63,117 bases of DNA, taken from contig CACNFD010000012.1 of assembly GCA_902619615.1 (NCBI GenBank), positions 1 through 63,117 on the forward strand. The letters are read 5' to 3'. A program made the position numbers and the translations under genes. Below, piece after piece: positions 1 to 63,117 of the stretch (positions are counted from its first letter, which is position 1; each line of letters starts with the position of its first letter). Below the pieces are notes generated by a model. That model saw only the letters and a program-made list of their open reading frames with translations, was not told the DNA's origin and ran no database searches. This DNA comes from an uncultured SAR116 cluster alpha proteobacterium (GTDB lineage Bacteria; Pseudomonadota; Alphaproteobacteria; Puniceispirillales; Marisalimonadaceae).

Positions 1-1
1 A

Positions 2-1762
2 AAAATTCAGCCAATTCTAATTGATGATATAAAAATTAATAAAGGTGATGTAGTAAAGGCTCAGAAAGCATCTTTTGAAGTTTTAAAAAAACTTAAAATA
101 AAAAAACTAAAAATTAATAAAAACAAAAAATCTAAAAAAATTGATTATCAAGATTTTGCAGAAATATTAGAAGTTATAGGTAATGTTCTCGATCCAAATG
201 TATATTCTTACCTGGCAATAAGAGAATACAGTATAAAAAACAGCTTCAATCAAGAAATCAAAAATGAAATTAGCAATCTAAATGCTTTTGAGACGAATGG
301 TCGTGTTGACTTAAGAGACTTATCGCTAGTTACAATTGATGGAGATGACGCCAAAGATTTTGACGATGCAGTTTATGCAGAATATGTTACCAAAAAAAAA
401 GAATGGAGAGTTTTAGTTTCCATAGCTGATGTTTCCTATTATGTGAAATCAAATTCAGCTCTAGACAAAGAAGCTAAAATTAGGGGTAATTCAGTATATC
501 TTCCAAATTTTGTTATACCTATGCTTCCTGAAGAATTATCTAATGATAGATGTTCTCTTAAACCTAATGAAGACAGATTATGCCTTACAGTAGAAATTAT
601 ATTGGATGAAAAGGGAAAAAAGAAGTCACATTCTTTTTTTAAATCTGTAATTAATTCTAAAAAACGTTTAACTTATCAACAGGTTGAAGATGTTATTAGC
701 AAAAAGACTACAGACGAGATTTTTGATAATGAAATCATAAAAGTTATAAAATCGTTACATGATGTGTATTTGATCCTAGAAATTTTGAGGGAAAAAAGAG
801 GTGCTTTAAATCTTGAATTACCAGAAAGAAAAATTTTATTTAATGAATTAGGGTGGCCAATTCAAATCAAAAAAGTTTATGGACTAACAAGTAATAAAAT
901 TATTGAAGAACTAATGATACTTGCAAATGTATCAGCTGCAGAAGAAATAATTAAATATAATTACCCTGCAATATATCGTGTACATGAGCCACCTTCTCCA
1001 GAAAAATATAAAAGTTTGATTGATATAATTGGTATCCCCCTAGCTAATATACTTATAGGGAAAGTACCACATTCAATATTAATGAATAAAATTTTAGCTA
1101 ACACAAAAGAAACAGCTGATTATGATATGATAAATCAGTCTATTTTAAGAAGTCAGTCTCAAGCTAAATATAATAACGAAAATAAATCTCACTTTGGTTT
1201 GGCATTAAAAAACTATGTTCATTTTACTTCTCCCATAAGGAGATATTCAGATTTGATCATCCATAGACAAATTATTGAAATAATAAATAACAAAAATAAA
1301 AAAAGTAATTTAACAACTTCAAAAAATAATAATGAAAAATTCAAAATTATTAGTGAACATATCTCAAACACAGAACGTAAATCAGTAGCCGCTGAAAGGA
1401 AAACTATAGATAGACTAATATCTTTGTTGTTTAAAGAAAAAATTAATGAGTTAGTTGATTGTACTGTCATTTCAATTCATAAATTTGGAATTTTTGTATC
1501 TATTGAAGATGGAATAGCTGACTCTTTACTACCTTTAAGAAATTTACCATATGATTGGTATGACTATGATCCAACAAAACAAATCCTTAATGGAGTGGAT
1601 AACGGTTACAAGTTTATAATTGGGATGAAATTTAAAGCTAAAATTTTAGAAGTTGAACCTTTAACAGGAAGTATAATAGTGAAATTCCATGACGACATAA
1701 AAAGGGACTCAAAAAATAGAAAAACAAAAAATAAATATAAAAGAAAGAATAAATTTTCATAA
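2..1762 (+). CDS. rnr: Ribonuclease R (5'-truncated by window edge)
   Basis: 3'-to-5' exoribonuclease of the RNase II/R family, degrading structured RNA in the cytoplasm. The frame is open from base 2, so the N-terminal cold-shock part is outside the window and 586 residues are visible. The RNB catalytic signature TIDGDDAKDFDDA is encoded near bases 335-370 and supplies the metal-binding aspartates. IADVSYYV and LPNFVIPMLPEELS follow, and HFTSPIRRYSDLIIHR lies near 1220-1268. An S1 RNA-binding domain sits near the C-terminus (about bases 1450-1690), then a lysine-rich tail. The first ATG in frame, at 443, is internal to the catalytic domain and is not the start. rpmG follows 55 bases later, a usual alphaproteobacterial neighbour. 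Confidence 0.93.
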   Translation, partial: KIQPILIDDIKINKGDVVKAQKASFEVLKKLKIKKLKINKNKKSKKIDYQDFAEILEVIGNVLDPNVYSYLAIREYSIKNSFNQEIKNEISNLNAFETNGRVDLRDLSLVTIDGDDAKDFDDAVYAEYVTKKKEWRVLVSIADVSYYVKSNSALDKEAKIRGNSVYLPNFVIPMLPEELSNDRCSLKPNEDRLCLTVEIILDEKGKKKSHSFFKSVINSKKRLTYQQVEDVISKKTTDEIFDNEIIKVIKSLHDVYLILEILREKRGALNLELPERKILFNELGWPIQIKKVYGLTSNKIIEELMILANVSAAEEIIKYNYPAIYRVHEPPSPEKYKSLIDIIGIPLANILIGKVPHSILMNKILANTKETADYDMINQSILRSQSQAKYNNENKSHFGLALKNYVHFTSPIRRYSDLIIHRQIIEIINNKNKKSNLTTSKNNNEKFKIISEHISNTERKSVAAERKTIDRLISLLFKEKINELVDCTVISIHKFGIFVSIEDGIADSLLPLRNLPYDWYDYDPTKQILNGVDNGYKFIIGMKFKAKILEVEPLTGSIIVKFHDDIKRDSKNRKTKNKYKRKNKFS

Positions 1763-1817
1763 ACTTGACTTTACAAAAAAAAAGAATAATTTAGGACAAA
1801 ACTTATTGGAGTAAATA

Positions 1818-1985
1818 ATGGCAAAACCAGCTACATTGCAAATTAAATTATTAAGTACTGCTGACACAGGTTTTTTTTATGTTACTAAAAAAAACCCTAG
1901 AACTAAGCCAGAAAAATTAGAGCTAAAAAAATATGATCCTAAAGTTCGAAAACATGTATTGTTTAAAGAAGCTAAAATTAAGTAA
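1818..1985 (+). CDS. rpmG: 50S ribosomal protein L33 (bL33)
   Basis: Small 55-residue protein of the large ribosomal subunit, beginning [20 protein letters not shown] and containing YVTKKNPRT and a basic C-terminus, all typical of bL33. Length matches the family. It has no CxxC pairs, so it is the zinc-independent form. The start ATG follows TTGGAG about nine bases upstream. It ends two bases before the convergent eipB stop. It lies downstream of rnr, an arrangement common in alphaproteobacteria. Confidence 0.95.
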
Positions 1986-1987
1986 TT

Positions 1988-2785
1988 TTACTTTTTACAT
2001 ATTGTTTTAGGTAGTAATTCAAATTTTTTTAGTAAAGCTTTTATCTCAAAGCTTCCATAGTCAACCTTATATGAGTGTACTACACCTGTATCATCAATCT
2101 CTAAATAGATTTCATATTCTGGATTTTCTTGTTTAGATTTTTCTTTATAAAAAGCAACCTTAATTGGCCAAATCTTTTTACCCTTTAAATATTCAATTTC
2201 TTCTAATGTAGAGTTTCTAATTTGACCTATAAATGCCGAAACAATTTTAATAAATTCTTCGTCTTCATTTCCAAAAAATACCTTTTTAGTTAATATTTTC
2301 TCCCCAATTTTTGCTGTTTTAATTAATTCTAATAAATGTTCAATTGGAAATAAAATATCTTTCTTAAAAGTTAATTTTTTAATGGAACTAGTAATGATAG
2401 AGCCAGAAATTTCTTTTTTATTTTTCTCAATAAAACCTTGATATGAATTTTCACCACTGAATTGACTTTTTTCATTTAACTCAAAACTATGCTTTGTTCC
2501 TAAAAAATTTTCAAATGTAGAATAACTTGAAAAACTATTTGATGTCTTGTTATTAGGTAATTCATAAATAAGAACATAATCTTCTTTTATATTCCATCCA
2601 TTACAATTTTCTAAAATTTCAAAAAATGTTTGCCCCTTGCCTCCTTCTAAAAAACTATTATCTCTAATATTTTGAATGTTGAGAGTATAAGTTGCTTTAT
2701 GTGATAAAAGTTGTGCACTTAAGGTAGGATAAGTGTTAAAAATAGAAAGAAGAATTAAAAAATGAATATACTTATTAATCGACAT
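1988..2785 (-). CDS. eipB: EipB/DUF1849 family periplasmic envelope-integrity protein
   Basis: A 265-residue exported protein with an N-terminal signal peptide (hydrophobic residues about 7-22, ending LSAQ). The opening LLSHKATYTL, a GxxF pattern before a conserved cysteine, and the later FPIEHLLELI block match the DUF1849/EipB family as I remember it. Brucella EipB is a spiral beta protein needed for cell-envelope integrity and has one disulfide joining an early and a near-terminal cysteine. Here exactly two mature cysteines exist, C61 and C263, in those positions. The start is supported by AGAGG upstream. This family is essentially alphaproteobacterial. Assignment is by recalled motifs, without a search. 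Confidence 0.75.
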   Translation of the reverse strand: MSINKYIHFLILLSIFNTYPTLSAQLLSHKATYTLNIQNIRDNSFLEGGKGQTFFEILENCNGWNIKEDYVLIYELPNNKTSNSFSSYSTFENFLGTKHSFELNEKSQFSGENSYQGFIEKNKKEISGSIITSSIKKLTFKKDILFPIEHLLELIKTAKIGEKILTKKVFFGNEDEEFIKIVSAFIGQIRNSTLEEIEYLKGKKIWPIKVAFYKEKSKQENPEYEIYLEIDDTGVVHSYKVDYGSFEIKALLKKFELLPKTICKK

Positions 2786-2856
2786 AATTGAACCTCTACA
2801 TTAAAATCTAAATATTTAAGAAAGCACCCTCGTAAAATTCAAAACAAGATAGTAAA

Positions 2857-4008
2857 ATGAATAAAATAAATATTATTAAAGATAATAGTACATTAAAAAA
2901 ATTTTGTAACAAATGTATTAAAGAAAAAGTTTTAGCTATTGACACTGAATTTATAAGAGAAAATACTTATTTTCCTGTATTATGTCTAGTCCAGATTGCA
3001 AGCGAATCCTTTTCCGCAGTTATTGATCCACTGTCAGAAATAGATATGAAACCAGTCTGGGATATACTTTCTAATGAAAAAATTTTGAAAGTTTTCCACG
3101 CTGGGAGACAAGATTTAGAAATTTTTTTTAATTTAACTGGTAAAATTCCTAGACCAATTTATGACACTCAAATAGCTGCAATGTTTTGTGGTTTAGGAGA
3201 TCAAGTAAGTTATGATGGGCTAGTCAATAGATTTCTGGGGTTGACAATAAGCAAAGAGAGTCAATTTTCTAATTGGTTACAGAGACCACTTACAGACAAA
3301 CAATTACATTATGCCTTATCAGATGTGAATTATTTAATCAAAATTTTTCCATTAATAAAAAAAATGATTAGAGAAACTAACAGAGCAAAATGGGTTGAAA
3401 AAGAATTTCAACATCTTACAAATAAAAAAATTTATGATATAAATCCAAATGAAGTTTGGCAAAAAATTAAAATTAAAAATCCTAAAAGAGAAGTTTTAAA
3501 CACATTAAAGTATCTTGCCGAATGGAGAGAAATCGAGTGTAAAAAAAGAAACTTACCAAGAAACAGACTTGTTAGAGATGAAATCTTAGTAACTTTATCC
3601 CAGCTAATCCCGAGTGACATTTTTTCAATCAAAAAGATAAGAGGTATACCTAAAACTCTTTTAGATAATGATTTAAACAACATTTTAAAAATAATTAAAA
3701 GCTCTCAAAAAATTGAGCCAGATAAATGGCCTAAAATTCCTAAACATTCAAAAAAAATAAATGTAAATAAGGGAAGTCTAGATTTGTTAAAACTTTTATT
3801 ATCATATTGTTCACAAAAAAGTGGTTTAGCAGAAAAGTTAATTACAGATGCGGATGAATTAAGATTAATACTTGATGGGGAAAAGGGAGATCTGAAAGTT
3901 TTTAGTGGATGGCGAAACGAAATCTTTGGTAAATTTGTTAAATTACTATTAAATGGACAAATTGCATTTACAATTAGAGATAATAAAATAAAAAAAATAG
4001 AACTTTAG
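2857..4008 (+). CDS. rnd: Ribonuclease D
   Basis: 3'-to-5' exoribonuclease that trims tRNA precursors. The DEDD exonuclease core begins with AIDTEFIRE (catalytic D29 and E31), followed by KVFHAGRQDLEIFF, YDTQIAAMFCG and the HYALSDVNYL motif carrying the last acidic residues. An HRDC-type nucleic-acid-binding domain follows (about residues 210-290, near LKYLAEWREIECKKRNLPRNR). Length (383) is normal. It is a solo plus-strand gene between eipB (divergent, sharing the 2786-2856 promoter region) and hda (convergent, two bases between stops). The ribosome binding site is weak. Confidence 0.92.
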   Translation: MNKINIIKDNSTLKKFCNKCIKEKVLAIDTEFIRENTYFPVLCLVQIASESFSAVIDPLSEIDMKPVWDILSNEKILKVFHAGRQDLEIFFNLTGKIPRPIYDTQIAAMFCGLGDQVSYDGLVNRFLGLTISKESQFSNWLQRPLTDKQLHYALSDVNYLIKIFPLIKKMIRETNRAKWVEKEFQHLTNKKIYDINPNEVWQKIKIKNPKREVLNTLKYLAEWREIECKKRNLPRNRLVRDEILVTLSQLIPSDIFSIKKIRGIPKTLLDNDLNNILKIIKSSQKIEPDKWPKIPKHSKKINVNKGSLDLLKLLLSYCSQKSGLAEKLITDADELRLILDGEKGDLKVFSGWRNEIFGKFVKLLLNGQIAFTIRDNKIKKIEL

Positions 4009-4010
4009 TT

Positions 4011-4730
4011 TTAATTTAAATTATCTAAAATTTTTTTAATATTTTTATAAGTTACTTTTTCATTAAGTTCTAGAGAAAAAGTATCTAATCTATTAATTAC
4101 TTTTATCACACTTTCAAAACTTCTATCTAGTCTTTCCAAGATATATATAAGTTTTTTATCACTCATAAATAAATTTTTTTCATTTGAATATTTTACTATA
4201 AATGAATAGAGAAGCACATCATCTGGCAATTTTATTTCACTTGATATTAAACTTCTTATTCTTGAGTTCAGGTCATCAAGATTCCAATTCATTTCAAAAG
4301 GTGACAACCTTGACAAAAGTAATATAGAACCTTCTTTATAAGTAACCTGGTTCATGAAATGCATTACTAATTCTGATGGGTACACCTTTCCTGGAATGAA
4401 GTTATCTAATATAAAGTTTTTACCTTCAGTCACTTGCTCAAGGCAATCATTAGATAAAGAAGTTAAATAAACGCAGTCAATTTTCTTTTTTAAAATTGAA
4501 CTTAAGTGTGTTTTTCCTGAACCTTTAGGACCATAAATAATTGCTCCTGGAATAGAGTTAGTTTTTTTTCTATTTTGCCAAAATGAATAATTTTCAATTA
4601 AATTAATTGCTTCTTGATTGCATTCAGAAATAAGGTAATTTTCCCTATTCTTAATTGTTTTAAAAATAAGGGGTAAAGCCATTTGTTGATTAATAGCTCT
4701 TTTGTTAATATTTCTTAATTTATTGGACAT
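4011..4730 (-). CDS. hda: Hda-like DnaA regulatory inactivator (DnaA-family ATPase)
   Basis: A 239-residue AAA+ protein related to DnaA domain III. The Walker A motif GPKGSGKT is at residues 67-74, preceded by FWQNRKK and AIIYGPK as in DnaA/Hda, and LLLLSRLSPFEMNW forms a later strand and sensor region. Length fits Hda rather than full DnaA, and there is no DnaA domain IV helix-turn-helix. Hda acts with the sliding clamp to promote hydrolysis of DnaA-bound ATP. I chose the ATG at 4730, eight bases after the upstream permease stop; a TTG at 4745 would overlap that gene. The neighbouring PerM/DUF2066/purM order is the usual alphaproteobacterial one. Confidence 0.8.
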   Translation of the reverse strand: MSNKLRNINKRAINQQMALPLIFKTIKNRENYLISECNQEAINLIENYSFWQNRKKTNSIPGAIIYGPKGSGKTHLSSILKKKIDCVYLTSLSNDCLEQVTEGKNFILDNFIPGKVYPSELVMHFMNQVTYKEGSILLLSRLSPFEMNWNLDDLNSRIRSLISSEIKLPDDVLLYSFIVKYSNEKNLFMSDKKLIYILERLDRSFESVIKVINRLDTFSLELNEKVTYKNIKKILDNLN

Positions 4731-4737
4731 TAAAAAA

Positions 4738-5769
4738 TTACTCAAATATTTTTGTAAAATAATGTCTTACCACCACTCCAAGAACTGCTGCCACAGGAAG
4801 AGAAATTAAAACCCCAACAAATCCATATAAATAAGCACCTGTCAATAAAGCAAATATTATCCAAATTGGATTCAGTTTTATTGCTTCTCCAACTAATTTT
4901 GGTGTTAAATAGTAACTCTCAAATAATTGACCAAAAACAAAAACTGAAGATATAAAAATTAATTGAGTTGAAAATCCAAATTGTGAAAAACCTAGGATTA
5001 AAGTTAACCCTCCACCTAAAAATGCGCCAACATATGGTACAAATGATATTATGCCAGCAAAAATACCTAATAAAATACCAAATTTCAAACCAACTGTGAA
5101 TAATCCAAAACTGTAAATTATACATAGTGTTAAACAAACAAGACCTTGGCCTCGTATAAATCTAGACAAAACTATATCAATTTCTTTAATTAATTGGGGG
5201 AAATCTGTAAAACGAGATTTTTCTGCAAAACTATATATAAAAATTTTGATTTTATTAAATTCTAAACTTAAATAAAAACTAATAATTACAATCAAAATTA
5301 TATTAAAAAATCCACTTAAAAATCCTATACTATTACTTATTAAATTATCACCAGAATCAAGCAAGCTTCTAGCTACCGGTTTAAATAAAGTTGTGAAATC
5401 AACTATTTTAATTTTTTCACTAAATAAGTATTTAGTATTAATTTCTTTGAAAAAATTTTCAATTTCAACTAAGTAACCTGGCAACAATAAAATTAAATTT
5501 TGTATTTGATGAATAATAATAGGTAAAATTAAAATTACTATTGATAAAAAACAAAGCACAAAAATAATTATAGATAAAAAACTTGAGAGAGTTTTGTTAA
5601 TACGTTTATCAAAGTAGATTTTTAACGGATTAGTCAAATAAGCTATTATAAATGCTATAAAAAATGGTACAATAACTTCAAACAAATATATCACAATACA
5701 AATTATTAGAAATAAAAATATCCAAACATTGAAATTAGTTTCAATAAATTTTTTTGCTGAACCTGACAT
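4738..5769 (-). CDS. AI-2E/PerM family transporter
   Basis: Integral membrane protein of about 343 residues with several hydrophobic segments, typical of the AI-2E (PerM/TqsA/YdiK) family. These include an N-terminal pair around residues 15-55, a segment near 60-90, one near 145-165 and four C-terminal segments. Family signatures are FIIAYLTNPL in the second segment, a soluble region before FIRGQGLVC, and the C-terminal FVPYVGAFLGG and LPVAAVLGV. The true substrate is unknown; members export small molecules or sodium. The start is the ATG at 5769 because GAGG lies eight bases upstream; two nearer alternatives sit on top of that site. hda is downstream and probably co-transcribed. Confidence 0.87.
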   Translation of the reverse strand: MSGSAKKFIETNFNVWIFLFLIICIVIYLFEVIVPFFIAFIIAYLTNPLKIYFDKRINKTLSSFLSIIIFVLCFLSIVILILPIIIHQIQNLILLLPGYLVEIENFFKEINTKYLFSEKIKIVDFTTLFKPVARSLLDSGDNLISNSIGFLSGFFNIILIVIISFYLSLEFNKIKIFIYSFAEKSRFTDFPQLIKEIDIVLSRFIRGQGLVCLTLCIIYSFGLFTVGLKFGILLGIFAGIISFVPYVGAFLGGGLTLILGFSQFGFSTQLIFISSVFVFGQLFESYYLTPKLVGEAIKLNPIWIIFALLTGAYLYGFVGVLISLPVAAVLGVVVRHYFTKIFE

Positions 5770-5797
5770 TTTCATCACCTCAAACAGAACTTATTTT

Positions 5798-7138
5798 TTA
5801 GTTCACAAGAATAAATTGTTTTGAATTTAAATCCTTAAATTTAAGATTTTTTTCGAAAGCAGCTTGAAAAAAAGTTTTCTTATTACCCATAAATTTGACT
5901 ATTATTCTTCCCTTAGAATTTGTAATTGAAACAATCTTTACTTCAATAACAAAAGCTAATTTTTCTAATTTTTGGATCACTAATGGCCAAACATTTATAT
6001 TTTTTTGTATTACGTTTATATTTTTATCATATTTTAATTTTTTTATAGAATTAAAAGAACTTCTTTTAATATTATCAAAACTATTTTTAGTTTTTGTATG
6101 ATAAAAAATTACTTCATTTTGTATTTTTATAAAACCTTTATCTTTAAAATCCAATGTTGAATTCACTCTAATAGATTTATCATTAAATAGTAATTCTTTT
6201 TGTAATTTAGTCGAATTAAAAGAATTTAGTGGAATTATTAGGTCAACTTCATTATGCACCCTAGTGTCAATTAAATTGTTTTTTTTCCAATTTATTTCGA
6301 TGGATTTTATAATTTTTTTTACCTCATTTTCTAAAAGTGTTTTGTCGATATTATAGAATGATAACGTTTTCTTGAGAGGGATTTTGTTCCTGTAAATTGT
6401 TGTTTCCAATTGTCCACTTTTATTATATAATTTACTATATGTGTTAAGATAGGTGTTACCGTTTGTCATTAATATCGGTTCTGCAACAACTATAATAAGT
6501 GCATTGGTCTTTTCGTTTTTAATCAAATTTTTGATATGTACTTTATTAGAACTTAATAGAACTTTAGCTGTTAGAATTCTATTTAAACTAAAATTACCTT
6601 TAGCAAGTTTTAATTTCACTAGTCCATCAACAAATTTTAATTTATTTTGCCAATTTACATACCAGTTATCTCTTTCATCCCATAATACAAAACCTCTTGG
6701 TCCTTTAAAGATTGGTAAAACAGCTATTGGTTCTCTATAAGTTTCTGCATATTGCAATTTGTTATTTCTAAAAAAATTAATGACTAAATTTCTATTAAAA
6801 CAAACATCAAAATTAGCTAAATATCTTTTATCGCTATTAGCTTCTTTATTAATTTTTATATAATCAATAAGAGAAGGTATTTCTTTTTTATCAAATTTTA
6901 TTGTTTTATCTTCTATTATCAATCTATTAGCTAATCTTTTAAAGCCATTTAATTTAGCTTTGTACTCAGCTTGAGATCTAGCTTCATTAATTGAATCGTT
7001 TGTTAAATCAACACTAATATTTTTTATGTAAAAAGAAGAATTCAAGCAATCTTGATCAGTAAATGCCAAAGTTATTGAACTAAAAAAATTAATATTTAAA
7101 GTTATTAAAAATATAATTTTTAAGTGTTTGAAAGACAT
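5798..7138 (-). CDS. DUF2066 domain exported protein
   Basis: A 446-residue protein with a signal peptide (hydrophobic residues about 8-25 ending TLAF) and no other clear membrane segment. The first part, NDSINEARSQAEYKAKLNGFKRL, resembles the start of DUF2066 proteins that sit next to perM-hda and purM in alphaproteobacteria. The molecular role is unknown. It is 28 bases upstream of the perM start and so likely leads the DUF2066-perM-hda transcript. It is divergent from purM across a 151-base AT-rich spacer. The central and C-terminal parts are lysine/asparagine rich, as expected from the base composition. Family call rests on context plus N-terminal pattern. Confidence 0.65.
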   Translation of the reverse strand: MSFKHLKIIFLITLNINFFSSITLAFTDQDCLNSSFYIKNISVDLTNDSINEARSQAEYKAKLNGFKRLANRLIIEDKTIKFDKKEIPSLIDYIKINKEANSDKRYLANFDVCFNRNLVINFFRNNKLQYAETYREPIAVLPIFKGPRGFVLWDERDNWYVNWQNKLKFVDGLVKLKLAKGNFSLNRILTAKVLLSSNKVHIKNLIKNEKTNALIIVVAEPILMTNGNTYLNTYSKLYNKSGQLETTIYRNKIPLKKTLSFYNIDKTLLENEVKKIIKSIEINWKKNNLIDTRVHNEVDLIIPLNSFNSTKLQKELLFNDKSIRVNSTLDFKDKGFIKIQNEVIFYHTKTKNSFDNIKRSSFNSIKKLKYDKNINVIQKNINVWPLVIQKLEKLAFVIEVKIVSITNSKGRIIVKFMGNKKTFFQAAFEKNLKFKDLNSKQFILVN

Positions 7139-7182
7139 AAAAATTTTTCCTATTTTTTAATTGATATGTACTTACAACATCG

Positions 7183-7200
7183 ATATATCAGTAGATATAT
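7183..7200. repeat. Inverted repeat in the DUF2066/purM divergent spacer
   Basis: A perfect seven-base dyad, ATATATC and GATATAT, separated by AGTA, lies about 90 bases upstream of purM and 45 bases upstream of the DUF2066 gene. It could be an operator or a small hairpin; in such AT-rich sequence it could also be chance. The rest of the spacer (7139-7289) shows no other signal I would support. Confidence 0.3.
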
Positions 7201-7289
7201 AGATACAAATTTCAATATATATTGTTTATTATAAATTTTATAGATAATTCTAATTTACAATAACTTTACAATTAAGAAACATTACAAAT

Positions 7290-8366
7290 ATGTCGAAGAA
7301 TCAAAAAAAATTAAATGAATTTGAGATTACTTACAAAGACTCTGGCGTAAACATTGATAAAGGTAACAAACTAATATCAGATATATCTCGAATTAGTGAA
7401 ACTACTTCTAATAAGGGTTCAATAGGAAAGCTAGGGGGCTTTGGAGGATTGTTTGACTTAAAAAGATGTGGCTTTAAAGATCCTATTCTTGTCTCAAGCA
7501 CTGATGGTGTTGGAACTAAATTGAAATTAGCTGTTAAAACTAAATCTTATTTTAATGTTGGTATAGATTTAGTCGCCATGTGTGCTAATGATGTTTTAGC
7601 ACATGGCGCGCAACCTCTGTTTTTTATGGATTACTATGCTACTGGTATTTTGCAAAAAAATGTTGCTGTAGAGGTTATAAGTGGAATAGCTGAAGGATGC
7701 AAACAATCAGGTTGCGCCCTTATCGGAGGTGAAACAGCTGAGATGCCAGGACATTACAAAAAAAATGATTTTGATGTTGCTGGGTTTTGCGTAGGAGCTG
7801 TAGAAAGAAACAAAGTATTAAAAAAAAATTCTGTTAAAAAAGGAGATCTTGTAATAGGTCTATCAAGTAGTGGAGTTCATTCCAATGGTTTTTCTCTAAT
7901 AAGAAAAATAATAGAGCTCAACTCTATAGATATATTTAAAAATCCTAAATTTGAAAAAAACTTAACACTAGCTGAAATTTTAATGAAACCTACAATACTA
8001 TATACAAATGCATTTTTGGCAGCAAACAAGAACTATAAAGTTAAATCTATAAGTCATATAACAGGTGGTGGTTTGATTGACAATCCTCCAAGAGCTTTCA
8101 ACAAAAACTTAACTCTAAAGTTTGACATGAACAACTTCAAACTTCCTCCTCTTTTTAAATGGTTAAAAGATAAAGCAAACATATCTCTTTTTGAATTAAC
8201 TAAAACCTTTAACTGTGGAATTGGCTTTTTAATTTTTGTAGATAAAAATGATGCTCAAGAAATAATAAATGATATTAATAAAATTGGTTATAATGCTTTT
8301 ATAATTGGATCTATGGTTGAAAATAATTATGAAAAAAATGTTGTTTTTGATGGATGGAATTTTTGA
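7290..8366 (+). CDS. purM: Phosphoribosylformylglycinamidine cyclo-ligase (AIR synthetase)
   Basis: Fifth step of purine synthesis: ATP-dependent ring closure of FGAM to aminoimidazole ribonucleotide. The family core is clear. It includes YKDSGVNIDKG near the N-terminus, the STDGVGTKLKLA nucleotide-binding loop, DLVAMCANDVLAHGAQPLFFMDYYA, GCALIGGETAEMPGHY and the GLSSSGVHSNGFSLIR motif. A C-terminal GGGLIDNPPRAF segment completes it. Length 358 is normal. In most proteobacteria purN follows directly, but here the next gene is a tiny oxidase-subunit ORF and then ndk on the other strand, so purN must be elsewhere or absent. Confidence 0.96.
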   Translation: MSKNQKKLNEFEITYKDSGVNIDKGNKLISDISRISETTSNKGSIGKLGGFGGLFDLKRCGFKDPILVSSTDGVGTKLKLAVKTKSYFNVGIDLVAMCANDVLAHGAQPLFFMDYYATGILQKNVAVEVISGIAEGCKQSGCALIGGETAEMPGHYKKNDFDVAGFCVGAVERNKVLKKNSVKKGDLVIGLSSSGVHSNGFSLIRKIIELNSIDIFKNPKFEKNLTLAEILMKPTILYTNAFLAANKNYKVKSISHITGGGLIDNPPRAFNKNLTLKFDMNNFKLPPLFKWLKDKANISLFELTKTFNCGIGFLIFVDKNDAQEIINDINKIGYNAFIIGSMVENNYEKNVVFDGWNF

Positions 8367-8444
8367 AAATCAAGTTTTGAATACATTTATTGATGCACAA
8401 TAAATTTAAAGTTATATTTTACAACAAAAAAATAGGAAAAAAAA

Positions 8445-8573
8445 ATGGTAAATAAAACTGATAAAGAAACTCAAGAACATAAGCAATTTTATGAAAATTT
8501 TTTAAAATTTACAACATACAGCACAATTGTTGTCATAGTTATTGTTGCATTAATGGCCATTTTTCTAGTTTAG
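8445..8573 (+). CDS. aa3-type cytochrome c oxidase subunit IV-like small membrane protein
   Basis: A 42-residue protein, MVNKTDKETQEHKQFYENFL at its start and a single membrane helix TTYSTIVVIVIVALMAIFLV at its end. The pattern HxxxYxxFLxxxxxxxxxVVxVVALMAIFLV is that of the alphaproteobacterial subunit IV of aa3 cytochrome oxidase (single-helix accessory subunit). AGGAAA precedes the ATG by about five to eight bases. It sits alone after purM and ends eight bases before the convergent ndk stop; the main oxidase genes are not in this window. Confidence 0.8.
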   Translation: MVNKTDKETQEHKQFYENFLKFTTYSTIVVIVIVALMAIFLV

Positions 8574-8580
8574 CATTAAT

Positions 8581-9003
8581 TTAATTAACTAACTCTATAT
8601 TTGCAAAAAAGAAAGATATCTCATTTTGAGCATTTTGAAGACTATCTGATCCATGAACTGAGTTTGCCTCAATACTTTCAGCAAATTCTTTTCTTATAGT
8701 ACCCTCTTCAGCGTCGTCTGGATTGGTAGCTCCCATAACATCCCTATTTAATTTTACAGCGTTATCTCCTTCCAATACTTGAACAATAACAGGACCTGAA
8801 ATCATAAAATCCACTAAATCATTAAAAAAAGGACGATCTTTATGAATTTCATAAAATTTTTCTGCCATAGATCTAGTCAATTGAAGTCTTTTTTGTGCAA
8901 TGATTTTAAGGCCAGCATTTTCAAATTTTGCATTAATCAAACCAGTTAAATTTCTTTTAGTAGCATCCGGTTTAATTATTGATAATGTTCTTTCAACAGC
9001 CAT
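8581..9003 (-). CDS. ndk: Nucleoside diphosphate kinase
   Basis: Transfers the gamma phosphate between nucleoside di- and triphosphates through a phosphohistidine. The 140-residue protein shows [16 protein letters not shown] at the start, [13 protein letters not shown], the [21 protein letters not shown] nucleotide-binding stretch and the catalytic NSVHGSD motif with H117. Length is as expected for the bacterial enzyme. It follows pepA on the same strand by 82 bases, an interval that in many relatives holds holC or stands near it. Confidence 0.96.
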
Positions 9004-9085
9004 TTTTGTACTCCAAATAAAGGTTAATTAAATTGGTTCATAAAAATAATCAAGATCTATTTAAATGTTTATATTTATTTAATTA

Positions 9086-10546
9086 TTAATATTGCTTTAT
9101 TAATTGGTATAACATTCTAACTCCCCATCCGACACCACCGGATGGAATAGAAGGTGTCGATTTATTTTGCCAAGTAACTCCTGCTATATCTAAATGAGCC
9201 CATGGAGTTTTTTCTATATGTCTTTTTAAGAAACATCCCGCTGTTATTGATCCTGCACCAGGGCCTCCAATATTTTTCATATCTGCAATTTCTGTTTTTA
9301 TCAATTGATCATAATCATCATCTAGTGGCATTGCCCAAACTTTTTCACCTGTAATTTCTCCTGAATTAAAAATAGCCTTAGATAATTCTTTATCATTTGA
9401 AAACAAACCAGCCCTAATATTTCCTAATGCTACAATCATAGCCCCAGTTAAAGTTGCAAAATTAATCATAAATTTAGGCTTATATTTATTTTCAGTCCAT
9501 GAAAGTATATCAGCTAATACAAGTCTACCTTCAGCATCTGTATTTAAAACTTCTATAGTTTGACCAGAATAAGATTTAACAACATCTCCAGGTCTTTGTG
9601 CATCACCATCTGGCATGTTTTCAACCAGACCTATAACGCCTATTAAATTATATTTTAACTTTGAGAGCGCTGCAGCTTCTATAATGCCAGTTACAGTTGC
9701 TGCGCCTCCCATATCCCATTTCATATCTTCCATTGACTTGGATGGCTTCAAAGAAAGCCCACCAGAGTCAAAACAGACACCCTTTCCTATGAATGCCATT
9801 GGTTTATTGTCTTTTTTACCTGACCATTCCATAACAACTACCTGGCTATCTTTTCTTGATCCTCGACCAACCGCAAGCAAAGCATTCATTCCAATTTTTT
9901 GAAGTTGTTTCTCATTATAAATTGTTACATTAACTCCTATTTTCTTTAATTTTTTACATTCGTCAGCGAATGAAGATGGATATAAAATATTTGGTGGTTG
10001 CCATACTAGATCTCTAGCAGTAAACACACCTTTTGCAAGATTTTGCATTTCAGAAATTTTCTTTAAATGCTTATTAGGTTCATTACAAACAAAAACAACA
10101 TTTTTTAATTTTTTTATTTGTTTTGATTTATTTTTTTTGTAATTTTCGAATTTATATGAGCTTAGTAAAATTCCTAGAGCTAGTCTTTCATTAATAGAAA
10201 TATTATTTTCATATATTTTTGCTTGGGAAGAACCTAAAGATTTTATTTTATTATAAATTCTGCCACCTAACTCTTCTAAATATTTGTGTGTTAAATCCTT
10301 ATCTAAAGTTTTTCTTTTTACTAAAAGAAAGTTTCCTTTTTCTGATCTTACTAAAATTGTATTTGATAGATCATCATTAATAATTTTTTTAAATAAATTT
10401 AATAAATCTTTTTGTGAATTAAAATTTTCAGATAACAAAATATTTTTCTCAGAATAAAACAGGACATTAATCTCATTATCTTTAAGTTTAATACTATCTC
10501 TATGTTTTTCAGATTTAAACTTTATGAATCTTTTATCATTCAACAT
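9086..10546 (-). CDS. pepA: Leucyl aminopeptidase (M17 family)
   Basis: Cytosolic manganese/zinc aminopeptidase, usually hexameric, that releases N-terminal residues. It is 486 residues: a variable N-terminal domain (about 1-165) followed by the catalytic domain. Diagnostic stretches include ARDLVWQPPNILYPSSFA, FIGKGVCFDSGGLSLKPS (metal-binding lysine/aspartate), the family signature NTDAEGRLVLAD near residue 334, and the C-terminal GGVGWGVRMLYQL. The start ATG is preceded by AAGGAAA. The divergent lptF begins about 100 bases away. The usual holC neighbour is missing. Confidence 0.95.
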   Translation of the reverse strand: MLNDKRFIKFKSEKHRDSIKLKDNEINVLFYSEKNILLSENFNSQKDLLNLFKKIINDDLSNTILVRSEKGNFLLVKRKTLDKDLTHKYLEELGGRIYNKIKSLGSSQAKIYENNISINERLALGILLSSYKFENYKKNKSKQIKKLKNVVFVCNEPNKHLKKISEMQNLAKGVFTARDLVWQPPNILYPSSFADECKKLKKIGVNVTIYNEKQLQKIGMNALLAVGRGSRKDSQVVVMEWSGKKDNKPMAFIGKGVCFDSGGLSLKPSKSMEDMKWDMGGAATVTGIIEAAALSKLKYNLIGVIGLVENMPDGDAQRPGDVVKSYSGQTIEVLNTDAEGRLVLADILSWTENKYKPKFMINFATLTGAMIVALGNIRAGLFSNDKELSKAIFNSGEITGEKVWAMPLDDDYDQLIKTEIADMKNIGGPGAGSITAGCFLKRHIEKTPWAHLDIAGVTWQNKSTPSIPSGGVGWGVRMLYQLIKQY

Positions 10547-10649
10547 TTTTTTTCCTTAAATTCAAATAGGACTATTGTAATAATATAATTTAGTTATAGT
10601 ACTATAAATATTTAAAAAAATTTCAATATAATTTTTGAGAAAAATATTT

Positions 10650-11732
10650 ATGATTTTATCTTGGTATATATTTAAACAGACATTTAAAAATTTATTTCTC
10701 TCTACATGTGTTTTTGTAGGAATAATATGGTTAACTCAATCTTTTAAAATCATAAAATTAATAATCAACAAAGGTGCAGGACTTTCTGAATTTTTTGCAT
10801 TGTCTGCATACAGTCTTCCAAGTTGGCTTCTAATAGCTTTGCCATTTGGGACTTTCGCAGGATGTATGATTTCATATTTAAAACTTCAAAATGATAAAGA
10901 AATTATAGTAATGCAATCAGCTGGTATAAGTCCTTTAAAATTAAGCAAGCCTGCTTTTTTTGCAGCCCTATTAGCATCTGCAATTTTATTTATAATATCA
11001 CATTTCATCATGCCAAAAACATATAAAAATTTTAAAATTTTGCAAAATGAGATCAGAAACAATTCTCAAGATTTTATCATAAGAGATAATATCTTTATTG
11101 ATATAAATAAAAATCAAACAATTTTTATTAGTAAAATGAACAAAATTAACGAATTAGAAGAAATTTTTATTCAAGACAGAAGCGATCCAACAACTGTTAT
11201 AGAAATTTTTTCATCAAAAGGAATCTTAAAATATGAAGATAACATAGTTTTAAGTATGAATAACGGAACAAGAATTTCAACTGACTTACAAGGAAGGTCA
11301 ACTATATTAAACTTTAAAAGTTATGATATTGAAATCAAGCAGAATAAAAATAAAAAATCAGAGGCAAGAGTTGTAGAGTATAACGAATATAATTTTTTTG
11401 AGCTATTAAAAAAATCCCAAAGTGGAAAAGAAAACAGTGGAAAGTTATTAGCTGAAGCACATAGTAGAAATACTGTTTCATTAATGCCTCTAGTGTTTTC
11501 TTTTATTGTAATGGTAACTATTTTGAAGGACAATTTTTCACGAAAATTTTCAATTTATCGAAAAATAACTGGAATTGGACTTCTTGTTATTATTCAGAGT
11601 TTTGTTTTAATAATAAAAAATGCTGTTCATTCTAATATTATATTTTTACCCTTAATGTATTTTTTCCCAATCTTAATATTAATAGCCTGTATTATTTTGC
11701 TTAATTACAGAAAAAAATCTTTTAATCTTTAA
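10650..11732 (+). CDS. lptF: LPS export system permease LptF
   Basis: Inner-membrane permease of the LptB2FG ABC transporter that extracts lipopolysaccharide from the inner membrane. The 360-residue protein has the YjgP/YjgQ layout. Three helices in the first 120 residues include the LPFGTFAGCMISYLKLQNDKE motif between helices. A periplasmic beta domain follows, then three C-terminal helices (from about residue 275). I start at the ATG at 10650, with GAGA upstream; a TTG at 10635 would add five residues. lptG follows after 26 bases. LptB and LptD are not in the window. Confidence 0.9.
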   Translation: MILSWYIFKQTFKNLFLSTCVFVGIIWLTQSFKIIKLIINKGAGLSEFFALSAYSLPSWLLIALPFGTFAGCMISYLKLQNDKEIIVMQSAGISPLKLSKPAFFAALLASAILFIISHFIMPKTYKNFKILQNEIRNNSQDFIIRDNIFIDINKNQTIFISKMNKINELEEIFIQDRSDPTTVIEIFSSKGILKYEDNIVLSMNNGTRISTDLQGRSTILNFKSYDIEIKQNKNKKSEARVVEYNEYNFFELLKKSQSGKENSGKLLAEAHSRNTVSLMPLVFSFIVMVTILKDNFSRKFSIYRKITGIGLLVIIQSFVLIIKNAVHSNIIFLPLMYFFPILILIACIILLNYRKKSFNL

Positions 11733-11758
11733 TAATTTGCTAAAAAGGTATAATAGTA

Positions 11759-12895
11759 TTGTTAAAATTTGTTAATCAACCAATAATTCTCTACAAATAT
11801 TTCACTAAGGATTTATTTAAATTCTTCCTATATACTTTATTATTTTTAATTATTTTAATTTTTTTTATTGATCTTATTGAATTATTTAGAAGATCTGCCA
11901 ATAAGATAGGAGTAAATCATCTACAAAAAGCAAGTTTAATTGATTTAGCTGGAATGGCATCATTAAAAATAGTTGGTAATATTCAAAAAATTTTACCCTT
12001 TGCAGCTTTGATCGGTTCGATCGCTTGTTTTAATCAATGGAGAAAAAAAAATTACTATTTAATAACCAAATCTTCTGGAATATCACTATGGAAAATTCTT
12101 TCGCCGACATTAGTATCTTTCTTTTTGTTAGGTTTTTTTTCAATAACAATTTTAAGTCCATTTTCGACTTTGCTAAATAAAAAGTATGAAAATTTACAAA
12201 CATTATTTTTTGGCAAGGTAAATGTACAAGGGTTTTCTTTTGATACTAAAGGATTATGGATTAAGCAATTATCTAAACAAAATTATTTAATAATTAATGC
12301 AAATAAAATAAATGAAAATGACAATACCTTATATAACCTAAATATTTTTGAGTATAATAAGGATAAAATTTTTCACAAAAGGTTGCATGCTCAAAAAGGA
12401 AAATTTACTCACCAGAAAATACTTCTATATGATGTTCGATCTATTGATAGAAACTCTCAGGTTTTATATCTCAAAGAACACTATTATTTAATAGATTTTG
12501 ATTCAAGTCGTCTCAAAGTAGTAACTGAAAAACCTGAAAAAATTTTTTTACTCGATTTTCCATATTATTTAATAAAAATGAAATCTTATGGTTTAAATAT
12601 TTCCAAACACTTAGTTTATTTTTTTAAATTGATATGTCAGCCATTCCTAATTATATCAATGATTTTACTTTCTGCATCCTTAATGTTAAGGAGTAGTGAA
12701 AGAAAGGTTGAAGTTGGAATTGTCTCACTTACACTTATAGTCGGTTTTAGTTTATATTTTATTGGAGATTTTATTTTTGCCTTAGGCTTTACAGAAAAAA
12801 TTCCTCCTCTACTTGCTGGATTTGGGCCAACCTTAATCGGATTATTTTCAGGTTGTTATTTGATAAGCGATATTGATGAAATTAAAAATTTTTAG
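11759..12895 (+). CDS. lptG: LPS export system permease LptG
   Basis: Partner permease of LptF in the lipopolysaccharide transporter. The 378-residue protein shows the same fold: KYFTKDLFKFFLYTLLFLII as first helix, the ILPFAALIGSIACFNQW coupling region, a large periplasmic domain and final helices LLSASLMLRS, FSLYFIGDF and FGPTLIGLFSGCYL. The only in-frame start of sensible length is TTG at 11759, with AAGG eleven bases upstream. surA starts 21 bases after its stop; lptD, which lies here in many alphaproteobacteria, is absent. Confidence 0.9.
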   Translation: MLKFVNQPIILYKYFTKDLFKFFLYTLLFLIILIFFIDLIELFRRSANKIGVNHLQKASLIDLAGMASLKIVGNIQKILPFAALIGSIACFNQWRKKNYYLITKSSGISLWKILSPTLVSFFLLGFFSITILSPFSTLLNKKYENLQTLFFGKVNVQGFSFDTKGLWIKQLSKQNYLIINANKINENDNTLYNLNIFEYNKDKIFHKRLHAQKGKFTHQKILLYDVRSIDRNSQVLYLKEHYYLIDFDSSRLKVVTEKPEKIFLLDFPYYLIKMKSYGLNISKHLVYFFKLICQPFLIISMILLSASLMLRSSERKVEVGIVSLTLIVGFSLYFIGDFIFALGFTEKIPPLLAGFGPTLIGLFSGCYLISDIDEIKNF

Positions 12896-12916
12896 AAAAC
12901 AGGTGTTAAATAGAAA

Positions 12917-14176
12917 ATGAATGATGGTTCTTTTAATTTTAAATTTTTTTTCTTTATTATTTTCTTTTGTATCTCTGTTGTAAAGAATGTGTTTGGTGAT
13001 GAAAACTATATTGTTACAATTGTAAATAAAATACCAATTACAAAGGTTGACGTAGTAAATAGAGCAAAATTAATTTCTATCTCTATTGACAAAAATATAA
13101 GCGAAGACAGTTTAAAAAATTACTATAATCAATCTCTTAAAACGCTTATTAAGGAAAAAATTATTATATCTGCTGGTAACAAAATAAATAAAAATTTAAG
13201 TTCAATTGTTTCAGAAAAAGCAAACCAATTACTTTTAGCTGAATTTTCAAATTCAAAACTTAAATTAAACGAGTTTATCAAGAAATTTGCTATTCCAAAA
13301 TCTGTTTTATTAGAAAAATACAAGACTCAACTTATATGGGGTATAGTAATTAAAAATACCTTTAAAGAACAATTTTCTAAGATAAGAAAAAATGTTGATA
13401 AAAAACTTGAGTTGAATAAAAAAGCCCAAAATGAAGATTTATATGATTTAGCTGAGATTGTAATAGTTAAAAAAAACAATTCTGAACTTTTAAAAAAAAT
13501 TAATTTTGCTCTAGAAAATGGTATTAGCTTTTTAGATATTGCTAAACAAATTTCTATAAGTAGTTCTTCTAAATTTAAAGGTAAAATTGGATGGAAGAAT
13601 TTTAAAAATTTACCTGTTTTTGTAAAAAGAAAAAAAAATGCGATTAAAGAAGGAGATATCTATACTTATATTGAAAAAGACAAGATGAAATTAATTAAAA
13701 TTTTGGTTAAACGAATTAATGGAAAGTTAAGCCTGAGTGAGAACGAACTACTACTAGCACAAGTAAAATTTCCAATAAATTTTCAAAAACAAAATATAAT
13801 CTATGAAAAAACAAAAAAATACCTAGATAGTATTTTATTAAATAAAAATAACTGTGAAGTATTAAAAAATTTGAAAAAAGAAAATAAATATAAATTAAAA
13901 TTAAAAATAATAAAATCTAGGATTGCTGATTTAAATCCAAAAGTACAAAAAATTATAAATAACATTAATTTTTTTGAAACATCAATGCCAATTTTTTATG
14001 GAAATAACGGATACACCTACATAAAATGTGATAGTAGAAAAGCAGAATTAAATAAAATCGACTATAAAAAATTAAAGAATATAGCTATGAATAAATATTT
14101 CTTAATTTATAGTGAAAAATTACTAAAGCGTCTTAATAACGAGGCCAATATTACACTTATTGAAAATATAAAATGA
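12917..14176 (+). CDS. surA: Periplasmic chaperone / peptidyl-prolyl isomerase SurA
   Basis: Exported folding factor for outer-membrane proteins. The 419-residue product begins with a hydrophobic signal sequence (residues about 8-26). A SurA N-terminal helical domain follows (VTIVNKIPITKVDVVNRAKL, about 30-150), then one parvulin-like segment (about 175-270, with LDIAKQIS, SSSKFKGKIGWK and FVKRKKNAIKEGDIYTYI). It is more lysine-rich and divergent than E. coli SurA, and only one PPIase-like domain is recognisable. Gene order lptFG-surA-pdxA-rsmA supports the call. Its stop overlaps the pdxA start as ATGA, so translation is probably coupled. Confidence 0.82.
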   Translation: MNDGSFNFKFFFFIIFFCISVVKNVFGDENYIVTIVNKIPITKVDVVNRAKLISISIDKNISEDSLKNYYNQSLKTLIKEKIIISAGNKINKNLSSIVSEKANQLLLAEFSNSKLKLNEFIKKFAIPKSVLLEKYKTQLIWGIVIKNTFKEQFSKIRKNVDKKLELNKKAQNEDLYDLAEIVIVKKNNSELLKKINFALENGISFLDIAKQISISSSSKFKGKIGWKNFKNLPVFVKRKKNAIKEGDIYTYIEKDKMKLIKILVKRINGKLSLSENELLLAQVKFPINFQKQNIIYEKTKKYLDSILLNKNNCEVLKNLKKENKYKLKLKIIKSRIADLNPKVQKIINNINFFETSMPIFYGNNGYTYIKCDSRKAELNKIDYKKLKNIAMNKYFLIYSEKLLKRLNNEANITLIENIK

Positions 14177-15186
14177 TTTTGTCTAAAAATGTTATATTAG
14201 TTACAGCTGGTGACCCAGCTAGCATATCAACAGAAATAACAATAAAAGCTATCGAAACTAAAAAAATAAATGAAAATATTAATGTTATTGTGGTCACAGA
14301 TCCAAATTTGATTGAAAAATCTAAGTATTTATTTGGAAGTAATATAACAATTAATCGAATTAAGGATAAAATCAATTTTACCGACTACGAAAAAAATTGC
14401 ATAAATGTAATTCCAATAGAGCTTTCCAATAAAGTTATATGGGGAAAGCCAGACCAAAAAAATTTTTCTTTTGTAAAATGTTCTATAATTACTGCATTAA
14501 ATACATGTATTAATAGCATTGCTTCTGCAATTGTAACTAATCCCATTAACAAGTACACAATGCACAAATCTGGATTTAATTTTGAAGGCCATACTGAATT
14601 TCTTGCATCACTTTCCGTGCAAAAGAAAGATCCCGTAATGATGTTAGTTACTAATGGGCTAAGGACTGTCCCTTTAACAATTCATGTCCCTCTTAAAAAA
14701 GTTTATAAATTAATAACTAAAGAACTTATTCAAACTAAAATAAAAATTGTTGTTAATGATCTGAAGACTTTTTTTAATATTAAAGAACCTCGTATAATAG
14801 TTACAGGATTGAATCCACATGCAGGTGAAAATGGTGATTTTGGTGATGAAGAAATAGAAGTGATAAAACCTGCTATAAATGAACTAAAAAAAATCAATAA
14901 TATTAATATCATAGGACCTATATCAGCAGATACAGCATTCTCATCGGACAAAAGAAAACAATATGATTTAGCTGTCTGTATGTATCATGACCAAGCCCTT
15001 ATCCCGATAAAAACTCTAAATTTTTATAATGGGGTGAATGTTACATTAGGCCTAGACTTTATAAGAACATCACCTGACCATGGTACTGGATTTGATATAG
15101 CTGGAAAAAATATAGCTAATTCAGAAAGTTTAATTTCAGCAATAAATCTTGCTTATGAGATGAGTGTTAATAAAAGAGATGCATGA
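14173..15186 (+). CDS. pdxA: 4-hydroxythreonine-4-phosphate dehydrogenase
   Basis: NAD-dependent enzyme of the deoxyxylulose-5-phosphate-dependent route to pyridoxal phosphate. The 337-residue sequence shows VTAGDPASISTEITIKA at the N-terminus (GDPxGxG-like region, here GDPASIS), GFNFEGHTEFLA, the metal-binding GLNPHAGENGDFGDEE motif, GPISADTAF, MYHDQALIPIKT, and GLDFIRTSPDHGTGFDIAGK near the end. These are all PdxA signatures. It overlaps surA by four bases and rsmA by eight bases, indicating a tight operon. Confidence 0.94.
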   Translation: MILSKNVILVTAGDPASISTEITIKAIETKKINENINVIVVTDPNLIEKSKYLFGSNITINRIKDKINFTDYEKNCINVIPIELSNKVIWGKPDQKNFSFVKCSIITALNTCINSIASAIVTNPINKYTMHKSGFNFEGHTEFLASLSVQKKDPVMMLVTNGLRTVPLTIHVPLKKVYKLITKELIQTKIKIVVNDLKTFFNIKEPRIIVTGLNPHAGENGDFGDEEIEVIKPAINELKKINNINIIGPISADTAFSSDKRKQYDLAVCMYHDQALIPIKTLNFYNGVNVTLGLDFIRTSPDHGTGFDIAGKNIANSESLISAINLAYEMSVNKRDA

Positions 15187-16012
15187 CGAAATTCATTTTT
15201 TACCTAGTATTAAAGAAACATTAAAAAATAATAAAGTTAAGATTAATAGAGGTTTAGGCCAAAATTTTATATTTGATTTAAATTTGACTGATAAAATTGT
15301 AAATGAAACAACAAAGTTTGCTTCGACAATTATAGAAATTGGCCCTGGTCCAGGTAGCTTAACTAGATCCATTTTAAAAAATAAATCAGCCGTTGTATAT
15401 GCAATTGACAAAGATATTCAATCTGAAAAAATGTTAACTGATCTTAAAATAATTTATAAAGATAGATTAAAAATTATTATTGATGATGCTTTACATTACC
15501 CTATTTGGCAATTAGGTAAAGCACCACGACAAATAATAGCAAATCTTCCATACAATATAGGAACAAAAATGTTAATAAATTGGTTAAAATATATTGATAA
15601 ATTTGATTTACTCACATTAATGTTTCAAAAAGAAGTGGCTGACAGAATAGTAGCAAAACCTGGTTCAAAAAATTACGGAAGGTTATCAATTTTAACAAAT
15701 TGGTTGACACAAAGTTCAAAATTATTTGATATTCCAAAAGAGGCTTTCATACCTAGACCTAAAATTAAATCAACAGTAATTCAATTAAAGCCGCATACTA
15801 AACCACTTTGTAACGTATCATTTGAATCTCTTGAACAAATAACCCACTTAGCTTTTAGTCAAAGAAGGAAAATGCTTAAATCAAGTTTAAAGGATATTAA
15901 TGGTAAAAAAATATTAGAAGAATTAAATATTTCTCCAAATTTAAGACCTGAAAATCTATCTATAATTGAATTTTGTAAAATAGCAAAAAAATCATTGGAA
16001 TTAAATTCTTAA
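15179..16012 (+). CDS. rsmA: 16S rRNA (adenine1518/1519-N6)-dimethyltransferase
   Basis: Dimethylates two adjacent adenines near the 3' end of 16S rRNA (KsgA). The product shows RGLGQNFIFDLNLTDKIV, the SAM-binding IIEIGPGPGSLTRSIL, the catalytic ANLPYNIGTKML (NLPY motif), LMFQKEVADRI and FIPRPKIKSTVI. The C-terminal FSQRRKMLKSSL matches the family. I choose ATG 15179 because alphaproteobacterial homologues begin a few residues before LPSIKE; GTG at 15164 is an alternative. Its stop overlaps the convergent gmk stop. Confidence 0.93.
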   Translation: MHDEIHFLPSIKETLKNNKVKINRGLGQNFIFDLNLTDKIVNETTKFASTIIEIGPGPGSLTRSILKNKSAVVYAIDKDIQSEKMLTDLKIIYKDRLKIIIDDALHYPIWQLGKAPRQIIANLPYNIGTKMLINWLKYIDKFDLLTLMFQKEVADRIVAKPGSKNYGRLSILTNWLTQSSKLFDIPKEAFIPRPKIKSTVIQLKPHTKPLCNVSFESLEQITHLAFSQRRKMLKSSLKDINGKKILEELNISPNLRPENLSIIEFCKIAKKSLELNS

Positions 16013-16632
16013 AAAAGTTCTTTTAAAGTTTTTGTTAATGCAAGTTGTCTATTTCTTCGAAGTCTTTCAGAAAATAAAATTGACTTTATTTGATCTACAG
16101 CTAATTGCAAGTCATCGTTAACTATAATAAAATCATATTCCTTATAATGACTTATTTCTTTTTTTGCTTCAGACATTCTTTTTATAAAATTTTCTTTGTT
16201 TTCGCTAGCTCTTTTACCGAGCCTGTTTTCTAGTTCTTTCATTGAAGGAGGTAAAATGAAAACCTTCACAATATCATTAGGCAAACTTTTTTCGATCTGT
16301 CGTGTGCCCTGCCAATCAATATCGACGATAACATCCTTACCATTATTTATCTTCGACAAAACTTCATTTTTTAATGTTCCATAATAAAACCCAAAAACAT
16401 TAGCATGCTCTAAAAACTCATTTTGTTCTAATAGTTTATTAAATTCTTTTTCATTTTTAAAGAAATAATGCTTTCCTTCTATTTCATCTTTTCTTTTTTG
16501 ACGTGTAGTAACTGAGACTGATAGATTTAAACCTTCAACCTCATAAATTAATTTTTTACAGATAGTTGTTTTACCAGCACCAGAGGGAGAAGAAATGACA
16601 AGAACTAAACCTTTGTTATAAATAACAGACAT
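16009..16632 (-). CDS. gmk: Guanylate kinase
   Basis: Phosphorylates GMP to GDP. The 207-residue protein begins MSVIYNKGLVLVISSPSGAG with the P-loop at residues 14-22, then LSVSVTTRQKRKDEIEGKHYFF (GMP-binding region), NEFLEHANVFGFYYGT and DVIVDIDWQGTRQI, all characteristic. Length is normal. It lies 14 bases downstream of mltG and shares a four-base stop overlap with rsmA on the other strand. Confidence 0.95.
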   Translation of the reverse strand: MSVIYNKGLVLVISSPSGAGKTTICKKLIYEVEGLNLSVSVTTRQKRKDEIEGKHYFFKNEKEFNKLLEQNEFLEHANVFGFYYGTLKNEVLSKINNGKDVIVDIDWQGTRQIEKSLPNDIVKVFILPPSMKELENRLGKRASENKENFIKRMSEAKKEISHYKEYDFIIVNDDLQLAVDQIKSILFSERLRRNRQLALTKTLKELF

Positions 16633-16646
16633 TATTTATCCTTAAT

Positions 16647-17591
16647 TTATTTATTTTTCCATAATTTAATATTTTTTTTATGTGAATTATAAGTTTTGGA
16701 AAACCTATGTCCACCATTACCATCACTAACAAAATATAAGTAATCGGTTTTTTTAATTTGTTTTAGAGAATTTAGTGCATTTTCACCAGGATAAGAAATA
16801 GGTGTCGGTGGTAAACCAAGAAATTGGTATGTGTTAAACGGATTCTTTGAATTCAACATTTTTCTTGTTATTTTCTGACCGTTAACTTTAAAACCAAACG
16901 CAAGTGTAACATCTGATTGGAGTTTCATTTTGTTTTTGAGACGATTAATAAAAACACTTGCTACTAGTTTACTATCTTCTAATTTACTTGACTCTTTCTG
17001 AATTATTGATGCAAGTATCAATAATTCATTTTTGTTTTTTAAAACAAAATTCTTTGGTTTTTCTTTCCAAACATTATTTAAAATTTCATCTTGGGCTTTT
17101 TTCATTCGTTTTAATAACCTATTTCTTGGATAACCATATTTAAAAAAATATGTGTCAGGTTTATAAATGCCCTCTTTTAATTTTTTAATTTCTCCTGTTA
17201 AATAGGGATTATCAAGAATTTTTCTTTCTAACTCTTGAGCTGTAGATCCTTCAACAAGTGTGAAATTTCTTGTTAATGTTTTACCTTTTTGAAACAAGTT
17301 CTGTATCTCAAAAACAGAAAAATTTTTGGGTATTATGTATTCACCAGCTTTTGGTGTAAATGAATTTTCATGAAATAATGATGCTAATAACCAATTTAAA
17401 TGTGAAATATAGATTTCTTTAGATTTAAGTTGAGAAAGAATTTTTTTTTGACTTGTATTTTTTTCTAACAAATAATATTTTTCTTCATTAATAACAGTTC
17501 TATTTTTTATATTATTTATAAAATAATAAAGTGTAGAAAATAATAAAAAAAATAAAATTAAAGAGAGGACAATCTTATTCTTTAAAATCAC
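16647..17591 (-). CDS. mltG: Endolytic murein transglycosylase MltG
   Basis: Membrane-anchored lytic transglycosylase (YceG family) that cleaves nascent peptidoglycan strands and acts as a chain terminator. The 314-residue product has an N-terminal membrane anchor (about residues 7-27), LVEGSTAQELERKI, LKEGIYKPDTYFFKYG, the catalytic-glutamate motif LASIIQKESSK, SVFINRLKNKMKLQSDVT and PISYPGENALNS. GTG start overlaps the fabF stop as GTGA, so it is translationally coupled to fatty-acid genes, the normal alphaproteobacterial arrangement. gmk follows. Confidence 0.93.
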   Translation of the reverse strand: MILKNKIVLSLILFFLLFSTLYYFINNIKNRTVINEEKYYLLEKNTSQKKILSQLKSKEIYISHLNWLLASLFHENSFTPKAGEYIIPKNFSVFEIQNLFQKGKTLTRNFTLVEGSTAQELERKILDNPYLTGEIKKLKEGIYKPDTYFFKYGYPRNRLLKRMKKAQDEILNNVWKEKPKNFVLKNKNELLILASIIQKESSKLEDSKLVASVFINRLKNKMKLQSDVTLAFGFKVNGQKITRKMLNSKNPFNTYQFLGLPPTPISYPGENALNSLKQIKKTDYLYFVSDGNGGHRFSKTYNSHKKNIKLWKNK

Positions 17592-18856
17592 TCTAAACTA
17601 CCAATTACTAGACTTGCATTTGTCCCCCCAAAACCAAAAGAGTTTGAAAGTACATTTTTAATTTCTCGAGTTTTAGCAACTAATGGAACTAAATCATATC
17701 CAACAGCATCTTTGTCTGGGTTTATCAAATTATTCGTTGGAGGAACAGTTTGATTTATAATTGATAATATTGAATATATTGTTTCAATTGCACCTGCAGC
17801 ACCTAACAAATGTCCAGTTGCAGATTTAGTTGAGCTTATGCTAGTATTTTCAATTTTTTGTTTTAATAATCTTTTAATAGCTTTTAACTCAATCATGTCA
17901 CCTAGAGGAGTAGAAGTGCCGTGTGCATTAATATAATCTAAGTCCCAACTATTTAAATTTGCGTCATTAATTGCTGATAACATTGCTCTAAATCCACCGT
18001 CTCCATTTTCAGCAGGAGCAGTAATGTGATGAGCATCGCCTGACATACCATAACCTTTAATTTCAGCGTATATTTTTGCGCCTCTTGATATAGCATGTTC
18101 TTTTTCTTCTAAAACTAGTACACCTGCACCTTCACCCATAACAAAACCGTCTCTTTCCTGATCCCATGGTCTAGAACTAGATTCAGGATTATTATTAAAA
18201 TTGGTACTTAATGCTTTTGCAGCAGCAAAACCTGCCATGCCAATTCTACAACAAGCAGCTTCAGCTCCACCCGCAATCATTACATCTGCATCACCATAAC
18301 GAATTATTCGTGATGCGTCTCCAATAGCATGTGCTCCAGTCGAACAAGCTGTTACTACAGAATGATTAGGCCCTTTAAAATCATACTTGATACTAACTTG
18401 TCCAGATAACAGATTTATAAGCGCTGATGGTATAAAAAAAGGACTAATTTTTCTGGGACCTTTTGAATTTAGTACTTCTGAGGTTTTAGATATAGTCTCT
18501 AGACCTCCAATTCCGGAGCCAAGAATTACCCCTGTTCTATTTTTTTCATTTTCATTGTGTGGTTTCCAACCTGAGTCTTCTATCGCTTGAGTGGCTGAAA
18601 TTAGCCCATAAGCTATGAATCTATCTATTCTCTTGTATTCTCTTGGCTCTATCCAATCATCAAGATTTAGACCACCTTCATGGTCATCATCTTTAGTAGG
18701 TATTTGACCTGCAATTTTACAAGGCAAATCTGAAACATCGAAGTTATTAATCTTATTAATACCAACAGTTCCAGAAACAAGTCTTTTCCAATTAACATCT
18801 ATTCCTAAGCCTAAAGGTGTTAATAAACCAAGTCCAGTAACAACGACCCGACGCAT
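17588..18856 (-). CDS. fabF: 3-oxoacyl-ACP synthase II (KAS II)
   Basis: Condensing enzyme that elongates acyl-ACP with malonyl-ACP. The 422-residue protein begins MRRVVVTGLGLLTPLG. It carries the nucleophilic cysteine in VVTACSTGAHAIGDA (about residue 169) and the two catalytic histidines in INAHGTSTPLGD (about 310) and KSATGHLLGAAG (about 346). It ends NSFGFGGTNASLVI. Length and motifs are those of FabF. An AGGAG box precedes the ATG. It lies 40 bases after acpP, in the order fabD-fabG-acpP-fabF. Confidence 0.96.
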   Translation of the reverse strand: MRRVVVTGLGLLTPLGLGIDVNWKRLVSGTVGINKINNFDVSDLPCKIAGQIPTKDDDHEGGLNLDDWIEPREYKRIDRFIAYGLISATQAIEDSGWKPHNENEKNRTGVILGSGIGGLETISKTSEVLNSKGPRKISPFFIPSALINLLSGQVSIKYDFKGPNHSVVTACSTGAHAIGDASRIIRYGDADVMIAGGAEAACCRIGMAGFAAAKALSTNFNNNPESSSRPWDQERDGFVMGEGAGVLVLEEKEHAISRGAKIYAEIKGYGMSGDAHHITAPAENGDGGFRAMLSAINDANLNSWDLDYINAHGTSTPLGDMIELKAIKRLLKQKIENTSISSTKSATGHLLGAAGAIETIYSILSIINQTVPPTNNLINPDKDAVGYDLVPLVAKTREIKNVLSNSFGFGGTNASLVIGSLE

Positions 18857-18896
18857 AAAAAACTCCTAATTATAACTCGAGTAACTTATAGGCATG

Positions 18897-19130
18897 TTAA
18901 CTATTTGATGATATAAAGTCTATCGCATCTTTAACGGTTTGAATTTTTTCAGCAGCATCATCAGGAATTTCACATTCAAATTCTTCTTCAAAAGCCATAA
19001 CTAATTCTACAGTATCTAGGCTATCAGCACCCAAATCATCTATAAAACTAGCACTATCAACAACTTTTGATTCTTCTACTCCTAGATGTTCGACAACAAT
19101 TTTTGATACTCTGCTAGCTATATCACTCAT
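18897..19130 (-). CDS. acpP: Acyl carrier protein
   Basis: Small acidic 77-residue carrier of acyl chains in fatty-acid synthesis. The phosphopantetheine attachment serine is S37 in [20 protein letters not shown], the invariant DSL motif. Acidic helix II and the closing VKDAIDFI are typical. AAGGGG lies upstream of the ATG. The 100-base gap to fabG (19131-19230) contains no ORF; this spacer could hold a promoter for the abundant acpP message but I see no clear site. Confidence 0.97.
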
Positions 19131-19230
19131 TAAAATACCCCTTAAGTAAAAATGGAAACAATATTTTTGATTTCGAGTAACATAAATATGTAATCATGCC
19201 AAGTATATTATGAACTCATAGTAAAAAAAA

Positions 19231-19968
19231 CTAAAACATACCCATACCACCATTGATATGTAAAGTAGTACCAGTTACAAAACTAGCTTCATCACTAGCA
19301 AGATAAATACATCCGTTAGATATATCATCTGTTTGCCCTAATCGATTGACAGGAATGTTTACAATTATTTTATTTTTTTGGTCTTCTGTAAGTTTGTCTG
19401 TCATTGGTGTTGATATAAATCCAGGAGCAATAAGATTACATGTAATACCTCGTGCAGCCACTTCTAATGCAATAGATTTTGTTAGACCTGTTAAAGCTGA
19501 TTTTGAAGCAGAGTAATTAGCTTGACCTGGATTCCCAGTGTAGCCCACAATAGAACTTATAAAAATTATCCTTCCAAACCTTCTTTTTAACATTCCTTTG
19601 ATAACTTGCCTAGTAAGTCTCATACCTGCAGTTAAGTTAACATTTAAAACATTATCCCAATCTTCATCTCTCATTCTTATAAAAAGACCGTCTGATGTTA
19701 TACCGGCATTATTGACTAAAATATCAATGCGACCAAAATAGCTCTCAGCTTCTTCAGCTAAGGTTATAATATCTTCTTTTGAATTTAAATCAGTTACTAT
19801 TGATTTAGTATCATTTCCTAATTCTGTTGAAAGGTCGTCAAGAACATTTTTTTTAGTACCTGAAAGTATTATTTTGGCTCCACTTTTTTTCATTTTTCTT
19901 GCTACAGATTTTCCAATACCTCCAGAAGCACCAGTTAGTAAAATAACTTTATCTGTTAAATCAAACAT
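19231..19968 (-). CDS. fabG: 3-oxoacyl-ACP reductase
   Basis: NADPH-dependent reductase of the fatty-acid elongation cycle, a classical short-chain dehydrogenase of 245 residues. It shows the cofactor motif LLTGASGGIGKSVA, NNAGITSDG, the catalytic serine in IIFISSIVG, and YSASKSALTGLTKSIA with catalytic tyrosine and lysine. PGFISTPMTDKL and the C-terminal FVTGTTLHINGGMGM match FabG. Position between fabD and acpP confirms it over other SDRs. AGAGA precedes the start. Confidence 0.95.
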   Translation of the reverse strand: MFDLTDKVILLTGASGGIGKSVARKMKKSGAKIILSGTKKNVLDDLSTELGNDTKSIVTDLNSKEDIITLAEEAESYFGRIDILVNNAGITSDGLFIRMRDEDWDNVLNVNLTAGMRLTRQVIKGMLKRRFGRIIFISSIVGYTGNPGQANYSASKSALTGLTKSIALEVAARGITCNLIAPGFISTPMTDKLTEDQKNKIIVNIPVNRLGQTDDISNGCIYLASDEASFVTGTTLHINGGMGMF

Positions 19969-19987
19969 TATATCTCTCCATTTAAAA

Positions 19988-20917
19988 TTAAAGAATATTA
20001 TTAAAATCTTCTGGATTTTCTAGACTTTCTGCTGAAATGCTAGGTAACATTCTTTTTGCTATTCCAGTAAGAACTTTACCACTTCCTAATTCAGTTATTT
20101 TTTTAACACCAATATTTTTAGCATAATCCATAGTTTGTCGCCATTTAACAGTACCTGTTACTTGGTTAATTAAATTTTTTCTTAAAATTATTGGATCTGT
20201 TTCAGGTGTTGCGCTGATATTAGAAATTATAGGTATTAAGGGGGTGTTGAATTCAATATCATTCAAGGCCTTTTCCATAACTTTTTTCGCTGGCTCCATC
20301 AATCTACAATGGAAAGGGGCACTTACTGGAAGTAAAATAGCTCTCTTAACACCATTTTTTTTGGATAACCCTATAGCCTTTTTAACTGCTTCTTCATCAC
20401 CACTTATTACCACTTGACCATCTGCATTATCATTACCAATATCACAAATACCATGAACTTGGACTTTTTCAATAATTTCTAATGTTTGAATTACGTTGAT
20501 TCCAATCAATGCCGCCATAGCACCTTTCCCAACAGGTACAGCTTTTTGCATAGCTTCTCCTCTTAATCTAAGTAAAACAGCACAATTTTGCAGAGAAAAA
20601 ACTTCGGAAACAGCCATAGCTGTATATTCACCGAGGGAGTGACCGCAGACAAAATTTGCTAATTGTTTAACATTTTTATTTTTAAGTTTACTTAATACTT
20701 TAAAGGCGGCAACTCCACATGCCATCAGAGCAGGCTGTGCATTTGAAGTTAGAGAAATATCACTTTCTGATCCTTCCCACATAATTTTTGTTAAATTAAA
20801 TTTTAAAGCTTCATTGACCTCCTCAAAAACCTCCTTTGCTTCCGTAAAATTATCAGATAATTTCTTACCCATTCCAATTTTTTGGGACCCTTGCCCAGGG
20901 AAAACGATGAAATTCAT
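19988..20917 (-). CDS. fabD: Malonyl-CoA:ACP transacylase
   Basis: Loads malonate from CoA onto acyl carrier protein. The 309-residue protein begins MNFIVFPGQGSQKIGMGK (oxyanion-hole region), has the active-site serine in FVCGHSLGEYTAMAVS, the arginine in LLRLRGEAMQ, and the catalytic histidine in LPVSAPFHCRLM. First gene of the fabD-fabG-acpP-fabF-mltG-gmk run. It is divergent from rpsF across a 180-base spacer that must contain promoters for both directions. Confidence 0.95.
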   Translation of the reverse strand: MNFIVFPGQGSQKIGMGKKLSDNFTEAKEVFEEVNEALKFNLTKIMWEGSESDISLTSNAQPALMACGVAAFKVLSKLKNKNVKQLANFVCGHSLGEYTAMAVSEVFSLQNCAVLLRLRGEAMQKAVPVGKGAMAALIGINVIQTLEIIEKVQVHGICDIGNDNADGQVVISGDEEAVKKAIGLSKKNGVKRAILLPVSAPFHCRLMEPAKKVMEKALNDIEFNTPLIPIISNISATPETDPIILRKNLINQVTGTVKWRQTMDYAKNIGVKKITELGSGKVLTGIAKRMLPSISAESLENPEDFNNIL

Positions 20918-21030
20918 TTCTCTTCCTCATTAATTTTAAAAAAATATAATTATTTATTGCATATTTTTAATAAACATATATGTTCCACAAATAAAAAAAA
21001 ATACTAGCATAAAATATATTTAATTATATG

Positions 21031-21097
21031 TGCTCCTTGCCAGCAAGTTTTTTGTTGGATAACCTGGGTAACCCCATAAAGCCATAAGGAGATTATA
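21031..21097 (+). promoter_or_regulatory. Candidate structured leader of rpsF (possible S6:S18 autoregulatory RNA)
   Basis: Upstream of rpsF, CCAGCAA (21040-21046) can pair with TTGTTGG (21052-21058) around a five-base loop, followed by a small GGG-TAA-CCC element (21066-21074) and the ribosome binding site AAGGAG (21087-21092). Many bacteria have an S6:S18-binding leader before rpsF-rpsR. The position fits, but I cannot confirm the conserved core by eye. The spacer upstream (20918-21030) is AT-rich. Confidence 0.35.
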
Positions 21098-21481
21098 ATG
21101 GCACTGTATGAAAGTGTAATAATAGGAAGACAAGATCTAACTCCTAGTCAATTTGAAACACTGATGGAAAAATTCATATCAGTTATTCAATCATTTAAGG
21201 GTGAAATAAAAAAAAGAGAATCCTGGGGTCTTAGAAATCTAGCTTATAAAATTAATAAAAATAGAAAAGGTCATTATATTCTTTTAAATATTGATAGTTC
21301 CCCTGAAGCTATTCTCGAATATGAAAGATTAATGAGATTAGACGAAGACATAATTAGATTTCTAACCATAAAAATTAAACATATTGATGAAAAACCTTCC
21401 CCACTAGTTGCTAATAAACCTGATAATTCAAAAAATGATTTAATTACAGATGAAAGTCATTCAGAAACAGAAAAAGAATAA
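21098..21481 (+). CDS. rpsF: 30S ribosomal protein S6 (bS6)
   Basis: Small-subunit protein that binds 16S rRNA with S18. The first ~95 residues carry the family pattern: MALYESVIIGRQDLTPSQFE, RESWGLRNLAYKINKNRKGHY and LLNIDSSPEAILEYERLMRLDEDIIRFL. A polar tail rich in Asp, Ser and Glu closes the 127-residue protein, as in many alphaproteobacteria. AAGGAG sits six bases upstream of the ATG. First gene of rpsF-rpsR-rplI. Confidence 0.96.
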   Translation: MALYESVIIGRQDLTPSQFETLMEKFISVIQSFKGEIKKRESWGLRNLAYKINKNRKGHYILLNIDSSPEAILEYERLMRLDEDIIRFLTIKIKHIDEKPSPLVANKPDNSKNDLITDESHSETEKE

Positions 21482-21496
21482 TATAGGAATATTAAT

Positions 21497-21751
21497 ATGA
21501 CTAAACTAAATATCAAAAGAGAAGCACTGAGAAAACCAAACCAAAAAAGAAGAAAATCTTGTCCTTTCGCAGCACCTAATACACCAGAAATTGATTACAA
21601 AGATCTGAAAACTCTTACAAAATATGTGTCTGAAAGAGGTAAAATCATACCATCCAGAATTTCTGCTGTTTCATCTAAAAGACAAAGAGAACTTTCGAAA
21701 GCAATCAAAAGAGCTAGATTTTTAGCTTTAATGCCTTATGTTGTGGGTTAA
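21497..21751 (+). CDS. rpsR: 30S ribosomal protein S18 (bS18)
   Basis: An 84-residue basic protein that pairs with S6 on the platform of the small subunit. Signature stretches are RRKSCPF near the N-terminus, [24 protein letters not shown], and the C-terminal [22 protein letters not shown]. Length is normal. It lies 15 bases after rpsF and 14 before rplI, in one operon. Confidence 0.97.
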
Positions 21752-21765
21752 ACAGGGGGATTTAA

Positions 21766-22452
21766 ATGAATGTAATTTTATTGGAACGTGTAGATAAATT
21801 AGGCCAAATTGGTGATTTAGTTACTGTAAAATCTGGATATGCAAGAAATTTTTTATTGCCAAAGGGCAAAGCTGTATTTGCATCTAAAGAAAATATAAAA
21901 ATTTTTGAAGATAAAAAAGCTCAACTTGAAGGTGATAATATAAAAAGGAAAAAAGAAGCTGAAAGTTTAGCAAAAACTATAAGTTTTAAAGAAATTATAG
22001 TTATCAGAGCTGCCAGTGAGTCAGGACAGTTGTATGGCTCTGTTTCTGCAAAAGATATTGCGCAAGAAATTACCAGCTCTGGATTATCAGTCAATAAATC
22101 TCAGGTTATTTTAAATAAAACTCTTAAATCTTTATCATATGAAGATGTATCAATTAAACTTCATCCCGAAGTGAACTTTACATTTAAATTAAATATAGCA
22201 AGATCAAAAGAAGAAGCAAAAGAACAATCAAAAACTGGTAAAGCAATCATTACAACAGAAATCACTGGTGGAGATATAAGATCCGAAAGAGCTCAAAAAG
22301 ATGCAAAACGTTTTGATAAGAAAAATAATGCCAACAAAATTAATAAAACTGATAAAACAGAACCAAACGAAAGTGATAAAGATAGTTCAAAAAATCTAGA
22401 AAAAGAAGAAATAAAAGGAAAAGTTACAAAAACAAAGGATAAGGAAGATTAA
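21766..22452 (+). CDS. rplI: 50S ribosomal protein L9 (bL9) with long charged tail
   Basis: Large-subunit protein with two rRNA-binding domains joined by a helix. The N-terminal domain reads MNVILLERVDKLGQIGDLVT and VKSGYARNFLLPKGKA. The C-terminal domain follows the long helix, with IRAASESGQLYGSVSAKDIA. Typical bL9 is about 150 residues; this one is 228. The extra C-terminal ~80 residues are lysine/asparagine/aspartate-rich and low in complexity, probably disordered. Extended tails occur in other alphaproteobacterial L9 proteins. AGGGGG lies upstream of the ATG. Confidence 0.95.
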   Translation: MNVILLERVDKLGQIGDLVTVKSGYARNFLLPKGKAVFASKENIKIFEDKKAQLEGDNIKRKKEAESLAKTISFKEIIVIRAASESGQLYGSVSAKDIAQEITSSGLSVNKSQVILNKTLKSLSYEDVSIKLHPEVNFTFKLNIARSKEEAKEQSKTGKAIITTEITGGDIRSERAQKDAKRFDKKNNANKINKTDKTEPNESDKDSSKNLEKEEIKGKVTKTKDKED

Positions 22453-22455
22453 TAA

Positions 22456-22480
22456 ATTTATAAACTTGTTTTTTATAAAT
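22456..22480. repeat. Inverted repeat between rplI and dnaB
   Basis: ATTTATAAA (22456-22464) and TTTATAAAT (22472-22480) form a perfect nine-base dyad around a seven-base loop just after the rplI stop. It could fold as an AU-rich hairpin protecting or partly ending the ribosomal message. No U-run follows on the plus strand, so I do not call it an intrinsic terminator. Confidence 0.4.
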
Positions 22481-22495
22481 AGATTATTAAAAATG

Positions 22496-22519
22496 AATCT
22501 CCGTATTCTACAGGAGATT
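22496..22519 (+). promoter_or_regulatory. Hairpin covering the dnaB ribosome binding site
   Basis: AATCTCC (22496-22502) is a perfect complement of GGAGATT (22513-22519), with a ten-base loop between. The second arm contains the dnaB Shine-Dalgarno GGAG, eight bases before the ATG at 22525. Folding would hide the ribosome binding site. Sequence is clear; function is inferred. Confidence 0.45.
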
Positions 22520-22524
22520 ACATT

Positions 22525-24018
22525 ATGGCTGAAAATTTAGTTGATGGGTACATTAATTCTGAGGATTTAATTGTAAATAAAAACGTAATGCCTCAAAACT
22601 TAGAAGCAGAACAAAGTCTTTTAGGCTCCATTCTTTTTGATAATAAAACTTTAGAAGATCTTCCGACAAACTTTAATTCAAACTATTTTTTTGACCCATT
22701 ACACTCAAATATTTTTAATGGTTGTATATCTCTAATAGAGAATGGTCGCTTAGCAGATCCTTTAACTTTAAAAAACTATCTCAACGACAATAAGCATAAT
22801 ATAGACATAGATATTGAAAAATATCTTGTAGACTTAAGAGATGGCGTTTTATCATTAAGTAAAGCTAAATTTTATGCTGATGAGATACGTAGTTGTTATA
22901 TAAGAAGATCTTTAATAATTATAGCTGATGACTTAATTCATAGGTCAAAAAATCCAACTTTAGAAACCTCCCCTGATCAAGAAATATCTATTACTGAAGA
23001 AAAATTATATAACCTAGCTGAAAAAGATCAAATTAATTCAGGACCAACAGACTTTCAAACAGTACTTACTAAAACAACTAAGCAAATCAATGATTCTTAT
23101 AATAGAAAAGGGAAATTGTCTGGTGTTGATACAGGTTTCTCAGGAATTAACCGCCAGTTGAGTGGTTTGAATAAGTCAGATTTAATTGTATTGGCTGGAA
23201 GACCTGCGATGGGAAAGACAGCTTTAGCAACAAATATTGGTTTCAATGCTGCTAAAAGCAGTAAATTAGACAAAAATGAAGCTATATTAATATTTTCACT
23301 AGAAATGTCCGCTGAACAACTTGCTCAAAGAATACTCGCAGAACAATCATCTATTGACTCTCACAGATTAAGAAGTGGTGACATTGAAGATAAAGAGTTT
23401 TCAAAACTAGTTGAAACACAAAATAATATACACAGTTTGCCTTTTTTTATTGATGACACACCAGCAATATCAGTTGGGCAAATTGCCTCAAGAGCAAGAA
23501 GGTTAAAAAGAACAAATGGATTAGGGTTAATTATCATTGATTACATACAATTAATTCAGGCATCAAAGGCAAGTGAATATCAAGGAAGAGTTCAAGAGGT
23601 ATCAAATATTACTAGAGGACTTAAATCATTAGCAAAAGAATTGAATGTACCTATTTTAGCTTTATCTCAGTTAAGTAGAGCAGTAGAACAAAGAGAAGAC
23701 AAAAAACCTATTCTAGCTGATTTAAGAGAATCTGGATCTATTGAGCAAGATGCGGATGTAGTGATGTTTGTATACAGAGAAGAATATTATCTTGATAAGA
23801 ATGAACCTAATCAAAGGGATAATGAAAATCAAGAAAGTTTTAACGAACGATTTGCGAGATGGCAGGACAAAAGAAGTGCTGCAGAAGGGAAGGCAGAAAT
23901 AATAGTTTCTAAACAACGCCATGGTCCAACAGGAGTGATCCAAGTACAGTTTGAGGCAAAACTCACAAGATTTATGGATTTAGCTCAAAATGAGAGATTA
24001 CCAGATCAAATCTATTAG
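22525..24018 (+). CDS. dnaB: Replicative DNA helicase DnaB
   Basis: Hexameric 5'-to-3' helicase that unwinds DNA at the replication fork. In the 497-residue protein an N-terminal primase-interaction domain (NLEAEQSLLGSILFDN) precedes a RecA-like core. The core shows GFSGINRQLSGLNKSDLIVL, the Walker A motif AGRPAMGKTALA, FSLEMSAEQLAQR, the Walker B motif LGLIIIDYIQLIQ, and LALSQLSRAVEQREDKKPILADLRESGSIEQDAD. KQRHGPTG near the C-terminus is also typical. No intein is present. The rpsF-rpsR-rplI-dnaB order is widely conserved. Its ribosome binding site lies in a possible hairpin. Confidence 0.96.
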   Translation: MAENLVDGYINSEDLIVNKNVMPQNLEAEQSLLGSILFDNKTLEDLPTNFNSNYFFDPLHSNIFNGCISLIENGRLADPLTLKNYLNDNKHNIDIDIEKYLVDLRDGVLSLSKAKFYADEIRSCYIRRSLIIIADDLIHRSKNPTLETSPDQEISITEEKLYNLAEKDQINSGPTDFQTVLTKTTKQINDSYNRKGKLSGVDTGFSGINRQLSGLNKSDLIVLAGRPAMGKTALATNIGFNAAKSSKLDKNEAILIFSLEMSAEQLAQRILAEQSSIDSHRLRSGDIEDKEFSKLVETQNNIHSLPFFIDDTPAISVGQIASRARRLKRTNGLGLIIIDYIQLIQASKASEYQGRVQEVSNITRGLKSLAKELNVPILALSQLSRAVEQREDKKPILADLRESGSIEQDADVVMFVYREEYYLDKNEPNQRDNENQESFNERFARWQDKRSAAEGKAEIIVSKQRHGPTGVIQVQFEAKLTRFMDLAQNERLPDQIY

Positions 24019-24050
24019 CAAAATTAAATGAATTTGTATAATGTCTTTTT

Positions 24051-25133
24051 ATGAAACCTACTCTAAAAATTTCCCTTGATGATATCAGAACTAATTGGAA
24101 ATCACTAAATAAGGCCTCTAAAGGAAAAGCTGCAGCAGTGGTTAAAGCTGATGCATACGGTATGGGAATGTTAAGAATAGTTGAGGCATTACTAGAAGCT
24201 GGGTGCTGTTATTTTTATGTAGCAAATATTAATGAGGCATTGAAACTGAGAGAAAAATTTAATTCAAAACAAATCTCAGTTGCTGTTTTTGAAGGTTATT
24301 TTGAGGGTAATCAAAAAATTTATGCTGAAAATAACTTAATTCCAATATTGAATAGTCTTGAACAAGTGAAAAGGTTTAAAAACTACACTACACTACAACA
24401 AAAAACCAAAGCAATACTTAATATTGATACTGGTATGAATAGATTAGGTTTGAATCAAACAGAAAGTGAATTTTTAATAAAGAATAAAGTAATATTAGAC
24501 AATATTGAATTAGAATACATAATGTCCCATCTCGCTAATGCTCAAGAAAATGAAAATAAAAAAAATTTAATACAATTAAATAAAGTCAAAGAATTTGGTA
24601 AAAATTTTCCAACAATTAAATTAAGTCTTGCAAATAGCTGCGGAATAAGACTTGGATCTGAGTTCTGCCTTGATCAAACAAGGCCTGGTATTGGGTTATA
24701 TGGTATAGATAATTTTGGTAAATGTATTAATTTAGGAACAGAAAAATTAACATTACCCGTAAAACTTTTTGCTCCCATCATTCAAATTAAAGATGTAAAA
24801 GCTGGAGAACCAGTGTCATATGGTGGGATTGATATTTTGAAAAGAAATTCAATATTAGCTACAATTGGAATTGGATATGCTGATGGATGGTTAAGATTAT
24901 TAAAAAGAAATAGTTCTTTTTTTATTGGTCATGAAAAGTGCAAAATTGTTGGAAATGTTACTATGGATAGTTTTGTATTAGACATAACAAATGTCAAGAA
25001 TAAGAAACTAAAAGAAGGTGATTATATTTGTTTATTAGAAAATTCTAACTTTGAATATATACTGAAAAATATAGGTCTTATTAGTTATGAGCTTTTGACA
25101 CTTATGGGTGAGCGCATTTGTAGAGAATATTAA
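24051..25133 (+). CDS. alr: Alanine racemase
   Basis: Pyridoxal-phosphate enzyme making D-alanine for peptidoglycan. The 360-residue sequence has the PLP lysine in AAAVVKADAYGMGM, the LNIDTGMNRLGL barrel strand and HLANAQEN. The catalytic tyrosine region follows GEPVSYGG (ATIGIGYADGWLR), then GNVTMDSFVLDIT and LMGERICREY at the end. It follows dnaB by 32 bases, a common alphaproteobacterial order. A TATAAT hexamer just upstream could give it its own promoter. Confidence 0.93.
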   Translation: MKPTLKISLDDIRTNWKSLNKASKGKAAAVVKADAYGMGMLRIVEALLEAGCCYFYVANINEALKLREKFNSKQISVAVFEGYFEGNQKIYAENNLIPILNSLEQVKRFKNYTTLQQKTKAILNIDTGMNRLGLNQTESEFLIKNKVILDNIELEYIMSHLANAQENENKKNLIQLNKVKEFGKNFPTIKLSLANSCGIRLGSEFCLDQTRPGIGLYGIDNFGKCINLGTEKLTLPVKLFAPIIQIKDVKAGEPVSYGGIDILKRNSILATIGIGYADGWLRLLKRNSSFFIGHEKCKIVGNVTMDSFVLDITNVKNKKLKEGDYICLLENSNFEYILKNIGLISYELLTLMGERICREY

Positions 25134-25165
25134 TTATAGTTAATATAATTTTAAGGTATTGTAAT

Positions 25166-25951
25166 TTGCTAAATTCTTTTTTAAATTTTCTAGGAACATT
25201 AGGAACCCGCTTCATCGAATTTATTGCAAAAATTGGACATTTTTTCATTTTCTTTTCGGGTGCTATCTATTGGATATTAAAACCACCTTGGTATATTAAA
25301 AAAATTTTTCAACAAATAATTGACATAGGATATTTTTCATTACCAGTTGTAGGCCTTACCACTTTTTTTTCAGGTATGGTTTTAGCTTTGCAAACTTATA
25401 ACGGTTTTACTGAGTTCAATTCCGAGACCACAGTTGCTAGAGTTGTTTTAACTTCAATTACTAGGGAATTAGGTCCAGTATTGACCGGTTTAATGGTAGC
25501 AGGTCGTATAGGAGCAAAAATGGCTGCAGAAATAGCTACTATGAGAGTTACTGAACAAATAGACGCGTTGGGAACATTAGGAACTAGACCTATGCAATAT
25601 TTAATAGCTCCTAAAATTATCGCATCCTTAGTTTGTGTTCCTCTTTTAGTTCTTGTTGGAAATACAATTGGGATTTTAGGAGGCTATACAATAGCCATTT
25701 ATAAACTAAGTTTTAATCCTAGTTTATATCTTTATGCTACAATAGAATATTTACAATTAATTGATATTATTCAAGGGGTTGTAAAAGCAGCCATATTTGG
25801 TTTGATAATCTCAATGGTGAGTTGCTATTTTGGATATAATGCTACTAAAGGAGCTGAAGGTGTTGGTTTTGCAACAACCTCTTCAGTAGTTGTTTCATCG
25901 GTAATGATTTTGACAAGCACTTATATAATAACAGCATTATTTTTTGGTTAA
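25166..25951 (+). CDS. mlaE: MlaE-family phospholipid ABC transporter permease
   Basis: Integral membrane permease of the Mla system that moves phospholipids between the outer and inner membranes. The 261-residue product shows the family stretch LPVVGLTTFFSGMVLALQTY, then TSITRELGPVLTGLMVAGRIGAKMAAEIATMRVTEQIDAL (in pieces: LGPVLTGLMVAGR and GAKMAAEIATM), and the C-terminal GYNATKGAEGVG. The start is TTG, with AAGG nine bases upstream, and no other start fits. mlaF follows immediately; the substrate-binding MlaD is not next to it. Confidence 0.92.
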   Translation: MLNSFLNFLGTLGTRFIEFIAKIGHFFIFFSGAIYWILKPPWYIKKIFQQIIDIGYFSLPVVGLTTFFSGMVLALQTYNGFTEFNSETTVARVVLTSITRELGPVLTGLMVAGRIGAKMAAEIATMRVTEQIDALGTLGTRPMQYLIAPKIIASLVCVPLLVLVGNTIGILGGYTIAIYKLSFNPSLYLYATIEYLQLIDIIQGVVKAAIFGLIISMVSCYFGYNATKGAEGVGFATTSSVVVSSVMILTSTYIITALFFG

Positions 25952-25954
25952 GTG

Positions 25955-26728
25955 ATGAAAAAAGAGTTGGATAAAAACATTGTAATTAAAGTAACTGATC
26001 TCTCAAAAAGTTTTAATAATAATGTTATACTAAAAAATATAAATTTTGAATTACTTGAAGGAGAATCTTTAGCAATTATTGGAGCATCTGGTTCTGGCAA
26101 ATCTGTACTATTAAAAAATATAATCGGCTTGTTAAAGCCTGACAAAGGTTCAATTAAAATTAATAATATAGAAATGGTAAACTTATCTAGAAATTTAAAA
26201 GAAAAAATTTTGCTAGATCTTGGGATTACTTTTCAACATGGTGCATTATTTGATTCTCTTAGAAATTGGGAAAATATAATTTTCAAAACAGTAAATAAAG
26301 AAAAAATAAATAATAAACAAGGAAAAAAATTAGCATTTTCAATTATAAAGCAGTTAGGACTTCACCCTAGCATTTTAGAACTTTACCCTTCTGAAATTTC
26401 AGGAGGAATGCAAAAAAGAGTTGCAATCGCAAGAGCTATATGTGGAAATCCAAAGATTTTGTTATTTGATGAACCAACTTCTGGATTAGACCCAGTGACA
26501 GGGAGTTTGATAGACAAGTTAATTAAAACAGCCGTAAAAACGGTTGGTGGAAGCGCTATTACAATTACTCATGATATGGCTTCTGTATGTAGAATAGCAG
26601 ATAAAGTCATATTAATTGATAATCAAACTATTTCATGGTCAGGCACTCCAAAAGAGATGTTTCAGACAGCAAACACAAAAATTCAAGAATTTATCAAACC
26701 AATTAATTCTGAAATATTGTTTAAATGA
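25955..26728 (+). CDS. mlaF: MlaF-family phospholipid ABC transporter ATP-binding protein
   Basis: ATPase subunit partnering MlaE. It has the Walker A motif IIGASGSGKSVLLKNI, Q-loop GITFQHGALFDSLRNWENI (the FQxGALFDSLxVxENV pattern of MlaF), ABC signature EISGGMQKRVAIARAI, Walker B ILLFDEPTSGLDP and the switch histidine in ITITHDMAS. Length 257. ATG at 25955 is chosen over an adjacent GTG. Its stop overlaps the radA start as ATGA. mlaD and mlaC/B are not in this window. Confidence 0.92.
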   Translation: MKKELDKNIVIKVTDLSKSFNNNVILKNINFELLEGESLAIIGASGSGKSVLLKNIIGLLKPDKGSIKINNIEMVNLSRNLKEKILLDLGITFQHGALFDSLRNWENIIFKTVNKEKINNKQGKKLAFSIIKQLGLHPSILELYPSEISGGMQKRVAIARAICGNPKILLFDEPTSGLDPVTGSLIDKLIKTAVKTVGGSAITITHDMASVCRIADKVILIDNQTISWSGTPKEMFQTANTKIQEFIKPINSEILFK

Positions 26729-28092
26729 TAAAACCTAAAAAACAATTTATTTGTCAATCTTGTGGAAGTGTTTATTCAAGATGGATTGGTAAATGTGAAC
26801 AATGTAATCAGTGGAATACATTGTTAGAAAATAATAATCCTAAACCCTCAGGTATTTTATCTAGATCAAGTGGGAGAAAAATTAACTTTGAAAAACTGAG
26901 TGATGTAAATTATAAATATTCACGAATAAAGACTAATCTGAATGAGTTGGATAGAGTTATTGGGGGTGGTTTTGTCCCAGGTTCAGTTACTCTGATTGGT
27001 GGAGATCCCGGTATAGGAAAGTCCACTCTATTATTACAACTTGTTGGAAATTTATCTAAACTAGAAGAAAAATGCATTTATGTTTCAGGAGAAGAAAGTT
27101 TATCTCAAATAAAAATGCGTGCTGACCGCTTAGGTGTAAAAAATGATGATATAGAATTTGCTTCAGTTACAAACGCATCTGATATTGCTACAACGATAAA
27201 TTCAGAAAAACAGAGATGTATTTTAGTAATCGATTCTATACAAACTATGTATTTACCACAATTAGACAGCTCACCTGGCACGTTATCACAAGTTAGAGGA
27301 AGTGCTAGTGAATTAATATTAGCGGCAAAAAGAACAAACACTATTCTAATTTTGATAGGTCATTTAACAAAAGATGGTGCAATAGCAGGACCAAAAGTAT
27401 TAGAACATATGGTCGATACAGTTTTATACTTTGAAGGTGATAATAATTTTCAATATAGGATTTTAAGAAGTTTTAAAAATAGATTTGGTTCAAATAATGA
27501 AATTGGAGTTTTTGAGATGCTCAACAGTGGTTTAAAAGAAATTGTAAACCCTTCTGCAATATTTTTGTCTGATAGGCAGAAAAATATATCAGGAACTGCA
27601 ATTTTTGCAGGATTGGAAGGAACCAGACCAATATTAGTTGAAATTCAAGCATTAGTTACCCACTCCTCATTAGCAACTCCTAGAAGGGTGCTTGTAGGTT
27701 GGGACATTTCTAGACTTTCGATGTTGTGTGCAGTTTTAGAAGCAAGGTGTAAAATTCATCTCTCTAATATGGACATATTTTTAAATGTTGCAGGAGGTAT
27801 AAGATTATTAGAGCCTGCAGCAGATTTAGCGGTAGCTGCAGCTATAATTTCATCTGTTAGAAATATTCCATTATCTTTTACAAGTGTTTTCTTTGGAGAA
27901 ATTGGCCTTTCAGGAGAAATAAGAAAGGTCACTCAACCTGAATTGAGAATAAAAGAGGCTTCAAAATTAGGTTTTGATAAAATTATTCTCCCAACAAAAC
28001 AAAAAGTTAAAATTAATGAAGATATGAGTTATAACAATTTATCTTTGTTGAGTGAACTGGTGGATTTAATTAGTAAAAATAATAGAGAGTGA
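26725..28092 (+). CDS. radA: DNA repair protein RadA
   Basis: RecA-like ATPase that drives branch migration in recombination. In the 455-residue protein an N-terminal C4 zinc finger uses C10, C13, C24 and C27. The RecA-like core has the Walker A motif GGDPGIGKSTLL (ending at T101), YVSGEESLSQIKMRADRLG, and the RadA-specific KNRFGSNNEIGVFEM. A C-terminal Lon-protease-like domain without protease function includes GGIRLLEPAADLAVAAAI and FFGEIGLSGEIR. Start overlaps mlaF, stop overlaps cvpA, so it is in an operon. Confidence 0.96.
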   Translation: MIKPKKQFICQSCGSVYSRWIGKCEQCNQWNTLLENNNPKPSGILSRSSGRKINFEKLSDVNYKYSRIKTNLNELDRVIGGGFVPGSVTLIGGDPGIGKSTLLLQLVGNLSKLEEKCIYVSGEESLSQIKMRADRLGVKNDDIEFASVTNASDIATTINSEKQRCILVIDSIQTMYLPQLDSSPGTLSQVRGSASELILAAKRTNTILILIGHLTKDGAIAGPKVLEHMVDTVLYFEGDNNFQYRILRSFKNRFGSNNEIGVFEMLNSGLKEIVNPSAIFLSDRQKNISGTAIFAGLEGTRPILVEIQALVTHSSLATPRRVLVGWDISRLSMLCAVLEARCKIHLSNMDIFLNVAGGIRLLEPAADLAVAAAIISSVRNIPLSFTSVFFGEIGLSGEIRKVTQPELRIKEASKLGFDKIILPTKQKVKINEDMSYNNLSLLSELVDLISKNNRE

Positions 28093-28631
28093 TGGAATTC
28101 TTCAATAATTTATATTTTAATATAATCGATATACTTGTATTTGCAGTTATAATAACTTCATGCATTGTTGCTACAATTAGAGGTTTTGTAAAAGAATTAT
28201 TTAGCATTATTTCTTGGATTTTATCTTTAATTGTAACGTTTAACTTATTTGAAAAATTTAAAGTAAAATTGTTAGATCACCTCTCACAGGAAATTATTGT
28301 GGATGTTCTTGCTTTTGGATTTCCTTTTTTAACAACTTTAATTATTACTAGCATTATCTCGAGTTGGTTATCCCCTAAATTTGATATGAGTGAAGTATTA
28401 ATTTTTGACAAAATTTGTGGGTTTGTTTTTGGGGCCTTTAGAGGTTTTTTACTGATTATTTTGTTTTATTTAGGTTTTTTATATCTAATCGGGAACAATA
28501 AGAAACTACCAAACACTCTTCTTGATTCATTTGCATTCAAATACATAAATTTTTCATCTGAATTGTTAGTAGAAATTTTCAATAAAAAAGAATTAAAATT
28601 AGATCATGAGAAAACAAAAGAATTACAATAG
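28092..28631 (+). CDS. cvpA: CvpA family membrane protein
   Basis: A 179-residue protein with four hydrophobic segments (about residues 10-28, 33-50, 65-85 and 102-125). It has the family-typical IIDILVFAVIITSCIVATIRGFVKE at its start (in part: ATIRGFVKELFSIISW) and FGAFRGFLLIILFYL near the third helix. CvpA was first linked to colicin V production; its general role is in envelope maintenance and is not settled. It overlaps radA by one base at ATGG/TGA and precedes purF by 17 bases, the classic radA-cvpA-purF order. Confidence 0.88.
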   Translation: MEFFNNLYFNIIDILVFAVIITSCIVATIRGFVKELFSIISWILSLIVTFNLFEKFKVKLLDHLSQEIIVDVLAFGFPFLTTLIITSIISSWLSPKFDMSEVLIFDKICGFVFGAFRGFLLIILFYLGFLYLIGNNKKLPNTLLDSFAFKYINFSSELLVEIFNKKELKLDHEKTKELQ

Positions 28632-28648
28632 TAGTCTAGGAAAGTACA

Positions 28649-30061
28649 ATGTATTGTAAAATAACTGACAAGTTAAAAGAAGAATGCGGAGTATTTGGAA
28701 TATTTGGAACTGATGAAGCTTCTGTTCTAACTACCTTAGGACTTCATTCTCTTCAACATAGGGGTCAAGAAGGTGCTGGAATAGTAAGTTTTGATGGTCA
28801 AAGTTTTCATTCTGTACGTAAACAAGGTTTAGTTGGAGATAATTTTAATAACAAGAATATTTTATCTTTGCTTCCAGGTAAAACAGCAATAGGACACGTA
28901 AGATATTCTACTACTGGAGAATCAAAGCCTGAAAATCTTCAACCACTATTTGCGAATTTAGCTATCGGGGGCTTCGCATGTGCACATAATGGTAATTTAA
29001 CAAATACTTATTCAATAAAAAAACAGTTAGTTGAAAGTGGTTCCATTTTTCAAACTTCATCTGATACTGAGATTATCCTCCAATTAGTTGCGCGATCACA
29101 AAAGAAAAAAATAATTGATAAGCTAATTGATACACTTCATCAAATAAAAGGGGCATATTCACTTGTAATTTTAACAAATAAAAAACTTATTGGGGTAAGA
29201 GATCCTTTCGGAATTCGACCATTAGTATTAGGTGATAAAGAAGGATCTCCAGTTTTAGCTTCAGAAACTTGTGCTCTAGATATGATTGGAGCAAAGTATG
29301 TGCGTGATGTAGAAAATGGTGAGATGGTAGTTATTACTGAAAGTGGAATGGAGTCTATAAAACCTTTCAAAAAATCTCCTGAAAGACCCTGTATATTTGA
29401 AAGAATTTATTTTGCAAGCCCTGATAGTATAGTAGGAAATAAAACAGTATATACATACAGAAAGGCTCTAGGCGAACAGTTGGCCATTGAAAATAATATA
29501 AATGCAGATGTTGTTGTACCAATACCTGATTCTGGTGTATCAGCAGCTATTGGATTTTCACAAAAATCAACAATTCCATTTGAACTAGGTATAATTAGGA
29601 GTCATTATGTTGGCCGTACATTTATTGAACCGTCACAAAATATTAGACAATTTGGAGTAAAACTAAAACATAGTGTCAATAGATCATGCATTGAAAATAA
29701 AAAGGTTATATTAATTGATGATTCAATAGTTAGAGGAACTACAGCAAGCAAAATTGTAAAAATGGTTTATGAAGCTGGGGCAAAAGAAGTCCATTTAGGA
29801 ATTTCATGTCCTCCAATCATGCATCCAGATTTTTATGGAATTGATACTCCAAACTATAACCAATTGATTGCATCTAAGTCTAAACTAAAGGATATAACAA
29901 AATTAGTGGGCGCAAAATCGTTGTTTTTTTTGTCATTGACGGGAACTTATAAGGCAATGGGGTGTGAAGAGAGAAATTCTCATACCCCACAGTTTACCGA
30001 TCACTGTTTTACAGGTGAATACCCAATAGATGTCTCTGAAATTTTGAAACTTAACAGATAA
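28649..30061 (+). CDS. purF: Amidophosphoribosyltransferase
   Basis: First committed enzyme of purine synthesis, making phosphoribosylamine from PRPP and glutamine. A short propeptide precedes the nucleophilic cysteine C13 (EECGVFGIFG). Glutaminase signatures are GLHSLQHRGQEGAGI, IGHVRYSTTGES and FACAHNGNLTN. The phosphoribosyltransferase half has VVVPIPDSGVSAAIGF, the PRPP loop VILIDDSIVRGTTASKI, and HLGISCPPIMHPDFYGID. Length 470. Both this and purM, but no other pur genes, are in the window. Confidence 0.96.
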   Translation: MYCKITDKLKEECGVFGIFGTDEASVLTTLGLHSLQHRGQEGAGIVSFDGQSFHSVRKQGLVGDNFNNKNILSLLPGKTAIGHVRYSTTGESKPENLQPLFANLAIGGFACAHNGNLTNTYSIKKQLVESGSIFQTSSDTEIILQLVARSQKKKIIDKLIDTLHQIKGAYSLVILTNKKLIGVRDPFGIRPLVLGDKEGSPVLASETCALDMIGAKYVRDVENGEMVVITESGMESIKPFKKSPERPCIFERIYFASPDSIVGNKTVYTYRKALGEQLAIENNINADVVVPIPDSGVSAAIGFSQKSTIPFELGIIRSHYVGRTFIEPSQNIRQFGVKLKHSVNRSCIENKKVILIDDSIVRGTTASKIVKMVYEAGAKEVHLGISCPPIMHPDFYGIDTPNYNQLIASKSKLKDITKLVGAKSLFFLSLTGTYKAMGCEERNSHTPQFTDHCFTGEYPIDVSEILKLNR

Positions 30062-30069
30062 ATAAGTTG

Positions 30070-30780
30070 ATGAACAAATGTAAAAAAAATGCACTAATCA
30101 CTGGAGCTGGAAGTGGTATAGGAGCTGAAATAGCTAAAGAACTTGCAAAAAAAAATTACCATACAATTATTACTGGGAAATCTATATCTAATCTAGAAGA
30201 AACTGAAAATACAATTCTTGAATATGGAGGCTCATGTACTTTAGTCGAGCTTAACATGAAAGATTTAGTTGGCATTGATAAATTAGGTTTAGAAATATTT
30301 AATAGATGGAAAAAATTAGATATTTTAATTTCTAATGCAGCTATTCTTGGTACTTTAGGCCCCATACATCACCAAAGTAATGATGAGTTTATTGAGGTCA
30401 TGAACATTAATTTAATTAGTAATCACAGACTAATTCGTTCTTTAGATCCATTATTAAAAAACAGTATAAACGCAAAAGCATCTTTTTTGTCATCTTCTGT
30501 AGCACTTGAAGTAAGACCTTTTTGGGGTGCCTATTCAATTTCTAAAGCTGCACTCCAACATATGATTAAAATATGGGCTATGGAAAATAAAAATAATAAA
30601 TTATCTATTTCAATAATCAATCCTGGAAAAACTAATACAAAAATGAGAAGACAGGCAATGCCTGGTGAAAATCAAAATGATCTTCAAAATCCTAAAAAAG
30701 TTGCAGAGGCTATACTAGATGTAATTTTTTCAAAGGAAATTTATAAAGGTACAGTTATTGATATAATGAAATGTAAATAA
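30070..30780 (+). CDS. Short-chain dehydrogenase/reductase
   Basis: A 236-residue classical SDR of unknown substrate. The cofactor motif ITGAGSGIGAEIA and SNAAILG are present. The catalytic set is SFLSSSVAL (serine) and YSISKAALQHMIK (tyrosine and lysine), with the later INPGKTNTKMRRQAMPG loop. An SDR of this type follows purF in many alphaproteobacteria. ATG 30070 is used, nine bases after the purF stop; a TTG three bases earlier is possible. It ends three bases before the stop of the convergent unknown gene that borders the flagellar block. Confidence 0.88.
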   Translation: MNKCKKNALITGAGSGIGAEIAKELAKKNYHTIITGKSISNLEETENTILEYGGSCTLVELNMKDLVGIDKLGLEIFNRWKKLDILISNAAILGTLGPIHHQSNDEFIEVMNINLISNHRLIRSLDPLLKNSINAKASFLSSSVALEVRPFWGAYSISKAALQHMIKIWAMENKNNKLSISIINPGKTNTKMRRQAMPGENQNDLQNPKKVAEAILDVIFSKEIYKGTVIDIMKCK

Positions 30781-30782
30781 AG

Positions 30783-31490
30783 TTAATCTTCTGAGATTGC
30801 CGGCTCTAGATATGAATAATCAAAATCAACTTTGTCATCAAATTTTCTTGCTATTTCTTGAGCCTCTTTTTCATTTTTAGAACAAAAAATCAAACTTAGC
30901 CTGTAGTTATTTAATCTGTAGAAAAATCTCAAAAGATCTATTTGACTATTACCAACGTACCAAGATTTTAAAATCCAACCAATAAAAAATAACCAAGGAG
31001 AAACCATAAAAAGACAAAAATAAAATATTATTGTAATACAAAAGTAAGTCCACAATCTATTTTGTAACATCCACAATGGTGGGGCGATACTTGCAAGAAT
31101 TGAGGGCATAGTGTTTAATAAAATGGCTACATTTCCTCGTTTTTTAAAAACTTCAAATAAAGTATAAAATTCATCTTTTTGAAAATGATCATTTATATTT
31201 AGACTTTTTAATTCTGGCTTTTGATCTGAAGTTATGTTTTCACAGATAACACCTAGAGGACCATAAACAAAAGTATTAAAAAAAATTTCATCTCTTAATA
31301 AAGTAATAACTTTCTTTTCTTTAATTTCACCTAATTCTTTGGACAAATCTTCATAACTTTTGTTTATTACTTCTCCATCAATGGCTATTATAACATCACC
31401 TTCTTTAATCTTCATAACAAATGCGTTTGAAGAAGTTCGGATAGATTTGATTTGTAAAAATAACTTTTCAGTTACATTCTCTTCATTCAT
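30783..31490 (-). CDS. Unknown membrane protein with PDZ-like N-terminal part
   Basis: Not recognised with confidence. In this 235-residue protein residues about 25-65 (VMKIKEGDVIIAIDGEVINKSYEDL) resemble the peptide-binding core of a PDZ domain. A middle region follows, then two or three membrane segments (about 125-180, with LWTYFCITIIFYFCLFM and SPWLFFIGWILKSWYVG), and an acidic C-terminus ending PAISED. It is the last of four minus-strand genes following flhB with 30-45 base gaps, so it may be co-transcribed with the flagellar export genes. A link to motility or protein quality control is inference only. Confidence 0.6.
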   Translation of the reverse strand: MNEENVTEKLFLQIKSIRTSSNAFVMKIKEGDVIIAIDGEVINKSYEDLSKELGEIKEKKVITLLRDEIFFNTFVYGPLGVICENITSDQKPELKSLNINDHFQKDEFYTLFEVFKKRGNVAILLNTMPSILASIAPPLWMLQNRLWTYFCITIIFYFCLFMVSPWLFFIGWILKSWYVGNSQIDLLRFFYRLNNYRLSLIFCSKNEKEAQEIARKFDDKVDFDYSYLEPAISED

Positions 31491-31519
31491 TGTATCTTAC
31501 TCACAATATCGAGATTGAA

Positions 31520-32233
31520 TTAGGGATATTTAATTCTACTAGTTTTATCCGCAATTTTACTTAATACATTATTATTTTGTTTTACCAACTTTGAAATTTG
31601 CTGTGCTTGAATTGCTTGATTAGCAACAATTTTTTTGTAAATAGCTTTATTATTAATTTGTTGAATAGCTTTAGAGATTGATTTGGTATTAGATTTATTT
31701 AACTTTTCAATGTTTAAAACAAGTTCCTTACTATTGTTAATATTCGCTTGAGAATTTTTATTCAACTCATTTACAAGTGTGTTTGTAATTAATTGTAATT
31801 CAGCAACAGTATTTTCATTAGATGTTTGAACTCTTTTTTCTATCTTATCAAGAGAAACTACCAATTTCTTGTTAATCTCTAATAAGTCTCCTTGTTTTTT
31901 TATAGCTGTATCTAAATTTTTCAAAGAAGCATTAACACCATCAACGTTTTCTGCAAAAACCACTAATGCTTCTCTACTTGTTTCAGTCATATTAGTCAAT
32001 TTGTCAGATGATTGCATAAATAAAAATGCGCTAACACTTATAACAACTAAACCTGATATAATAGACGACAAAAATACGATTGTAGTATATTTATGTATTT
32101 GCTTCACCTTAGCCTCCAATTTTTCATGTGCTTTTTTAACTTTATTGTATTCCGAAGTTACATCAGTTGCTGCATCTGCTGCATCTAAAGCTAATTTAAT
32201 GCTTTCTTGTACAGCTTCCATTTTATTATCCAT
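31520..32233 (-). CDS. Unknown single-span membrane protein with coiled coil
   Basis: A 237-residue protein I do not recognise. Residues 1-45 are helical and charged (EYNKVKKAHEKLEAKVKQIH). One membrane helix follows (about 48-72, TTIVFLSSIISGLVVISVSA), then a long, probably coiled-coil periplasmic part rich in Asn, Lys, Leu and Gln to the end. The layout (short cytoplasmic helix, one span, long coiled coil) recalls stator- or sensor-like proteins but no motif supports that. AGGAT lies eight bases before the ATG. Third of four genes after flhB. Confidence 0.65.
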   Translation of the reverse strand: MDNKMEAVQESIKLALDAADAATDVTSEYNKVKKAHEKLEAKVKQIHKYTTIVFLSSIISGLVVISVSAFLFMQSSDKLTNMTETSREALVVFAENVDGVNASLKNLDTAIKKQGDLLEINKKLVVSLDKIEKRVQTSNENTVAELQLITNTLVNELNKNSQANINNSKELVLNIEKLNKSNTKSISKAIQQINNKAIYKKIVANQAIQAQQISKLVKQNNNVLSKIADKTSRIKYP

Positions 32234-32275
32234 TTTATTTATCCTGTAGTTTTAAACTAAACAAATATATAATCT

Positions 32276-32464
32276 TTAATTCTTTTCTTTTCTATATGCA
32301 CATTCCATACCAGTTGTACTAAAGACTTCCACTGATGGTATAAATTTAGATATAAAACCAAACTTTTTACATCCCCACGGCCTTTGTTTCCTATGAGTAA
32401 TAAAGAAATAGTTGCATCCATGACAAGTTACTCTTTTGTTATGATTTTTAAAACTTTTTTTCAC
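32276..32464 (-). CDS. Small four-cysteine protein, possible zinc site
   Basis: A 62-residue basic protein with C15, C18, C33 and C56 in CHGCNYFFITHRKQRPWGCK and GMECAY. The four cysteines and basic character suggest a zinc-binding fold. I recall similar short conserved hypothetical proteins in other proteobacteria (pattern CxxCxYFxxTxxxxxPxGCxxFGFxSxxxPSxxVxxxxGxxC), but no function. The only usable start is GTG at 32464, with no clear ribosome binding site, ten bases after the upstream stop, so translation may be coupled. Confidence 0.6.
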   Translation of the reverse strand: MKKSFKNHNKRVTCHGCNYFFITHRKQRPWGCKKFGFISKFIPSVEVFSTTGMECAYRKEKN

Positions 32465-32474
32465 GGACTAAACT

Positions 32475-32705
32475 TTATTTTTTATTTTTATTTTTATTTT
32501 TAAATTCAATTAATAAATATATTAATTCAGCAATTTTAAATCTAAAAGCCCCTAAAACTGCTGTAAATCCAAAAAACCAGTATAATGCTGCATTTGAAAT
32601 ATCACCTTCTTCTCTTAGAGAACTTGCTTCAAAATGACATAATAAGGCAGACCAAATAAACATTGCAGTAATTATAATTTGTCCAAAAGTTTTTCTTTTC
32701 TTCAT
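32475..32705 (-). CDS. Small two-helix membrane protein of unknown function
   Basis: A 76-residue protein with two predicted membrane helices (about 8-24, GQIIITAMFIWSALLCHFEA, and 40-60, ALYWFFGFTAVLGAF) and a lysine/asparagine tail encoded by a short tandem hexanucleotide repeat. It starts 15 bases after the flhB stop on the same strand, suggesting co-transcription with the export genes. No family recognised. Confidence 0.55.
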   Translation of the reverse strand: MKKRKTFGQIIITAMFIWSALLCHFEASSLREEGDISNAALYWFFGFTAVLGAFRFKIAELIYLLIEFKNKNKNKK

Positions 32706-32720
32706 ATTATAACCATAAAT

Positions 32721-33866
32721 TTATTTAATTTTTTTTCCATATTCATCAAAACTCATATTTTCAGGTATATCAAATTCAGGATAATCAGTTTCCTCTCCTC
32801 TTTCAATTTTAAAGATATAAGCTAGAACTGAAGCAACAGCTGAATAAAGATTTTCAGAAATTTCCTTTCCTATTTCTCCTGTAAAATAAAGAGCCCTTGC
32901 AAGTAAAGGACTTTGAAAGACTGTTACTTCATTTTCATCAGCTAATTTTATTATTTTTTCTGCTATCATTCCTCTTCCCATGGCTAAAATTATTGGCGCA
33001 CCTTGTGAACCAACTTCGTATTTTATTGCAACTGCAAAATGAGTTGGATTAGTTATTACAGCTGATGCGTCTTTTACATTTTCTAGCGCGGCAGATTGAG
33101 TGGCTGCTCTATTAGCAATTTCATTTTGTAATCTTCTAATTTTTTGTTTAACCTCAGGTGATCCATCTGTATCTTTGTGCTCATCTTTTACTTCTTTAAT
33201 TGTCATTTTCAATTTTTCTACGTGTTGGTATTTCTGCCAAATAAAATCAAAAATGGCTATAAAACCCAAAACAATCAGTAGTGAAATTGTAAGTTGAGGA
33301 AAGTTGTAAAGTAGATTTGATAAAGCAGAATATAAATTACGTTCAGATAAATGTATTATATCTTTCATATTAAAATATATTACAAGGAATGTAATTCCTC
33401 CTAACAAACCAACTTTGAATAAAGACTTGATTAGTTCAAACAAACCTTTAGAAGAAAATATTCTTTTTAAACCTGATAATAAATTAATCCTATTTGATTT
33501 GAATTGAAAAGCTTTTGGAGCAAAATTTATACCTCCAACAGCTAGTTGTGTTATTAAAATGATTAATATTAGCGGAACACCAACAATTAGAGTTATATTT
33601 ATAACATATTTGATCAATTTATTCATACCAAAAGCAGGAGAAATATTTGTTATATAATCAAGATCAAATAAGAAAAATGTCTTCCAAATTGCTAAAAAAT
33701 CTCTAGCCAAAAAAGGTATTGTTGATAGTACCATTAAACCCATTATTAATGTTGTAAATACAAACATTTCTTTAGATGATAAAACTTGACCATCTTCAGC
33801 TGCTTTTTCTAATTTTCTTTGTGACGGTTCTTCGGTTTTATCTTGTGAATTATCTTCTTCAGCCAT
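32721..33866 (-). CDS. flhB: Flagellar export switch protein FlhB
   Basis: Type III export component that switches substrate class from rod/hook to filament. In the 381-residue protein an N-terminal basic segment, DKTEEPSQRKLEKAAEDGQV, is diagnostic. Four membrane helices follow (about 30-50, 85-110, 145-165, 185-210). The cytoplasmic domain has the autocleavage motif NPTH at 274-277 (VITNPTHFAVAIKYE). I start at ATG 33866, with GGAAA upstream, one base after the fliR stop; a longer reading to 33908 would run into fliR and lacks homology. Last recognised flagellar gene of the block. Confidence 0.95.
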   Translation of the reverse strand: MAEEDNSQDKTEEPSQRKLEKAAEDGQVLSSKEMFVFTTLIMGLMVLSTIPFLARDFLAIWKTFFLFDLDYITNISPAFGMNKLIKYVINITLIVGVPLILIILITQLAVGGINFAPKAFQFKSNRINLLSGLKRIFSSKGLFELIKSLFKVGLLGGITFLVIYFNMKDIIHLSERNLYSALSNLLYNFPQLTISLLIVLGFIAIFDFIWQKYQHVEKLKMTIKEVKDEHKDTDGSPEVKQKIRRLQNEIANRAATQSAALENVKDASAVITNPTHFAVAIKYEVGSQGAPIILAMGRGMIAEKIIKLADENEVTVFQSPLLARALYFTGEIGKEISENLYSAVASVLAYIFKIERGEETDYPEFDIPENMSFDEYGKKIK

Positions 33867-33867
33867 T

Positions 33868-34683
33868 TTACTGATTTCCTTCCTTATATGATTGAAGAAT
33901 TTCGTCAATCAAATTTATTGCTGTAGCCGTCAAATCAGAAAAAGCATTTGAAATTGGACCTACCCCCCAATACAAAAATACAAAAACACTTATTAACGCA
34001 ATTGGAAAACCGAATGAAAAAAGATTTAGAGATGGAGCAGATCTAGTAATTATACCTATTGAACACTGTATTAATAACAATCCACCCACAATTGGCAAAC
34101 TTATCAAAGCTGCTAGATACAACATATCTCCAAAGGTTTTTACAGCCACATTACTTACCTCAGAAAAGTCAAAAATTAAACCAATTGGTAAATACACATA
34201 ACTTTCAATAAGTAATTTTAGTACGTATAAATGACCATCTAATGATAAAAAACAGGATATAAGAAATAAAGTTAAGACTGTACTTAAAACAAGCGTTTGT
34301 CCTCCTGATTGAGGATCAATCATACTTGACATTGAAAGTCCTGCTGTAGATGCAATTTTTTCTCCAGCAACTGCTGCAGCAGAAAATATGATATTTAAAA
34401 TCATGCCTACTGAAAGTCCTATTCCTATTTCAGATAAGATAAGTAAAAACAAATTAAATGCTTCCATATCTTGAATATCTGGTACTTTGACAGCTGGAAA
34501 TAAAAATGCAGTCAAACTTATACTTGCAATAATTCTTACTTGTAAGGGTATTCCTCCTAATGAAAAAAAAGGTGCACTAATTAAAAATGAGGCAATACGG
34601 AGAGATGCCACAAAAAAAATTACCATGTATTGGTACAAATTAAATAAATTAACTCCTGGTAAAGCAAATTCTATCCCATTCAT
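33868..34683 (-). CDS. fliR: Flagellar export gate protein FliR
   Basis: Polytopic component of the FliPQR export gate in the centre of the MS ring. The 271-residue protein has about six hydrophobic segments. Family stretches include FFVASLRIASFLISAPFFS near the N-terminus, VRIIASISLTAFLFPAV, GLSVGMILNIIFSAAAVAGE and the C-terminal LPIVGGLLLIQCSIGIITRSAPSLN region followed by FSFGFP. The order fliP-fliQ-fliR-flhB is the standard one. AAAGAAG lies upstream of the ATG. Confidence 0.94.
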   Translation of the reverse strand: MNGIEFALPGVNLFNLYQYMVIFFVASLRIASFLISAPFFSLGGIPLQVRIIASISLTAFLFPAVKVPDIQDMEAFNLFLLILSEIGIGLSVGMILNIIFSAAAVAGEKIASTAGLSMSSMIDPQSGGQTLVLSTVLTLFLISCFLSLDGHLYVLKLLIESYVYLPIGLIFDFSEVSNVAVKTFGDMLYLAALISLPIVGGLLLIQCSIGIITRSAPSLNLFSFGFPIALISVFVFLYWGVGPISNAFSDLTATAINLIDEILQSYKEGNQ

Positions 34684-34701
34684 GATAAACTTCTTTCGCG
34701 T

Positions 34702-34974
34702 TTAATTTTGTCCTACACCAGCAACCTGATCAAAAATAAAATTAAAGTAATCAACAAGTCCCATCATAAAAAAATTACCTAATATGCCTATACCTAACAT
34801 TACTACAATAACTTTAGGGACAAAGCTAAGTGTCATTTCATTGATTGATGTTGCAGCTTGAATAATTCCTATCAAAAGACCTATACCAAGTGCTAAAGCT
34901 AAAATAGGACCAGAAACAAGCAAAACCTGATAAAAGGCCATGCTTAACATACTTATATTTTCATCAAAGTTCAT
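34702..34974 (-). CDS. fliQ: Flagellar export gate protein FliQ
   Basis: A 90-residue two-helix protein of the export gate. It begins MNFDENISMLSMAFYQVLLV, with helix one around 18-38 (GPILALALGIGLLIGIIQAA), the conserved TSINEMTLSFVPK loop, and helix two about 52-75. I use ATG 34974, with AGGAT six bases upstream and only two bases after fliP; a reading to 35025 would add unrelated residues inside fliP. Confidence 0.95.
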   Translation of the reverse strand: MNFDENISMLSMAFYQVLLVSGPILALALGIGLLIGIIQAATSINEMTLSFVPKVIVVMLGIGILGNFFMMGLVDYFNFIFDQVAGVGQN

Positions 34975-34976
34975 TT

Positions 34977-35819
34977 TTATCCTGCCGCAAATGTGCTTAC
35001 TAGAGATCCAACTGTCATGCTCCATCCATCAACTAAGACAAATAATAATAATTTAAATGGCAGTGCTACTAACATTGGAGACAACATCATCATTCCAAGT
35101 GACATTAAAATAGATGAAATCACCATATCAATTACTAAAAAAGGTAAAAATAAAAGAAACCCAATTTGAAATGCAGTTTTAAGTTCACTAGTCATAAAAG
35201 CTGGTAGAGCTATTCTAAAAGGTATATCAGAAACTTTATCAAATTTATCTAGACCAGCTAACTCAGTAAACATTATTAAATCAGTTTTCCTGGTGTTTTT
35301 TACCATAAATTGTTTCATTTCAGCACTAGCTGTTTCAATAGCCTGTTCTGCTGGTAAGTTTTTTTCCATATATGGTACTGCAGCATTCTCATAAACCTTA
35401 TTGAAGGTTGGAGCCATTATAAAAAAAGTTAAGAAAAGAGATATAGCTATTAAAACTTGATTAGGAGGAGTTTGTTGCGTACCTAACGCTTGACGAAGAA
35501 TTGACATAACAATAATTATTCTTGTGAAACTAGTCATTCCAAGAACAAGTGAAGGAAGAACAGTCAAGGCTGTCATCAATAATAAAATTTGTAATGGAAA
35601 TGAATATTCTGTTGTATCACCGTTAGTTGATACGTTTAATGCAGGAAATCCTGAAGCAAGAGGTTCTCCTATAGCTTGCACGGGAAATCCACTTATGAAA
35701 ATTAAAACAATAAAAAAAGAGAATTTCTTTAGTAAATCTATTATAATTTTATAAATCTCTTCTTTTGGATTTGTAAAATACAATTTTTTTATAGGTTGTG
35801 GGCAAATTGCTCTACGCAT
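34977..35819 (-). CDS. fliP: Flagellar export gate protein FliP
   Basis: Core pore-forming protein of the export gate. Family signatures are LLMTALTVLPSLVLGMTSFTRIIIVMSILRQALGTQQTPPNQVLI (in pieces: LTVLPSLVLGMTSFTRI and LRQALGTQQTPPNQVL), FTELAGLDKFDKVSDIPFRI and the C-terminal LGMMMLSPMLVALPFKLLLFVL. At 280 residues it has a longer N-terminus (about 35 extra residues) before its signal-like hydrophobic segment than most FliP proteins, but no better start is visible. The ATG overlaps the end of fliO by eight bases. Confidence 0.94.
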   Translation of the reverse strand: MRRAICPQPIKKLYFTNPKEEIYKIIIDLLKKFSFFIVLIFISGFPVQAIGEPLASGFPALNVSTNGDTTEYSFPLQILLLMTALTVLPSLVLGMTSFTRIIIVMSILRQALGTQQTPPNQVLIAISLFLTFFIMAPTFNKVYENAAVPYMEKNLPAEQAIETASAEMKQFMVKNTRKTDLIMFTELAGLDKFDKVSDIPFRIALPAFMTSELKTAFQIGFLLFLPFLVIDMVISSILMSLGMMMLSPMLVALPFKLLLFVLVDGWSMTVGSLVSTFAAG

Positions 35820-36243
35820 TTTTATTACCCTTTTTATGAGCTGTTAGTAAATCTGAAATATTTACATGCTGAAGAGGTTTTGAAGCCTTAGGTTTTGCTA
35901 ACATTGATTTGTCTTGCTGAGAAATATTTTTTGTTAATTTTGTTTCTGGTCCTGTATTATTTGAAATTGCATTATTAAATTCAGATCTTTCAATTTGTGT
36001 TAATGAACCTCTGCCAGATTTGTGGCCTATAAAGAAAAATTTTTCTTCACCAACTTTAAAAATATAAGCTACAAATCCATTGTTAAGAGGTATTTGATTA
36101 GTTATCTCAAGACTATTTTCTTTTTTAATAATTTTTTTAAGATGACTACTTTTTTTCTTAATAATAAAAGCAACAACACCTAATACTAGTAAAAATAAAA
36201 TAGTAACAATAAATGTAGTAAAATCTGGAACCGATTGTGACAT
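35812..36243 (-). CDS. fliO: Flagellar biosynthesis protein FliO
   Basis: Short membrane protein assisting FliP assembly. In the 143-residue protein one membrane helix occurs at about residues 8-27 (FIVTILFLLVLGVVAFII). A basic patch follows, and then the FliO-type domain with SLEITNQIPLNNGFVAYIFKVGEEKFFFIG. FliO is poorly conserved, so position directly upstream of fliP is the main support. A good sigma-54 promoter lies 31-46 bases upstream of its ATG. Confidence 0.88.
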   Translation of the reverse strand: MSQSVPDFTTFIVTILFLLVLGVVAFIIKKKSSHLKKIIKKENSLEITNQIPLNNGFVAYIFKVGEEKFFFIGHKSGRGSLTQIERSEFNNAISNNTGPETKLTKNISQQDKSMLAKPKASKPLQHVNISDLLTAHKKGNKNA

Positions 36244-36252
36244 GTAAACTTT

Positions 36253-36272
36253 CCTTGTTTTTTAATACAAGG
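36253..36272 (-). promoter_or_regulatory. Hairpin upstream of fliO overlapping the ribosome binding site
   Basis: Read on the minus strand, CCTTGT (36272-36267) pairs with ACAAGG (36258-36253) around an eight-base loop. The second arm runs into AAGGAAA, the likely fliO Shine-Dalgarno. The predicted sigma-54 start point (about 36263) falls in the loop, so only read-through RNA from fliN would contain both arms. Confidence 0.45.
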
Positions 36273-36273
36273 A

Positions 36274-36289
36274 AGCAAGAATAATGCCA
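36274..36289 (-). promoter_or_regulatory. Sigma-54 promoter for fliO-fliP-fliQ-fliR-flhB
   Basis: Minus strand TGGCATTATTCTTGCT matches the -24/-12 consensus TGGCAC-N5-TTGC, with GG and GC at correct 10-base spacing. It lies in the 110-base fliN-fliO spacer, 31 bases before the fliO start codon, and likely starts transcription near 36263. Confidence 0.8.
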
Positions 36290-36353
36290 TTAACAAAAAA
36301 TTCTTTAAGTAATTGTTTTATATGTCTTTTTTAGAATGTCAATTTTTTGAAAT

Positions 36354-36680
36354 CTATAATTTTTGAACTCGATTTTCTGGATTTGTGACCTCTGTAAACC
36401 TTATGCCAAATCTTTCACCGACCATAACTACTTCTCCCTTAGCTATTTTTACCCCATTTGCTAAAATATCTAACGGATCACCTGCTAATCTCTCTAACTC
36501 TACTACTGAGCCCTCATTTAGTCTTAAAAGGTCTCTTATTTTAAGTTCAGTTGAACCAACTTCAACAGTAAGTTTCACCTCAATATTTTCTAAGACCTTA
36601 AGATTATCTAGTCCAGTATTGTCTTTAACCGTTTCTTCAGTTGTTTCTTGAACTTTTGCTTCAGCTTCATTTTCTGCCAT
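36354..36680 (-). CDS. fliN: Flagellar motor switch protein FliN
   Basis: C-ring component with a single SpoA/FliN domain. In the 108-residue protein, LENIEVKLTVEVGSTELKIRDLL, LNEGSVVELERLAGDPLDIL, ANGVKIAKGEVVMVGERFGIRFTEV fill residues about 30-105; the first 25 residues are acidic and low in complexity. Length and the GxVVELxxxAGEPLDIxxNG pattern are diagnostic. It follows fliM by 18 bases; then a 110-base gap carries the fliO promoter. Confidence 0.95.
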   Translation of the reverse strand: MAENEAEAKVQETTEETVKDNTGLDNLKVLENIEVKLTVEVGSTELKIRDLLRLNEGSVVELERLAGDPLDILANGVKIAKGEVVMVGERFGIRFTEVTNPENRVQKL

Positions 36681-36698
36681 TAAATTTCTCCTAAATAA

Positions 36699-37667
36699 TT
36701 ATAATCTATTTTTCAAACTAACTGCAACCTGACCATTTGTTTCACCAATTTCAGCATTAAATAAAAGTTTATCATTTACAAAAAAATCTACACCATCAAC
36801 TGGAGGTAAATTCATTACATCACCTTCTTTAAATTGAATTAAATTAGATAGTGAAACTGACGGTTCACTTAAAATTGCTGAGACGGGTAGAGGAACGTTC
36901 AATACTGATTTTTCTAAACGTTCTCTCCAACTAGAATCGTCGTTGATGATATCAGATTGGACTCTTGAGCGTAGGAGAGAAGCAATTGGTTTTAAAGTTT
37001 GTAAAGGGTATATTATATCAAATGAAGCTGAATCAACGTTTGGAAGTTGCACCACAAATGAACATATAATTACTGAATCTGACGACTCAACTAAAGTTGC
37101 AAATTGAGGATTAATTTCTCTACTTTGATGTTTAATTGTTATTGGCATAAGATCTTTCCAAGCAGTTTCTAGACATTGGGAAATTCCATCTGATACTATT
37201 TCAATTATTCTATCTTCGGTGGCAGTAAACTCTGCTTTTGCAGAAGGAAAATTAGCTAATTTACCACCATAATAGCAATTTGTTAAAACACTAATAAAAG
37301 AAGGTTCAAGTACAAGTAACAACGATCCTCGAAGCTCATCAATTCTACTTGTATTTAAGCTCATAAAACTATTAAGACCTGCACTGTATTCATCGTAAGT
37401 TTTTACTTCAGGAGGGAATGGATTTATCTTTGGTTGTAATCTTATCATTGGTAAAAAAATACTTCGAACTAATCGAGCAAATCGCTCATTAATTAGCCTT
37501 AAAGCGTAGTAATCACCAAGAAGTTCTAAGTTATCAGAACCAAATGTAAAATCAGTCACTTCAACATCATTGTTTAATCCAGAGTTTGCAGTTATTTCCC
37601 CAGACTGAAGTCCTTCCATTAGAGCAGATACTTCATCAGAAGATAATTTACGAGATGTATTAGACAT
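36699..37667 (-). CDS. fliM: Flagellar motor switch protein FliM
   Basis: C-ring protein that binds phosphorylated CheY. The N-terminal CheY-binding motif is LSSDEVSALMEGLQ (residues about 8-21). A central CheC-like domain follows, with LINERFARLVRSIFLPMI and PSFISVLTNCYYGGK. The C-terminal SpoA-like domain is near 245-320, with LPVSAILSEPSVSLSNLIQFKEGDVM. Length is 322. The presence of the CheY-binding motif implies chemotactic control, although no che gene is in the window. Confidence 0.94.
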   Translation of the reverse strand: MSNTSRKLSSDEVSALMEGLQSGEITANSGLNNDVEVTDFTFGSDNLELLGDYYALRLINERFARLVRSIFLPMIRLQPKINPFPPEVKTYDEYSAGLNSFMSLNTSRIDELRGSLLLVLEPSFISVLTNCYYGGKLANFPSAKAEFTATEDRIIEIVSDGISQCLETAWKDLMPITIKHQSREINPQFATLVESSDSVIICSFVVQLPNVDSASFDIIYPLQTLKPIASLLRSRVQSDIINDDSSWRERLEKSVLNVPLPVSAILSEPSVSLSNLIQFKEGDVMNLPPVDGVDFFVNDKLLFNAEIGETNGQVAVSLKNRL

Positions 37668-37685
37668 TAATTATTAAATCCTATT

Positions 37686-38285
37686 CTATTGTAAAATAAA
37701 TGCAGTAAAATATACATCTTCTATACCTGGAAATTCATCAAGAGATTCTAATTTTTTATTTAGGACTACCATCAATCTCTCTGATAACTTTTTCTTACCA
37801 TCACTTCCTGAAATATCTTCCTCTGTAAAATCACTTATAGTTGATAATATTTCAGACCGTAAAGCTAATTGATGAGAATCAACTACTTCCATTACTTTTT
37901 CATCATACTGTGTAGACACACCAACACTTACCTGCAAAAATTTTCTACTTCCTTTTAAGTTAGTGGTAAAATCCCCTGGAAATTCGAAGTAGGTAGTTTC
38001 ATAACTATCAACTTCTGGGATGGCTTTTACATTCTTTTTTATAATGCCATCTTCACCTTCTTCTTCTCCTTTTTTATTTTCAGCATCTTCAGACTTTTTC
38101 TTTTCAGCTTCTTTTCCTTCAATTATTTGATTAACTTCAGCTGATGGATCTGGTTCAGGTTCACCACCAAATAAAAAATAACCAATACCTAGTCCAACAG
38201 CTATTAATAAAAAGCCGCCTACTACAAAAATAATTATTTTTAACAAGTTACTTTTTTTTGGTTCTTCTTCTACTTCATCTGCCAT
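37686..38285 (-). CDS. fliL: Flagellar basal body-associated protein FliL
   Basis: Single-span protein near the stator, 199 residues. One membrane helix is at about 15-38 (LLKIIIFVVGGFLLIAVGLGI). A highly acidic, Glu/Lys-rich linker (about 40-90) leads to a periplasmic FliL domain (YFEFPGDFTTNLKGSRKFLQV through FTAFILQ). FliL domains resemble stomatin-like folds and ring the stator. It is the gene after fliK, with 25 bases between, in the normal order K-L-M-N. Confidence 0.92.
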   Translation of the reverse strand: MADEVEEEPKKSNLLKIIIFVVGGFLLIAVGLGIGYFLFGGEPEPDPSAEVNQIIEGKEAEKKKSEDAENKKGEEEGEDGIIKKNVKAIPEVDSYETTYFEFPGDFTTNLKGSRKFLQVSVGVSTQYDEKVMEVVDSHQLALRSEILSTISDFTEEDISGSDGKKKLSERLMVVLNKKLESLDEFPGIEDVYFTAFILQ

Positions 38286-38310
38286 TTTTTTCTCACTACG
38301 TAGTTGTTAA

Positions 38311-39663
38311 TTATGCTATTACGTTTACAATATGTCTAGATGAAACATTCTCATCCGAACTATTTTTAATATCTTTTTGTTCATTTTCAGATTCAGATTT
38401 TGTCAAATTATTTTGCTCATTCTTGTTTGCATTTTTGTTAAAACTATTTTTGGAACCAAAATATTTACTGTCGTCATGAGCTAAAAATTCTAAATCAATT
38501 CCTTGATCGTTAAAAAGTTTCTGAAGATGATTTTCATTTTGAGTTAATGCACTTGTAACAAAGGTATTTTCAGTAATTATTTTAACGTTGCCTGTTCCAT
38601 TTTTTAAACTTATGGACACTTTAAGCCTTCCTAAATTTTTAGGTTTAAGATTAAATTCAATTTCTTCTCCACCATTTACTAAAGCATTTTCTATTCTAGA
38701 AACAAGTTTTGAAGTCCATCCTTTCTGGGTTAGATCGAGGGTTTCTAACAAACCCTCTAAGACGGAGTTAAAACCTCCATTTGAAAGTGAGGTATGATTT
38801 TGCTGAGAAAATTGATTACCCTTACTGGCAGACTCAATAGAACTTTGTATATTTAAAACTTTATCATTAACTTTGATTTCATTCATCTTATTCTTTACTA
38901 ATTCATCACTTACTTGATTATTGAGCTGATTTAAATTTGTATTATTTGATAATTTATCTGTTAATGTAGTTGAATCTATTTTTTCTTTATGTTGAAAAGT
39001 ATTAGAATGTGATAATTGATATAGTTTATTAGGATGACTATTTTTTTTAATTTTTTTAACAAAATGTATTTGTTTATTATCAAGAGTTAACGTTTGATGA
39101 TTATCTAATTTTTGTTCAGACTTTATTATTTCATTAGTATTTTTTTTAATAAAATTTGCTTCAGGATTATTTTCTCTACTTTTATTAAAAGACTGTTCTA
39201 GACTTTTAATTACAGTTGTCGAACCACTTTTAGTAACAGGTGTTAAACCTTTAAAACTTTCATTTTTTATTTTATTATTTAATTCTTTAAAGTTATTATG
39301 TGCAGGAAATTTGATAAAAATGTTTTTATTATATTTTCTTGTTGAATCTAAAAAACTAAATATCTTATCCTTTATTTCAGATTTAATGCTTTGATCTGAT
39401 TGAACTTCTCTTTTAAGACTCTTTAGATTAACTGAATTTAAATTACTGGTGTTTAAATTAGGCAGAATATAAGATAAATATTCCAAAATTTCTATTTCTT
39501 CTTTTTTTAATACAAATTCAAAGTCGTCTGAAATATTATTTGAATTTACTTCATTACTAATATTGATCGAAAATAGTGAACCTAATAAAGAAGCATTATC
39601 GTCTCCTTTATTTGAAATAGACAAAAAGTCAGAATTATTATTTACATTATTTGTAATTTTCAT
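38311..39663 (-). CDS. fliK: Flagellar hook-length control protein FliK
   Basis: Secreted molecular ruler for hook length, 450 residues. The long N-terminal part is polar, Asn/Ser/Lys-rich and variable. The C-terminal conserved domain (about 310-395) contains WTSKLVSRIENALVNGGEEIEFNLKPKNLGRLKVSISLKNG (in part: IEFNLKPKNLGRLKVSI), matching the FliK LxPxxLGxxxVxI pattern. A sigma-54 promoter begins 27 bases upstream. Since its start point would be near 39679, I prefer ATG 39663 to GTG 39675. Confidence 0.9.
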   Translation of the reverse strand: MKITNNVNNNSDFLSISNKGDDNASLLGSLFSINISNEVNSNNISDDFEFVLKKEEIEILEYLSYILPNLNTSNLNSVNLKSLKREVQSDQSIKSEIKDKIFSFLDSTRKYNKNIFIKFPAHNNFKELNNKIKNESFKGLTPVTKSGSTTVIKSLEQSFNKSRENNPEANFIKKNTNEIIKSEQKLDNHQTLTLDNKQIHFVKKIKKNSHPNKLYQLSHSNTFQHKEKIDSTTLTDKLSNNTNLNQLNNQVSDELVKNKMNEIKVNDKVLNIQSSIESASKGNQFSQQNHTSLSNGGFNSVLEGLLETLDLTQKGWTSKLVSRIENALVNGGEEIEFNLKPKNLGRLKVSISLKNGTGNVKIITENTFVTSALTQNENHLQKLFNDQGIDLEFLAHDDSKYFGSKNSFNKNANKNEQNNLTKSESENEQKDIKNSSDENVSSRHIVNVIA

Positions 39664-39689
39664 TTTAAATTCCACATTTTGTTTTTAAC

Positions 39690-39705
39690 TGCAAATACAG
39701 TGCCA
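39690..39705 (-). promoter_or_regulatory. Sigma-54 promoter for fliK
   Basis: Minus strand TGGCACTGTATTTGCA is a perfect match to the TGGCAC-N5-TTGC(A) consensus. It lies in the fliJ-fliK spacer; the predicted start point is near 39679, 16 bases upstream of the chosen fliK ATG. Drives fliK and probably fliL-fliM-fliN. Confidence 0.88.
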
Positions 39706-39733
39706 TTCTTAAAATATGTTATTCTAAAATGCT

Positions 39734-40126
39734 TTATTGATAACTTTTCTTTTCTAATTCACTAATGAACGATCTTTTATATTCCAAAAATTTTTCTTCA
39801 GCCTTAACTTTCTTTAAATTATTTATAACAATTTTCTGTCTTATTGTTTCCTTTTCTGCACGCAAATATTTATTTCTATTTGATGCAATATTTTTTTGAC
39901 TTTGAAGCGTAGTAAGTAGTTTGGCATTATTTTTAAAAAAACCTGAATTAATTATTTTGTTTGAGGAATTATTTTTACTATTCTCCATAATAGAATTTAT
40001 TTGATCAATAAGATTTTCATTTTTAATAATTTCATTTTGTACCAAGTTAGAGTTAGTAATTTCTTTTGAAACATCTTTTTTTCTTACAGTAGCAAGCCTC
40101 TGAAATCTTCTAATTTTTTTTTGCAA
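39734..40126 (-). CDS. fliJ: Flagellar export chaperone/coupler FliJ
   Basis: A 130-residue, almost entirely helical, basic protein, fitting FliJ, which stimulates the export ATPase FliI and contacts FlhA. Sequence similarity is low, as is usual, so the call rests on length, coiled-coil character (ATVRKKDVSKEI through KRSFISELEKK) and position directly after fliI in the fliE-F-G-H-I-J order. A 58-base spacer with the fliK sigma-54 promoter follows. Confidence 0.8.
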   Translation of the reverse strand: MQKKIRRFQRLATVRKKDVSKEITNSNLVQNEIIKNENLIDQINSIMENSKNNSSNKIINSGFFKNNAKLLTTLQSQKNIASNRNKYLRAEKETIRQKIVINNLKKVKAEEKFLEYKRSFISELEKKSYQ

Positions 40127-40135
40127 TTATTTTAC

Positions 40136-41455
40136 CTATTCATATAATTTTAATAATGCTGATTTCGAACTTTCAAAATTTGCTTTTTCAGCATTACTTT
40201 GGGATATAAAATCAATCAATTTTGGCCACATTGATATAGCATCATCTAGATCTTTATCTTGTCCATGAGTATATCCTCCCATTAACAGCAAGTCCTTATT
40301 TTCTATGTAAGAACTAATATGTTTTCTAAATAATTTTGAGGCATTTAAGTGATCATCTGAAATTAGTTCATTCATAACCCTGCTAATTGAATTAGAAATG
40401 TCAACTGCAGGATAAATACCCATTTGTGCATTTAATCTACTTAAAACAATATGGCCATCAAGTATTGCCCTTGCTGCATCAACAACTGGATCATTATTAT
40501 CATCTCCATCAGCTAAAATTGTGTAAAATGAAGTAATGCTTCCATTTCCTTTATAACCTGTTCCTGTCCTCTCTATTAAATTAGGGATCATAGAAATTAC
40601 TGAAGGTGGATAACCTTTTGACGTAGCCACTTCTCCTAAAGACAAACCAATTTCTCTTTTTGCATGTGCAATTCTTGTTAAACTATCCATTATTAATAAC
40701 ACATTTTTACCTTGGTCTCTGAAATATTCTGCTATTGCAGTAGCTCTATTAGCACCCCTAATCCTCATCAATGGTGATCTGTCTGCTGGGACAGCAACTA
40801 CAGTAATTTTTTTAGATGTTTCATCATTAAACAATTCGTTAACCATTGTACCAACTTCTCTAGCTCGCTCACCAATTAAAGCAATTACAACCACATCTGC
40901 ATCTGTATATTTACTCATCATCCCTAATAAAACTGATTTACCAACTCCTGAACCAGCAATAATTCCAAGCCTTTGACCTTGGCCAACAGTCAATAATGCA
41001 TTAATAATTCTTACTCCAACATCTAATGGTTTATTTATAAAACTTCTTTTTAAAGGGTTCATAATTTTACCCATAAGAGGCCATTTATTTTTTATTGTAC
41101 CTAAGGGTTTTTCATCTAGTGGTCTACCAAAGGCATCTGTTACTCTTCCTAATAATGTGTTGTCTACATCTATGTATCTTCCATTGTCTTTTAATGAAAC
41201 TTGACACCCAGAAACTATGTGCGAGGAATTTTCTAGGACAGCAAGCATGTTATGTTTTTCGTTAAAACGAATTACTTCAGCAAGAATTTCTTTTCCCATT
41301 TGGTCCTTTACTATACAAAGACTTCCTATAGGGGCTGGAAAAGGATCACAGTAAATAATATTACCATCAAAGTGATTCACTCTTCCTGAACTAAAAATTG
41401 ATATAGGTCTTTTTATTTGGGATATATTATTTATTAGTTTTGTCTCAAAATTCAT
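40136..41455 (-). CDS. fliI: Flagellum-specific export ATPase FliI
   Basis: F1-beta-like ATPase that energises flagellar export. The 439-residue product has VGQGQRLGIIAGSGVGKSVLLGMM (Walker A, 167-174), VVIALIGERAREVG, VLLIMDSLTRIAHAKREIGLSLGEVATSKGYPPSV (in part: MDSLTRIAHAKREIGL; Walker B and following loop), and ARAILDGHIVLSRLNAQMGIYPAVDI. These distinguish FliI from AtpB/AtpD. It follows fliH by 18 bases. Confidence 0.95.
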   Translation of the reverse strand: MNFETKLINNISQIKRPISIFSSGRVNHFDGNIIYCDPFPAPIGSLCIVKDQMGKEILAEVIRFNEKHNMLAVLENSSHIVSGCQVSLKDNGRYIDVDNTLLGRVTDAFGRPLDEKPLGTIKNKWPLMGKIMNPLKRSFINKPLDVGVRIINALLTVGQGQRLGIIAGSGVGKSVLLGMMSKYTDADVVVIALIGERAREVGTMVNELFNDETSKKITVVAVPADRSPLMRIRGANRATAIAEYFRDQGKNVLLIMDSLTRIAHAKREIGLSLGEVATSKGYPPSVISMIPNLIERTGTGYKGNGSITSFYTILADGDDNNDPVVDAARAILDGHIVLSRLNAQMGIYPAVDISNSISRVMNELISDDHLNASKLFRKHISSYIENKDLLLMGGYTHGQDKDLDDAISMWPKLIDFISQSNAEKANFESSKSALLKLYE

Positions 41456-41473
41456 AAATCAATTCCAATTTTT

Positions 41474-42493
41474 TTAAGTGCTATAAACGCTTTTTTCTGA
41501 ATATCGCATTCCATCACAATTCAAGATTATATCACCTCTTGAAAGTTCTTTATTAGAAATAAACACTTTTTTATCTTCATTTTTATTGAAATCTTTTATT
41601 TTTGAAAGTGCTTCAAAATCTTGATCATTAACTTCAATTGTAATTTTATCTTCATAACAATTAATATTTTTTAGAAATGATTTGATTTTCTTTTCATATT
41701 TGTCCGGCATTTTATCTATTTGGTAACCTGCAAGATCATATGAAATTTCAAGAATTTTATTTTCAAAAACTTCATATAAAGCTTTTTCACTTAGGGTTGA
41801 TAGTGATGATAAAATATTTTGAAAATTGTCATAATCTGTTTGTAATGTTTCTGAAACATTTTCTGATAATTTATTATCCTCTAAACTTTTATTAACTTCA
41901 TCCTCATTTTTATTCATTGATTGAGAAACAGCATCTCTCACAGAATCTAAAGCTTGTTGGGTCTCATCATCAGCCTTAATAATTTCATCTGATCTTGTCT
42001 CAACTATTGTTTCATTTTGTTGTTTTGGAGTATTACTTTCATTGTCTAAAAAATTTTCATCTTTTTCAAAGTTTTCAGCTTGAATATCTTCTTCAACTTT
42101 ATCTCCATTAAACTGATCAGTGTCATTAATTTCTTCATGATTATTAGCTTGCTCAGCGTCAAATTGTTCATCTGTTTTATTCTCAATTTCCTTATTTTCT
42201 TCTGGCTTCACTTCTTCTATTTTTTTTTCATCATTAGTTTCATCAATTTCTTCTTGCGAATTATTTAAGGTATCAGATGTTTTACTATTAGTAACTTCTT
42301 CTTCATTGATTTTTTGATTAGATTCAAAATCAAGTGCAATTTCAATTAATGATTTTTTTAAAAAATCAGAATTATTTGAAATATTTTTGTCTTCAAAAAT
42401 AGACTCTGATTGAGATTTTAAAATAGATTTAATTTCATCGCTACTTAACGGAACAACGTTTTGAGTATCTTTATTTTCCTGTTCTTGTTTCAT
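41474..42493 (-). CDS. fliH: Flagellar assembly protein FliH with long acidic extension
   Basis: FliH is the stator-like regulator of FliI. The 339-residue protein is longer than most (about 230-260). Residues about 45-200 are strikingly acidic and Asn/Glu/Lys-rich, while residues about 215-335 look like the FliH C-terminal domain (LYEVFENKILEISYDLAGYQID, then DKITIEVNDQDFEAL and ELSRGDIILNCDGMRY). The position between fliG and fliI is decisive. ATG 42493 is chosen; TTG 42505 would add four residues. Confidence 0.82.
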   Translation of the reverse strand: MKQEQENKDTQNVVPLSSDEIKSILKSQSESIFEDKNISNNSDFLKKSLIEIALDFESNQKINEEEVTNSKTSDTLNNSQEEIDETNDEKKIEEVKPEENKEIENKTDEQFDAEQANNHEEINDTDQFNGDKVEEDIQAENFEKDENFLDNESNTPKQQNETIVETRSDEIIKADDETQQALDSVRDAVSQSMNKNEDEVNKSLEDNKLSENVSETLQTDYDNFQNILSSLSTLSEKALYEVFENKILEISYDLAGYQIDKMPDKYEKKIKSFLKNINCYEDKITIEVNDQDFEALSKIKDFNKNEDKKVFISNKELSRGDIILNCDGMRYSEKSVYST

Positions 42494-42519
42494 GGCCAAA
42501 TTCAAAACTTTAAAATAAA

Positions 42520-43557
42520 TTATACATAATCATCGCCACCGCGACCTGCTAACACAATAGATCCCTCGTCAGACATTCTTCTTGCTACAGCAATTATCTG
42601 TTTTTGTGCCTCTTGAACTTCTGTCAATCTAACTGGCCCAAGTGCTTCCATTTCATCCTGTATATTTGCTGCCGCACGTTGTGACATACATCCAAATAAT
42701 TTTGTTTTCAATTCCTCATCCGCACCTTTAAGCGCTAAAATAATCAAATCATCTTCTACAGCACGAAGAAGCGTTTGTAGAGACTTATCATCAGATAATA
42801 GTAACGTTTCAAATACAAACATACTGTCTTGAATATCTTGCATTAGCTGCTTATCATCTTTTAAAATTTCTTTCATTATTTTTGCTTCACCATCTTGACT
42901 TAGAAAATTCATTATTTTAGCTGCTGCTGGAACCCCACCTACTTTACTAGCTCTTAAACTTGCATTAGAAGAAAAAACCTTTTGCATTACTCTATCTAAC
43001 TCTTTTAATGCTTCAGGCTGAACTGTTTCCAATGTCGCTATTCTTTTTATTATATCTGATTGACTTTTTTCAGGCATAAATGTCAAAACGTCTGATGCAG
43101 TTGATGGTTCTAAGTAAGAAATTATTAATGCTATGATTTGTGGATGCTCATCAATGATTAGGTCAGCGATTGATCTAGCATCAAGCCAATCAAGTATTTC
43201 AATTGCTTTATTACTGTCTGAAGGAGTGATTTTTCCTAAAACAGTTTGTGCTTTATCTTCACCTAATGATTTAGTCAGAACGTTTTTTATATAGCCCCCT
43301 CCAGATATACCAAGACTTGTTTGTGCTTTAATAATTGCTAAAAATTCGTCTAAGACTAAATTAACTGTATCTTGACCTAAACCTTGAACAGAATACATTG
43401 CTGATCCTAAAACTTGAACTTCCTTAGGAGAGAGGTTTCCCATTATTTCAGCGGCTTCATCTTCACCAATTAACATCATTAGAATTGCGCATTTTTGCGT
43501 CCCTGTTAAACCCTGGTAAACTTCATCTGCACTTGGTTTTTTTACTGCTTCTGCCAT
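42520..43557 (-). CDS. fliG: Flagellar motor switch protein FliG
   Basis: C-ring protein that transmits torque by contacting the MotA stator. In the 345-residue protein, LTGTQKCAILMMLIGEDEAAEIM starts the N-terminal domain. The middle domain carries the EHPQ motif (LIIDEHPQIIALIISYLEP). The C-terminal domain includes VFETLLLSDDKSLQTLLRAVEDDLIILALKGADEEL (in part: LLRAVEDDLIILALKG), the charged torque helix, and MSQRAAANIQDEME. It follows fliF by 21 bases. Confidence 0.95.
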   Translation of the reverse strand: MAEAVKKPSADEVYQGLTGTQKCAILMMLIGEDEAAEIMGNLSPKEVQVLGSAMYSVQGLGQDTVNLVLDEFLAIIKAQTSLGISGGGYIKNVLTKSLGEDKAQTVLGKITPSDSNKAIEILDWLDARSIADLIIDEHPQIIALIISYLEPSTASDVLTFMPEKSQSDIIKRIATLETVQPEALKELDRVMQKVFSSNASLRASKVGGVPAAAKIMNFLSQDGEAKIMKEILKDDKQLMQDIQDSMFVFETLLLSDDKSLQTLLRAVEDDLIILALKGADEELKTKLFGCMSQRAAANIQDEMEALGPVRLTEVQEAQKQIIAVARRMSDEGSIVLAGRGGDDYV

Positions 43558-43578
43558 TTTATTACCCTACTCTTTACT

Positions 43579-45291
43579 TTATTCTTTTTCCATCATATTT
43601 TTAAATACGCTAGAAACACGACCCGCCTCGTCTCCAACAATCATTCTAATAACAGCAACTTTATCATCATAAGTATTAGCTGTATCTAACATCTCAGCTG
43701 AAATGGCAGCCTTCTTAGGTTTTAGCTTAGCTTTTATGTCTTCAAGAGATTCACCTTCTTGTACTTCAATTTTATCATCTACGTCATCTTCTTCATCAGA
43801 AACCATTGCGCCTGGTCCAGATGTATAACCAGCTGGAACAAGAACTCTTTTCAATAAAGGGTGTAATGCTCCAAATATAACAATAGCTAGTATTAAAACT
43901 GTAGCTAGTTGTTGAGCTAGTTCCTTTACAGATTCATTTTCATACCAAGGAACTTTATCAGCCTCTAAAATATCTACAAAAGGACTACTTGTTACAGTTA
44001 CGCTATCTCCTCTTGCTTCATCGAACCCAAGAGCTTCTTGTACAAGAGATTTTATCTCTAATAGTTTTTCATCACTAAACTTTTCAAAAGTAACAACCCC
44101 TTCTGGATTTATTGTTTTCTTTTCACGAATAATCACTGCAGCTTTTATTTTTTTAATTTCTCCATATTGAGCTTTAGTAGTTTCAACTTTTCTACTAACT
44201 TCGTAATTTTTTACAGAAGTTTGACTTCTTTGTTTTAAGCTTGCACCTGCTCCTTTATCCTCTGGAGCTTGTGTTTTTAAATCTGGGGCTAATGGTGGAG
44301 CATTAGACAATGCACCAGGAATACCTCTAGCTTCAGGGTTTGCACTCTCATCTAATGAACTTTGTTCACTTCTAAGGGCATTCCCTTTAGGATCCACAGA
44401 TTCTTCTGTTATTTCTCTTTGAGTAAAATTCATATCAACATTTATTTCAGCTTTTAAATTACCTGCACCAACTATTGGTGTCAGCAATGAGATAATTCTA
44501 GATTTGTATATTTCACCTAACCTCATTGTCTGAGACATTTGTTCACTAGAAATTGATGCAGAAAGATCATTTGATGGTTTAGATAAAAGTTCTCCAAATT
44601 GATCAACTACTGTTATATTTTCTGATGGTAAATTTGGGACTGAGGACGCTACAAGATGCACTATTGATTGTACTTGTTGTCTTCCCAAAGATCTACCATT
44701 TGCTAATTTCACAAACACAGAAGCGGAAGGAAGAGCTATCTCTCTAGCAAAAACTGTCTTTTCAGGAATGGCTAAATGGACTCTTGCGGAACTTACACCT
44801 GAAATATGATTAATTGAACGTGCTAATTCTGCTTCCAAAGATTGTTTGATTTTAATAGCTTCAACAGACCTACTTGTTCCCATTGGCATGTCACCTAAGC
44901 TATCATAACCATCAGGAACTGATGAGGGCAAGCCTTCGCCTGCAAGCAACATTCTTGATTCATGATAATCTTTAACTGGTACAATGACTTCTCCAGTAGA
45001 TGGATTTAGTGATGCATTAACACCATTTTGTTTCAATGTCTGAATAACTAATGCCTTCTCACTTTCTGGTAGTGAAGCAAAAAGTGTGGTCACATCTGAT
45101 TTTTGCATAGTGAAAAATACTATCAAACCAACAAATGCAACAATCACTCCAAAAATCAATGGAACTGATTTTTGAACTGCAGGATCAGCTGTCATTCTCC
45201 TGACATTTGAAATTGATGTCCTTATCCTACTGATAAGGCCAGTGTTTTGATTAACACCTGTTAGATCATTTCCTGTTGTTGCTTCTGCCAT
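43579..45291 (-). CDS. fliF: Flagellar MS-ring protein FliF
   Basis: Membrane ring that anchors the motor and houses the export gate. In the 570-residue protein the first membrane helix is at about 43-63 (SVPLIFGVIVAFVGLIVFFT) and the second at about 460-480 (LATVLILAIVIFGALHPLL). Between them are the secretin-like ring-building domains (VIVPVKDYHESRMLLAGEGLP, SARVHLAIPEKTVFAR) and the long periplasmic beta region. A C-terminal FliG-binding segment contains AVIRMIVGDEAGRVSSVFKNM. Follows fliE by 23 bases. Confidence 0.95.
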   Translation of the reverse strand: MAEATTGNDLTGVNQNTGLISRIRTSISNVRRMTADPAVQKSVPLIFGVIVAFVGLIVFFTMQKSDVTTLFASLPESEKALVIQTLKQNGVNASLNPSTGEVIVPVKDYHESRMLLAGEGLPSSVPDGYDSLGDMPMGTSRSVEAIKIKQSLEAELARSINHISGVSSARVHLAIPEKTVFAREIALPSASVFVKLANGRSLGRQQVQSIVHLVASSVPNLPSENITVVDQFGELLSKPSNDLSASISSEQMSQTMRLGEIYKSRIISLLTPIVGAGNLKAEINVDMNFTQREITEESVDPKGNALRSEQSSLDESANPEARGIPGALSNAPPLAPDLKTQAPEDKGAGASLKQRSQTSVKNYEVSRKVETTKAQYGEIKKIKAAVIIREKKTINPEGVVTFEKFSDEKLLEIKSLVQEALGFDEARGDSVTVTSSPFVDILEADKVPWYENESVKELAQQLATVLILAIVIFGALHPLLKRVLVPAGYTSGPGAMVSDEEDDVDDKIEVQEGESLEDIKAKLKPKKAAISAEMLDTANTYDDKVAVIRMIVGDEAGRVSSVFKNMMEKE

Positions 45292-45314
45292 AATCTTTTC
45301 CTAACAATTTTAAA

Positions 45315-45626
45315 TTAAACGGGCATATTCATTATGTCTTTGTATGAACTCAAAACTTTGTTCCTTACATTTAAAGTCATTTGAAATGCAATATTTGAAA
45401 TTTGCTGTTGCATAATAACCTTTGTAAGGTCTGTTTCTTTTCCAAGTTCATAATCTTTAGTAATTTGTGACGCTTTATTTTGAGTTTCAGCCACAGAATT
45501 AATAGCGTCATTTATTTTCTTCGAAAATTCTTCGGTTTTTTTATTTCCTGAAAAAGCTTCATTTGCTTTTTCTAGAATATTTTGCCTAAGAACATCTGTG
45601 CTTATGTTTTGATTTGAAACTTTCAT
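45315..45626 (-). CDS. fliE: Flagellar hook-basal body protein FliE
   Basis: Small adaptor between the MS ring and the rod. It has 103 residues, with the conserved C-terminal helices TDLTKVIMQQQISNIAFQMTLNVRNKVLSSYKDIMNMPV (in part: FQMTLNVRNKVLSSYKDIM), which is the family signature. It starts 14 bases after the fleT stop and leads the fliE-F-G-H-I-J series. Confidence 0.94.
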   Translation of the reverse strand: MKVSNQNISTDVLRQNILEKANEAFSGNKKTEEFSKKINDAINSVAETQNKASQITKDYELGKETDLTKVIMQQQISNIAFQMTLNVRNKVLSSYKDIMNMPV

Positions 45627-45640
45627 TATTTTTTATCCTT

Positions 45641-46837
45641 CTAAGTTACTTTTGCAAATGCTAGTTGATCTGCAAATGAATCAACTGATGAATTTTCATT
45701 AATCATTGACAAAGATTTATCTATCATTATTGATTTGTCATCTATGGTGTTATCATTAGATAAAACAAGTGCTCTTTGAAGGGTGTTTTCAAGTTCTCTA
45801 ACATTTCCAGGCCAATTGTGGGTCAGTAATAATTCTCTTGCTTCACTTGTAAGATAGGGAACAGGTTTACCTTCTTGACTATGTTTATCTAAAATTTTAA
45901 TTGCAATTGGTAAAATATCATCTTTTCTAGATGAAAGATTACGTGTTTGCAGAGGAAAAACATTAAGTCTGTAATATAAATCCTCTCTAAATCTAGACTG
46001 ATTTACTTCATAAGCCATATCTCTGTTAGATGTTGCTAAAACCCTTACATCTACATCAATATCTCTTTGGCCACCTACTGGAGTAACTTTTCTTTCTTGT
46101 AGCACTCTTAATAATTTTGCTTGTAAAGACAGAGGCATTTCAGAAATTTCATCTAAAAGTAATGTTCCTTTATCAGCAGCTCTAAAAATACCTTTGTTAG
46201 CATTTGAAGCACCAGTAAAAGCTCCTTTTTCGTGACCAAAAAGAATGGCCTCTAGCATATTTTCTGGGATTGCCGCGCAATTTACAGCAACAAATGGTTC
46301 ATCCTTCCTATTAGAATTTTCGTGAAGGTAATTTGCTAATACCTCTTTTCCTGATCCTGTTGGACCATTAATAAAAACCGTTACATCTGTAATTGCTACT
46401 CTTCGTGCTAATGATAATAATTCATATGTTTTTGAATCACCTGCTGAAAAAGATATATTTGGACAACATGTGTTAAAAATTAATTCTAAAGAATATTGAT
46501 CTGTAAAATCTGAAACATTAATTCTTTTTACAGCACCACCTAGCTCGTCTTTAATCTCTAAACCATTGCAATTACTGTCATCTGAAATAATAATAATCTT
46601 TGTTAATTTAGCCTCTCTTGCAATTGAAACTAATTTGGATGAGCCACCTATTTCTTGCTCAAAAATATCTGAACAAACTATGGTATCTGCTTGGTAACCA
46701 ACAAGATCAATACCAAAAAAATCAGGTTTTGAACTGCCAATACCTGCTTTTATAACAGTAATGTCTCTTTTTTCTAAAATATCACATAAATTATTGGCTA
46801 TCTTTAAACTATTATTTACAACAATAACTTGGCTCAT
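45641..46837 (-). CDS. fleT: FleT-like sigma-54 activator lacking a DNA-binding domain
   Basis: A 398-residue bacterial enhancer-binding protein. Residues 1-120 form a degenerate receiver-like domain as in FleQ. The AAA+ core has Walker A GPTGSGKE (158-165), the sigma-54 contact loop GAFTGA (205-210), Walker B LLLDEIS (226-232) and NWPGNVRE (341-348). After this only about 50 residues remain and no Fis-type helix-turn-helix is seen. Rhodobacter sphaeroides FleT has the same lack and works together with FleQ; it too is linked to fliEFGHIJ. AGGAG precedes the ATG, and a sigma-54 promoter lies upstream, implying feedback. Confidence 0.8.
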   Translation of the reverse strand: MSQVIVVNNSLKIANNLCDILEKRDITVIKAGIGSSKPDFFGIDLVGYQADTIVCSDIFEQEIGGSSKLVSIAREAKLTKIIIISDDSNCNGLEIKDELGGAVKRINVSDFTDQYSLELIFNTCCPNISFSAGDSKTYELLSLARRVAITDVTVFINGPTGSGKEVLANYLHENSNRKDEPFVAVNCAAIPENMLEAILFGHEKGAFTGASNANKGIFRAADKGTLLLDEISEMPLSLQAKLLRVLQERKVTPVGGQRDIDVDVRVLATSNRDMAYEVNQSRFREDLYYRLNVFPLQTRNLSSRKDDILPIAIKILDKHSQEGKPVPYLTSEARELLLTHNWPGNVRELENTLQRALVLSNDNTIDDKSIMIDKSLSMINENSSVDSFADQLAFAKVT

Positions 46838-46869
46838 AAAATACTCCTAAAATTACTAGAAATTTTAGA

Positions 46870-46885
46870 AGCAAGAAGCTTGCCA
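46870..46885 (-). promoter_or_regulatory. Sigma-54 promoter for fleT-fliEFGHIJ
   Basis: Minus strand TGGCAAGCTTCTTGCT matches TGGCAC-N5-TTGC with one change and correct spacing. It is 33-48 bases upstream of the fleT ATG. The site also forms a partial dyad (GCAAGAAGCTTGC). Confidence 0.82.
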
Positions 46886-46970
46886 AACTATAATTTAAAA
46901 GAGTTTATTGCTAGCTTTTAATTAAAACAAAATTATTTTTTTACTTATAATATTGATTTATTAGTAAAAA

Positions 46971-46986
46971 TGTCATTATTATGACA
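46971..46986. promoter_or_regulatory. Palindromic candidate operator upstream of fleQ
   Basis: TGTCAT-TATT-ATGACA is a perfect six-base dyad with four-base spacer, 41 bases before the fleQ ATG and in the divergent fleT/fleQ spacer. Its TGTCA half-site recurs at the fliS divergent spacer. It may bind a master regulator; no protein is identified. Confidence 0.45.
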
Positions 46987-47026
46987 AAAGCTATATTAAT
47001 TTTTCAATTATTTGACGGAATTTTCA

Positions 47027-48172
47027 ATGAATGTTGTCGATAAATTAACAAGCCCATCGGAACAAAATAAATCTATATTAGACAAGCTTAATAAAATGAT
47101 TGATGGCGAAAGTCCTGACACTAAATCAATGAAAAATTTAATCGCAATGGTTTCTCAAACAGATAGTACTGCTTTAATTTTAGGTGAAACTGGTACTGGT
47201 AAAGATATTGTTGCTCAAGCTATTCACAAATGTTCAAATAAAAAAGGACCCTTTATTACTGTAAATTGTGCTGCAATTCCATCTGAATTACTAGAGTCAG
47301 AACTTTTTGGACATGAAAAAGGTTCATTTACAGGAGCAGATAAACAAAGAAAAGGAAGGTTTGAACAATCTAGTGGTGGATCTCTTTTTCTAGATGAAAT
47401 TGGCGATATGCCCTTACCTCTTCAAGCTAAACTCTTACGGGCTATTGAAAGTAAAACCATACAAAGAGTTGGTGGTGCTGAAGATATTAAAATAGATCTA
47501 AGATTAATTTGCGCAACACACAGAGATCTTGAAAAAAAAGTCGAAAGTGGTGAATTCAGAGCAGATTTATTTTTTAGAATTAACGTTTTACCAATTAATG
47601 TACCCTCATTAGCTGAGAGGAGAACTGACATTCCAAGTTTGCAAAAAACTCTTTTAACAAATCTTAATGTAGAAGAGACAATGAAACCAATTTTTACACC
47701 AGATGCAATAACAGCACTTTGTAAACATAACTGGCCTGGCAATGTACGTGAATTAAAAAATGTAATTGAAAGAGCTTGTATAATTTTCCCAGGAAAAGAA
47801 ATTACAGGCACTAACGTTTATGAAAATTTGTTAAGATTGAAGGTACCAACTACTGCTGAAGAACAAGATGCTCTTTGGGAAATGACATCTGATTTAAGTG
47901 GAATAACTAACATTGAAGAAAACAACCCTAATAACAATCTAGAAGATTACTTACCACACCCTAAAAATTATAAAAATTGGTTTTCTTTTTATGATGAAAT
48001 AGATTTAAGAAGACATCTACAAGATGTTGAAATTGTTCTCATAGAAGAGGCACTCGAAAAAACTAATAATAAGGTAGCTCTTGCAGCAGATAAACTTAAA
48101 CTCAGAAGAACTACCTTAATTGAAAAAATGAAAAAATTTTCTATTATTACTCCAAAAACGTTAATTGACTAA
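47027..48172 (+). CDS. fleQ: FleQ-like sigma-54-dependent flagellar master activator
   Basis: A 381-residue enhancer-binding protein with AAA+ and DNA-binding parts but no receiver domain. Walker A is GETGTGKD (53-60), the sigma-54 contact loop is GSFTGA (99-104, a known variant of GAFTGA), and Walker B is LFLDEIG (119-125). WPGNVRELKNVIERA marks the end of the core. The C-terminus has a Fis-type helix-turn-helix (ALEKTNNKVALAADKLKLRR and TTLIEKMKKF). ATG 47027 follows GGAA at good spacing. It is divergent from fleT and its stop overlaps the convergent flagellin stop by four bases. It is the probable master regulator of the sigma-54 promoters here. Confidence 0.82.
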   Translation: MNVVDKLTSPSEQNKSILDKLNKMIDGESPDTKSMKNLIAMVSQTDSTALILGETGTGKDIVAQAIHKCSNKKGPFITVNCAAIPSELLESELFGHEKGSFTGADKQRKGRFEQSSGGSLFLDEIGDMPLPLQAKLLRAIESKTIQRVGGAEDIKIDLRLICATHRDLEKKVESGEFRADLFFRINVLPINVPSLAERRTDIPSLQKTLLTNLNVEETMKPIFTPDAITALCKHNWPGNVRELKNVIERACIIFPGKEITGTNVYENLLRLKVPTTAEEQDALWEMTSDLSGITNIEENNPNNNLEDYLPHPKNYKNWFSFYDEIDLRRHLQDVEIVLIEEALEKTNNKVALAADKLKLRRTTLIEKMKKFSIITPKTLID

Positions 48173-50160
48173 TTAATTAATTTTAAAAAAATGTTACTAT
48201 TTGCATTAGCCTGAGCTAATATTGATGATGCTACATTTGACATTATCTGTGCTTTAGTAAGTTTTGCAGTTTCAAGTGCAAAATCGGCATCTTCTATTTT
48301 AGATAATCTTGATGTTGAATTTGTTTTGATGTTTAACAAATAATTTAGCCTATGATCAATGTTATTTTCACTAACTCCAAATTTAGCTCTGGTATTTGCA
48401 ATTGTGTCTATTGCTGTATCAATTTTAGTAAGCGCAGATGAAGAGTTGGATGTTGAAGATACTGAAATTATTGAGCCTGGTGTAGAAGCACTACTTGATG
48501 CTTGAGCCTGAAAACCTAGTTCTCCAACATCATCTCCAGATATTTTTATAACATCTCCCTCACTATGAGTTAACAAAATTTGACCTTTAAAGGTGACTGA
48601 GCTACCTACTGCAACTGTTGCACCTGTTGCATCTGTATGACCATCAAAAAAAACTCCTGGTGTTCCTGCGTGTGCTATAATAATATCAGCTCCACTAGCA
48701 CTACTCAATTGTACTTCACCACTTGAATTTGCAGAAGCTATAATGTCGCCAATTGATGCATTATTAATAGCTGTTATAGTTTCTGAGGCATTTGATACAC
48801 TAGAAAAATTTATCGCATTTCCATTTATACTAATATTTGAAGCAGCAGACGAAGCCTCTGAAAAATTTAAATCAAGTGTAACTGTGTTACTACCTGAAGC
48901 AGTAACATTTGTAGATGAAGACATAGCATTTATAGCTATTGCTTTTGCTGCTGCAGAAGCACTGTCAGACACACCAATTTCTATATCATTAATTTTAATG
49001 TCATGAGATGCGGTAAGAGCATTAGTTGAAACTAAGTCTGACCTTATGACAGTGCTTGAGTCGACTTCGTTAAATCCAAATCTTGCTAAATCATCAATAT
49101 TTCCACTATTTGAAGCGTATCCGTTTTCTTTTGTCATAGCTTCAATTTTGACGAATGTACCATCAATATTAGCAAGTTTTATATATCCTAAATATGTACC
49201 AGCTGTAAAACCAGCATCGGTTGGGGCATTTCCTCCTATAACAATGTCATTACCTGTGTCATTTGATAAGGTTATTGTGTTATCAGAATTTAATGTTGCG
49301 ATTACTCCAGAAGCCTCTTGATTGATTTCAGCAGCTAAGTTTTCTAAGGTTGTTTGCACTGCAATTACATCACTGTTTATAGTAAATGTATTACTCATAG
49401 ATAAAGAGCTTTTAGCTGCTGAAGTTAGTTTATTAAAACCCGATGCAGTTGCTCCATGTGTGTTTGAATTAGCATTAATTGCAGTAACTAATGCAGCTGC
49501 TGTGTTATTTCCTGCTGTCAAATTGGACGTTAATGTGCTTGCCAAGGCGTTTTGACTATTTATTTTAATGTCGCTGGCAGCTAGATTTGAACTATAATTG
49601 AAGCTAGTTACTCTTCCACTGGTAAATTCTTTTACTCCTGAAGACCCTGATAAACCTATAGCTGTGGTATTTGATTTAACTAAATCAATTATAATATTAT
49701 CATCTTTTGACTCACCAACTAAAAAGCTAACTTTGTCTGTAGATCCGTCTAAGAGTTTGATTGTGTTAAATTTTACCAAGTTAGTAATTGAATCGATTTC
49801 TGTAATGTAACTATCAATCTCAACTTGTAGGGTGTTTCTATCAGCAGTTGTCAAAGTTGAACTACTTCCTTGAACAGCTAATTCTCTTATTCTTGTTAAT
49901 AAATTGCTTATTTCATTTAGTCCATTATCAGCAGTTTGTGCCAATAGTTTTCCTTCAGCGCCATTTGAAATAGCCTGACCAATTGACAAAATTTGTGAAT
50001 TAAGCCTAGAAATTGGACCGATAGAACCTGGACTATCAGAAGCATTGTTAATTCTTTTCCCAGACGACAATCTTTCCGTACTTTCTGTTATTTGCTTTAT
50101 CTGATCTGAAATATTTCTCTGAATAAATTGAGACGCAGTTATATTGGTGATATTAAGCAT
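48169..50160 (-). CDS. Flagellin, divergent 663-residue type
   Basis: Filament protein. The N-terminal D0/D1 part is recognisable (MLNITNITASQFIQRNISDQ, ERLSSGKRINNASDSPGS, LLTRIRELAVQGSSSTLT, FNTIKLLDGS), as is the C-terminal part (LSKIEDADFALETAKLTKAQIM, ILAQANANSN). The core motif ADDAAG of most flagellins reads SDSPGS. The middle (about 175-560) is a Ser/Thr/Ala/Asn-rich beta domain clearly related to that of the 1026-residue flagellin (e.g. FTSGRVTS, GFNEV, NGYAS). The start is ATG 50160 with GGAGGG; an upstream ATG would add 40 unrelated residues. fliC-type assignment; no sigma-54 site is visible upstream. Confidence 0.9.
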   Translation of the reverse strand: MLNITNITASQFIQRNISDQIKQITESTERLSSGKRINNASDSPGSIGPISRLNSQILSIGQAISNGAEGKLLAQTADNGLNEISNLLTRIRELAVQGSSSTLTTADRNTLQVEIDSYITEIDSITNLVKFNTIKLLDGSTDKVSFLVGESKDDNIIIDLVKSNTTAIGLSGSSGVKEFTSGRVTSFNYSSNLAASDIKINSQNALASTLTSNLTAGNNTAAALVTAINANSNTHGATASGFNKLTSAAKSSLSMSNTFTINSDVIAVQTTLENLAAEINQEASGVIATLNSDNTITLSNDTGNDIVIGGNAPTDAGFTAGTYLGYIKLANIDGTFVKIEAMTKENGYASNSGNIDDLARFGFNEVDSSTVIRSDLVSTNALTASHDIKINDIEIGVSDSASAAAKAIAINAMSSSTNVTASGSNTVTLDLNFSEASSAASNISINGNAINFSSVSNASETITAINNASIGDIIASANSSGEVQLSSASGADIIIAHAGTPGVFFDGHTDATGATVAVGSSVTFKGQILLTHSEGDVIKISGDDVGELGFQAQASSSASTPGSIISVSSTSNSSSALTKIDTAIDTIANTRAKFGVSENNIDHRLNYLLNIKTNSTSRLSKIEDADFALETAKLTKAQIMSNVASSILAQANANSNIFLKLIN

Positions 50161-50220
50161 TATTAAATCCCTCCACGAATTATATAAAAATACCAATGTC
50201 AAATACGACGTAATTTTAGA

Positions 50221-50252
50221 TTTGTTTAATTTTTTTTTAAATATTAAACAAA
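50221..50252. repeat. Perfect ten-base inverted repeat between fliT-like gene and flagellin
   Basis: TTTGTTTAAT (50221-50230) and ATTAAACAAA (50243-50252) form a perfect dyad around a 12-base T/A loop in the 116-base spacer downstream of the FliT-like gene and upstream of flagellin. It could be a weak terminator, an RNA hairpin in the flagellin leader or an operator. No U-run follows on the minus strand. Confidence 0.4.
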
Positions 50253-50276
50253 TTAAATTAACTATTAGCCTTTTAC

Positions 50277-50570
50277 TCATTTAGTGAAAGAATATGCTTT
50301 TAACCTTTTGTTAAATTTTTCGTGATCTTTTGTTAACTTTTTAAATTTATTTTGAGTACTTATTAACATTTCATTATTGTTAATGATCAGATCACTTATT
50401 CTAGATTTAATTTGCAAATGACTTGTTTCAGAGTTTTTAATTTTTTCAATTATTGCTCGTCTTTGCTTATCAATTTGAGAAATTTGAGTAAATTGATTGT
50501 TGTATATCAAATCAGAAATTTTTTTTGATAAATTTTCTAATAATGTTAAATCTGATTCAAAATCATTCAT
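50277..50570 (-). CDS. fliT: FliT-like flagellar chaperone
   Basis: A 97-residue helical, highly charged protein directly after fliS with two bases between them. FliT binds FliD and restrains flagellar gene expression in enteric bacteria. The sequence is too divergent to assign from motifs; length, helical content and the fliS-fliT order are the basis. Ends about 117 bases before the flagellin start on the same strand, so fliS-fliT-flagellin may share transcripts. Confidence 0.55.
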   Translation of the reverse strand: MNDFESDLTLLENLSKKISDLIYNNQFTQISQIDKQRRAIIEKIKNSETSHLQIKSRISDLIINNNEMLISTQNKFKKLTKDHEKFNKRLKAYSFTK

Positions 50571-50572
50571 AA

Positions 50573-51010
50573 TTATTTCACATCAGACGGTATTTCTTCC
50601 CATCCCTCCATAATTTGACTAACAACATCAATTGCTTTTAAAATTCCATCTTCAATTTTTTGACTAAAACCTCTAATGATTTCGTAACGGCAATATTCAT
50701 ATAGCTGGAAAAGATTATTTGCAATTTCAAGAGCTTTATCAAAATCTAAGCTGGTTTGAAGTCCATAAATGATAGATAATGATTTACTAAGGTTTTTTGA
50801 TTTATGACGAGCATTTTTTTTTTCAAAATCTTTATCTAACATGTATTTATCTTGTTTTCTTTTTCTTTCATCTTGAATGTCTAAGACGATTTTTTGCATT
50901 GAATTTACCAACTCTTTCATCAAAGTTCTAACTATTTCATGTGACGATGTGACTGCATTAGAAGATAGTTGTGTCTTTTTATATGCATTTATTTGTTCGT
51001 TTTTCATCAT
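50573..51010 (-). CDS. fliS: Flagellin chaperone FliS
   Basis: Export chaperone that binds the C-terminal helices of flagellin. The 145-residue helical protein begins NAYKKTQLSSNAVTSSHEIV, close to the FliS start pattern AYxxxxVxxASPxxLVxxLY. It contains a FliS-like LSIIYGLQTSLDFDKALEIANNLFQLYEYC stretch (in part: SLDFDKALEIANNLFQLYEY; the L(D)xxxGGxIAxNLxxLYxY pattern) and ends MEGWEEIPSD. Presence of FliS rather than the alphaproteobacterial FlaF/FlbT is notable. Two in-frame ATGs are adjacent; no clear ribosome binding site. Confidence 0.88.
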   Translation of the reverse strand: MMKNEQINAYKKTQLSSNAVTSSHEIVRTLMKELVNSMQKIVLDIQDERKRKQDKYMLDKDFEKKNARHKSKNLSKSLSIIYGLQTSLDFDKALEIANNLFQLYEYCRYEIIRGFSQKIEDGILKAIDVVSQIMEGWEEIPSDVK

Positions 51011-51037
51011 AATAATAATTCAACTATAATTTATGTA

Positions 51038-51084
51038 AGTGTCATAAATTTGATTTTTCATATTTTTTATGTTTTATTGACACT
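51038..51084. promoter_or_regulatory. Spaced inverted repeat AGTGTCA/TGACACT in divergent spacer
   Basis: AGTGTCA (51038-51044) and TGACACT (51078-51084) face each other 33 bases apart between fliS and the unknown 118-residue gene, each followed inward by a TAAA-like run. Centre spacing is about four helical turns, as for a looping or dimeric operator. The half-site resembles the fleQ upstream dyad. Confidence 0.4.
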
Positions 51085-51441
51085 ATGATTGTTAATAATT
51101 CACAAAATCCATATGCTATTAATGAAATTTATGCTTCTAAACCATTAAGGAATGAAAGCTCTAGTTTATCTGCAAACAGCATGCCAACTAACGATAGAAT
51201 AGTTTCTGAAACTAGTGTTACAAAAAGACCCTTAAATAATACACCCCCTAATTTCATCAGACATGTTTATGTAAACAATCAAACTGCTAGTAACGGATCA
51301 CTAACTGAGAGCTTCATAAGATCAAGAGCTTCATTATCACCGTCATATTTTCATAATGAGATTGTTACTAGATATAATATGATTAGTGCAATTCCCAAAG
51401 ATCTAACTCAATTAAAAAAATCTGTTGAAAAATACGCTTAG
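51085..51441 (+). CDS. Unknown 118-residue protein upstream of flagellin
   Basis: Not recognised. It begins MIVNNSQNPYAINEIYASKP, is rich in Ser, Asn and Pro in its first 80 residues (probably disordered), and ends in a possible helix (FHNEIVTRYNMISAIPKDL then LKKSVEKY). No signal peptide or membrane segment. The ATG directly follows the arm of an inverted repeat and has no Shine-Dalgarno, so translation might be leaderless or start elsewhere. The sigma-54 promoter of the next flagellin lies 20 bases past its stop. A secreted or regulatory flagellar role is possible but unproven. Confidence 0.55.
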   Translation: MIVNNSQNPYAINEIYASKPLRNESSSLSANSMPTNDRIVSETSVTKRPLNNTPPNFIRHVYVNNQTASNGSLTESFIRSRASLSPSYFHNEIVTRYNMISAIPKDLTQLKKSVEKYA

Positions 51442-51460
51442 ATAGAAATACCTAAGTTTT

Positions 51461-51476
51461 TGGCATAACTATTGCA
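51461..51476 (+). promoter_or_regulatory. Sigma-54 promoter for the 963-residue flagellin
   Basis: TGGCATAACTATTGCA matches TGGCAC-N5-TTGC(A) with one change and exact spacing. It sits 34-49 bases before the flagellin ATG at 51510; the predicted start point is near 51487. This is the only one of the three flagellin genes for which I see a sigma-54 site. Confidence 0.85.
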
Positions 51477-51509
51477 ATGTTTTCCTACGAAATTAATTTG
51501 GAGATTAAT

Positions 51510-54401
51510 ATGCCAACAGTAAATTCCAATACTGCAGCTCAGTTTGCACTAAATAAAATGACTGCTACTGAGCGAGAAATGACGACTGCAATGGAACGTC
51601 TGTCATCTGGTAAGCGTATAAATCATGCTGGAGATGATGCTGCTGGTGCAGCTATTGCTGATAGAATGACTGCTCAAATTAAAGGTCTAGAACAATCAGT
51701 AAGAAATGCAGCTGATGTAATCTCTATGGCACAAGTAACTGAGGGTGCACTGGATGAATCTTCAGCAATTATTCAAAGAATCCGTGAGTTAGCTATACAG
51801 TCAGCTTCGGACGTAATGAATGCAGAAGAACGTTCTTATCTTGATGCTGAGGTAGTTCAAATGTTGGCAGAACTAGACCGTGTAACAAGAGATACTACCT
51901 TTAATGAAATAGCAGTTTTAGATGGTTCATTTGCAGATAGGCGTTTTCAAATTGGTACACATGAGAGAGAATTTGCTCAGCTTTCAATTTCATCAATGAG
52001 ATTAGATAGCCTCGGCGCTTATAAAGCTAAATCAGATACAACCGACACAGATGGAAAAAACGATAATTTAGCTTTAAATGCTTACGCAGTTGACACAACA
52101 TCTGAAACTAATCTTATACAATCAGAATCTTTTACAATACACGGAATTTTGGGTAGTTCTTCAGTTACTACTGCTGCTGGATCTACAGTAAGGGACATAG
52201 CTACATCAGTTAATGCCGTTTTTGATGCAACTGGTGTAACTGCTATTGCATCAACGCAATTAAAATTAGAAGCAAAATCATTGGACGATACTTATAATGG
52301 ACAAACAAGCATATCATTTAGTATTCAAGGTAAAAACACAGTAGCAACTACTATTGCAGCTAATATAATATTAAATGATAATAAGGGGAGCTCTGTATTA
52401 TCAGAATTAAGAGATTCCATTAATAATTACACAACTGCAACTGGTGTTACAGCAACCTTATCTACTGATAAATCTTCAATTATTATGGTTCAAAATGAAG
52501 GTTATGATATTAAACTTGGTGACGTTAACTTTGATGGAGATACGGACGCAACAGGAGCAAGAAGAACTTTACTAGTAACAAGTCTTGATAATGACGAAGT
52601 TGCTGCAGGTAATGCTGTAAGTTTAGGTGATACTCATGTTACTGCAACAGACGATGATGGTTTGTTTTCAGGAACGATAACAACAACCAATACAGTAATT
52701 GGCGCAACTCCTACTGAAACATCTTTAACTGTTACAGGGTCAACCACTGTTAGAGGTGCAGAATCAACTTACAACAACTCTGGTGGAACATTAGGTACTA
52801 GCGCTGTAACTTCAATACCGCTTGCGTCTACCACAGGTTTTCCTACCGCAGGAGGAACAATTAAAATTGGTTCAGAATATTTCACATATACAGGTGTAAG
52901 TGGAAATAATCTAACAGGTGTAACCAGGGCTAAAGAAGCTAGTACTGCTGCAAATCATGCACATGGCGCTTCTGTATTTTTAGTTATTGGAAGTGGGGAC
53001 ACCATGTCTGGTTCAGGAACAATAACTGTAGAAGACACTTCAGCATTTGACTCTGTTGGTGCAATTAAAATTGGTGATGAGCTTTTTACATACACAGGTA
53101 AAACAGGAACAACTTTTACTGGGGTTTCCAGAGCGACAAGTGCTACAACAGCTGCAAAACATGATAGAAATACTGGCATTTCTCAAGCAACAGACCCAAC
53201 GGCTACAACCTTTAATGTCGCAAGTACAACTGGTTTTCCTGAAGCTGGTACATTATTAATTGGATCAGAATATGTGACTTATACTGGTGTAACTGCAACA
53301 TCTTTTACTGGTGTAACCAGAGGAGTAACACTTGACACACTTACCTCAACTGCTGCAAGTCATGCAAATGGTAAATCAATAAAAGATATGTCCTCAAGAT
53401 TTACATTAAATGGACCTGTTTCACTAGCTACTGATGATAATAAGGTTTGTAGTGAACAAGCTATTTCATCTGGTTTTACCGGTACTGAAAGTCTAGCTAT
53501 GGTGGATGCAACAGCTACCCTTAATTCATTTATTACAATTACATCGACAGCAGCATCAAGTGCAAATTTTGTAATAACTGGAACTGACGTCTATGGAAAT
53601 GCACAATCAGAAACAATAAATGGTCACACAGGGAGTACATATCCAAAAACATTAACCTCTACAAAAATTTATGGAACAGTTACTAGTGTAAAACCTTCAG
53701 CAACAGATAGTGATGCAAAAATTAGAGTTGGCGTTAAAAACACAATAGCTAATGAATCTATATTAGTAACAATTACAAGTTCTGCTAGTGATGAGTCAGC
53801 TAAAACATTTACAGTTGTAGGAACTGGAATGGATGGCACTTCCCTCACAGAAGTAATAACAGGACCTGAAGCTAATAAAACTGTAACTGGCAGACGTATC
53901 TTTAAAACAATTCATACAATTACACCATCTGATACAACTACTGGTGCGATAAAAATTGGGGTTAAAGGCGCTGACTCTGTCATAGTAACTGGTCAACTTG
54001 AGATGTCTTCTAGTAATAGTTTTACTGTTGTTGGTGAAGATGGAAAGGGATTATTTGAAACTTCACCAGGAGCTGCTTCATTAGATAAATTGTCAGGTGT
54101 AAATGTTAAAACAAGACAAGCATCTGTAGATGCACTTAGGGTATTAGATAGATCATTAGACAGAATACATAAAGAGAGAGCAAAACTTGGCGCTTTAATG
54201 AGTAGAATGGAAAAAGCAATAGATAATTTATCAAATGTTGCTTTAAACACAAATGCCTCAAGAGGTAGAATTGAAGACGCTGATTTTGCAAAAGAATCTG
54301 CAAGGTTAACTAAAGCCCAAATTCTTCAGCAATCAGCTATGGCAATGATTGCACAAGCAGGAAAAGCGCAACAAAATGTTTTACAATTATTGCAACAGTA
54401 A
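51510..54401 (+). CDS. Giant flagellin (963 residues) with phage-like internal repeats
   Basis: Filament protein. The N-terminal D0/D1 part is classic (MPTVNSNTAAQFALNKMTAT, ERLSSGKRINHAGDDAAGAA, IIQRIRELAIQSASD, FNEIAVLDGSFADRRFQIG), as is the C-terminal part (RAKLGALMSRMEKAIDNL, RIEDADFAKESARLTKAQIL, AQQNVLQLLQQ). In between, about 700 residues replace the usual small D2/D3 domain. They include three copies of a GSEYFTYTG-type module and two copies of an FTVVGTGMDG-type module, both resembling phage virion repeats. Start at ATG 51510 with TTGGAGA upstream. A sigma-54 promoter and a strong terminator flank it. Probably the main regulated flagellin. Confidence 0.93.
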   Translation: MPTVNSNTAAQFALNKMTATEREMTTAMERLSSGKRINHAGDDAAGAAIADRMTAQIKGLEQSVRNAADVISMAQVTEGALDESSAIIQRIRELAIQSASDVMNAEERSYLDAEVVQMLAELDRVTRDTTFNEIAVLDGSFADRRFQIGTHEREFAQLSISSMRLDSLGAYKAKSDTTDTDGKNDNLALNAYAVDTTSETNLIQSESFTIHGILGSSSVTTAAGSTVRDIATSVNAVFDATGVTAIASTQLKLEAKSLDDTYNGQTSISFSIQGKNTVATTIAANIILNDNKGSSVLSELRDSINNYTTATGVTATLSTDKSSIIMVQNEGYDIKLGDVNFDGDTDATGARRTLLVTSLDNDEVAAGNAVSLGDTHVTATDDDGLFSGTITTTNTVIGATPTETSLTVTGSTTVRGAESTYNNSGGTLGTSAVTSIPLASTTGFPTAGGTIKIGSEYFTYTGVSGNNLTGVTRAKEASTAANHAHGASVFLVIGSGDTMSGSGTITVEDTSAFDSVGAIKIGDELFTYTGKTGTTFTGVSRATSATTAAKHDRNTGISQATDPTATTFNVASTTGFPEAGTLLIGSEYVTYTGVTATSFTGVTRGVTLDTLTSTAASHANGKSIKDMSSRFTLNGPVSLATDDNKVCSEQAISSGFTGTESLAMVDATATLNSFITITSTAASSANFVITGTDVYGNAQSETINGHTGSTYPKTLTSTKIYGTVTSVKPSATDSDAKIRVGVKNTIANESILVTITSSASDESAKTFTVVGTGMDGTSLTEVITGPEANKTVTGRRIFKTIHTITPSDTTTGAIKIGVKGADSVIVTGQLEMSSSNSFTVVGEDGKGLFETSPGAASLDKLSGVNVKTRQASVDALRVLDRSLDRIHKERAKLGALMSRMEKAIDNLSNVALNTNASRGRIEDADFAKESARLTKAQILQQSAMAMIAQAGKAQQNVLQLLQQ
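52812..53385 (+). repeat. Three tandem-like ~55-residue modules in flagellin (IGSEYxTYTG family)
   Basis: Three related protein modules are encoded at about 52812-52980, 53019-53181 and 53203-53385. Each runs: TTGF or SAF, then IKIGSEYFTYTG (or IGDELFTYTG, IGSEYVTYTG), then a TxFTGVTR or LTGVTR motif, then a T-A-A-x-H sequence. They recall modules in tail and virion proteins of marine phages. DNA identity among copies is low, so this is an old protein-level repeat. Confidence 0.85.
53523..53969 (+). repeat. Two ~70-residue modules in flagellin (FTVxGTDxxGNAQxE family)
   Basis: Copies at about 53523-53742 and 53757-53969. Each has an ITITS-like strand, FVITGTDVYGNAQSE or FTVVGTGMDGTSLTE, a T-x-T-x-x-x-I-(Y/F)-x-T-(V/I) strand, and ends in KIRVGVK or KIGVKG. 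The same module occurs twice in FliD at 61505-61941. I recall the same pattern in phage structural proteins. Confidence 0.85.
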
Positions 54402-54434
54402 AAAAACTTAATTTATACTAACCCCTTGTTATCC

Positions 54435-54468
54435 AAAGAAAACCACCTTTTAGGTGGTGTTTCTTTTT
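54435..54468 (+). terminator. Intrinsic terminator after the 963-residue flagellin
   Basis: ACCACC (54442-54447) pairs with GGTGGT (54453-54458) around TTTTA, extended by AAAGAA/TTTCTTT, followed by a T-run. It lies 34 bases after the flagellin stop. The core stem resembles that of the 1026-residue flagellin terminator. Confidence 0.88.
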
Positions 54469-54661
54469 AATTTTTTAATTACGAAGCAAGCTAATTAAAT
54501 TTAAAAGGATTATAAGTACGAGTTATTATTAATTTAAGATTAATTGACCTAATTTATAACTTACAGAAAATAAATATTATGGTAAGAACATTGATTTAAT
54601 TGTATGAGTAAAAAAAACATATTATCAATTACAAAATTATTTTGAAAACTATGAGTTTAAT

Positions 54662-55552
54662 GTGAATAATTTAAATTACTTAGAGTCTGAAGCTATTCAT
54701 ATTATTCGTGAAATGGTTTCAGAGAGTGAAAACCCAGTTATACTTTACTCTATTGGTAAGGATAGCACTGTAATGTTACACTTAATTAAGAAAGCATTTT
54801 ATCCCTCTTTTCCTCCATTTCCATTATTGCATATTGATACTACATGGAAGTTTAAAGAAATGTATAAGTTCCGTGATAAGATAGCCAAAGATGTAAATAT
54901 GGATTTAATTGTGTATCAAAACCCCGAGGCAAAGAAAAAAGGTATTAACCCATTTGATCATGGTACTCTTCATACAGATTTATGGAAAACAGAGGGGCTT
55001 AAGCAGGCCTTAAATAAGTATAATTTTGATTCTGCTCTTATTGGTGCTCGCCGAGATGAGGAAAAATCACGGGCAAAAGAGCGTGTGTTTTCTTTCCGGT
55101 CACAACAGCATAATTGGGATTCAAAAAAACAACGTCCTGAACTTTGGTCACTTTACAACACAAGAAAATCCAAAGGTGAAAGTATTCGTGTTTTTCCTTT
55201 GTCAAATTGGACTGAGTTAGATATCTGGCAATATATTTACCAAGAGAATATAGAGATTGTATCACTTTACTTTGCTGCATTGAGGCCAACAATAAAACGG
55301 AATGGATTAATTCTTATGGTAGATGATAATCGTCTTCCATTAAAATCAGATGAAAAGCCTGAATTGCGTTCTATCCGTTTTCGTACTTTAGGTTGTTACC
55401 CTCTTACAGGGGCTATTTTATCTGAAGCTTCTACATTGAAAGAAGTAATTCAAGAAATGCTTTTAACCATAACTTCTGAACGTCAAGGACGCATTATTGA
55501 CAAGGACCATGGTGCCTCAATGGAAATGAAAAAAACACAAGGCTATTTTTAA
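54662..55552 (+). CDS. cysD: Sulfate adenylyltransferase subunit 2
   Basis: Catalytic subunit of ATP sulfurylase, making adenosine phosphosulfate from sulfate and ATP. The 296-residue protein shows the PP-loop [12 protein letters not shown] (residues 29-39), [58 protein letters not shown], and the C-terminal [12 protein letters not shown] and [10 protein letters not shown]. Start is a GTG overlapped by a short reading frame, with a poor ribosome binding site. CGT, CGG and CGC arginine codons are frequent here, whereas neighbours use AGA, suggesting transfer. cysNC follows by 11 bases. Confidence 0.95.
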
Positions 55553-55563
55553 TTTGGTGAGTA

Positions 55564-57462
55564 ATGAAATTAAAATCCAATAAAAAGAATATAATCGCCA
55601 ATGATATTGATGGCTACCTTAAAACACATCAAAATAAATCTTTATTACGATTTATAACTTGTGGCTCTGTAGATGATGGAAAATCAACACTCATTGGACG
55701 TTTACTTTATGACAGCAAAATGATATTCGAAGATCAATTGGCACAACTTAAGATAGATAGTAAAAAGTCAGGAACACAAGGAAAAAAAATTGATTTTGCT
55801 CTTCTTGTAGATGGTCTTGAAGCAGAAAGACAACAGGGAATAACCATTGATGTTGCTTATCGTTTTTTTTCAACAGAAAAACGTAAATTTATTGTAGCAG
55901 ATACACCAGGACATGAACAATATACTCGAAACATGGTTACTGGAGCCTCAGACTCTCAACTTGCAGTAATTCTTATCGATGCCCAAAAAGGTGTTTTAAC
56001 TCAGACACGTCGTCATAGTTATTTATGCCATTTACTTGGTATTAAACACATTGTTTTAGCTGTTAATAAGATGGATTTAGTTAGTTATGATCAAACAATC
56101 TTTAATTCTATTATAAGCAATTATGAAACATTTGCTGACACAATTGGGATTAAAAACTTTGAAAGCATTCCAATTTCTGGGCTCAATGGAGATAATATAA
56201 CAACAAGGTCCACAAATACTAAATGGTATAAAGGTCCAACTTTGTTAAATCATCTTGAAGATTTAAATATTAAACCAGAAAAAAGTGAAAGTACTAGTTT
56301 CTTTATGCCTGTGCAATGGGTCAATCGACCCAATCAAGATTTCCGTGGCTTTAGTGGAAGGATAGCATCTGGGATTGTTAAACCAGGTCAAAAAGTACGT
56401 ATATTTCCTTCTAATAAAACAAGCGTTATAGATCGTATTGTTACGCTTGAGAGTGACCTAGATCATGCAATTTTAAATCAATCTGTTACTATAACATTAA
56501 AAGATGAAATTGATTGCTCTCGCGGTCAAATTATTGCATCTGAGGATTCACTTATACAATCTGCAGATCAGTTTGAAACCTTACTTATTTGGATGGATGA
56601 GAGTTCTCTGATACCCAACCGCTCATATTATTTTAAAATTGGGACTGAAACTGTCTTAGCTTTCATTTCAAAAATAAAGTTCAAAGTAAATATAAACACA
56701 ATGGAAAAAATTGCAGCACAAACGTTAGAGTTAAATGAAATTGGAGTTGCTAATTTGACAACTGATCGATCAATTCCATTCATGCCATTTAAGGAAAATA
56801 AAACACTAGGTAGCTTTATTTTAATTGATAAGATGACTAATGCCACTGTTGCAGGAGGCATGATTAACTTTTCTCTAAACCGTGCCAGCAATCTTCACTG
56901 GCAAAAAATGGATGTGACACGTGAACATAGAGCAAAACTAAAAGATCAAAAACCAGTTGTTGTTTGGATGACTGGGCTTTCTGGTTCAGGAAAATCAACT
57001 ATAGCAAATGCTCTTGAAAAAAAACTACTACAAATGAATTTCCATACATTTATATTGGATGGTGACAATATACGCCTAGGACTTAACAAAGACCTTGGTT
57101 TCTCAGATGCTGATCGGGTAGAAAATATTCGCCGTGTCGGTCATGTTGCTAAACTGATGACAGATGCAGGCCTTATAGTCATTGTGGCCTTTATATCACC
57201 TTTTCGGTCTGATCGTGATTTAGTAAAAAAGATGATAGACAAGAAAGAATTTGTTGAAGTATTTATAGATACTCCTCTTTCTGTTGCAGAAGATCGAGAT
57301 GTAAAGGGTCTCTATGCCAAGGCTCGGTCTGGCAAACTAAAAAATTTTACTGGCATTGACAGCCCTTATGAAACTCCAGAAAATCCAGACATACATATTA
57401 AAACAAAGAGTCAAAGCATTGATGAGTCTGTTAACGCAATTCTAAAAAAAATTATAAATTAA
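55564..57462 (+). CDS. cysNC: Bifunctional sulfate adenylyltransferase subunit 1 / APS kinase (CysN-CysC fusion)
   Basis: Partner of CysD. In the 632-residue protein the N-terminal GTPase has G1 GSVDDGKS (34-41), [24 protein letters not shown] (113-121) and NKMD, followed by EF-Tu-like barrels (to about 440). The CysC kinase half has P-loop GLSGSGKST (471-479), [21 protein letters not shown], and [14 protein letters not shown]. Product is PAPS, the sulfate donor for reduction or sulfation. No cysH, cysIJ or sulfotransferase is in the window. Arginine codon use matches cysD and differs from the flanks. Confidence 0.95.
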
Positions 57463-57684
57463 TTATTAATCATTTCTAAGTAGCCAAAATACTGCTAAGA
57501 CCTGCTTATAAAGTTGTAACTTTTGTTAACTAACTTTTATATTTTTGTAATAAATGGAATATTTAATAAAAAATTAGAACTTATGAAAACGTAGTAATTT
57601 TATAAATCAGTAAAAATTTCAAATAAACTAAATCTATAACAATTTAAAATTCTACCTTAATTTAAGAAGATTAGATAATTTAAT

Positions 57685-57710
57685 AAAAAAAAGGCCACCA
57701 TAAGGTGGCC
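57685..57710 (-). terminator. Intrinsic terminator after the 1026-residue flagellin
   Basis: Minus strand GGCCACC-loop-GGTGGCC (stem 57693-57699 with 57704-57710, loop of four) is followed by eight T residues. It lies 22 bases after the flagellin stop. On the plus strand it could also slow cysNC read-through, though its T-run is weak in that direction. Confidence 0.88.
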
Positions 57711-57731
57711 CCTTTCCTTAATCTCTCCAAA

Positions 57732-60700
57732 TTATCCTTGAAGAAGAGCTAATAAGTTTTGCTTTGAAGCATTAGCTTGAGCTAACATTGAAGTTGCAGC
57801 TTGAGATAAAATCTGACTTTTTGTCATTTTTGATGTCTCAGCGGCAAAATCAGCATCCTCAATTCTAGCTTTAGCAGCTTGAGTATTAACTTTAAGTGTT
57901 GAAAGATTATTGATTGAAGCATCAATTCTGTTTTCAACAGCACCAAATGATGATCTAAAAGAAGTTACTTTAGCTATTGCTGAGTCTATGCTTGCTAAAG
58001 CTGCTTGTGCTTCATCAATTGTGCTTACACTTAAATTAGCAGATTGTACTGCAGTAGTTGAGCTCTGAGCTTTTGCTCCAATTTCACTTATATTATCACC
58101 AGATAGTTTTATTATAGAACCATCTTGGTTGGATAAATGAATTTGACCTCTGGCTGTAATACCTGCGGTTAATGCGGATACAGATAATGTTTGAGCAGTG
58201 CTTGTAACATCTTCCATTGAAGTAACAATTGACTGAGCTTGAGTATCCTTAATTGTAATATCAGCTCCAGAAACACTTGTTAATACAAGGTTACCAGTTG
58301 TCTCTTCAACTGTAGCTCTAACATCTCCAATATTAGCGTTATTGATATTACTCACAACATTTGACAACTCATCAGTAGCAGCAATTGTAACAGAATTTCC
58401 GTTTACAGTAACTGTTGATGAAGATGATGAAGTTGTGTCAGTGGACGAAACTGAAGTACCCGCTGTATTAGCAGTAGTAGCTGCTGTTGTTGAGGCATCA
58501 TCTGCAGCCCATTTATACAATTTTAATTCAACTGTACTAGTTGTTAGAATACCCGCACCATTCGCATTTGCAACTAATTGCAGGTTACCATCAGCGTCAA
58601 CGCCAGCTGTAAAAGCAAAGTCAGATCTTGCATTAATTTTAGTTGCAAGACTTTGAATTACATTGTCAGTTGTCGTAGCAGAACCCGTACCAGCTGCTGT
58701 TTCTGCATAAACTACTCCAGTTCCTTCAGAACTTGAAAAAGTAATCTCAACTACACCACCGTTTGTACCTAGAACGTTAGCATGCTCTAAAGGATTGGTG
58801 CCATCAACGTTTCCAGTATCTAATAAAAGTGTAAAGACATCTTTTTGAGTTGCACTTCCTGTAACTACTTGTTTTTCAATATCACTTGCAGTTGTACTTA
58901 TTGTGACGGCTGAGGCAACTAGTTCTTTTATGTCATAAGTACCCTGGATCGCTTTACCAGCCTCTGCAGCAGTAAATATTATATCACCGTTGGTTGCTGC
59001 AGCACCATGAGTTATTGTTACATCTGATGCAAAGTCAGTTAAAGCTTCTACACCGTCCTTTAAGTTAGTAAACTCACCAGCGTTATCAGCAGTTGTCTGA
59101 ATAACGTATTTAGTTGTAGTTCCATCAGTAACTTCAAGTGCAGAATAAATTGCATTAGTAGCTGCATCTATTGTGCGAGTTTGAACTTGGGCGACATTAT
59201 TTTCTCTAACCGCAAAAGTTAATCCTGCATCAAAGTCAGGGGAATTATTTCCGCTTGCACCAGCAGTTATAATCAAATTATTTCCACTCGCACTTGCAGT
59301 ATATGAATTGGAACCATTATTAATTTTAGTAACCAAGTTTGTAACTGTAGTTGCAACGTCAGTAGTAAAATCTTGCTGATAAATACTATTTCCGTCTTTA
59401 AAAACAACTGTTTTACCTGTAACCTGATCAGCCAAATCAAATGTTTTTGTAGCAGCTGTTGGAACGTTATCAAAATCAAGTTGCAATTCAACTCTGTTAG
59501 ATGCAGTTGCTGTAACTCCATGTTCTGATGTTTTCTCGTTGATAGCTAAAGCTTTTGAAGCAGCAGAAGCTGTTGCTGAAACACCTATGGCCACATCATT
59601 GATTTTGACATCATGAGCAGTTGTGATTGCATTAGACGTAACAGTACCAGTTGAAATAGATTTATCATCATTGACCTCATTAAAACCAAGTGCTTGTAAA
59701 TTTGCAATAGTTCCTACATCTGTACTATATCCATTTTGAATATTTGCAGCTTCTATCTTAATAGGAGAACCATTGAGGTTTTCAAGTTTGATAAAACCTG
59801 TATGTGTTACATCTGTTGTAGAAGAAATAAGACCTACATCAACAGCACCCTGAAGGTTTCCTGTTCCAGCAGCAAAAATTATGTCATCACCGTTATCATT
59901 TGATAATGTAATTGTTCCATTAGTATTTAATACAGCTGTTACTTCAGAGACGTCTCTGTTGATTAATCTTACCAAATCAGCTTGGCTAGTAGCAATATCA
60001 ATAAGGTCACCATTAATTTCAAATTGTGCACTTTGTGTAAAAGTAGCTTTTTGTAATGATGTAAGTTCATTAAAAGCAGACGCAACCGCACCATGAACTG
60101 AAGTGTTGTTGTTAATTAATTTTGCTAACTCAGTGGCTGCATTACCAGCTGTAGTAAAGTTTGTAGCTAATGCAGTAGTACCTGCTAACATGTTTTCGCC
60201 ATTTATTTTAATTGCACCTGTAGCAAGCGAAGCACCAGCAGCACTATAGTCTGTTGTAGTTACCCTACCACTTGTAAACGTGTTAACAAAAGCACCGCCT
60301 TTAAGGCCAAGCGCAGTAGTATCAGATTTTTCAAGAGCAACATTTAATGCATCACTAGCATCAATACCAGTTTGAAAAGTTACACTTTCTCTTGATCCAT
60401 CTAAGAGCTTTACTCCGTTGAAGTTTGTTTTAGCAGCGATACTATCTAATTCGTTTATGAGTGCGTCGACTTCTTTTTGTATACTGGATCTGTCTGCAGT
60501 TGAAAGTGTACTATTTCCAGCTTGAACTGATAATTCACGAATTCGTTGCAACACATTTTCCATTTCACCAAGAGCGCCTTCAGCAGTCTGTGTCATAGAA
60601 ATAGCATCATAAGAATTTCTTATTGCCATATCTAAGCTTCTTACTTGAGACTCCATTTTGGAAGCAATTGCTGTTCCAGCAGCATCGTCAGCAGCTGAAT

Positions 60701-60812
60701 TAATTCTTAAACCAGAAGACAAACGTGCCATTGCATCGTCCATCTCTTTGTTTTGTTTTTGTATATTTGATTGAGCGACTAATGCACTCATATTGGTATT
60801 TATACTATTCAT
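57732..60812 (-). CDS. Giant flagellin (1026 residues)
   Basis: Filament protein. N-terminal core: MNSINTNMSALVAQSNIQKQ, ARLSSGLRINSAADDAAGTA, VLQRIRELSVQAGNSTLS, FNGVKLLDGS. C-terminal core: SFRSSFGAVENRIDASINNL, RIEDADFAAETSKMTKSQIL, ANASKQNLLALLQG. The long middle (about 180-900) has two parts shared with the 663-residue flagellin. They are separated by an insert of about 350 residues (roughly bases 58400-59470) not present there. Many antisense frames are open because of the base composition but are not genes. TTGGAG lies before the ATG. No sigma-54 site is seen in the 268-base upstream spacer. Confidence 0.93.
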   Translation of the reverse strand: MNSINTNMSALVAQSNIQKQNKEMDDAMARLSSGLRINSAADDAAGTAIASKMESQVRSLDMAIRNSYDAISMTQTAEGALGEMENVLQRIRELSVQAGNSTLSTADRSSIQKEVDALINELDSIAAKTNFNGVKLLDGSRESVTFQTGIDASDALNVALEKSDTTALGLKGGAFVNTFTSGRVTTTDYSAAGASLATGAIKINGENMLAGTTALATNFTTAGNAATELAKLINNNTSVHGAVASAFNELTSLQKATFTQSAQFEINGDLIDIATSQADLVRLINRDVSEVTAVLNTNGTITLSNDNGDDIIFAAGTGNLQGAVDVGLISSTTDVTHTGFIKLENLNGSPIKIEAANIQNGYSTDVGTIANLQALGFNEVNDDKSISTGTVTSNAITTAHDVKINDVAIGVSATASAASKALAINEKTSEHGVTATASNRVELQLDFDNVPTAATKTFDLADQVTGKTVVFKDGNSIYQQDFTTDVATTVTNLVTKINNGSNSYTASASGNNLIITAGASGNNSPDFDAGLTFAVRENNVAQVQTRTIDAATNAIYSALEVTDGTTTKYVIQTTADNAGEFTNLKDGVEALTDFASDVTITHGAAATNGDIIFTAAEAGKAIQGTYDIKELVASAVTISTTASDIEKQVVTGSATQKDVFTLLLDTGNVDGTNPLEHANVLGTNGGVVEITFSSSEGTGVVYAETAAGTGSATTTDNVIQSLATKINARSDFAFTAGVDADGNLQLVANANGAGILTTSTVELKLYKWAADDASTTAATTANTAGTSVSSTDTTSSSSSTVTVNGNSVTIAATDELSNVVSNINNANIGDVRATVEETTGNLVLTSVSGADITIKDTQAQSIVTSMEDVTSTAQTLSVSALTAGITARGQIHLSNQDGSIIKLSGDNISEIGAKAQSSTTAVQSANLSVSTIDEAQAALASIDSAIAKVTSFRSSFGAVENRIDASINNLSTLKVNTQAAKARIEDADFAAETSKMTKSQILSQAATSMLAQANASKQNLLALLQG

Positions 60813-61080
60813 TTTTAATCTCCAAGGTTAAAGATAATTTGAACATTTATAATTTTAATAAATGGAGGGATTTATAATAAATAAAAACGTTCATTAACAT
60901 AAACGACGGTATTAAAAATTGTTTAGAAAAAGATAAGAAATATTAAAAATAATTCTAATTAAGTTTAAAATTACAATAAAGATTAAATTTTCAATATTTT
61001 TAAATTGTTTTTAGATTCTATGTATAAAATTAAGTTAGGTAAGCTTAATATTTAGTTCATTTGTGCAAAAAAAAAGTTAT

Positions 61081-63117
61081 TTAATCATCCTTATTCATAG
61101 CTTCGAATAAATTAGTTAAATATTCTCCTGTTGATTTTAAACTTGTTACTGCCTGTTCCATACTTGTAAATTGTTGAATATATCTATCCCTTAGAGAATC
61201 CATCTGAGAATTTAAATCTACGAGTAAAGCTGACTGATCAGTTACTTCTTTGTTAATTGTTGTTTCTCGAGTTGATAATTGGCCACTAGATGTATTAAGT
61301 GTGTCAGTTAAAAAAGTAGTTAGCTTTTCAATAAGACTCTGACCATAATATATAGTTGCATCTGATCCTAATCCAGAATATTTAACTTTTAATCCTGCTG
61401 CATTTCCTGATGAAATAGTAAAAGTTTGGTTCGTGATATCAGCAACCATTGCTACCCCGTCTAATGTTGCTGATCCTGTAACTCCACTTGTTGTAATACC
61501 TGCACCTGTAACTCCGATTGTAACCGATCCTGAGGTATTGGCAGAAGGCGTAATCGAAGATATTGTTTTAAAAGTCTTACTCCCCAAAACTGTTGCATTC
61601 GCAGCTGGTCCTGTTATCACCTCGGTTTGTGCATTTCCAGACATATCTGTTCCCACAACAGTAAAGGTTTTATTACTTTCGTCACTTCCTGAACTTACAA
61701 TTGAAGGTCTTTTACCGGCAAGATCTACAAAGGCAGATTTGGATCCAATATTTACACCAGCAGCTGCTCCATTTGATGCAATTTGAGTAATTTTTTTAAA
61801 TATTTTTGAACTAGTCACGCTACTTCCCGCAGCTGGTCCTGTTATTATTTCCTCTTGCGCATTTCCATCAATATCAGTTCCTGTTACAGTAAAGGATACT
61901 GATGATAGATTGTTTGAACTTGAGATAGTAACAAATGAATTTAGATTTGATACACTACCAGAACTTGTTTGATCACCATCTAAGGCAAGATTTCCAGAAC
62001 TTAAAAGAGTTTCGTTATCAACTAATCCGTCAGTATCAGTTGCTGTTACAAGCGCCCCATTAATTATTAAGGCTGTACTTGCTGTTCCAGATTGCGAAGT
62101 GCCTATCCCGTCAGGATCCGATGTTCCTTCAAATTTTAGAAATCCATCTAAATTACTACCTATAGAGTTTATAACCATTGAAGAAGACGTACCTGTAGAA
62201 CTCGATTTAATTAAATAACTACCATTTGAGTGAGTTACTACAACTGATTTGCCCGCAGATGTTAGAGTACTATCTGCATTTATAGCAGTTTGAATTGCTG
62301 TTGCTAATGCAGCCTCCGATGTATAATGTGCCGCAGGTACCGTTACTGAACCTGATTGTGTTCCGTCTACAGTTACTTGTATAGTGTTATTTGATGCAGT
62401 TACCTCAGGTGAAGTATCACTGCTCTTCAAACCTGTAAATGCTCCTGAGACATAAGCTGTCATGCTAAATGCGTAAGATCCAGCTGTTGGAGAAGAACTT
62501 GTTGAACCACTGACACTTAAGAGACTTGAGGTTGACGAATACATTGAATTAAATATAGCGTCTAATGAAGTAGGATTGTTTTTTAATTCTGTCTCTAAAA
62601 TACTAGTATTAAGACTTAACAAACCATTTTTTTCAGTTCTAACCCCTAAGTTCGACAAATATATTCCACTTGCCCCAAATCCTGACAATTGCGTAGATGT
62701 AAGTGAATTTAATTGTGAGTTTATACTTTTTATTACTGGATCATCAGACAAATCCCCAGCTTTTTGGGTTGATGAACCTCGGAAAGTTTTATCGTTTAAT
62801 AATGTTCTTGCGTCATTTACTGCACTTACAAAAGATTGCAAATTTGTTTTAGCAGCAGTTGTATCTACAGAACCTGTTAATATTGCGGGTGTGTCAGTGC
62901 CATTTATTGTTGTCGATGAAAGTAAATTTACATTATAACCAGTGAATAGATCTGTGATGGAATTAGAAGACCTAGTAAGAGATATTCCATCTACTGTAAA
63001 AGCGGCATCTGTTCCTGCCATCTTTTGTTTTGATGCATTTGTTGTCGTATTGTCTATACTTGATAGGCCAGATCCAGAGGGACTTTCAGTAGCTGTAACC
63101 CTTATTGCATTTTCTTT
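61081..63117 (-). CDS. fliD: Flagellar filament cap protein FliD (5'-truncated by window edge)
   Basis: Cap that promotes flagellin assembly. The frame is open to the window end, so the N-terminal ~50-100 residues are missing and 678 are visible; an ATG at 63021 is internal. FliD traits are AGTDAAFTVDGISLTRSSN, ITDLFTGYNVNLLS and a C-terminal domain with LTTFLTDTLNTSSGQLSTR and LRDRYIQQFTSMEQAVTSLK. At 678+ residues it is longer than usual (about 450-650). The middle carries two copies of the phage-like module shared with the 963-residue flagellin. Confidence 0.92.
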   Translation of the reverse strand, partial: KENAIRVTATESPSGSGLSSIDNTTTNASKQKMAGTDAAFTVDGISLTRSSNSITDLFTGYNVNLLSSTTINGTDTPAILTGSVDTTAAKTNLQSFVSAVNDARTLLNDKTFRGSSTQKAGDLSDDPVIKSINSQLNSLTSTQLSGFGASGIYLSNLGVRTEKNGLLSLNTSILETELKNNPTSLDAIFNSMYSSTSSLLSVSGSTSSSPTAGSYAFSMTAYVSGAFTGLKSSDTSPEVTASNNTIQVTVDGTQSGSVTVPAAHYTSEAALATAIQTAINADSTLTSAGKSVVVTHSNGSYLIKSSSTGTSSSMVINSIGSNLDGFLKFEGTSDPDGIGTSQSGTASTALIINGALVTATDTDGLVDNETLLSSGNLALDGDQTSSGSVSNLNSFVTISSSNNLSSVSFTVTGTDIDGNAQEEIITGPAAGSSVTSSKIFKKITQIASNGAAAGVNIGSKSAFVDLAGKRPSIVSSGSDESNKTFTVVGTDMSGNAQTEVITGPAANATVLGSKTFKTISSITPSANTSGSVTIGVTGAGITTSGVTGSATLDGVAMVADITNQTFTISSGNAAGLKVKYSGLGSDATIYYGQSLIEKLTTFLTDTLNTSSGQLSTRETTINKEVTDQSALLVDLNSQMDSLRDRYIQQFTSMEQAVTSLKSTGEYLTNLFEAMNKDD
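61505..61941 (-). repeat. Two ~70-residue modules in FliD (FTVxGTDxxGNAQxE family)
   Basis: Copies at about 61735-61941 and 61505-61707 encode FTVTGTDIDGNAQEEIITGP with a following SSKIFKKIT strand, and FTVVGTDMSGNAQTEVITGP with GSKTFKTIS. These are closely similar to the two modules in the flagellin at 53523-53969, including the preceding NSFVTISS/NSFITITS strand. Confidence 0.88.

Follow-up and report, generated by a model that had tools for sequence, protein, structure and literature searches.

The flagellar genes and a module shared by flagellin and FliD

The window, i.e., the whole stretch of 63,117 nucleotides that was analyzed, encodes flagellins A, B, and C and the filament cap protein FliD (HAP2; Table 1). 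Both ends of flagellin A match the respective profiles (Flagellin_N, E 1.1e-37; Flagellin_C, 3e-25), which identifies it as a flagellin (FliC), and its start at MPTVNS fits the count of 963 residues given in an earlier reading of the letters (the sequence-only reading). FliD is recognized by a FliD_C domain within the window; its open reading frame (ORF; 61081-63021, minus strand) remains open up to the contig end at 63117, and the FliD_N domain, beyond the contig end here, was found in the ortholog L109.

Table 1. Features of the window discussed in the text (positions in the window)
Feature	Position	Strand	Remarks
Flagellin C	48169-50280	-	703 aa; without detected module
Flagellin A (fliC-type) ORF	51477-54401	+	974 aa from upstream ATG; 963 aa from MPTVNS
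Flagellin_IN motif, flagellin A	52128-52271	+	PF07196, E 2.6e-7
TGFP-type repeat segment, flagellin A	52713-53371	+	common to FlgK (G000:C25); phage-like
First unit, full length (~105 aa), flagellin A	about 53424-53750	+	profile of viral ~210-aa protein; structure model
Module copy 1 core, flagellin A	53523-53741	+	alignment, profile match
Module copy 2 core, flagellin A	53763-53969	+	alignment, profile match
Flagellin B	57732-60812	-	1026 aa; without detected module
FliD (filament cap)	61081-63117	-	FliD_C 6.3e-33; N-terminus lost at contig end
Module copy 2 core, FliD	61504-61713	-	alignment
Module copy 1 core, FliD	61735-61941	-	alignment, profile match
First unit, full length, FliD	about 61735-62049	-	viral protein profile

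According to the sequence-only reading, a module of ~70 residues occurs twice in flagellin A and twice in FliD. The homology of these copies was confirmed by comparison with shuffled sequences: a profile built exclusively from the FliD copies scores the two flagellin copies at 32.5 and 79.2 bits, as compared to a best score of 7.4 bits among 1000 shuffles of the flagellin middle. The four copies show 36-41% identity to the first copy, with 12 invariant columns. In flagellins B and C of the window, a search for the module gave no match. The module regions are rich in Ser, Thr, and Gly, a composition that would speak for a chance or low-complexity likeness of β-rich Ser/Thr segments, i.e., the outcome that had been named as fatal to the claim. 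This explanation is refuted by the gap between true and shuffled scores, by the identity kept at the DNA level (67.7% over 164 bp between the second copies of flagellin and FliD), and by 20 columns that are invariant across 36 module sequences. Flagellin and FliD also have a tandem layout in common, in which a long unit is followed by a short one. The flanking strand NSF(I/V)TI, which had been ascribed to all copies, is present in the first copy of each gene, but the second copies read LVTI and RPSI instead.

Further carriers and distribution of the module

The proposed sharing between flagellin and FliD holds, but it is not limited to these two proteins and extends to FlgK and to flagellin B of relatives. 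In the own genome, all other module matches fall into one further ORF on contig C25, which encodes FlgK (HAP1; FlgK_D1, 2.3e-44; Flg_bbr_C, 3.2e-11; Flg_bb_rod, 2e-4). This protein (2474 aa from the ATG) contains nine matched module stretches, seven full and two partial, and is adjoined by ORFs resembling flgL, flgI, flgH, flgG, and flgF (named from sequence only); the flgL-like ORF gave no module match. Carrier rows were collected by means of the module and assigned to proteins by their end motifs (two genes are counted twice). Matches were obtained in 21/21 rows of flagellin A, 23/23 of FliD, 12/12 of FlgK, 10/18 of flagellin B, and 0/1 of flagellin C, and these counts do not represent prevalence because of this mode of collection. 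Most module copies reside in FlgK, with 7-9 stretches per row (2 in one row cut by a contig end), and flagellin B rows of relatives with the module have 2-3 copies.

Forty-three loci found by the module belong to named genomes, 34 of them with SAR116 in the title. In 42 of the 43, the module lies inside a protein whose ends are those of flagellin, FliD, or FlgK, as judged by end motifs and, for a few, by Pfam; the remaining locus (L130) encodes a two-partner-secretion protein. FliD carries the module at two different insertion sites among relatives: the usual site is where the FliD_C match is split, and in the FliD of L111 the module is found at aa 181-240, between FliD_N and FliD_C.

Within the order, the module hardly occurs outside one SAR116 family (f1). 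It was detected in 48 of 136 genomes, 47 of which belong to this family and one (G135) to another (f2). FliD_C is present in 71 of the 136 genomes (37 in f1, 34 in other families), and the module occurs somewhere in all 37 FliD-bearing f1 genomes, as compared to 1 of 34 in the other families (G135). Since a different contig of G135 encodes an ordinary FliD (547 aa), a mixed bin or a transfer is possible in this case. Beyond the order, genomes were sampled from the class and the phylum regardless of flagellation, and the module was matched in 4 of 385 and 2 of 398 genomes, respectively, the own genome included in both. The other class-level matches are a BNR/sialidase-like protein (L209), a 233-aa protein adjoining an ORF that appears capsid-like by eye (L210), and a 227-aa frame; the other match in the phylum is a frame of 9496 aa, a 1068-aa piece of which had no Pfam match. 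Of these four matches, none of the three inspected (all but the 227-aa frame) was recognized as flagellar. The module is also present in secreted-looking, non-flagellar bacterial proteins (L130, L209). A plasmid search with the module gave no match.

A viral counterpart and the predicted fold

Viral contigs contain at least 124 relatives of the module, among 600 candidate stretches, and the best 80 of these relatives (IMG/VR loci L014-L093) were analyzed. All 80 loci contain the module, 71 of them within an ORF of 195-240 aa. The encoded protein of ~210 aa, whose gene lies downstream of that for the major capsid protein, has the module as its N-terminal portion. Capsid-like ORFs were detected by a profile of the capsid proteins of L023 and L065, which had been identified by PHROG head-protein families. 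In 58 of the 80 loci, such an ORF lies upstream on the same strand, at a distance of 95-1721 bp, and never downstream; for 21 of the 22 loci without such an ORF, the start of the module ORF is located within 1.5 kb of the locus end. The viral module is mostly present as a single copy at this one genomic place, and a search for core motifs of flagellin, FliD, and FlgK gave no match in any module ORF of the 80 loci. Among isolate phages, a match was obtained only in Pelagibacter phage HTVC023P (gp42, a hypothetical protein; E 2e-3 with a FliD copy, 9e-6 with the viral protein), in which an annotated capsid gene is located two genes ahead of the matching ORF; searching isolate phages with the flagellin pair gave no match.

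When searched with the profile of the viral protein, flagellin, FliD, and FlgK match significantly in their first units, over profile residues ~17-125, with best domain E-values of about 1e-26 (FlgK) and 4e-23 (FliD). Since the first unit is covered in this way, its length is ~105 aa, and the second copy represents a shorter form. For flagellin A, the bounds of the first unit derive from a match made on the ortholog L095, which was transferred to the window via its 7-residue longer ORF. In the C-terminal half of the viral protein, the match of the second FliD copies mostly extends to profile position 160-173 of 208, in some copies it ends at 126-127, and the rest of the profile is unmatched. 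The viral protein, a putative virion protein, resembles the flagellar unit in its homologous N-terminal ~105 aa, but differs by its mostly single copy, a C-terminal half that may be partly its own, and its place in a head gene cluster.

Searches of Pfam, NCBIfam, PHROGs, and PDB sequences revealed no convincing match to the module. PHROGs matched 1 of 32 members (phrog_8198, 6e-4), NCBIfam 1 of 36 (0.006), and two Pfam families 1 of 32 each (0.002 and 0.008), and an FG-GAP match in one viral protein (4e-4) lies under the family cut-off. With module profiles, the best PDB sequence match had an E-value of 0.18, and another search gave none at E 1. Structures were predicted for two targets, the flagellin pair and the viral protein. 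The model of the flagellin pair is all-β with a mean pLDDT of 81 (76-94 per ten residues inside the modules), and the viral protein was modeled with a mean pLDDT of 91 and a pTM of 0.86. Of the comparison of folds that had been suggested for flagellin and FliD, these models cover the flagellin side. The top four entries of both structure lists are the same viral models (A0A1B1IUY1, A0A6J5RIF5, A0A6J5SGB7, and A0A516LPE7), which the flagellin pair matches with TM scores of 0.41-0.59 (normalized by the length of the flagellin pair). PDB structures matched at Z about 5-7.5, i.e., below 8, are jelly rolls (e.g., CBM6, viral capsids, a phage cement protein); the CBM6/galactose-binding-like ones are level with many unrelated jelly rolls, and these matches may reflect only a common arrangement.

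Copying between genes and the origin of the module

Recent copying from gene to gene is seen only in the segment adjacent to the module, and between flagellin and FlgK. Between flagellin A and FlgK of the own genome, this segment aligns without gaps over 659 bp with 86.3% identity, and the identity ranges from 84 to 92% across five genomes. Five FlgK contain the segment; six others that were examined lack it at such identity (best local match, 37-69 identities over up to 220 residues), and the gap was inspected directly in G035 and L125. In G003, which encodes flagellin and FlgK on one contig, the two genes share an identical run of 157 bp, and most 60-bp windows of the segment are 93-100% identical, with islands of 67-85%; no other flagellin-FlgK pair has an identical run of more than 65 bp. 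As the 157-bp tract occurs in this one draft genome only, it could be due to a chimeric assembly of repeats, but the segment itself is common to flagellin and FlgK in five genomes. Copying probably occurred by gene conversion or homologous recombination, of which gene conversion would be the simplest. In a tree of the block, all five flagellin rows lie on one side of a branch (93/98). A conversion from FlgK to flagellin, considered for the swapped flagellin block, is less favored given this tree and the absence of the segment from the six other FlgK. Copying from flagellin to FlgK would be the simpler initial event, followed by a conversion in G003; the divergent alleles of G031 and G019 would in this case stem from an exchange between flagellin alleles. 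The flagellins of the own genome and G031 form a mosaic, with 73-83% identity at aa 1-90, 91-100% at aa 91-390, 54-71% at aa 421-600, and 89-99% at aa 601-960. The segment is 43.5-51.3% identical to marine phage proteins, including the tail tube B protein of a Pelagibacter phage (51%, E 2e-6), and it also matches PHROG baseplate/virion families.

For the module itself, a comparison of flagellin and FliD DNA revealed no recent exchange (68-84% identity, over short stretches), and its relationships were analyzed in a careful, unrooted tree of 106 of the 207 copies, which replaces a quick tree of 207 rows; the 101 omitted rows include, on account of long branches, all flagellin B rows other than those of L098 and L101, and also loci excluded because of their size. 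The intermixing of copies that the sequence-only reading had proposed to look for is seen in part: some copies of different genes join, but the clades are mostly gene-specific. Since the last copies of flagellin form one clade (99/93) and the FliD copies nearly do so, the sharing between flagellin and FliD is old and was later mostly inherited. Across genes, the first copies of FliD join FlgK copy 4 of L124, L125, and L127 (99/98; one viral row inside), the flagellin first copy of L128 joins FlgK copy 4 of the own genome, G003, and G035 (100/97), and the viral row L087 is placed within the FliD clade. FlgK copy 5 and the last copies of the two other genes, flagellin and FliD, are united at a node that includes no viral rows (93/91, inside it 81/72), which is not decisive. 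All but one of the ten viral copies cluster together (99/90), separate from the bacterial copies. The AU test rejects a single clade for all copies of flagellin A (p = 0.036), FliD (0.029), or FlgK (0.0017), as copying between genes predicts. A single clade is not rejected for flagellin first copies (0.21), FliD last copies (0.42), viral rows (0.46), or FlgK copy 4 (0.20, i.e., not significant), for which the tree is suggestive of module exchange at a single position.

The sequence-only reading had offered copying between genes or parallel capture of one mobile structural module. This proposal is supported in part: the single-gene clades are rejected, as expected for copying between genes, and the module is also present in a viral structural gene cluster, but recent exchange was seen only in the neighboring segment. 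The explanation that is probably correct is that the axial flagellar proteins of one SAR116 family contain a phage virion-type module that was spread by copying between genes. A β-sandwich module of this type would have entered the outer, variable regions of axial proteins in the ancestor of the family, copying would have distributed it among flagellin A, flagellin B, FliD, and FlgK, and a common outer coat facing the outside world would have emerged over the shaft, the tip, and the hook-filament joint. If phages had instead supplied the module to flagellin, FliD, and FlgK in separate events, with hardly any copying from one bacterial gene to another, its abundance in viral contigs, the deviating FliD site of L111, and the old age of the flagellin and FliD copies would be accommodated as well. 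Such parallel capture is unlikely, however, given the separate clade of nearly all viral copies, the same long-then-short layout in flagellin and FliD, the grouping of their last copies with FlgK copy 5 to the exclusion of viral rows, and the gene-to-gene copying directly visible next to the module.

The transfer presumably proceeded from phage to bacterium. A reverse flow, in which phages acquired the domain from bacterial surface proteins, would be compatible with unrooted trees and with the module in secreted-looking, non-flagellar proteins, but is rather improbable in view of its mostly single copy at a fixed place downstream of the viral capsid gene and the near-confinement of the flagellar copies to one family within the order. 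Even less credible, and disfavored, is an inner domain inherited without mobility since the axial proteins diverged. Flagellin_IN, which flagellin, FliD, and FlgK have in common in the same genomes (e.g., G003), could serve as a precedent; yet 33 of 34 FliD-bearing sister-family genomes lack a module match, the three inspected matches outside the order, from the class and phylum samples, include none recognized as flagellar, and copy number and position vary, down to flagellin B rows with no module.

Flagellin, FliD, and FlgK are all situated at the outer face of the filament or at its ends. Because of this location, and because the inserts lie between conserved ends, in FliD even at two sites, one common outer coat is the most likely function of the virion-type module. 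Such a coat might mediate contact with particles or glycans, or escape from flagellum-binding phages and grazers. More tentatively, the axial genes could constitute a recombining pool in which gene conversion swaps virion-derived modules, yielding a matched and changeable filament coat, plausibly for defense against phages or attachment to particles. Variation of the flagellin surface is usually viewed gene by gene. In the present case, an uncatalogued virus-type module is common to the filament shaft, its cap, and the hook-filament joint, and identical tracts reveal an exchange between two of the genes. This would provide a concrete case of virion structural parts being reused on the appendage of an ocean bacterium, and it suggests, as a hypothesis amenable to testing, that the surface evolves as one along the entire exposed filament.

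In the open-licence literature on SAR116 flagella, shared flagellar domains, phage modules, and hook-associated gene conversion, this combination was not found to be reported. Giant flagellins of marine bacteria are long and have large outer regions, and they are not known to share domains with the cap and FlgK. Foreign domains in the hypervariable region of flagellin, e.g., in flagellinolysin, are described in PMC5595980, with 61 putative domain families, Flagellin_IN, DUF3383, and Sialidase among those tabulated; the terms “FliD” and “hook-associated” have 0 occurrences in the searched text. Flagellinolysin-type flagellins are alike in that a domain was captured into the exposed middle of flagellin (PMC5595980), whereas here one module occurs in flagellins, cap, and FlgK, and an adjacent segment was copied between flagellin and FlgK.

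The earlier statement that sharing of a domain between filament subunit and cap is unknown from other flagella was too strong, as Flagellin_IN (PF07196) is already common to flagellin, FliD, and FlgK. In G003, for instance, it is an inner domain of flagellin A (ORF of 990 aa), FlgK (2470 aa), and FliD (882 aa), and matches are also found in the control genomes of E. coli, B. subtilis, and T. maritima. The module differs from Flagellin_IN in sequence (PF07196 matched none of 32 module copies at 0.01), in its place in the flagellin of the window, and in its near-confinement to one family within the order, whereas Flagellin_IN extends to other families of the order as well as to the control genomes. 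In sister families, two weak matches between FliD and flagellin were observed (3e-8 between genomes, 1.5e-7 within one), which involve stretches from four genomes, come from a list of only differently (and roughly) labeled pairs that represents no survey, and possibly correspond to Flagellin_IN.

Flagellin and FlgK genes

The large flagellins of the window, FlgK of the same genome and the segment that flagellin and FlgK have in common are listed in the table. The repeats of this segment are similar to Pelagibacter phage tail tube B and to one cyanophage protein. In flagellin B, the module is present in the rows of some relatives, and none was found in the window's own flagellin B. Flanked by two of the flagellin genes lie two ORFs (window 54662-57462), which, from their sequence, we take to resemble CysD and CysN/C of sulfate assimilation.

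Flagellar features of the window and of the FlgK contig of the same genome (G000:C25)
Feature	Location	Size	Remarks
Large flagellin	window 48169-50280	703 aa	
Large flagellin	window 51477-54401	974 aa	
Large flagellin (flagellin B)	window 57732-60812	1026 aa	
Segment common to flagellin and FlgK	window 52713-53371; G000:C25:8384-9042	659 bp	without gaps
FlgK (L137)	G000:C25:3766-11190	2474 aa	module stretches: 7 full, 2 partial

Other families of the order

Outside the SAR116 family of the own genome (f1), a single genome of the order, G135, bears the module. Since a second, ordinary FliD sits on a different contig of G135, this genome may represent a mixed bin or a case of transfer. In the sister family f4, the loci L223 and L224 hold ORFs that resemble FliD (1169 and 1267 aa) and show weak local matches to the middle of a flagellin, and the sharing of outer sequences may therefore be more general in the order.

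Viral and other alphaproteobacterial proteins

Besides the ORF of ~210 aa, weak or second module-like stretches occur in the viral ORFs L035:4441-5214, a member of phrog_8198, L031:1660-2400 and L033:3562-4518. In a protein of another alphaproteobacterium (L209:718-2640), the module is fused with a BNR/sialidase-like region. Another locus encodes a 233-aa protein with the module (L210:1243-1944) next to an ORF that, by eye, resembles a capsid protein; this locus is possibly a prophage.
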